This document shows positions 1 to 33,912 of a stretch of DNA of 33,912 nucleotides, in pieces. How positions within the stretch are numbered: the stretch's first letter is position 1; every line of letters starts with the position of its first letter. The notes beneath the pieces were generated by a model, which was given only the letters and a program-made list of their open reading frames with translations, was not told where the DNA came from and searched no databases. This DNA is from Bacillota bacterium (GTDB taxonomy: Bacteria > Bacillota > Sulfobacillia > JAJYWN01 > JAJZPE01): assembly GCA_021811325.1 (NCBI GenBank), contig JAJZPE010000014.1:1-33912 (forward strand). The letters run 5' to 3'. The position numbers were made by a program, and so were the translations under genes.

Positions 1-22
1 GGCTACACCTGGAGGTCATCGG

Positions 23-1411
23 ATGGCCGGGACCGGCGGTTGCGCCCTCTTCATAGATCACGAGAACGTGACCGTTTCCCTGCGCGATCAGCGGCGGGAG
101 GTAGCCCCTGCTCGGCTGGCCTCTGTCTTCAAGGTTTGGGCGGAGACCCACGGCCGCCTGATCATGGCCGAGTCCTTCGCCAATTGGACCCGCTTCACCG
201 GCCAGGCTGACTACGACCGCTTCGGCATCACCCCGGTCTTCGCCGGCGAGGCCAAGAACGCCGCCGACATCCGGATGGCCACCCGGGCCTATGAGGCCAA
301 CGAAAACCCGGCCGTCAAGACGATCATCCTCGTCACCGGCGACCGGGACCTCAAGGCCGTGGCTCAAAAGATCAGGCAGACCGGGCGGGTCGTGGTCGTC
401 TGGGCCGTCTCATCGACCGCGGCCGGCCAGCTGAAAGGAGTGGCCGATGAGTTCGAGACGGTGGAGGACCTGTTGCTGGACGCTGACAGAAAGGGTGGCC
501 GGCCCCCGGGCGGTGGGCCGCGTCCGGCCGCGGAAGAGGGCGTCGCCGCCACCGGCGGCCACGGGACGGCCAAGGCCCCCGGCCAGGACAAGCGCCGTTT
601 CAGCGTGAGTGAGCTGAAGGCCTATGAGCAGTGCCCCCGGCGCTGGTACCTGCAGTACATCCGGAACGTCCGGACCCCGCCGACCCACGAGGGCTTCGTC
701 GGCCAGCACATTCATCACGCTCTCAGAGACCTCATGCTCAAGCCCCCTGAGGAGCGGACCCTCGAGTTCCTCTGCGAACGGTTGCGCACCCACTGGCGCG
801 ACGACCGCCGCGGCCGCGAGTGCTTCCAGAAGGACCGTGAGTTCGAACGGAAGTGCGGCGAGCGGGCCATCGGGCTGCTCGAGAACTTCTACCTCGGGGC
901 GGACCTCAAGGCCCAACCAAAGCAGGTCGAGCTCTTTCTGGACTGGACCGTGGCTCCCCGTGGGTCTTCCGGGACGCCCGGGGGCTTGCCGGCGGGGGTC
1001 ACCCTGACCGGCAAGATCGACCGGATCGACGGCGCGCCCGATGGCCGTCTGATCATCATCGACTACAAGACAGGGCGCCTGCAGCCCAGCGACGAGTACC
1101 TGCGGCAGGACATTCAGGTGGCCGTCTACTGGACGATGGTCGAAGAGACGCAGAAGACGCCGGTGGGCGCTTTCAAGTTCCTCGGCTTGGCGGAGTATCG
1201 CGAGTTGGAGATGCGCCCGTCGCCGGACGACCTCGGCGCCGCCCTCGGTCGGGTGACCCAGATCATCGGGCGCATCCACACTGACCCCGACCCGCAACCG
1301 AAGGTCGGCCCGCTTTGCCCGTGGTGCGGACATCTCGATGGCTGCCCGGACAAAGACAAAGCGTCTTCGTTCAAGAAGGCGCCGGAAGGCAGCGATGATT
1401 TGCCGTTCTGA
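23..1411 (+). CDS. NYN (LabA/DUF88-like PIN-fold) domain fused to RecB/AddB/Cas4-type PD-(D/E)XK nuclease with Fe-S cysteines
   Basis: N-term FIDHENVTV, ADIRMA and VTGDRDLKAVAQKIRQTG match NYN acidic motifs; Gly/Pro linker; then FSVSELKAYEQCPRRWYLQY, GQHIHHAL, GKIDRID, IIIDYKTG, DIQVAVYW (QxxxY) and CPWCGHLDGC. RBS GGAGG before ATG. Confidence 0.88.
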   Translation: MAGTGGCALFIDHENVTVSLRDQRREVAPARLASVFKVWAETHGRLIMAESFANWTRFTGQADYDRFGITPVFAGEAKNAADIRMATRAYEANENPAVKTIILVTGDRDLKAVAQKIRQTGRVVVVWAVSSTAAGQLKGVADEFETVEDLLLDADRKGGRPPGGGPRPAAEEGVAATGGHGTAKAPGQDKRRFSVSELKAYEQCPRRWYLQYIRNVRTPPTHEGFVGQHIHHALRDLMLKPPEERTLEFLCERLRTHWRDDRRGRECFQKDREFERKCGERAIGLLENFYLGADLKAQPKQVELFLDWTVAPRGSSGTPGGLPAGVTLTGKIDRIDGAPDGRLIIIDYKTGRLQPSDEYLRQDIQVAVYWTMVEETQKTPVGAFKFLGLAEYRELEMRPSPDDLGAALGRVTQIIGRIHTDPDPQPKVGPLCPWCGHLDGCPDKDKASSFKKAPEGSDDLPF

Positions 1412-1452
1412 GCAAGGAGCAAAGGTCACTCAATGGCAGGTGAGTAGTTCAC

Positions 1453-1752
1453 ATGGCCATGCACGCCCATTCAACGGAGAAGATGACTACGCCCGCAATC
1501 GAGGACGAGATGCTCGCCTGGGCCGAAGGGCAGTGGCGCGAGAAAAGCGCCGGAGACCCGAACGCGACGCAGTTCACAGCATGGGCGTATGAGAGTGACG
1601 TCACCCGCCAGGATCTCCTGAGACGGCGCGGGTACGCGCAGACCGATGCCTACTTCTCATTCAGGACCCGCCGGCTGGACGAGCCGATCCCCGAGCCGGT
1701 GCTGCCACCCGGGTACACCATCCGCGCCGCCTTCTACATCGTCTGGAGATAG
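1453..1752 (+). pseudogene. Truncated GNAT acetyltransferase remnant
   Basis: DVTRQDLLRRRGYAQTDAYFSFRTRRLDEPIPEPVLPPGYTIRA resembles the inter-domain region of tandem GNAT proteins; the ORF lacks the N-terminal acyl-CoA domain and stops just where the second domain should begin. Confidence 0.5.
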
Positions 1753-2013
1753 TCAGCCATACTCTGACTGGGGCCTTTCCCTCTCGTCAAATCGAACAGC
1801 GGTTATCCTCTTGAAGCCCTGGACGAAGCGACCCGCCCGGGGCTTCGTCTTGTTCTTGATGAACCACGAGGCCTGCCCGGTTGTCCGGTCTATCCGCAAG
1901 ACCCCGGCTGGCGTGGGCGAAAACACGCCGTCCGACCCGAACCTCGGGTCGCTCAAGGGCACTGTCCCAGCATCGTCCGGACATCCGTACCACGCTCCTG
2001 ACTTGACCTTCAT
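1753..2013 (-). CDS. Hypothetical small protein or gene remnant (86 aa)
   Basis: ORF MKVKSGAWYGCPDDAG...GRFVQGFKRITAVRFDERERPQSEYG has G/C-rich third codon positions when read by hand; no family recognised and RBS weak. Confidence 0.35.
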   Translation of the reverse strand: MKVKSGAWYGCPDDAGTVPLSDPRFGSDGVFSPTPAGVLRIDRTTGQASWFIKNKTKPRAGRFVQGFKRITAVRFDERERPQSEYG

Positions 2014-2116
2014 GACCCAATCCGAGCTCGCCGGAACTGGCGTCAGCCTGCGTCGGTCGGGGGCACCTCGATTATGTCGGCTCACCGCCCTCCCCCAGAC
2101 CGCATATCATGCAATC

Positions 2117-2184
2117 GTCCCGGCCGTCTGGGCGTAAGTCCCTGGCCGGGACCCGGTACCAGTGAGACCTGGTACCAACGTCCC
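2117..2184 (+). promoter_or_regulatory. Structured leader/operator region upstream of ABC importer: GTCCCGGCC(2117-2125)/GGCCGGGAC(2144-2152), GGTACCAG(2155-2162)/CTGGTACC(2169-2176), GTCCC(2180-2184)
   Basis: Perfect 9-bp and 8-bp inverted repeats read directly from sequence, ending about 30 nt before the GTG start. Confidence 0.55.
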
Positions 2185-2213
2185 ACAGCCCACTCCCCGG
2201 GAGGGCCGAGACC

Positions 2214-3101
2214 GTGACCAGCCTCCCAGAAAGCCCGTCCGGCGCGGTCCCGCGCGCCGCCATACCGTCCGCCACCGCCCCCCTTCCCCCGCCCAAGATC
2301 CGCTGCCAACGCCTGGCCAAGGTGTTCGAGAACATCGGCCGGGCCAGGAACGGTTTCGCCGCCCTATCCGACGTCAACCTCGAGGTCCGCGAGGCCGAGT
2401 TCCTCGCGGTCGTCGGCCCGTCGGGCTGCGGCAAGTCCACCCTCTTGAACATCATTGGCGGCCATGTCCGGCCAACGCTCGGCCTCGTCACCGTGGACGG
2501 GCTGCCGGTCACCGGGCCGTCGAAGTGGGTGGGCATGGTCTTCCAGAACTTCGGTCTCTTCCCGTGGCGGACGGTGGCCGGCAACGTAGAGTTCGGCCCA
2601 CAGGTGGCCGGGCTCCCCGCGGCCGAGTGCCGCGACCTCGCCAGGCGCTACATCCGCCTGGTCGGCCTGGAGCGCTTCGTCAACGCCTACCCCAAGGAGC
2701 TGTCGGGTGGGATGAAGCAGCGCGTGGCCCTGGCCCGGGCCTTGGCCAACGACCCTGGGATCCTGCTCATGGATGAGCCGCTGGGGTCGCTCGACGCCCA
2801 GACCCGCGAGACCCTTCAGGACGAGGTTGCCCGGATCTGGGCCGACACCCGTAAGACCATCATCTTCGTGACCCACAACATCGACGAGGCGGTCATCCTC
2901 GGGGACCGCGTCGCGGTCATGACCGGCCCGCCCGGCCGGGTCATCGAGCTCATCGAGGTCGACCTGCCCGGGTCGCGGGAGCCGGCCGCCCGCCGCTACT
3001 CGCCGCGGCTCCTCGAGTACAAGTCGCACATCTGGGACCTCATCCGGCGGGCCGGTGCGACCCTTCCCGGCGCCGCTTACGGAGAGGTGGTCTACCGGTG
3101 A
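2214..3101 (+). CDS. ABC transporter ATP-binding protein, nitrate/sulfonate/taurine (SsuB/TauB) type
   Basis: Walker A GPSGCGKST, signature LSGGMKQR, Walker B ILLMDEP; GTG start with GGGAGG RBS. Confidence 0.93.
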   Translation: MTSLPESPSGAVPRAAIPSATAPLPPPKIRCQRLAKVFENIGRARNGFAALSDVNLEVREAEFLAVVGPSGCGKSTLLNIIGGHVRPTLGLVTVDGLPVTGPSKWVGMVFQNFGLFPWRTVAGNVEFGPQVAGLPAAECRDLARRYIRLVGLERFVNAYPKELSGGMKQRVALARALANDPGILLMDEPLGSLDAQTRETLQDEVARIWADTRKTIIFVTHNIDEAVILGDRVAVMTGPPGRVIELIEVDLPGSREPAARRYSPRLLEYKSHIWDLIRRAGATLPGAAYGEVVYR

Positions 3102-3913
3102 GCGCCCCCACGATCGTGACCGAGGAGGCCCTCCTCTCCTCCCCGCGCCCCAACGGCGGCCAGCCATGGCGCCCCTGGGCTCTGCGCGGAGCGGCCCTGG
3201 TCCTCTTCCTCGGCCTGTGGCAGGCCGCGGCGAGCCTGAAGCTGGTCGACCCGGTCTTCCTCCCGGCCCCCTCGACCATCGTCTCGTCCTTCGTGGCCAC
3301 CCTCGAGGACGGGGCCATCCTCATCAACAGCCTCATCAGCCTACGCCGTGTCCTCCTCGGCTTCGCCGCCGGCGCCGTCCTGGGTGTCCCGCTCGGCCTG
3401 GCCATGGGCCTCTACCGCGACGTCGAAAATTTCTTCGACCCCCTGGTCGAGTTGCTCCGGCCCATCCCGCCCCTGGCCTGGATCCCCCTGTCCATCATCT
3501 GGCTGGGCATCGAGGAGAGCCCGAAGATCTTCATCATCTTCCTCGGGGCCTTCTTCCCCATCCTCCTGGCCACGGTGGCCGCAGTCCGCAACGTCGACCC
3601 GCTCCTCATCCGCGCGGCCCGCAGCCTCGGGGCCGGCAACCGCGACATCTACCTGCGGGTCGTCCTCCCGGCCGCGGTCCCGGGCATCCTCACCGGCCTC
3701 CGGGTCGGCCTCGGCGTGGCCTGGACCTGCCTGGTGGCCGCCGAGCTCATCGCCGCCCGGGCCGGCCTGGGCTACATGATCGCCGCCGCCCGCCGCTTCC
3801 TCGTCACCGAGGTCGTCATCATGGGGATGCTCGTCATTGGGCTGCTGGGGGTGCTCATGGAGGCCGCCCTACGGGCCATCGAGCAGCGGCTGACCTTCTG
3901 GGTCGAGAAGTAA
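3098..3913 (+). CDS. ABC transporter permease, SsuC/TauC type
   Basis: Multi-TM protein with RAARSLGAGNRDIYLRVVLPAAVPGILTGLRVGLGVAW; GTGA overlap with upstream gene. Confidence 0.93.
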   Translation: MSAPTIVTEEALLSSPRPNGGQPWRPWALRGAALVLFLGLWQAAASLKLVDPVFLPAPSTIVSSFVATLEDGAILINSLISLRRVLLGFAAGAVLGVPLGLAMGLYRDVENFFDPLVELLRPIPPLAWIPLSIIWLGIEESPKIFIIFLGAFFPILLATVAAVRNVDPLLIRAARSLGAGNRDIYLRVVLPAAVPGILTGLRVGLGVAWTCLVAAELIAARAGLGYMIAAARRFLVTEVVIMGMLVIGLLGVLMEAALRAIEQRLTFWVEK

Positions 3914-3996
3914 CGCGGGCCGGGGCCCAAGGCCTCTGCCAGACGGCCGCCGCGCCTGCGTTCGACCAAGTGATAGATCCATCGGAGGTGCAGGTT

Positions 3997-5004
3997 GTGA
4001 CAAGGAAACTGGGGCTTCTGGCGCTCGCCCTGGCCCTCGCGCTGTCGCTGATCGCCGCGACGGTCGCGGGCTGCGCGTCGAAGCCGGCGTCGAGGGTGCT
4101 GGTCCGTGTGGGCATCCAGCCCGGCGTCTTCGTGACCCCCTATTTTATCGCCAAGGACCAGGGATTCTTCGACGCCAAGAAGATCGAGATTAAGGAGTCG
4201 AGCTTCCTTTCGGGCGCGGCGATGAACGAGGGGATGCTCTCGGGGAACATCGACCTCGGCTACCTCGGGGCGACGCCGGCCATCGTGGCCGCCTCGAAGG
4301 ACCCGCGGGTGGCCATCATCGCCATCTGTGACCTGTCCGACGGCGGTGAGGGGATAATCGTCCGCCAGGAGAGCAAGATCAACACCCCGGCCGACCTCAA
4401 GGGGAAGAAGATTGCCGTGGCCAAGGGCTCGACCGTTCACCGCTTCCTCTATGAGGTCCTGAAGAACGCCGGGCTCGACCCCGACAAGGACGTCAGCGTC
4501 TACGACATGAGCGTCGAGGACCAGGTCACGGCCCTGCAGACGAAGAACGTCGACGCCGTGGCCAACTGGGAGCCGTGGATGACCAAGGCCGAGAAGGCCG
4601 GCGGCCGGCGGCTCATCGACGACTCGAAGGCCGTCGTCCGGACCTACGACGTGATCTACGTGAACACGGACTTCGCCAAGAAGCACCCCGAGGCGGTCAG
4701 GGCCTTCCTGGCCGGCCACATGAAGGGCGCCGAGTTCAAGAACACCAAGACGAACGAGGCGGCCAAGGCCGTCGCCAAGGTCCTGCCCTTACAGCCGGAC
4801 GAGATCCTGACGACCTTCAAGCTCTTCGTCCACCCGGACCTGAAGGCCCAGCTCACGCCGGAGTTCTTCGGGGCCCCGAAGGAGAAAGCCCGCGCCGACA
4901 TCGGTTACGACGTGGACTTCCTCTTCCGGCAAGGGCTGATCAAGAACCAGCCCGACCTCGCCAAGCTGGTCGACACGCAGTACCTGATGGGGCTGCAGAG
5001 GTAG
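3997..5004 (+). CDS. ABC transporter substrate-binding lipoprotein, NitT/TauT (SsuA-like)
   Basis: GTG start after GGAGGT; signal peptide with lipobox VAGC; VRVGIQPGVFVTPYFIAKDQGFFDAKKI and DLKGKKIAVAKGSTVHRFLYEVL. Confidence 0.9.
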   Translation: MTRKLGLLALALALALSLIAATVAGCASKPASRVLVRVGIQPGVFVTPYFIAKDQGFFDAKKIEIKESSFLSGAAMNEGMLSGNIDLGYLGATPAIVAASKDPRVAIIAICDLSDGGEGIIVRQESKINTPADLKGKKIAVAKGSTVHRFLYEVLKNAGLDPDKDVSVYDMSVEDQVTALQTKNVDAVANWEPWMTKAEKAGGRRLIDDSKAVVRTYDVIYVNTDFAKKHPEAVRAFLAGHMKGAEFKNTKTNEAAKAVAKVLPLQPDEILTTFKLFVHPDLKAQLTPEFFGAPKEKARADIGYDVDFLFRQGLIKNQPDLAKLVDTQYLMGLQR

Positions 5005-5033
5005 CCCGCCAAGAACCCGACTGCCCCACGAGC

Positions 5034-5070
5034 AGGCCCCGGACCTCGTCAAGAGGGTCCGGGGCCTTTT
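5034..5070 (+). terminator. Rho-independent terminator after ABC operon
   Basis: AGGCCCCGGACC-tcgtcaaga-GGGTCCGGGGCCTTTT stem-loop with T-run. Confidence 0.85.
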
Positions 5071-5314
5071 CCTGTCTGAACGGGACCTGTCGGCGCCTTG
5101 AATCGCCGCCCCGCGGGGAGGAAAGGGTCGGCTGAAGTCGAATACCGTTTACGTTCTCACCCTCATAGGGGAAATTGGCAACGGAGGGAAATGGAGGGAT
5201 AGGATGAAGCTGGCGTGGGAGACTAAGGACGGGTGAGCGTGCCCGGAGCCCGGCCGCCAGGCCGTCAAGCGGGCCCGCGCCTCGACCTGGCCCCCGCGGG
5301 GTCCGGGATTCCCA

Positions 5315-5344
5315 TTGACCCACCAAGATGACTGGCCTTATATT
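5315..5344 (+). promoter_or_regulatory. Putative sigma-A promoter for hppA
   Basis: TTGACC (5315-5320), 18-bp spacer, TATATT (5339-5344), about 60 bp upstream of the hppA start. Confidence 0.5.
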
Positions 5345-5406
5345 ATTGGAGTGGGCCGTGCCCGAAAACTCATGACCCGCATCGAAAGGAAGGGATTCCA
5401 ACACCC

Positions 5407-7455
<2,049 letters not shown>

Positions 7456-7486
7456 CGGGGCCGGCCTGAAAGCCAACGGCAGAGCG

Positions 7487-7520
7487 GACCCCCGGGAGTG
7501 TTTCCCGGGGGTCTACTTTT
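7487..7520 (+). terminator. Rho-independent terminator after hppA
   Basis: GACCCCCGGGA-gtgt-TTCCCGGGGGTC followed by TACTTTT. Confidence 0.85.
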
Positions 7521-7661
7521 CGGCCGGATGTAGACAAATATTTCATGTCGTTAAGGTCATTCGCGCGGTTCACCATGATTTCGACTGGCAGGAAGTTGAA
7601 CCCACTTTGGGGAATGATTGGACGGTTACGGAGTCTTCGCGCACGAAGGGAGCGCTTTTCG

Positions 7662-8969
7662 TTGTCCCAGGCTCCGGGTAAACAAGCGGTCAGTTTTCGT
7701 CAGGTTCTCCAACGGCGAGACTTCAGGCTCATCTGGATGGCTCAGGCCGGGTCATATGTCGGCGACCGTCTGGAGGAGGTCGCCTTCTGGCTCCTCACCA
7801 TGCGCCTGGCCCATGGCTCGGCGGCGGCCGTTTCGCTCGTCCTCATCGCCTCGCGGCTGCCCCGGATCATCTTCGGCCCCGTGGCCGGCGTCCTTGTCGA
7901 CCGCTGGGACAAGCGCAAGGTCATGGTCGCCTGTGACCTCATACGTGCGGCCATCATCCTGACCGCCCCGTTCCTGCCCCGCGCCGAATTGGTGTACGTG
8001 GTGGCCTTTCTGATGGCCACGGTGGCCACGTTCTTCGACCCGGCGGTCTTCTCCGCCGTGCCGGAGACGCTGGCGGCCAAAGAGGAGATCGTCGTCGCCA
8101 ACTCCCTCTCCTTCTCCACCAAGTTCATCACCGATCTGGCCGGCTATTCGGCGGCCGCGGTCGTTGTCGGGGCCCTCGGCCTCGCCCCCGCCTTCATCAT
8201 TGACGCCTTCAGCTTCGTCTTCTCGGCGGCCCTCGTCTCGCGGGTGGCCACGCGGCTCGCCCCGAAGGCGGCGCCGGCCCAGGGCGCCCAGCCCCAGACG
8301 ACGCCGGCGCGGCCGAGCTTCTGGACCCAGCTCCTCGAAGGACTTGGATATCACAGGGCCAACCCAACGGTCCTCTCCCTCCTCGTCTCGACCAGCATGG
8401 GTCTGGTCGCCGTCGGCGGCATCAATACCCTACTGGTGGTGTCGGTACCAGACCTGCTCGGTGTGCCGGACCACTGGCTCGGGTACTTCGTCGCGGTCCA
8501 GGCGATTGGGATGTCCGCCGTTGCGTTGGCCCTACAACCTCTGATCCGCATTTTCAATAGGGCCAGGCTCATCGTTCTGGGTTACCTGGTCGGCGGGCTG
8601 GCCGTAATCTTCCTGGCCTTCACCCGCGACGCCGGCTCCGGCTTCGCCATCTACTTCATCATGGGCCTGGCCAACACGGCTTTCATGGCCCCGGCCATCA
8701 TCTGGGCCCAGGAGGTCACGCCCTTCCAGTATCGCGGCCGGGTGATGGCCCTCCGGTTGACCGTCCTGAACCTCATCTTCGCCGTCTCCGCGCCGTCTTT
8801 CGGGGCCTTGGCCGACATCGTCGGCCTCGTGCCGGTACTGGCCGCGGCGGGCGGGGTGATGGTCCTGGCCGGGGGGATCAGCGCCTTCCTGCCGGGCTTC
8901 CGGGAGCTGTGCTTCCCGCCCACCCGCCCCGAGAAGCCGGGGTACAGCCTGCCCGCGCAGCTCGACTGA
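7662..8969 (+). CDS. MFS transporter (MFS_3/EntS-like exporter)
   Basis: 12-TM-like protein; LVDRWDKRKVMVACDLIRAA motif. TTG start with AAGGGAG RBS preferred over track start at 7545. Confidence 0.85.
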   Translation: MSQAPGKQAVSFRQVLQRRDFRLIWMAQAGSYVGDRLEEVAFWLLTMRLAHGSAAAVSLVLIASRLPRIIFGPVAGVLVDRWDKRKVMVACDLIRAAIILTAPFLPRAELVYVVAFLMATVATFFDPAVFSAVPETLAAKEEIVVANSLSFSTKFITDLAGYSAAAVVVGALGLAPAFIIDAFSFVFSAALVSRVATRLAPKAAPAQGAQPQTTPARPSFWTQLLEGLGYHRANPTVLSLLVSTSMGLVAVGGINTLLVVSVPDLLGVPDHWLGYFVAVQAIGMSAVALALQPLIRIFNRARLIVLGYLVGGLAVIFLAFTRDAGSGFAIYFIMGLANTAFMAPAIIWAQEVTPFQYRGRVMALRLTVLNLIFAVSAPSFGALADIVGLVPVLAAAGGVMVLAGGISAFLPGFRELCFPPTRPEKPGYSLPAQLD

Positions 8970-8976
8970 AGCGAAA

Positions 8977-9013
8977 AGAGGGCCGCGGTCCGGCGAACCG
9001 GAGGCGGCCCTCT
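8977..9013. terminator. Bidirectional terminator between convergent MFS and trkA genes
   Basis: AGAGGGCCG...CGGCCCTCT long stem with an A-rich 5' flank and a partial T-tract 3' flank (CTGTTTG). Confidence 0.6.
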
Positions 9014-9045
9014 CTGTTTGCGGTCTGGTTCGCCCCTGGGTGTGC

Positions 9046-9705
9046 CTAGCTTGCGCCCAGGGCCGCCCGCAGGGCCCCCTGCCCGCCCTGGCGGACCAGG
9101 GCGACGATGGCGTCGCCGCCCTCGAGGACGGTGTCGCCGCGCGGGACGATGATCTCGTCCCCGCGGAGGACGCTCATGAGGACGCAATCAATCGGCAGGC
9201 GCAGCTCCTTGACGGCCTTCCCGGCCGCCGGGGAGTCGTTGGCCAGCCCGACCTCGATGATCTCCAGCCGGCCGCGGCTCAAGGTGGCCAGGCAGACCAG
9301 CGTGTTAGAGCCGACCTCCTCCTCGAGGAGGTTGTAGATGATCCGCGTGCTCGACACGGTGGCGTCGATGCCCAGCATGCGGAAGGTGTCCTCGTTGAGC
9401 GGGTTGTTGACCCTGGCAATCACCCGCCGGGTCCCGAACTTTCGCTTGGCCACCTGACAGACGACCAGGTTGTCCTCGTCGAAGCCGGTCACGGCGACCA
9501 TCACGTCGGCCCGGGTGATGCCGGAGCGCTCGAGGACCCTGATGTCGGTCCCGTTGCCGTGCACGACCACGTCGCCGAGGGCTTCGTCCAGACGGTGGGC
9601 CCGGTCCTCGTTCTTCTCGATGAGGAGGACCTCATGGCCGTTGTCGAGCAGCGTGCGGGTCAGGTAGTAGCCGATCTTGCCGCCTCCGACGATGATCGCG
9701 TACAC
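9046..9705 (-). CDS. trkA: RCK/TrkA-N + TrkA-C potassium-transport regulatory protein
   Basis: VYAIIVGGGKIGYYLTRTLLDNGHEVLLIEKNEDRA (Rossmann GxGxxG-like) plus C-terminal TrkA_C-like region LEIIEVGLANDSPAAGKAVKELRLP; GTG start. Confidence 0.88.
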   Translation of the reverse strand: MYAIIVGGGKIGYYLTRTLLDNGHEVLLIEKNEDRAHRLDEALGDVVVHGNGTDIRVLERSGITRADVMVAVTGFDEDNLVVCQVAKRKFGTRRVIARVNNPLNEDTFRMLGIDATVSSTRIIYNLLEEEVGSNTLVCLATLSRGRLEIIEVGLANDSPAAGKAVKELRLPIDCVLMSVLRGDEIIVPRGDTVLEGGDAIVALVRQGGQGALRAALGAS

Positions 9706-9707
9706 GG

Positions 9708-10139
9708 CTAGGCCCCCTTCCCCGCGGCCTTGGCCGAGATGGAGTCGTGAATGAGCTTGACGGTGACCTTGGTCGGGCAGACCGTCTCCAGTCCGAACTC
9801 GCCGTAGATTTCCTGCATCTTCGGGTCGAAGATGCGGGCCAGGACGTTCTTTACCTTGTACTTCTCCTTGGCGATCTGGGCGGCCACGACGTTGGTGTTG
9901 TCGTAATTGGTCACGGCGACGACGGCGTCGGCGGTCTCGATGCCGGCCCGCCGGAGGACCTCGTCGTCGATGCCCGTGCCGAGGATGGTCCGCCCCTTGA
10001 AGTCTTCGGGCAGGCGGGTCAAGGCCAGCCGGTCCTTCTCGATGACGGCGACTTCGTTCCCTTCGGCCTCGAAGGTGGCGGCCAGGTCGGCCCCGACCCG
10101 TCCGCAGCCAATGATGATGACGTGCATGGAAAGGTTCAC
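9708..10139 (-). CDS. TrkA-N (RCK N-lobe) domain protein without TrkA_C
   Basis: MHVIIIGCGRVGADLAATFEAEGNEVAVIEKD...GTGIDDEVLRRAGIETADAVVAVTNYDNTNVV; 143 aa. Confidence 0.88.
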   Translation of the reverse strand: MNLSMHVIIIGCGRVGADLAATFEAEGNEVAVIEKDRLALTRLPEDFKGRTILGTGIDDEVLRRAGIETADAVVAVTNYDNTNVVAAQIAKEKYKVKNVLARIFDPKMQEIYGEFGLETVCPTKVTVKLIHDSISAKAAGKGA

Positions 10140-10142
10140 TCC

Positions 10143-10757
10143 CTACCGCGAACTGGGCTTGGCGACGAAGGAGGGGCGCTCGAGGATGACGTCGCACGGG
10201 GCGTGCCGGACGACGAAGTCGGCCGTGCTGCCGAAGATGCGGTCCTCGAAGTTCGGGCGTTCCCCGAGGCCAAGGATAATGAGCTGCGTCGGCGCGGTGT
10301 TGGCGGCGTCGACGATGGCCCGCCCGGCCTTCCGGGCCTTGGCAATCTGCTTCTTTATCTCCACGTTGTGCTGCTGGGCGACCTCTTCCGCCTCGGCCAG
10401 GACCTGCTCGGCCCGGCGCATCTCCTCGGGGACGGCGGCGTCGAGGGGTAGGGTCATCGGCAGCTCGACCACGTATATGGCCGTCAGCGCGGCGTTCTGG
10501 GCCTTGGCGAGGCCGCAGGCCAGGTTGAGCAGCCGTTGTGAGAGCTGGCCGCCACGCGTCCCGACGAGGATGCGCCCGGCTTCGGTCACCCTCTCGACGC
10601 CCTCCATGACCTTCTCGACGATCGCCCGGGCCTTGGGCGGATGCATCATCCACCACAGGATGGTGACGACGCTCGACGCAAAGACAACGCCGAGGACCAC
10701 GCCCAGCGTCGTCGTGTGAAGCGGGACGGTGGTTGCCGCGGCCGTTGCTAGGAACAA
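10143..10757 (-). CDS. Membrane-anchored universal stress protein (UspA) family protein
   Basis: N-terminal TM helix (TTLGVVLGVVFASSVVTILWWMM) followed by Usp-like ILVGTRGGQLSQRLLNLACGLA...IILGLGERPNFEDRIFGSTADFVVRHAPCDVIL. TTG start after GGGGGAG. Confidence 0.75.
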   Translation of the reverse strand: MFLATAAATTVPLHTTTLGVVLGVVFASSVVTILWWMMHPPKARAIVEKVMEGVERVTEAGRILVGTRGGQLSQRLLNLACGLAKAQNAALTAIYVVELPMTLPLDAAVPEEMRRAEQVLAEAEEVAQQHNVEIKKQIAKARKAGRAIVDAANTAPTQLIILGLGERPNFEDRIFGSTADFVVRHAPCDVILERPSFVAKPSSR

Positions 10758-10774
10758 GGGTCTCCCCCCAATGG

Positions 10775-11017
10775 TCAACGGGCGTCTCGGCGGCCGGTCA
10801 GAAGCTCGATCAGGACGCGCATGCGGACCAGCCCGAAGCCGACGAAAGCCAGGCCCATCAGCCAACCGACGGCGCTACTGCCGCCGGTGGCCATCCGGTA
10901 GAGCATGATCAGCCCTAGAATGAAGGCTATCGATCCAGTGAAGAGCTTGTACGTGTCGAGCATCCTTTGCTGGCGGCCGCTCAACGGTGGGCGTGACGAC
11001 AAAGACTGAGGTCGCAA
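10775..11017 (-). CDS. Small two-TM hypothetical membrane protein
   Basis: 80 aa with two hydrophobic segments, within a co-directional tight gene cluster. Confidence 0.65.
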   Translation of the reverse strand: MRPQSLSSRPPLSGRQQRMLDTYKLFTGSIAFILGLIMLYRMATGGSSAVGWLMGLAFVGFGLVRMRVLIELLTGRRDAR

Positions 11018-11021
11018 GGTC

Positions 11022-12713
11022 TCACTTCCCTCCCGTGGTCAAGGCCTGCCGGTGGGCGGCCGCAACGGCCGCCGCCGCTTGGTCCTCGTCCCGGCGCTTG
11101 AGCGCCGTCTGATATTGCTCGAGCAACTCAAGCTCGCCGGCCTCGGCCAGCACGCGGATCTGGTCGTTCTCCCAGTCGCGCTTGATGCTGCCGAAGATGG
11201 GCAGCCCGGCGCGAGAGCGGTAGACGAAGTAGACGATGTACCCGAGGACCAACCAGGACGGTCCGGCGATGCGGCCGATGGCGTGGGTCCAGACCACCAG
11301 GACCCAGATGAAGATGTTCCCGGCCAGCCCGAAGAAGGCCAAGAGGGGCACCTCGACCCGCCGTCCCTTGATGGTGACCGGCAGGTTGAAGGGCACCTTG
11401 TACGGCCGGGGCGAATATGGGTCGCTAAAGCGTAGTTTGACCAGAGAAATCAACACCAAAACGTAGCCGCTGACGGCCCCGAAGGCGTAGAGGTTGGCCA
11501 GAGTGTCATAGGCGTTGGCGGACAGCGAGGCCAGGATGACCTCGACGATGGCCAGGACCGAGAAGACGATGATCGTCCGGTGCGGCGTGCTGTACTTCTC
11601 GTGGACCGCCTCGAACCAGCTCGGGAGCAGCTTGAAGCGGCTCATCGACCAGGTGATGCGGGAATAGCCCATGACCCCCGTGTTGGCCGAGGCGAAAACG
11701 AGTGTGGCCGCGAGGATGGCGGTGAACGGCCCGGCGATGAAGCCGATGAACGGGATGTGGTGGGCCAGCACGGCGACGGGGTCGCCCTGGTTCGCGGCGA
11801 TGACGTTCCACGGCAGGATGCCGAGGCCGAGGACGGAGAAGCTGAGGGCGTAGATGAGCACCGTGAAGATGAGGGCCAGCGAGGTCCGGGGGACGACCGT
11901 CGCTGGCCTTATCGTTTCCTGAGCGGCCTGCGACACCGATTCCAGGCCGACGAAGGAGATGATGGCGATGGAGGCGCCGTAGAGGAACTGCCGGGTCGAA
12001 GGGAAGGCCGTGATGAACTGGTGCTGCAGGAGTCCCGGGTCCCAGGCGAAGAGGAAGCCGAAGAGGATGATCAGGGACTCGTTGAGCATGTCGACGGCGC
12101 AGAAGATCTCGTTCATCCGCGAGGACTCGCGGATGCCGCGGATGTTCAGGAAGATGAGGAAGATGATCCCGGCGATGCCCTCGATGGCCAGCCACGGCTG
12201 GTGCTGCAGCTTCGGGAAGAAGAAGTTGATGTAACCGGCCGAGGACAGGGCGAAGAGGGAGACGTCGATGGTGAAGTCGAGGAGCAGGGCCCAGCCCGAG
12301 GTGAAGCCGAGGAAGTCGCCCAGGCCGCGGAGGGTATAGTACTGCCCGCCGCCCGCCACCGGGTAGGTCGCGGCCAGCTCGGTGTAGGCCAGCCCGATGA
12401 ACATGTAGATGAGCCCGGTGATGGCGAAGGCCAATGGCGCCCCGCCCTGCGCGGCGGCGACGACGAGGCCCAGGGCCACGTAGACGTCGGCCCCGACATC
12501 GGCGTAGCCCCAGGTATAGGAGCCCCAGATGCCGACGGCCCGGCGGAGACCGCTGTTGCTCTCCGCCGCCCCGTGCCCGTCACCGCCATGGTGGCCGTCA
12601 TGGTCCTTGCCGCTGTGATTCTGGCCGCCGTGATCCTGGCCGCCGTGATTCTGGCCGTTACGCTGGCTCACCGCATCCGCGGGGTGCGACAAAACGTTAT
12701 CCACTCCTAGCAC
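11022..12713 (-). CDS. APC superfamily amino acid/cation permease with His/Asn/Gly-rich N-terminal extension
   Basis: YPVAGGGQYYTLRGLGDFLGFTSGWALLLDF and multiple TM segments; N-term QRNGQNHGGQDHGGQNHSGKDHDGHHGGDGHG. GTG start (GGAG RBS) preferred; track ORF extends to 12770. Confidence 0.88.
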   Translation of the reverse strand: MLGVDNVLSHPADAVSQRNGQNHGGQDHGGQNHSGKDHDGHHGGDGHGAAESNSGLRRAVGIWGSYTWGYADVGADVYVALGLVVAAAQGGAPLAFAITGLIYMFIGLAYTELAATYPVAGGGQYYTLRGLGDFLGFTSGWALLLDFTIDVSLFALSSAGYINFFFPKLQHQPWLAIEGIAGIIFLIFLNIRGIRESSRMNEIFCAVDMLNESLIILFGFLFAWDPGLLQHQFITAFPSTRQFLYGASIAIISFVGLESVSQAAQETIRPATVVPRTSLALIFTVLIYALSFSVLGLGILPWNVIAANQGDPVAVLAHHIPFIGFIAGPFTAILAATLVFASANTGVMGYSRITWSMSRFKLLPSWFEAVHEKYSTPHRTIIVFSVLAIVEVILASLSANAYDTLANLYAFGAVSGYVLVLISLVKLRFSDPYSPRPYKVPFNLPVTIKGRRVEVPLLAFFGLAGNIFIWVLVVWTHAIGRIAGPSWLVLGYIVYFVYRSRAGLPIFGSIKRDWENDQIRVLAEAGELELLEQYQTALKRRDEDQAAAAVAAAHRQALTTGGK

Positions 12714-12772
12714 GATTGGCTCCAAACCCGCCAAGAACAGCCTTGGTGGGTCGGAGGCGGCTACAACCAAGC

Positions 12773-12801
12773 ATTATAAGGCCCGGGGATTGTGCGCGCA
12801 A
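12773..12801 (-). promoter_or_regulatory. Putative promoter for APC/Usp/RCK operon
   Basis: On minus strand TATAAT (12778-12773) with TTGCGC (12801-12796) 17 bp upstream; supports translation starting at 12713 rather than 12770. Confidence 0.45.
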
Positions 12802-12851
12802 GCACGCCTCGGGCTGGAAAAGGGGCCAAGAAAGCCGGAAAACCGCGGTGC

Positions 12852-13094
12852 TCAGAGCATTTCCGCCAACTGCGCGAGGGACCCGCGATAATCCGCGCGA
12901 GGCTCCCCGGGCTCGCGGTGCAAGAGTTCCATCATCTTCTCGGTCGAGACCAGGACCTGGGCGATGAGCTGCCGGCGCGGTACCACGCCGTCAAAGCTCT
13001 TGGCCAGGGCGCCGAAATAGTACTTGAGGAACTCGTCCATGTCGTTGCCGAGAAGAGTCCCATCGAGGTCGAGCAAGAGGGCGCGAAACATCAT
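12852..13094 (-). pseudogene. Truncated HAD-superfamily hydrolase N-terminal fragment
   Basis: MMFRALLLDLDGTLLGNDMDEFLKYYFGALAKSF: HAD motif I DxDGT then cap start, but only 80 aa, lacking motifs II-IV. Confidence 0.6.
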
Positions 13095-13178
13095 CCGAAC
13101 CTCCTCGAGTGTGGCCCGGCTGGTTGGACGCCGCCCGGCGACGGGGAGAGGGGTTCGGCGGTCCGCGCCCGGAATCCT

Positions 13179-14819
13179 CTATTGGCGATGCTTCGGAGGG
13201 CAACCCATCGCCTTGAGGGCGCGGGCGCCGGCGCGCCGAACCGGGTAGGTCAGGCCGCGGTAGGCGGCGACGGCCGAGGCGCCCATGACGGCCGCCCAAC
13301 CCGCCCCGCCGACTTGGTCGAGGACGAGGTCGACGGTGTTGCCGACGACCTTCAACGCCTGCCAGCGGCCGGCCAGACTGAGGTCTCGCCACCCGCGCGG
13401 CCGGAGTTCGGCCACGGCGTAGTCCGCCTCGGAGGCGGGGGTGTACTCGCTGCTGTTGCGCACGAGCCAATCACGGGCGACCCGGCGCCCGACCCGGAAG
13501 TCGTGCTCGCGGAACTTCTCCTCGAAGAGCCCGCCGAAGTGCCCCCAGAAGGCGCCGGCCAAGTCGCCGGGGTCGGACGGGGCCAGGTGGTGCAGGCGAT
13601 AGCGGCGCTTGCCGGCCAGGCCGCTGACCCCCTCGAAGCGTAGCCGCAGGAGCAGGAACAGGCGACGGTGGGCGGGCGTAGCCGCGGCCAGGGCCGGCGG
13701 CCACCCACCGGCGTCGTGGAAGGCGGCCATCCGGGCGACGCGGTCGTCGCAATCGGGCCAATGCCGGCGGCACCCCGCGGCCACGTCCAGCGCGACGGCC
13801 TCGGCGGCCGCGGGGTCCAGGCCGGCGACGACGCGGGCCCAGTCGTCCCAGGCTTCCTCGAGACCGGCCAGGCGGGTGTTGGTCTTCTCGAACTGAATGA
13901 GGTCGCGACTCACCTGTTCATTGATGGGGATGGTGGCCAACCGCGCCAGGACGGCCGCCGGTGAGTAGCCATCGGCCCCGGGCGGGCCGGAGGCCTGGTC
14001 CCCCGGATCGCCCGGCTCGACCACGACAAACTCACGGGGCGTCGGGTCACCGCCATCGAGGTCGGCGACCGCGTCGATGGCCCGCCCCAGGGGCATCCCC
14101 TCGAGGACCCCGCCGTCGCTGCACCAGAAGCGGCGCCGGCCGTCGTCAATGAGCCGGCCGGGGACCCGGCCCTCTAGCTCCTCCGGTGTGTGCTCGACCG
14201 GCACCGGCTCGAAGGCCACTGGGAACGCGCCGGAGGCGGCCACGGCCCGCGCCACGGACGACCACAACCCCGGGTCGTACGGGGCGGTCGGGTCGAGGTC
14301 GAAGGCCTTCAGGTCCTCGTGGGTGACGGTGTCGACGGCGGGCGGGTCGCCCGAAGTATCGAAGCGGAAGCGGATGCCGTCGAGGCTGGTCAGGGTAGCC
14401 ACGAGCCTGATCGGGCCCTGGGCCAACGGCACCGCCCCTCGTGGCGGCGGCCCGAGCCACTCGCCGACCAGGTCGCCCATGGCCGCCCCGGAAAGGACCG
14501 AACGCCGCCGCCCCGGCACCGAGCCCGTGAGCCGGCCGGCCGAGGCCGACTTGACCCAGGCGTCGTGGAGGTCATCGATGGGCGAGCCGGTCACCAGGGA
14601 GTGGACGGCGATGGCCGACGTGAGGGCGCCGGCCGAAGTCCCGACGAAGAGGTCAGGGATGACCGGCAGCACCGCGCCGGTCGCCTTCGACTGTCTCGTC
14701 GCGTACAGGAACTCGTAGACCGCACCGCCCTCGAAGGGCCCCAGGGCGGCCGCCCCGGAGATGACGAACGCGACCTTCGGCGGTTTGCCGGAGGTCGCGC
14801 GCCTGTTGGTCACGCCCAT
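13179..14819 (-). CDS. Patatin-like phospholipase family protein
   Basis: VISGAAALGPFEGGAVYEFL oxyanion-like loop, GTSAG nucleophile elbow, SDGG catalytic Asp motif. Confidence 0.87.
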   Translation of the reverse strand: MGVTNRRATSGKPPKVAFVISGAAALGPFEGGAVYEFLYATRQSKATGAVLPVIPDLFVGTSAGALTSAIAVHSLVTGSPIDDLHDAWVKSASAGRLTGSVPGRRRSVLSGAAMGDLVGEWLGPPPRGAVPLAQGPIRLVATLTSLDGIRFRFDTSGDPPAVDTVTHEDLKAFDLDPTAPYDPGLWSSVARAVAASGAFPVAFEPVPVEHTPEELEGRVPGRLIDDGRRRFWCSDGGVLEGMPLGRAIDAVADLDGGDPTPREFVVVEPGDPGDQASGPPGADGYSPAAVLARLATIPINEQVSRDLIQFEKTNTRLAGLEEAWDDWARVVAGLDPAAAEAVALDVAAGCRRHWPDCDDRVARMAAFHDAGGWPPALAAATPAHRRLFLLLRLRFEGVSGLAGKRRYRLHHLAPSDPGDLAGAFWGHFGGLFEEKFREHDFRVGRRVARDWLVRNSSEYTPASEADYAVAELRPRGWRDLSLAGRWQALKVVGNTVDLVLDQVGGAGWAAVMGASAVAAYRGLTYPVRRAGARALKAMGCPPKHRQ

Positions 14820-14898
14820 TGCTCAACCCCCGGCTTCCGTCCGGTCCCTGTTCAGTATACTGGCGGGGGCCGGCGAAAGTACTGGCGGGGGCGGTCGC

Positions 14899-15270
14899 TC
14901 ACTCGGCGGCGACGAAGATGCTGAAGACGAGGACGAGGGTGACGGCGATGGCGACGAACGTGTAGAGCCAGTCGCGCTCGGCCAGGAAACCAATGAGGCA
15001 GGTGACCACGCGGACGGCCGGCGTCGCCATCAGGAGAAGGATTCCGACGGTGAGGACCTCGGCCGGGTTGCCGTGCAGGGCGCCGTCGATGGCCTGCGGG
15101 ATGGACCCGGTCTGGTGGGAGGCCGACGCCGGATTTAAGGCGAGGAGCACCAACCCGAGGAGCATGACGGAAATGCTCACGACCACGCCGATGAGCAGCA
15201 CCCAGTGGAGGATGTGGTCCAGGTCGATATGGCCAGGACGCTTGGCGGCTTTGACATTCTCGTTACTCAT
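14899..15270 (-). CDS. DUF1634 family membrane protein
   Basis: Three predicted TM segments; VGILLLMATPAVRVVTCLIGFLAERDWLYTFVAIAVTLVL; adjacent to TauE/SafE gene as expected; RBS GAGAGGTGAG. Confidence 0.8.
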   Translation of the reverse strand: MSNENVKAAKRPGHIDLDHILHWVLLIGVVVSISVMLLGLVLLALNPASASHQTGSIPQAIDGALHGNPAEVLTVGILLLMATPAVRVVTCLIGFLAERDWLYTFVAIAVTLVLVFSIFVAAE

Positions 15271-15287
15271 CAGAACTCACCTCTCGA

Positions 15288-16121
15288 TTAGCGGACCTCG
15301 ATGCCGAAGGCCTTGAGGATCATCTGGATGGCCATGGCCACCATGACCACGACGAAGATCGATAGGAGATGGCGGGTGTTGATCCCGGGTGCGATTCGCG
15401 CCCCCAGCCTGGCCCCGAGGAAGACGCCGATGGCCGCGGGTGCCGTGATCAGCGGGTCGATCATGCCCCGGGAGAAGTAGATGAAGGCGCTGGCGACGGC
15501 GGTCACGCCGATCATGAAGTTGCTGGTGGCCGTGGCCGCCTTGACCGGGACACCCATGCCCAGGGTCATCGCCGGGACCTTGACCACCCCGCCGCCGATG
15601 CCCAGAAGCCCCGAGAGGTTGCCGGCGATGAACGAAGCCGCGAGGCCGATCGGCACGTTGCGCACCTTGTAGGTGACTTCCTTCTTGAGGTAGGGGTCGT
15701 AGTAGTCGCCGCCGAGCCGATCGTCCGGGTCCTTGGGGATGATCCTGCCTTCCGACTTGCGGCGGAACATCGTCGCCGCGACCAGGATCATGACCGTGCC
15801 GAAGATGCCGTTGAGGGCGTTCTTGCTGATCGCTCCGGCGACCAGCCCACCGGTCACGGCCCCGATGGTCGTGAACGTCTCGAGGGTCATCCCCAGCCTG
15901 ATGTTCGCCAGGCGGTCGTTGACATAAGTGCTGGCGGCCGACGACGAAGTGGCGATGACCGCGACGATGCTTGCTCCGATGGCATTGTGGATGGGCACAT
16001 GGAAGACCAGGGTCAGCAGCGGCACGATGAGGATGCCGCCGCCCAGGCCGACCATCGCCCCCATCAGGCCTGCGGCCACACCGAGGACGGTGATGCCGAC
16101 GAAAGTGCCTAAAGAAACCAA
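15288..16121 (-). CDS. TauE/SafE (DUF81) sulfite exporter family transporter
   Basis: GLMGAMVGLGGGILIVPLL, NLSGLLGIGGGVVKVPAM duplicated glycine motifs; likely TTG start at 16121 (track ORF to 16259). Confidence 0.88.
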   Translation of the reverse strand: MVSLGTFVGITVLGVAAGLMGAMVGLGGGILIVPLLTLVFHVPIHNAIGASIVAVIATSSSAASTYVNDRLANIRLGMTLETFTTIGAVTGGLVAGAISKNALNGIFGTVMILVAATMFRRKSEGRIIPKDPDDRLGGDYYDPYLKKEVTYKVRNVPIGLAASFIAGNLSGLLGIGGGVVKVPAMTLGMGVPVKAATATSNFMIGVTAVASAFIYFSRGMIDPLITAPAAIGVFLGARLGARIAPGINTRHLLSIFVVVMVAMAIQMILKAFGIEVR

Positions 16122-16213
16122 ATCCGCCTGCCTTCTTTCCCTGTGGTATCGGCTTGCGCGATGCGGTTTGGAGGGGCGCCGAGCTTGAAGGCGCCGAGCC
16201 GCCGACATCAAAT

Positions 16214-16222
16214 ATTCTACCA
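16214..16222 (-). promoter_or_regulatory. Putative extended -10 promoter (TGGTAGAAT) for tauE-DUF1634
   Basis: Minus strand TG-N-TAGAAT about 95 bp upstream of tauE start. Confidence 0.35.
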
Positions 16223-16270
16223 CAGGGCCGGCGGGCAGGGCAGGCTTTTTCGGATTCAAGTCACTTCGTC

Positions 16271-16315
16271 GGCCTTATTCTTTGGGGCCTTATTCTTTGG
16301 GGCCTCATTCCGTGG
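16271..16315 (-). repeat. 15-bp tandem repeat (3 copies, third diverged) spanning stop codon of the PKD protein
   Basis: Plus strand GGCCTTATTCTTTGG x2 then GGCCTCATTCCGTGG. Confidence 0.85.
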
Positions 16316-18992
16316 CCGCCGTGGCGCATACCTGCACCTGCACTTTCTCGATGTAAGTGTCGATCACGAAGACCGACCGCTCCGGGAACCGGTAGCTGAG
16401 CCGGACGGTGACGGCCGCGGCCACCTCGAACGTGCCGGGCCTGGCCCAGACGACGCTGAAGACGGGGCCGGGGTCGATGCTCACGGTCTTGCCGTCGCTG
16501 AAGGGCGGGTCGTCGACCTCGGCGGAGACCCTGAACTCGGCAGGTTTTCCGGTGACCCACATCTTCGGGCCGTCGATGACGATCTTGACCCGGGGCTCGC
16601 GGATGGTCTCGGCCTTGAACTCGCGACGGAGCGCGTCGCCGCCCTCGGGGACGGTGACCTCCCACGTCAATTGGCGGATGACGGCGCCGGCCTCATTGAT
16701 TGAGCGGGCCGTGGCCGTATACTTGCCGGGCGCGTAGGTGTGGCTCCGGGTCACGTCGGTATGGGCCGGGTCCAGGTCTTCGGCCCCGGTCCCATCGCCG
16801 AAGTCCCACTCCCACTTCTGGTGGACGGTCCGGCGGGCCACCCGGTGGGTCGTCTTCTTGCTGCGGCGGATGACCGCGATGGTCGGCGGAGGACCGGCCT
16901 TGCCGGTTCCGGGACCGTTGCCGCCTTCGCCCCCGGTGTCGCTGTCTCCGGGGGCACCATCCCCGGGATCGCCGCGGCCCCCGTCGGACGCCGGTCCGGC
17001 GGCGCTTTCGGGGACCCAGGTGATCCGGTAGACGACCTGGGCGGGCGCCTTGGTCCCGGGGTCGAGCACCCGTTCCAGCCCCGGCTCGGCCTTGAACCGC
17101 AGGCCGACCAAGACCCGGCGGCAAGCCCCGCCGAAACTCCCGAGGTCGGCCGATAACGGGCTGGCCGGGCCGGCGCCGTTCAACTCGATTCGTTCCGTGG
17201 TCCCGTCGTCGCTTTCCGCGTAGGCCCAGGCCGCCAGGACCAGACCCGGCTCGCGCCGCGATGGCGGGGACAGCTCGACGACGAGCCGCCCGGGACCCGA
17301 CAACAGGTCGCTCTGGACTTCGAGGTAGGACGGCCGGTTGGCGACGGCCTCCAGCTTCCCCTCGGTCTTCCACGTCCCCGCCCCCGCGGGCACCTTGTCG
17401 CGCGGGCGGACGGGCTTCGGCCTTGCTCCCCCGCCCAACTCGCTCAGGATGAGGTCCTGCACATCTCGCCGTTCCAGGAGCGACGCGGGGTCGGCCGAGG
17501 GCGCCCCGCGGACGACGATGAACGAGTCATTCTCCCGGACCGGCAGGCTCATCGACCGAAGCTCGGTTCGCAGGTCGTTGGCCAACGGCTTGACGGCCCC
17601 GGTCAGGGCCGGCAGCGCGGCCCAGAGGTTCGGCCAGTTCGGGGCGATGGTGACGTAGCGCGGGTCGGGCGGGCCGGCGGCCGTCGCGAAGTCCCCGAGG
17701 TTCTCCAGAGTCAGGCGCCTGGCCGCTTCGCGCTCGTTCCAGAACTTCAGGAAGTAATTGGCCAGGATGACCTCGCCGCGGCCGGGCGCCGCTCCACCGG
17801 CCGGCGGCAGGACGTATTCCTCGGCGGTCAGGCGGGCGGCTGGGGCGGCCCAGGCGTCAAAGTCCAGGAGCTTGGTGGCCGCCAAGCCCTCGACCTGACT
17901 CAGCCGTTCCGCCAAGGCCCGCGCGCCCAGGCTCTCGGCCAGGCGGGTCAGGAGGTCGACGACCAGCCGCTTCAATCCGCCCGATTTGGCCTTCGTCAAG
18001 ACCTCGGTGAGGCCGAGGTCCTTCAGGGTCAGGGGTCTCTTCTCCTGGAACAGGCGGGCGAAGTTATACTCGGCCGCCCGGGCCGCCTCGACCTCGAAGA
18101 AAGCGCGGGTCAAGGATTCGTCTATCTCTGGCGGGCGCCGGGCCAGCTCGGCCAGAGCCGGATAACGGTCGATGGCCGGCGGCGCCTGGGCCCCGGCGAT
18201 GGCCTGGCCAAAGAGCTCCTTTTCCTTGTGGGCCAACCAACTCAGGAAGTCGGGGTAGTTGCCGCCCTCGGAGGAGAACTTGTCGTCGCGATAGTACCTG
18301 GCCACCAACGGCTCATAGACCGAGTAGGCCCGCGTGGCCAGGTAGGCCGCCTCATCGAGGGGCTCCGGGTCGGACGGCCTCTCCCCTGCGGGCAGCCTCC
18401 CGAGTGCCGTCCGGAAGGCCACCTGCCGCTCGAGCTGGGCCGCGAGCCGGAGGGCGGTCGCCGCGAAGGAGCCCCGATTGGGCGGGGCCACCATGATCAG
18501 CGTCCTCACGGGGATGGGAGCTTCCATGACCAGCATCGCCAACCTCGCCGCCAGGCTCGACGGCCCGACGGCGATCAGGTCGACCCGCGTGTCGTCGGCG
18601 GCCTGCGCCTGACGCACGGCGGCGGTTACGTCGGCGGCCTCCAGGACGTAGTCCCCCTCCCCGCCGACGACCACGAGGAGGTCACGACCGTCGGCGTACC
18701 CGCTCGACCGAAGGCACTCGAAGAGCCTGCCGCCAGAGCCCTCGGGGCCCACGTAGACCAGGGGGACGCGGCCGCCGCCCGGACCCGCCGAACCACCGGC
18801 CCGCTCCCCACCGGCCCGCTCCCCACCGGCCCGGCCTCCGCCGGTCCGCTCCCCGCCGGCGTCCTCCCGCGACCCGGCCAGAGCGGCCGCCCCGCCGTTC
18901 ACAGCCAGGACTTCGAGAGCCACCATGACGGCACACGCCAGGGACACCAACCTTCGCCACCGGAACGCGCGCAACCAACCGGACACGCTCAT
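16305..18992 (-). CDS. Secreted/anchored alpha/beta-hydrolase-like protein with C-terminal PKD-type domain
   Basis: N-term signal/TM; APPNRGS motif typical of lipase-like alpha/beta hydrolases; WEWDFGDGTG...HTYAPGKYTATA PKD motif. ATG at 18992 with GGAGGGG RBS. Confidence 0.75.
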   Translation of the reverse strand: MSVSGWLRAFRWRRLVSLACAVMVALEVLAVNGGAAALAGSREDAGGERTGGGRAGGERAGGERAGGSAGPGGGRVPLVYVGPEGSGGRLFECLRSSGYADGRDLLVVVGGEGDYVLEAADVTAAVRQAQAADDTRVDLIAVGPSSLAARLAMLVMEAPIPVRTLIMVAPPNRGSFAATALRLAAQLERQVAFRTALGRLPAGERPSDPEPLDEAAYLATRAYSVYEPLVARYYRDDKFSSEGGNYPDFLSWLAHKEKELFGQAIAGAQAPPAIDRYPALAELARRPPEIDESLTRAFFEVEAARAAEYNFARLFQEKRPLTLKDLGLTEVLTKAKSGGLKRLVVDLLTRLAESLGARALAERLSQVEGLAATKLLDFDAWAAPAARLTAEEYVLPPAGGAAPGRGEVILANYFLKFWNEREAARRLTLENLGDFATAAGPPDPRYVTIAPNWPNLWAALPALTGAVKPLANDLRTELRSMSLPVRENDSFIVVRGAPSADPASLLERRDVQDLILSELGGGARPKPVRPRDKVPAGAGTWKTEGKLEAVANRPSYLEVQSDLLSGPGRLVVELSPPSRREPGLVLAAWAYAESDDGTTERIELNGAGPASPLSADLGSFGGACRRVLVGLRFKAEPGLERVLDPGTKAPAQVVYRITWVPESAAGPASDGGRGDPGDGAPGDSDTGGEGGNGPGTGKAGPPPTIAVIRRSKKTTHRVARRTVHQKWEWDFGDGTGAEDLDPAHTDVTRSHTYAPGKYTATARSINEAGAVIRQLTWEVTVPEGGDALRREFKAETIREPRVKIVIDGPKMWVTGKPAEFRVSAEVDDPPFSDGKTVSIDPGPVFSVVWARPGTFEVAAAVTVRLSYRFPERSVFVIDTYIEKVQVQVCATAATE
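18785..18850 (-). repeat. Low-complexity 15-bp-period tandem repeat encoding GGERA/GGERT units
   Basis: Plus strand ACCGGCCCGCTCCCC-type units repeated; protein GGERTGGGRAGGERAGGERAGG. Confidence 0.7.
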
Positions 18993-19798
18993 TCCCCTCC
19001 GCTCGATGGACTTGCCATGAAACACGGCCGAACGGGAGACGCGGTATCGCCGACGACCATCTCGCCCTGCGTCCACCACCCGTGGTTGGCGACGATGAGA
19101 CGAGAGACCGGGACCCGCCCGGCGAGGGCTTCCTCCATCACCCGGCGCCATTCGTCGCCGGGTTCGATGACCCGGACCGTCCCTCCGTCGTTCACCCATA
19201 GGCGGGCGTAGCTCTCGCCCGGGCGCAGCGTGAGCTGGTTTCCGAGGTGTTCGATGACGGCCGCCCCGGCGGCCTCGATCGACAGCAGGGCGAGCGGGCC
19301 GCTGACGAGCCGCTTGGACGGGTCGATGGACCCGAGGTCACCAAGCCGGCGGCTCAGGCCGAGCGACCGGCCCAGGTCGAAGCGCCAGGGCAGGCGGCGG
19401 ACCGCCAGCAACCCCTCGCCGAGTGGCACGTCGAAGTCCTCGGCCAGGTAGCGGACGAGGGCCCGGTAACGCCCTCGCGGCACGAGTCCCCGGCGCGCCA
19501 CGACCAGCCTTCGCCGGTCGGCGTCGATGGTCACTTCGGGGCCCGGCGCCAGACCCGGCACGATGGCCGCTTGCAAGACCCGGTTGTCCGTCTCGGTGAT
19601 TGTGAGGAGCAGGAACCGCGCGGAGTCAGGCCGCCCCGCTCGGCACCCGGCACCTTCGGACAGAGCCGCGACCGCCCAGGCCGCGGCGAGGCAGACGGCG
19701 GCAACGATGACAACGGCAACGACGGCCAGCGTCCTCCGGACCGCGGCCGACCGCGGGTCTCCTTCCCCGTTCGGCCCGTAAGGGAACCAGAAAGACAC
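18989..19798 (-). CDS. Single-TM-anchored hypothetical envelope protein (possibly divergent LytR-CpsA-Psr-like)
   Basis: TM segment TLAVVAVVIVAAVCLAAAWAVAAL; ARFLLLTITETDNRVLQAAIVPG...LTLRPGESYARLWV vaguely LCP-like; ATGA overlap with downstream gene; GTG start after GGGGG. Confidence 0.6.
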   Translation of the reverse strand: MSFWFPYGPNGEGDPRSAAVRRTLAVVAVVIVAAVCLAAAWAVAALSEGAGCRAGRPDSARFLLLTITETDNRVLQAAIVPGLAPGPEVTIDADRRRLVVARRGLVPRGRYRALVRYLAEDFDVPLGEGLLAVRRLPWRFDLGRSLGLSRRLGDLGSIDPSKRLVSGPLALLSIEAAGAAVIEHLGNQLTLRPGESYARLWVNDGGTVRVIEPGDEWRRVMEEALAGRVPVSRLIVANHGWWTQGEMVVGDTASPVRPCFMASPSSGGE

Positions 19799-19943
19799 GG
19801 CGATCCCCCTCTCGAAAAGACGGCCGGCAGCTTTCGGTGGGCCTCGCCGATTCCCTTCCGCCCCGAATCCCTGTCGAACGAAAAGGCCGTGGCCCGGGTT
19901 TCCACCCGGACCGGGGCCGAAAGCAAAGCCCCGCGCGCCATGG

Positions 19944-21383
19944 TTGGCAGCGGGGCCCATCTTCTCCCGAACCTTGGGTCATGGTATACTGGTCGTGGCT
20001 ATCGCCGGAAAAGAGGCACCACTGTTGGCTTTGACGCAGCGTAAGATTCGCCAAGACATCTTCCGCATGGTCTGGCCGGCGACCATGGAGAGCGTCCTTC
20101 AGTTCACCGTGGGCATCGTCGCCACGGCCATGGTCGGCCGGCTCGGAGCCGTTTCCATCGGCGCCGTCGGGCTGAGCCAGCGCCTCTTGCAGACGGTCTG
20201 GGCGCTCTCGCAGGCGGTGACCGTCGGCGCGACGGTCCTCGTCGCCCAGGCCTACGGCGCCGGCAGGCGGGACGCCGCCGGCCGTTCGGCCAGGCAATCA
20301 CTGCTCGTCGCCCTGTTCGGCAGCGCCGCCTTCACCCTGGCCGTCCTGGCCGGGCCAAGCCGGCTGCTCGGCCTGTTCCATCCGACCGCCGACGTCCTCG
20401 GCGTGGCCGTCGGCTACCTGCGCATCGTCGCCTGGGGCGTGCCCTTCACCATGCTCATGCTGGTCATCGGGAGCATCATGCGGGGCGCCGGCGATACCCG
20501 TACGCCGCTTTCCATCGCCATCCTCGTCAACGTGGTCAACGTCGCCGGCAACTACCTCTTGATTTTCGGCCATCTGGGCTTCCCGGCCCTGGGCGTGCGC
20601 GGTTCGGCCGTGGCCACCCTGGTGGCCCAGGCGACGGGCGTCCTCGTCGCCGGCTACCTGCTCTTCACGCCGGGACCGCGCTTCGGCCTCAGGTTCTGCG
20701 CCTCGTGGCGCCCGGACGTCGCCGAGTTCCGCCGCCTCCTCGGCATCGGCGTCCCGGCCGCCGCTGAGTCGCTGGCCTGGCAGTTCGCGGCCGTCCTCCT
20801 GACCATCCTGATCGTCAGTTTCGGCACCGTCGCCCTGGCCGCCCACACTCTGGGCATCCAGGCCGAAGGCCTGTCCTACATGCCCGCCGCGGGCTTCGCC
20901 ATCGCCTCGACGACGCTGGTCGGCCAGAGCCTCGGGGCGCGCGACCCCGGCCTCGCCCGGCGCTACACGGCGGAGACCGCCCGCTGGGCCGGGTACATGA
21001 CCCTCATGACCACGGCGGCCCTGGTCTTCTTCCCGGCCACGGTGATGGGCTTTCTGACCAACGATCAGGCGGTCGTCGGGCTGGGGGCCAAGTACCTGAG
21101 GTTGATGGGCCTGGCCCAACTGCCACAGCAGCTCGGCGGCGTCCTCAACGGGGCCCTGCGCGGCTCGGGCGACACGCGGAGCCCGATGCTCATTGCCTTC
21201 GCCGGGCTGTGGCTGATCCGCCTGCCCCTCGCCTTTCTCCTCGGCCGTCACTTCGGCCTGGGGATCATCGGCGTGTGGGTGGCCATGACCCTCGACCTCT
21301 TCGTCCGCTATGGCCTTATCCACCTGACCTACGTCCGGCGCCAGCGGGGCTTCGCCTCACGGGCCGCCGATCTCGGTCAGTAG
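19944..21383 (+). CDS. MATE family efflux transporter
   Basis: MVWPATMESVLQFTVGIVATAMVGRLGAVSIGAVGLSQRL, IMRGAGDTRTPL, LRGSGDTRSPM; true start uncertain (GTG ~19997 or TTG ~20024 also possible). Confidence 0.93.
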   Translation: MAAGPIFSRTLGHGILVVAIAGKEAPLLALTQRKIRQDIFRMVWPATMESVLQFTVGIVATAMVGRLGAVSIGAVGLSQRLLQTVWALSQAVTVGATVLVAQAYGAGRRDAAGRSARQSLLVALFGSAAFTLAVLAGPSRLLGLFHPTADVLGVAVGYLRIVAWGVPFTMLMLVIGSIMRGAGDTRTPLSIAILVNVVNVAGNYLLIFGHLGFPALGVRGSAVATLVAQATGVLVAGYLLFTPGPRFGLRFCASWRPDVAEFRRLLGIGVPAAAESLAWQFAAVLLTILIVSFGTVALAAHTLGIQAEGLSYMPAAGFAIASTTLVGQSLGARDPGLARRYTAETARWAGYMTLMTTAALVFFPATVMGFLTNDQAVVGLGAKYLRLMGLAQLPQQLGGVLNGALRGSGDTRSPMLIAFAGLWLIRLPLAFLLGRHFGLGIIGVWVAMTLDLFVRYGLIHLTYVRRQRGFASRAADLGQ

Positions 21384-22310
21384 GTCCTTGGCCGGCTGGT
21401 AGTCCGGGTTGACCGCCAAGGCCTGTTTGAGGGCGACCTTGGCTTGGTCGCGCCGGTCCGTCCGGACGTAGATGATGGCCAGGTTGTAGTAGGCCGCCGC
21501 GTTCTCCGGGTTGCCGGACACAGAGGCCTGATAGAGCCGCTCGGCCGTGCCGTAATCCCCGGCTTCGGCGGCCTTGTTGGCGCCCATGAAGTCGTAGAAC
21601 CACTTGGAGCGCGGTGGGTGCAGCGAGAAGGCGACCGCCCCGGCGAAGACGGCGACGATGAGGACCGAGGCCAGGGCCTTGCGCCACGGGCGTTCGGCGG
21701 TCCGCGGCGCCACTATGTAACTGGTCCCGAGCCCACCGAGGAGCCCACCGACGTGGGCATAATTGTCGATGCCCGGGTTGACGAGTCCGAAGCCCAGGTT
21801 GATCAGGAGGGGCGGAAGGATGGATGACCACACGCCGCGTCCGATCCGTCGCCGGTTGGCGATGGCGAAGTAGACAAAGGCCCCGAAGAGCCCGAAGATG
21901 GCTCCCGAGGCCCCCACGGAAAGGCTCGGGCTGAAGATGAGGCTGGTCACCGTGGAGATGACCCCGGCGACCAGATAGATGGCGAGGAAACGGCCGCGGC
22001 CGAAGAGATACTCGACCCCGACCCCCAGGCTATAAAGGGCGTAGGTGTTGAGCAGCAGGTGGACCAGGCCGGCGTGGAGGAAGATCGGCGTCACCAGCCG
22101 CCAATACTGGCCGGACCAGATGAGCACGTCGTACTTTGCCCCGAAACGGATGAGGGCCTGCGGGTCGCCCCGGCCGGCGATGTCCGTCACCGCCCAGACG
22201 ATGACGTTCACGGCCATCAGGGCGTAGGTCAGGAGCGGCCTGGGCGCGGGCCAGCGGGCGGGCGCGGGCGTGGGCTCGGGCGGCCGGCCGTCCTCCGGGT
22301 AGTCGCTCAT
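21357..22310 (-). CDS. Rhomboid family intramembrane serine protease with C-terminal TPR
   Basis: GASGAIFGLFGA catalytic Ser motif, NYAHVGGLLGG catalytic His, HAGLVHLLLNTYAL; C-term AAYYNLAIIYVRTDRRDQAKVALKQALAVNPDYQPA TPR. Confidence 0.93.
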   Translation of the reverse strand: MSDYPEDGRPPEPTPAPARWPAPRPLLTYALMAVNVIVWAVTDIAGRGDPQALIRFGAKYDVLIWSGQYWRLVTPIFLHAGLVHLLLNTYALYSLGVGVEYLFGRGRFLAIYLVAGVISTVTSLIFSPSLSVGASGAIFGLFGAFVYFAIANRRRIGRGVWSSILPPLLINLGFGLVNPGIDNYAHVGGLLGGLGTSYIVAPRTAERPWRKALASVLIVAVFAGAVAFSLHPPRSKWFYDFMGANKAAEAGDYGTAERLYQASVSGNPENAAAYYNLAIIYVRTDRRDQAKVALKQALAVNPDYQPAKDLLTEIGGP

Positions 22311-23242
22311 CCTTCGCCGACTATCCGGATCTCCGGGGCCAGGTCCACGTCGAACCTGGCGCGGACCGCCGCCCGGATGCGTTCGATGAGTTCCATCACG
22401 TCGGCCGCGGTAGCCTCGCCGCGGTTGACGATGAAGCCGGCGTGCTTCTCGGAGACCTGGGCGCCGCCGACCCTCGCCCCGCGCATCCCGGCCTCGGTGA
22501 TCAGCGGGCCGACGTGATGGCCCTGCGGGCGCCTGAAGACGCTCCCGGCGCTGGGCCACTCGAGGGGCTGCTTCTCGGCGCGGAGGCGGTCGAACTCGGC
22601 CATCCGGGCCTCGATGGCCGAACGCTCTCCAGGCCGCAAGGCCAGCTCCGCGCGCAGCGCGAGGAGGCCGCCGCCCTGCAGGGCGCTGTGCCGGTGGCTG
22701 AAGTCCAGGTCGCCCTTGGACAGCCAGGCACGGGTGCCGTCGGGCCGCATCACCTCGACCCGCTCGACGACGTCCTTCATCTCGCCGTCGTAAGCCCCGG
22801 CGTTCATCACCAGGGCGCCGCCCAAGGAACCCGGGATGCCGCAGGCGAAGGCCAGACCGTCCAGACCGCGCGAGGCGGCCAGCTTCGAGAGTTCGACCAG
22901 GGCCAGGCCGGCCCCGGCGCTGATGGTCCCGTCGTTGACGTCGGCCCGGTCGAGGCCCCGCCCGACGCGGACGACCAGCCCGCGGAGGCCCTGGTCGCGA
23001 ACGAGCAGGTTGGTCCCGCGGCCGATGACCGTCAGCGGCACCGCAGCCTTGTCGGCCCAGAGGAGGAGCCGGCGGAGGGAGTCCTCGTCGCCGGGCGTGG
23101 CCAGGATGTCGGCCGGCCCGCCGATGTGGAACGAGGTGTGCTCGCTCATCGGGGCGTCGACGACGAGGTCGAGCCCGGGGAGCATCTCCCTGAGCTTCTC
23201 GGCCAGTTCCGCGCGGCGCCCGCGGTTGTACATCTGGGCCAC
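22307..23242 (-). CDS. murB: UDP-N-acetylmuramate dehydrogenase
   Basis: NTSFHIGGPA-like TSFHIGGPADIL, VIGRGTNLLV, GIPGSLGGALVMNAGAYDGEMKDVV, SAGSVFRRP, ISEKHAGFIVN-like; GTG start. Confidence 0.96.
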   Translation of the reverse strand: MAQMYNRGRRAELAEKLREMLPGLDLVVDAPMSEHTSFHIGGPADILATPGDEDSLRRLLLWADKAAVPLTVIGRGTNLLVRDQGLRGLVVRVGRGLDRADVNDGTISAGAGLALVELSKLAASRGLDGLAFACGIPGSLGGALVMNAGAYDGEMKDVVERVEVMRPDGTRAWLSKGDLDFSHRHSALQGGGLLALRAELALRPGERSAIEARMAEFDRLRAEKQPLEWPSAGSVFRRPQGHHVGPLITEAGMRGARVGGAQVSEKHAGFIVNRGEATAADVMELIERIRAAVRARFDVDLAPEIRIVGEG

Positions 23243-23322
23243 TGTCCCTTCCCCTTTCGTCGATGCCGTCCCCACGTGCGCCCGGCGCCACATCCCAGAC
23301 CGCATCCCGGAGGCGACCGTTC

Positions 23323-23868
23323 TTGCTGACCAGAGACCAGTTTCGCAAGGTCTACGAACGCCTCGACCAGGTGACCCCGCTCCGCGAGGACTGCGGCCTC
23401 CTGTGTAGCCGCCAGTGCTGCGCCGAGTGGGAGAAGGGGGCCGGCATGTACCTCCTGCCCGGGGAGGAGGTCATGTTCACCCGCGACGAGGACTGGCTGC
23501 GCTGGGAGGTCCACTCGACCGACGAGTACGAGTTCTGCCCGGCGTGGCACGGTGACTTCTTCTTCGTCGCCTGCACGAAGCCCTGCCCGCGCGACCGCCG
23601 GCCGTTCGCCTGCAGGACGTTCCCTCTCGCCCCATATCTTACTCCAGACGGCCGACTGACCATCCTCTTCGACGACAACGGCATCCTGATTTGCCCGCTG
23701 GTCCGGGAAGGCCGCCTGGAGCGGCTCGACCCCCGCTTCGTCAAGGCCGCCCGGCAGGCCTGGGAGATTCTCCTCACCGATGGCCTCATCCGGGCCGATG
23801 TCGAATGGCAATCGCGTCAACGTGACGTCACCGGCTCGGGCTGGACGCGCCTCTTTCGCGGGTTGTAG
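23323..23868 (+). CDS. YkgJ-like cysteine-rich putative metal-cluster protein
   Basis: CGLLCSRQCC, CPAW, CTKPCPRDRRPFACRTFPLAPY; TTG start with GGAGG RBS (track ORF starts 23263). Confidence 0.72.
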   Translation: MLTRDQFRKVYERLDQVTPLREDCGLLCSRQCCAEWEKGAGMYLLPGEEVMFTRDEDWLRWEVHSTDEYEFCPAWHGDFFFVACTKPCPRDRRPFACRTFPLAPYLTPDGRLTILFDDNGILICPLVREGRLERLDPRFVKAARQAWEILLTDGLIRADVEWQSRQRDVTGSGWTRLFRGL

Positions 23869-23971
23869 GCCCTTCGCAGCCCGAGATGACGATCAAGGGC
23901 AGCCACGGCGCCATGCCGGGCTGCCCCATTTTCATGCTCTCCCCCGCGCTCCTTCTCGAGGCGGGCTCGCC

Positions 23972-25207
23972 TCAGCGCGTGCCCCCCGCGGCCTTGGCCG
24001 TATCGCCCGCCTGGGTGACCGGCGTGGCTGCCGACCGGGGCGCCACGCCCGTCGACCGCCCGCCCGCCGGGGCCTGAGCCCGCCCGGCTCTGACCGTCTT
24101 GAACAGAGCCAGCATCTGCTCCTCGGTCTCGGCCTTGAGGAGCTTCGGTTCGACGTCGATGACCGAGTCGATGAGGGCCCGGATGATGGCCTGCGGGTCG
24201 AGACGTCGCTTGCCGACCCGGGTGGCCTGGGAGACCTTCTTCAGCCACTCGGTCTGATCGGCGTAGAGGGTGAGGACCGAGACGACCTTCGCCCTCAGCT
24301 TCGGGCCGGCCTGGGCCGGCGGGACGGGGAGCTGGGCGGGTTTGGTCGAGACGAAGGCGACGACCGGCTTGGCGGCGGCCTGCGCCGTCTCGCCTTGAGC
24401 TGCGGCCGCCTGGCCTTGGATGGCGGCCGCTCCGCCCGAGCGGGCCTGGGCCTGGGCCTGGGTCGGGGCCGGGGCCCCCGCCGCGCCGCCAGCCGCCGGT
24501 TGCGGCCGGGTCTTGGCCAGCTGCCGCGAGTCCTGCCACCCGTCGCGGGCCAGCTGCAGGATCTGCGGCTCCATCCGCGCCTTCGGGTTGGAGACCACCT
24601 GGCTGTACCACTGGACGGCCTTGGCCGGGTTGCCCGTGCGGCGATAGAGCTCGCCGATGAGGTAGGTCAGGGCGATCTCGCTCATCTTCCCGATGGGCAT
24701 GGGCTCGCTGTTGAAGGCCTTGTCGTAGGCGTCGAGGGCCTTCTGGACGAACTCGACTTCCCGGGCGTCCTGCTCCGACCGGTAAAGCCAGGCTATCCTC
24801 AGATAGAGGCTGGCGAAGACGCTGTCCTTGGCCCCCCGCATCTCGGCGCACCTGACCGCCCGCTCGTAGGCGGCGATGCCCTTCTTCACGTCCCGCTCAC
24901 CGCTGAAGTCGATGCCGGCGTAACCCAGCTCGGCCAGACCGTTGGCCAGCTTCTCCCGGTCTTCCGGACTGACCTCGGCGAAGGTCGTGTCGGCGGCGGC
25001 GTACCCGCAGTGCGGGCAGACGAAGATGCTATATAGGTTTGGGTTGACGTTCTGATAAATTACGCAAAAGTCGGTGTCACGTCGGCTGACTATGCACATC
25101 GACCGGCGGACCTTGCGGGCCGTGAACTTCTTCTGACAAACGGGACAGGTCTCTTCTTGATCATAGAATAGCTTGTCGTTGGCCAAAAGGTGCTTCCCCT
25201 CCCCCAA
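23972..25207 (-). CDS. DUF2225 family protein with TPR-like region and Ala/Gln-rich C-terminal extension
   Basis: CPVCQKKFTARKVRRSMCIVSRRDTDFCVIYQNVNPNLYSIFVCPHCGYAA is typical of DUF2225; followed by Q/A-rich linker and an extra globular tail. Confidence 0.85.
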   Translation of the reverse strand: MGEGKHLLANDKLFYDQEETCPVCQKKFTARKVRRSMCIVSRRDTDFCVIYQNVNPNLYSIFVCPHCGYAAADTTFAEVSPEDREKLANGLAELGYAGIDFSGERDVKKGIAAYERAVRCAEMRGAKDSVFASLYLRIAWLYRSEQDAREVEFVQKALDAYDKAFNSEPMPIGKMSEIALTYLIGELYRRTGNPAKAVQWYSQVVSNPKARMEPQILQLARDGWQDSRQLAKTRPQPAAGGAAGAPAPTQAQAQARSGGAAAIQGQAAAAQGETAQAAAKPVVAFVSTKPAQLPVPPAQAGPKLRAKVVSVLTLYADQTEWLKKVSQATRVGKRRLDPQAIIRALIDSVIDVEPKLLKAETEEQMLALFKTVRAGRAQAPAGGRSTGVAPRSAATPVTQAGDTAKAAGGTR

Positions 25208-25459
25208 ATGCCTGCTCCGATAGTATTATCGACAGAACGGGCGGCCGGCGTTAGACCGCCCCACCCCTCTTACGCTGGGGTTTGACATTTTGAAGAAGGG
25301 TGTTCAAAACCCGGACACTCGGCGGGCCGCGCGGCGGGACTTCGAACAAGAGCCCCCGGCGAGGTCCCGGAAAAAGCGCAGGGGCGAGGTCGGCTGGACC
25401 CCACCCCTGGGGTGAGAGGGGCGCTGGTGACTCATGGGAGCGGCGGGGGCTGATTGCGG

Positions 25460-26454
<995 letters not shown>

Positions 26455-26458
<4 letters not shown>

Positions 26459-27480
26459 GCCGGCACCCCCTTCTTGAAGCCGGCCACCGCGGGCGCGGCG
26501 GGGTGTTGCAGCCAGCAGGCCACGCGGTGCTCCCCGTTGCCGTTGACCGGGACGAATGGCGCTTCCTTCTCCCGGCAGACCTTCATGGCGTGGTCGCAGC
26601 GCGGGTGGAAGCGGCAACCGGCCGGGGGCTTCAGCAGGTCCGGCGGTTGCCCGTAGATGGGCACCAGCCGGCGCTTCTCGGCCGCGTCGAGGCGCGGCAC
26701 CGACTTCAGCAGGCCCCAGGTGTACGGGTGTTGCGGAATCTGGTAAATCTCCTTGACCGGACCGTACTCGACGATCTTCCCGGCGTACATGACGATGACC
26801 CGGGTCGCCAGGCCGGCCACCACGCCCAGGTTGTGGGTGATGAGGATGATCGACATCCCGGTGGCCTTCTTGATCTCCTTGAGGAGTTCGATGATCTGGG
26901 CCTGGATGGTGACGTCGAGGGAGGTGGTGGGCTCGTCGGCGATGACCAGCCTAGGGTGGCACGAAAGGGCCATGGCCATCATCACCCGTTGCCGCATGCC
27001 CCCTGAGAGCTGGTGCGGGTACTGGGCGAGGCGCTTGTCCGGGCTCGGGATCTTGACCATCTCCAGGGTCTCGATGGCTCGCGCCCTGGCCTTGTCCTTC
27101 TCGACCTTCTGGTGCTGACGGATGGCTTCCGCCAGCTGGGTCCCGATGGTCAGGACGGGGTTCAGCGAGGTCATCGGGTCCTGGAAGACCATGCTAATAT
27201 CGTTGCCCCGGACGTGCCGCATCTCGCGCTCCTTGAGCCTGAGGAGGTCGCGGCCGCCGAGTTCGACCGAGCCGGCGAGGACCTTGCCCGGCTCTGGGAT
27301 GAGCCGGAGCAGGGACATCGCCGTGACGCTCTTGCCGCAGCCGGACTCGCCGACGATGGCCACGGCCTCGCCAACGGCCACTTCGAAGCTGACCCCGTCG
27401 ACCGCCCTGACCTCACCGGCGTAGGTGAAGAACGAGGTCTTCAGGTCGCGGACTCTGAGCAGGTTCTCCAAGGCCATCAC
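26455..27480 (-). CDS. oppD: Oligopeptide/dipeptide ABC transporter ATP-binding protein
   Basis: [42 protein letters not shown] overlap with oppF. Confidence 0.94.
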
Positions 27481-27483
27481 CGC

Positions 27484-28434
27484 CTAGCGCCGCAGGCGCG
27501 GGTCGAGAGCGTCCCGCAGCCCGTCGCCGAGGAAGTTGAAGGCCAGCATGGTCAGGCTGATGGCGGCCGCCGGGAAGAACGTCTGCCACGGGTACGAGCG
27601 AAGCCCGCCGACGCCCTCCGAGGCCAGCACGCCCCAGGAGGCCATGGGAGCGGCCACGCCGAGGCCGATGAAGGACAGCCAGGCCTCGGTGAAGATGGCC
27701 TGGGGGATGGACAGGGTCAGGGTGACGATGATCGGTCCCATCGTGTTCGGGATAAGGTGCCTGAGGAGCAGGCGCCGCTGATCGGCCCCGACCATCCGGG
27801 CCGCCAGGACGAACTCCTGCTCCTTGAGGGCCAGCACCTGGCCGCGGACGATGCGGGCCATCCCCAGCCAGTAAACCAGCCCCAGGGCGACGTAGATGTT
27901 GAGCAACCCCGAGCCCATGACCACCATCAGGAGGATGACCACGAGCTGGAGCGGGATGCCGTAGATGATGTCGACGATGCGCATCATGACGTTGTCGGTG
28001 CGCCCGCCGACGAGCCCGGAGATGCCTCCGTAGAGGGCTCCGACGGCCAGGTTGATGACACTGGCGACGATCCCGATGGACAGCGAGATGCGGGCCCCAT
28101 AAAAAATCCGGGTCAGCTCATCGCGGCCGAGGTGGTCGGTCCCGAACCAGTGGGCCAGGCTGGGCGCCTTGTTGGCGTCCTGGAGCACCTGACCGAAATA
28201 GGTGTAGCCGGTCAGCATCGGGCCGAAGATGGCCAGGGCGATAAAGAAGATGATGACGTACAGGCCGCACATGGCCAGAAAGTTCTTTTTCAGCCGGCGC
28301 CAGGCGTCTTGCCAGTAGGTCGTCGGCGGCCGGACGATCAGGTTCTGCTCTTCGGGGATGGGTCCGACGTGCTCGAAGGCGTTGTCCGGGAGGGACCCGA
28401 AGACCCCCGGGTTCACACCGTTGACTATGCTCAT
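27484..28434 (-). CDS. oppC: Oligopeptide/dipeptide ABC transporter permease
   Basis: HWFGTDHLGRDELTRIFYGARISLSIG, EQEFVLAARMVGADQRRLLLRHLIPNTMGPIIV. Confidence 0.94.
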   Translation of the reverse strand: MSIVNGVNPGVFGSLPDNAFEHVGPIPEEQNLIVRPPTTYWQDAWRRLKKNFLAMCGLYVIIFFIALAIFGPMLTGYTYFGQVLQDANKAPSLAHWFGTDHLGRDELTRIFYGARISLSIGIVASVINLAVGALYGGISGLVGGRTDNVMMRIVDIIYGIPLQLVVILLMVVMGSGLLNIYVALGLVYWLGMARIVRGQVLALKEQEFVLAARMVGADQRRLLLRHLIPNTMGPIIVTLTLSIPQAIFTEAWLSFIGLGVAAPMASWGVLASEGVGGLRSYPWQTFFPAAAISLTMLAFNFLGDGLRDALDPRLRR

Positions 28435-28438
28435 GGGC

Positions 28439-29368
28439 TCACTCCTTCCGCCCGGTGAGTTGGATCCTCGGATCGAGGAAGCCGTAGATGATGTCGACGA
28501 TGAGGTTCATGATCAGGAGGAAGGCCCCATAGAAGACGGTCAGCCCGAGGATGGTCGTGTAGTCGCGGTTGTTGACGCTCCAGACGAACTGCCGGCCGAG
28601 GCCGGGGATGGCGAAGATCTGCTCGATGACGAAGGTCCCGGTAAGGATGGCGGCGATCAGCGGCCCCAGGTAGGTGACGATGGGCATGATCGCGTTCTTG
28701 ACCGCGTGCCGCCAAGTCACCGCCAGCTCGGAGAGGCCCTTGGCCCGGGCCGTCTTGATGTAGTCCTGGCTGATGACGTCGAGCATCGACGAGCGCATCA
28801 GCCGGGAGAAGGTCGCCAGGGGTAGGAGGGCCAGGGCGACGGCGGGCATGATGACCTGCTTCCAGTCACCCCACATGGCCGCCGGCAGCCAGTGCAGCTT
28901 CAGGGCGAAGACGTACATGAGCACCGGGGCGATGATGAAGCTCGGCACCGACACCCCGACGATGGCCACCAGCATCGTCGTGTTGTCCTGCCACTTGTTC
29001 TGGCGCAGGGCCGAGATAATCCCGGCCGGGATGCCGACGGCCATGGACAGGATGATGGCGATGATGCCCAGCTCGGCGGAGACCGGGAAGCCGCGTCGGA
29101 TGAAATCGTTGACCGTCTGGCCCGGGAACTTGAAGGACGGGCCCAGGTCGAACCGGGCGACGCCGCCGAGGTAATCAAGGTACTGCTTCCAGAGCGGGTC
29201 GTTGAGATGGTACTTCGCGTCGAGGTTTCTCATGATGGCCTCGGGCACGTTGCGTTCCCGGGTGAACGGTCCCCCCGGGATGGCGTGCATGAGGACGAAG
29301 GTGACCGTGGTGAGGATCCATAGAGCGACGAAGGCGGCGAACACTCGCTGCAGGATGTAACGGGCCAA
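28439..29368 (-). CDS. oppB: Oligopeptide/dipeptide ABC transporter permease
   Basis: ILQRVFAAFVALWILTTVTFVLMHAIPGGPF, YIKTARAKGLSELAVTWRHAVKNAIMPIVTYLG; TTG start with GGGAGGG RBS (track ORF to 29413). Confidence 0.93.
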   Translation of the reverse strand: MARYILQRVFAAFVALWILTTVTFVLMHAIPGGPFTRERNVPEAIMRNLDAKYHLNDPLWKQYLDYLGGVARFDLGPSFKFPGQTVNDFIRRGFPVSAELGIIAIILSMAVGIPAGIISALRQNKWQDNTTMLVAIVGVSVPSFIIAPVLMYVFALKLHWLPAAMWGDWKQVIMPAVALALLPLATFSRLMRSSMLDVISQDYIKTARAKGLSELAVTWRHAVKNAIMPIVTYLGPLIAAILTGTFVIEQIFAIPGLGRQFVWSVNNRDYTTILGLTVFYGAFLLIMNLIVDIIYGFLDPRIQLTGRKE

Positions 29369-29452
29369 GAGCTTCCCTCCCCCACCTGCATCAAGGGAGG
29401 CGGGCAGGCTCATGGCGAGCCCGCGCCGCCTCCCCGACGCGATGTCCTGGTT

Positions 29453-31114
29453 CTAGTGCTTCGCGATCCAGGCCTGCTTGAAGTCCACGCCACCGATGGT
29501 GTTGATGGCGAGACCCTTGACGTAGGGCTTGATCAGCCAGTTGTTGGTGTAGTAGTAGATGGGGGCGATGACCATGTCGTTCATGAGGATCTTCTCGGCC
29601 TCATGCATGGCCGGGACGCGAACCTTCGGGTCGCCGGACGACTTGGCCTTCTGGATCAGCTCGTCGTACTTCGGGTTGGAGTAGGCGGGGTCGTTGTTGC
29701 CGCCGTTGGTGACGAACATATCGAGGAAGGTCATCGGGTCGACGTAGTCACCGATCCAGCCGGCGCGGGCAACCTGGAAGTTGTGGGTGTTACGGCTCGG
29801 GAGGTAGACCTTCCACTCCTCCACGTGGAGCTTGACCTTCTCCTTGGGGATGCCGAGGTTCTTGGACCACATCTCCTGGATGGCCTCGGCGATGGTCTTA
29901 TGGCTGGCGCTGGTGTTATAGAGGATCTCGAAGCTCGGGAACTTCTTCATGTCCTTGTAGCCGGCGTCGGCCAGGAGCTTCTTGGCCGCGTCGAGGTCTT
30001 CCTTGAAGAAGTCACCGCCGGCCTTGCGGAAGTCGCCCTTCGGGTCGACGTCCGGGATACCGGGGGGGACGAACGCGTAGGCGGGCACCTGACCAGCCTT
30101 CGTGATCTGCTGGGTGATGAGCTTGCGGTCGATGGCCATGGCGAAGGCCGTGCGGACCCGCGGGTCATCGAAGGGCTTCTTGGTGACGTTGAACGAGTAG
30201 TAGTACGTCCCAAGGTAGGGCAACGTGGTCAGCTTGCCCTCTTTCTTCAACCGGTCGATCTCCTGCACGGGCACGTTGTTGTTGAGGTCGGTCTGCCCGC
30301 TCTCCCACATGGTCAGGGAGGTGTTCTGGTCGTCGATCAGGTTGAAGATGATCTTCTTGAGGACGACGTTCTTGGCGTCCCAGTAGTTCTTGCTCTTCTC
30401 CATCTCGATAGCCTGGTTGTTGACCCATTTCGTCATCTTGAAGGGGCCGTTGGTGACAAACTGCTCAGGCTTGGTGGCCCACTTGTCGCCGAACTTCTCA
30501 ACTTCCGCCCGGTGGACCGGGTAGAGGGTCGGGAACGAGGTCAGGCCGAGGAAGTACGGGGTCGGGGCTTCGAGGGTGACCTCGAGGGTGTAGTCATCCT
30601 TGGCCTTGACGCCGAGGGCGTCGGACAACTGCTTGATCTTCGCTTCGTCCTTTGGGTCGGTCTCGTTCAGGGCCTGGCCACCCTTGATGTAGTACAGTTG
30701 ATACGAATAAGGCGACGCCGTCCGCGGATCGAGGGCCCTCTTCCAGGACCACTCGAAGTCCTTCGCGGTGACCGGGTCGCCATTGCTCCACTTGGAGTTC
30801 TTGCGGAGAGTGAACGTGTACTTCAGGCCGTCAGACGAGATGTCCCACTTCTCGGCCACGCCGGCGTACGGCTGGTTGTTGGCGTCCATCCTGGTCAGGC
30901 CCTCATACATCTGAGAGGCCACGTTGAACTCGGCCACGCCCTGCTGGAGGTGCGGGTCGAGGGTCTCCGGCTCGGCCACGCCGAGATCGTACCGGAGGGT
31001 CTGGTCGCCGGCCAGATCGCCCGTCACCTGGGCCGGCTTCTTGGCGCAGCCGGCCAGTCCGAGCGATAGGGCCACGGTTAACATCAACGCGACAGCGATA
31101 AGTCTTTTAAACAA
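29453..31114 (-). CDS. oppA: Peptide ABC transporter substrate-binding lipoprotein (SBP family 5)
   Basis: Signal peptide and lipobox LAGC; LGVAEPETLDPHLQQG, WSNGDPVTAKDFEWSWKRALDP. TTG start at 31114 after AGGAGGT (track ORF to 31171). Confidence 0.92.
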   Translation of the reverse strand: MFKRLIAVALMLTVALSLGLAGCAKKPAQVTGDLAGDQTLRYDLGVAEPETLDPHLQQGVAEFNVASQMYEGLTRMDANNQPYAGVAEKWDISSDGLKYTFTLRKNSKWSNGDPVTAKDFEWSWKRALDPRTASPYSYQLYYIKGGQALNETDPKDEAKIKQLSDALGVKAKDDYTLEVTLEAPTPYFLGLTSFPTLYPVHRAEVEKFGDKWATKPEQFVTNGPFKMTKWVNNQAIEMEKSKNYWDAKNVVLKKIIFNLIDDQNTSLTMWESGQTDLNNNVPVQEIDRLKKEGKLTTLPYLGTYYYSFNVTKKPFDDPRVRTAFAMAIDRKLITQQITKAGQVPAYAFVPPGIPDVDPKGDFRKAGGDFFKEDLDAAKKLLADAGYKDMKKFPSFEILYNTSASHKTIAEAIQEMWSKNLGIPKEKVKLHVEEWKVYLPSRNTHNFQVARAGWIGDYVDPMTFLDMFVTNGGNNDPAYSNPKYDELIQKAKSSGDPKVRVPAMHEAEKILMNDMVIAPIYYYTNNWLIKPYVKGLAINTIGGVDFKQAWIAKH

Positions 31115-31182
31115 TGATTCCTTCGACCTCCTTCGGAAGACTTCTCCGAACGGAAGCCGTCGGTCTTGCACTTTTGGTGTAG

Positions 31183-31284
31183 CCTGGGAACCCAGGATTG
31201 CCTCTCGGGCTTGGATTGTTTTCTGACTATCCTATCAATGCTAAGCCTCCCGGCACTTCCGTCCCAGATAAAACGTCACTGGGA
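31183..31284 (-). promoter_or_regulatory. Potentially structured leader of opp operon (31183-31196 and 31262-31284 inverted repeats)
   Basis: CCTGGG-AA-CCCAGG and TCCCAG-N11-CTGGGA share complementary cores. Confidence 0.35.
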
Positions 31285-31341
31285 GCCCGGAAAAAGGAAC
31301 GGCAGAAACCGCATCAGCCCCCTGTCTCACCCCCCACACAA

Positions 31342-31358
31342 CCTTTGCCGGGCAAAGG
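31342..31358. promoter_or_regulatory. 17-bp palindrome, candidate operator
   Basis: CCTTTGCC-G-GGCAAAGG, perfect 8-bp arms, upstream of opp operon. Confidence 0.4.
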
Positions 31359-31457
31359 CCGCAAGCCACCGTTTAAGGCATTGGTCTTGGCACAAGAGAA
31401 GTAATTCGCTCCCAAACCGCGAAATCCTGCGTCTTTTCCAATCCCTTGGAATAGCCC

Positions 31458-31482
31458 GAAAACGCCCCGTTAACTGGGGCGT
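31458..31482 (-). terminator. Rho-independent terminator after two-component system
   Basis: Minus strand ACGCCCC-agttaac-GGGGCGTTTTC. Confidence 0.8.
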
Positions 31483-31546
31483 CTTCGCCATTAATGGGAC
31501 CTGTTCGCTGCCCTGTCAAAAAGAAGGCAGCCATTGGGAATTCAGT

Positions 31547-33127
31547 TCAAGCGCCGTCCCGGCCGGGTTCCGGCGGCTCAATCCGCCGGGGGCCGACCGG
31601 GCTGGCCGGGAGAGTGAACCAGAAGCTGGCCCCCCCACCCGCGGCGTTCCCGGCGCCGACCTCCCCGCCGTGGGCCTCGATGAAGCCCTTGACGATGGCC
31701 AGGCCGAGCCCGGTCCCGCCCTGCGTCCGGGCCCGGGCCTTGTCGGCCCGGTAGAAGCGATCGAACAGGTGCGGCAGGTCTTCGGGAGCGATCCCGGGGC
31801 CGGTGTCGGTCACCCTGACGGCGGCCGCCTCGGCCCCCGGGCCGGCCGGCGCTGGTCCCGGGCCGTCCGGGGGCGCCCCGGCGCCTTTCGGGGCCGGCCT
31901 CCGGGTCACGCTGATGGTCACCCGCCCACCCTCCCCGGCCTGGCGGAGGGCGTTCGTCAACAGGTTGAGCAGGACCTGCTTGATCCGATCGGGGTCGGCC
32001 TCGATGGGCGGCACGTCCGGCGCTGTCTCGACCCGGAGGTCGAGCCCAAGCCGCTCGGCCTCGGGTCCGACCACGCCGACCACCGCCCTGACGATGGCCG
32101 CCAGGTCCAGCTTCGCCCGCCTCAGGGTGAGTTGGCCGGCCTCGGCCAGGCTCAGTTCCTGCAAGTCGTTGACCAGGCGGGTCATCCGCAGGACCTCGTC
32201 CTGCAGCGATAGGAGGGCCTCCGGTCGCAGGGCGGCCGCGTCCTCCTGGGCCGCCTCGAGCTGCCCCCGGAGGATGGCCAGAGGCGTCCTGAGCTCGTGG
32301 GCGATGTCCCCGACCATGTTTCGTCGCTGCTGCTCGTTGCGCTGCAGGCTGCCGGCGAGGGTGTTGAAGGCCCGGGCCAGGTCGCCGAGCTCGTCCCCGC
32401 GGTCCTCGGGGACCCGGTGGGCCAGGTCGCCCTGGGCCAGGCGGTGCGCCCCGGCGGCCAGGGCGTCCAGCGGGCGGGTGACCCGGCGGGCCACCCACAG
32501 GGCGACCAGCCCGGCGACGATGGCCGAGAGCCCCCCGCCCAGGACCGACACGACGATGGCCGAGTGGGAGAAGCCAGCGTCGAGGGCGGTCAGGCCGGCT
32601 TCGGGTCCCAGTATGATGGTTCCCACCCGGCTGCCGTTGACCACGATGGGCAGGCCGGCGGCCAGCTGGTCGGGCTTCAGGATGGTCCCCGGCGCCCGGC
32701 CGCCCTTGCCCGCCGCGGGCAGGCTGGCAACCACGCGGCCGGCCTGGTCGGCCAAGACCATGGTCTCGCCGGCCAGGGGACCACCACTCGGGGGGGCGCC
32801 GCTCAGGGGGCCGCCGGGCCAGCCCCGGCCGCGCCCGTAACCCATCGGGCCCTGGCCGAACCCCCAGCCGGGCACGGACATCATCGTCTGGACGCCGTCC
32901 CAACTATCGTGGGCGGCGTAGTAGCCGGCCAGGGTGGCCTGGAATTGGGCCAGCCGCGCGGTCCTCTGCCCGGCCACGTACCCGGCGAACAGCCTCTGCG
33001 TGGCCAGGCTGGAGACGAGCCCGACGAGGGTGGCGCTGACCACGACCACCCCGATGAACGACAGGGTCAGCCGGCGGGCGAGGGTCAGGCGACGGGTCGG
33101 GCGGGAAAGGCCGGTCCGGCTGGTCAT
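31547..33127 (-). CDS. Sensor histidine kinase (HAMP-HisKA-HATPase)
   Basis: [20 protein letters not shown]-box, [10 protein letters not shown]-box, [39 protein letters not shown]; two TM segments flanking a sensor region. Confidence 0.95.
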
Positions 33128-33864
33128 CGCGGCTCACCCCCGCCCGTCTGGGCCGCCTGGCGGCCCAGCGCCCCTTCGATGAACTTGTAACCGACCCCGA
33201 AGACGGTGATGATGTGGCGCGGTTCGGCCGGGTCGGGCTCGATTTTCCTACGGATGTTGCGAACGTGGGTGTCGACCGACCGCTCGTAGCCTTCGTAAGC
33301 GTAGCCGAAAGCCGCCTCCAGCACTTGCAGGCGCGAGAAGACCTTCCCGGGATGGCGGGCCAGGGCCCCGAGAATGGCGAACTCGGTCGGGGTCAGCTCG
33401 ACCGGACGCCCGTCCACGGCTACGCTGTGGGCGTCGAAGTCGATGGCCACCGGACCCCGCTCGAGGCGGTCGGCCGCCGGCCCCACGCCGCCGCCGCCCG
33501 AGCGCCGCAGGACGGCCCTTATCCTGGCCGTCAGCTCGCGCAGGCTGAAAGGCTTGGTGACATAATCATCCGCCCCGAGCTCCAACCCGACCACCCGGTC
33601 GACCTCGCCGGCCCGGGCGGTGATGACGATGATCGGCACCGCCGACCCCGGCCGCAGCCGCTTGATGACCTCGGTCCCCGACAGCCGCGGCAGCATCAGG
33701 TCGAGCAGGACCAGGTCCGGGGCCTGCTCGCGGGCCAGGCGCAGACCGGTCTCGCCGTCCGCGGCGCTGAGGATGGTGAAGCCCTCGCGCCCGAGGAACT
33801 CGCCCACGGCTTCGCGCAGTTTGGTCTCGTCCTCAACGATGAGAATCCTCGGCCCGGCGGCCAT
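33124..33864 (-). CDS. OmpR-family response regulator
   Basis: [35 protein letters not shown], winged helix [36 protein letters not shown] overlap with kinase. Confidence 0.96.
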
Positions 33865-33912
33865 GGCCCTCCCTCCCGCACTGGGGGGCGCGCCCGGCGC
33901 GCCCCCGTCCTC

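Follow-up and report, generated by a model that had tools for sequence, protein, structure and literature searches.

The Cas4-like proteins of pfam12705, which occur alone or linked to helicases and lie mostly outside CRISPR loci, have a PD-(D/E)XK core and Fe-S cysteines like those of the protein described here; the fusions and links described for them involve UvrD or YprA helicases, in contrast to the NYN fusion that we report, and the Cas4 phylogenomics study mentions neither NYN nor the single-stranded DNA-binding protein, SSB (PMC5704561). The nuclease domains of AdnA and AddB (6ppu, 4ceh), which share the C-x2-C-x5-C motif and the upstream cysteine, are the best matches in both sequence and fold, whereas the present protein has no helicase motor, carries an NYN domain instead and ends in an SSB-like tail. 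The Cas4-family protein ACE1 (9iab, 9iac) has a stand-alone Cas4-like fold, as does the nuclease domain of the fusion; it differs in being linked to Argonaute (according to the PDB title), in its chain of 266-277 residues without NYN and in an identity of 12-14%. On the RNA side, the NYN ribonucleases MARF1 NYN, VPA0982 and the B. fragilis CRISPR NYN have the PIN-like fold and three catalytic aspartates in common with the NYN domain of the fusion. We know of no NYN ribonuclease that is fused to a DNA nuclease, and the open-access literature that we searched contains no description either of NYN fusions to Cas4/RecB nucleases or of SSB tips on other proteins.

A precedent for an SSB-like tail on an enzyme is the bacteriophage T7 gp4 helicase-primase, a non-SSB enzyme whose acidic tail, as in its SSB, has Phe as the last residue; both protein and fold are unrelated to the fusion. 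The SSB C-terminal tip (SSB-Ct) consists of a terminal acid-hydrophobic-Pro-Phe sequence after a disordered tail, an arrangement common to SSB and the fusion, the latter being a nuclease without an OB fold. Docking through this tip is established in E. coli, where the SSB tail contacts about 20 proteins, most of them via the tip (PMC10164576).

The fusion gene and its reading frame

The window, that is, the whole stretch of 33,912 nucleotides analyzed here, is one entire contig (C78) of a draft genome (G000; 2.79 Mb, 97.75% complete). Only 22 bases from its edge lies a gene for a 462-aa NYN / PD-(D/E)XK fusion protein (23..1411 on the plus strand, including the stop codon), which starts with ATG preceded, at 6 bases, by the Shine-Dalgarno sequence GGAGGT (11..16, plus strand). 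A second contig of the same genome, C205, carries a reverse copy of the first ~130 bases of the window with a single mismatch, Shine-Dalgarno sequence included, which confirms the start of the gene; C205 probably continues upstream of it into a divergent gene for a PucR-type regulator and into transporter genes. On the 3' side of the fusion gene there is a 99-aa ORF (1453-1752) with no Pfam match, which may be a gene fragment.

The initial annotation, made from the sequence alone, proposed that this single ORF holds two nuclease folds, and our analysis bears this out: NYN and PDDEXK_1 both score above their Pfam cut-offs, making the protein a member of both families, and the same architecture occurs in relatives (G058 and G532). 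In the AlphaFold model the two domains are confidently built (mean pLDDT 87.0) and joined by a disordered linker at residues ~158-190 (494..592, plus strand; pLDDT <50 at 160-180) that differs in length and sequence between fusions. The same arrangement appears in the model of another, diverged fusion (pLDDT 86.8).

The NYN domain

The N-terminal part, a predicted ribonuclease domain of the PIN-like type (residues ~5-157; 35..493, plus strand), matches PF01936 at residues 8-146 (E=1.1e-15; 58.9 bits against a curated cut-off of 24.2, which P0002, P0006 and P0004 exceed as well), and in Foldseek its fold matches VPA0982 (2qip) and MARF1 NYN (5yaa). All of the motifs quoted for it initially are present, namely IDHEN (D12), ADIR (D82) and GDRD (D107). 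These three candidate catalytic aspartates align with D14, D92 and D115 of VPA0982, the equivalents of which have been named as active-site residues (PMC11346440). All four fused NYN domains retain them; the G532 fusion has GDQH in place of GDxD, so that just the second D of this motif is lost. The domain is best read as a ribonuclease.

It is quite improbable that DNA flaps are the substrate of the NYN domain, or that it merely binds nucleic acid, so that the fusion would be a pure DNA-processing enzyme and its RNA side spurious. The relatives of the nuclease partner are DNA enzymes, as such an enzyme would lead one to expect, and the NYN domain is missing from most members of the nuclease clade described below. 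NYN has the PIN-like fold, whose superfamily has roles both in RNA decay and in the replication and repair of DNA (PMC11346440); however, the closest NYN folds of known activity are ribonucleases, MARF1 for example, the B. fragilis NYN cleaves single-stranded RNA with manganese (PMC11346440), and the fusions have retained their catalytic aspartates.

Similar NYN domains also head proteins of 529-588 aa in other genomes of the class (L006, L039, L040, L041 and L042), with a different C-terminal half; in the one that was checked this half has no Pfam match.

The PD-(D/E)XK domain

The C-terminal part is a Cas4/AddB-like PD-(D/E)XK domain (593..1357, plus strand), with a PDDEXK_1 (PF12705) match at residues 192-442 (E=2.8e-31; 109.8 bits against a curated cut-off of 22). 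Here again the motifs of the initial annotation are found: CPRR (C204), HIHH (H231), GKIDRID (D333), IDYK (D347, K349) and QVAVY (Q365-Y369). Its AddB-type Fe-S cysteine signature, C432-x2-C435-x5-C441 plus the upstream C204, is likewise backed by Pfam, the PDB profile search and the fold. Foldseek matches this part to AdnA, AddB, ACE1, Dna2 and Cas4, and the family profile searched against the PDB matches the AdnA nuclease domains, VPA0982, Cas4, ACE1 and MARF1 NYN. The protein belongs to a nuclease clade of 14 members from Bacillota, Planctomycetota, Chloroflexota and Elusimicrobiota, which are 29-54% identical to it. The active-site residues H231, D333, D347 and K349 and the cysteines C204, C432, C435 and C441 are kept in 14/14, and all 14 thus have the AddB/Cas4-type pattern of an upstream Cys and C-x2-C-x5-C after the core. 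The domain is best read as a solo Cas4-like DNA nuclease, with a predicted activity and a putative Fe-S cluster.

Two more specific identities were rejected. For CRISPR Cas4, TIGR00372 gives 44.5 bits against an equivalog cut-off of 65, and a search for Cas1 in the 97.75% complete genome found no match; for AddB, TIGR02773 gives 14 bits against 903.7, the match being limited to the nuclease part. On contig C193 the genome has two more PDDEXK_1 ORFs, close together and AddAB-sized, that look like an AddAB pair.

Recurrence and neighborhood of the fusion

The fusion occurs in 4/154 genomes of the class: it is intact in the window genome, in G058 (494 aa) and in G532 (501 aa), and frameshifted in G003. 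No additional fusion was found in 398 genomes drawn from the phylum, nor any NYN fusion in 246 Planctomycetota genomes. A scan of genome contigs with the window protein as single query gave no relatives, and tblastn against plasmids and phages gave no close homologue, just distant matches to the nuclease domain.

The initial annotation had raised the possibility that the fusion is absent from all relatives and hence an assembly artefact. The gene does lie at a contig edge, and in G003 the NYN and nuclease parts are in different frames, with the frameshift near residue 139. The intact fusions of G058 and G532, however, come from independent assemblies, share only 30-34% identity with the window protein and conserve both the active sites and the C-terminal tip; we therefore give practically no credence to an artefact of assembly or annotation. 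Each of the other ways in which the initial annotation might have failed also turned out otherwise, both domains being detectable and the catalytic residues conserved. In G003 itself (L023, 4868-5560 and 4177-5118, minus strand) the sequence reads AAAGGTGG in place of the window's AAAGGAGTGG; this two-frame state may reflect separate products of a split gene, a sequencing error or decay.

A single origin of the fusion is neither rejected nor shown by the nuclease tree (p-AU 0.336) or the NYN tree (p-AU 0.185). In two related Bacillota genomes, one of them titled Limnochordales, the gene for an unfused nuclease with an SSB tip is arranged head to head with a separate gene for a LabA-type NYN protein (NYN gene / nuclease: L055, 4914-5615 on the minus and 5977-6831 on the plus strand; L066, 5130-5771 on the minus and 5866-6828 on the plus strand); the two genomes are closely related and have some of their flanking sequence in common, so they count as one case. 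A co-occurrence of NYN and AddB-like genes in Terriglobia was dropped because a dehydrogenase gene on the opposite strand lies between the two.

The genes around the fusion gene in the window, G058 and G532 are for the most part metabolic and vary from one genome to the next, in keeping with a stand-alone housekeeping enzyme. In G003, by contrast, nuclease and putative defense genes adjoin it. In this genome (L023, 1920-4108; L052, 9600-13337), genes for a PDC-S11-like protein, an REase-ARP nuclease, a DUF7255 protein and a large PDDEXK_1 protein follow the fusion gene, a possible defense island.

The protein might accordingly be a defense nuclease, whose Cas4-like domain would degrade invading DNA while the NYN domain cut RNA during infection. 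Apart from the G003 neighbors, this would agree with weak matches to the PADLOC models for Cas4, DruK and NYN, and with the presence of Cas4-like pfam12705 proteins in defense loci when joined to helicases (PMC5704561). The metabolic neighbors in the other three genomes, the lack of a Cas1 match and the plasmid and phage search mentioned above speak against it, and we regard this role as unlikely. The rarity of the fusion within the class is compatible with both defense and genome maintenance.

A conserved SSB-like tip

The last residues of the window protein, GSDDLPF (residues 456-462; 1388..1408, plus strand), follow the C-terminal tip pattern of SSB, and the genome's own SSB, on contig C33, ends in EDDIPF. 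This DDLPF tail was not noted in the initial annotation and is new here. The protein does not belong to the SSB family itself (PF00436), since it has neither an SSB match nor an OB fold and the SSB gene is elsewhere in the genome.

The tip pattern or a close variant ends all 14 members of the nuclease clade (DLPF, ELPF, SLPF, DVPF, EVPF and, once, ELDF), while what precedes it has no fixed length or sequence and cannot be aligned. It ends none of the 83 other PD-(D/E)XK relatives in the loci examined and 1/545 further long ORFs of these loci, an approximate background from mechanically chosen ORFs. In every member genome the main SSB has a C-terminal [ILVA]-P-F, preceded in most cases by acidic residues. 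When the tail is excluded, the tip carriers group together among 70 nuclease domains, with 3 changes in the tree as opposed to 12.9 after shuffling, and in a tree of 24 rows the tip is a single change with modest support (69/82). The tip is the general feature of the clade and the fused NYN domain a rare addition; most members have no NYN, so the core function does not lie in RNA cleavage. Other Planctomycetota relatives end in LDVPF, EDVPF, EAPPF and EEVDW. The variants EEVDW, from one Planctomycetota relative, and ELDF, from the Chloroflexota member (L155, 853-2346, and L060, 5896-6756, respectively; distant relatives), still have an aromatic last residue.

Similar tips are found on viral contigs (L184-L191, L210-L237), in 28 Cas4-like nucleases, many of them near-identical: 28/28 end in Phe and 26/28 in Pro-Phe. 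Their tips, largely of a D[YFD]PF type and including DDYPF, EEDFPF, SDDPF and YSPF, are acidic, resemble SSB tails and stand ~8-12 residues past the last cysteine. Since this phage group scores far below the bacterial clade on the profile of the clade, the tip may have arisen twice. We would tentatively generalize that bacterial and phage Cas4-like Fe-S nucleases have repeatedly gained an SSB tip, posing as SSB for recruitment to replication and repair, and that one branch has added NYN to clear RNA along with DNA there.

Acidic tails compete with single-stranded DNA in some SSB-type proteins, and a tip acting in cis would bend back onto the nuclease or the NYN domain, imitate a single strand there and gate the active site while recruiting nothing. 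The low model confidence of the tip suggests that it is disordered, and by the model the tail would be long enough to reach back; the short distance between tip and last cysteine in the phage group points the same way. Acidity and an aromatic residue would suffice for this purpose, yet in most members the likeness to the SSB tip extends to the final Pro-Phe, and AlphaFold does not place the tip confidently. A purely cis-acting tip seems rather improbable.

Proposed function

Since the protein terminates in a copy of the SSB docking tail, it is probably recruited to replication or repair sites on DNA, places at which RNA and DNA meet. The initial annotation had suggested defense, RNA-DNA hybrid processing or repair, and it is this tip that makes us lean to replication and repair. 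In the reading that we prefer, with a probability of roughly 45%, the fusion is a genome-maintenance nuclease whose SSB-like peptide docks on the partner proteins of SSB and which combines DNA trimming with RNA removal. The disordered tail with its acidic-L-P-F tip would fit the SSB-holding pockets of RecO, RecQ, RecG, PriA, RecJ and similar proteins, and this docking would place the enzyme at SSB-coated DNA. There the PD-(D/E)XK domain, braced by its Fe-S cluster, would trim single-stranded DNA ends or flaps, and the NYN domain would cut RNA, be it primers, the RNA of R-loops or RNA beside exposed single-stranded DNA. Several observations count against genome maintenance: SSB-like tips are uncommon on enzymes other than SSB, the tip varies (ELDF, EEVDW), NYN is missing from most clade members, the G003 domains are in different frames, G532 has GDQH, and defense-like genes lie near the G003 fusion.

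If the genome-maintenance reading holds, the joining of a ribonuclease to a Cas4-like nuclease would offer a compact means of dealing with RNA-DNA conflicts at forks; the tip, for its part, would be expected to compete with SSB for the pockets they share. The unexpected tail makes the role of the fusion testable and, being conserved, gives a concrete clue, itself open to experiment, to the place and the partners of solo Cas4-like nucleases.
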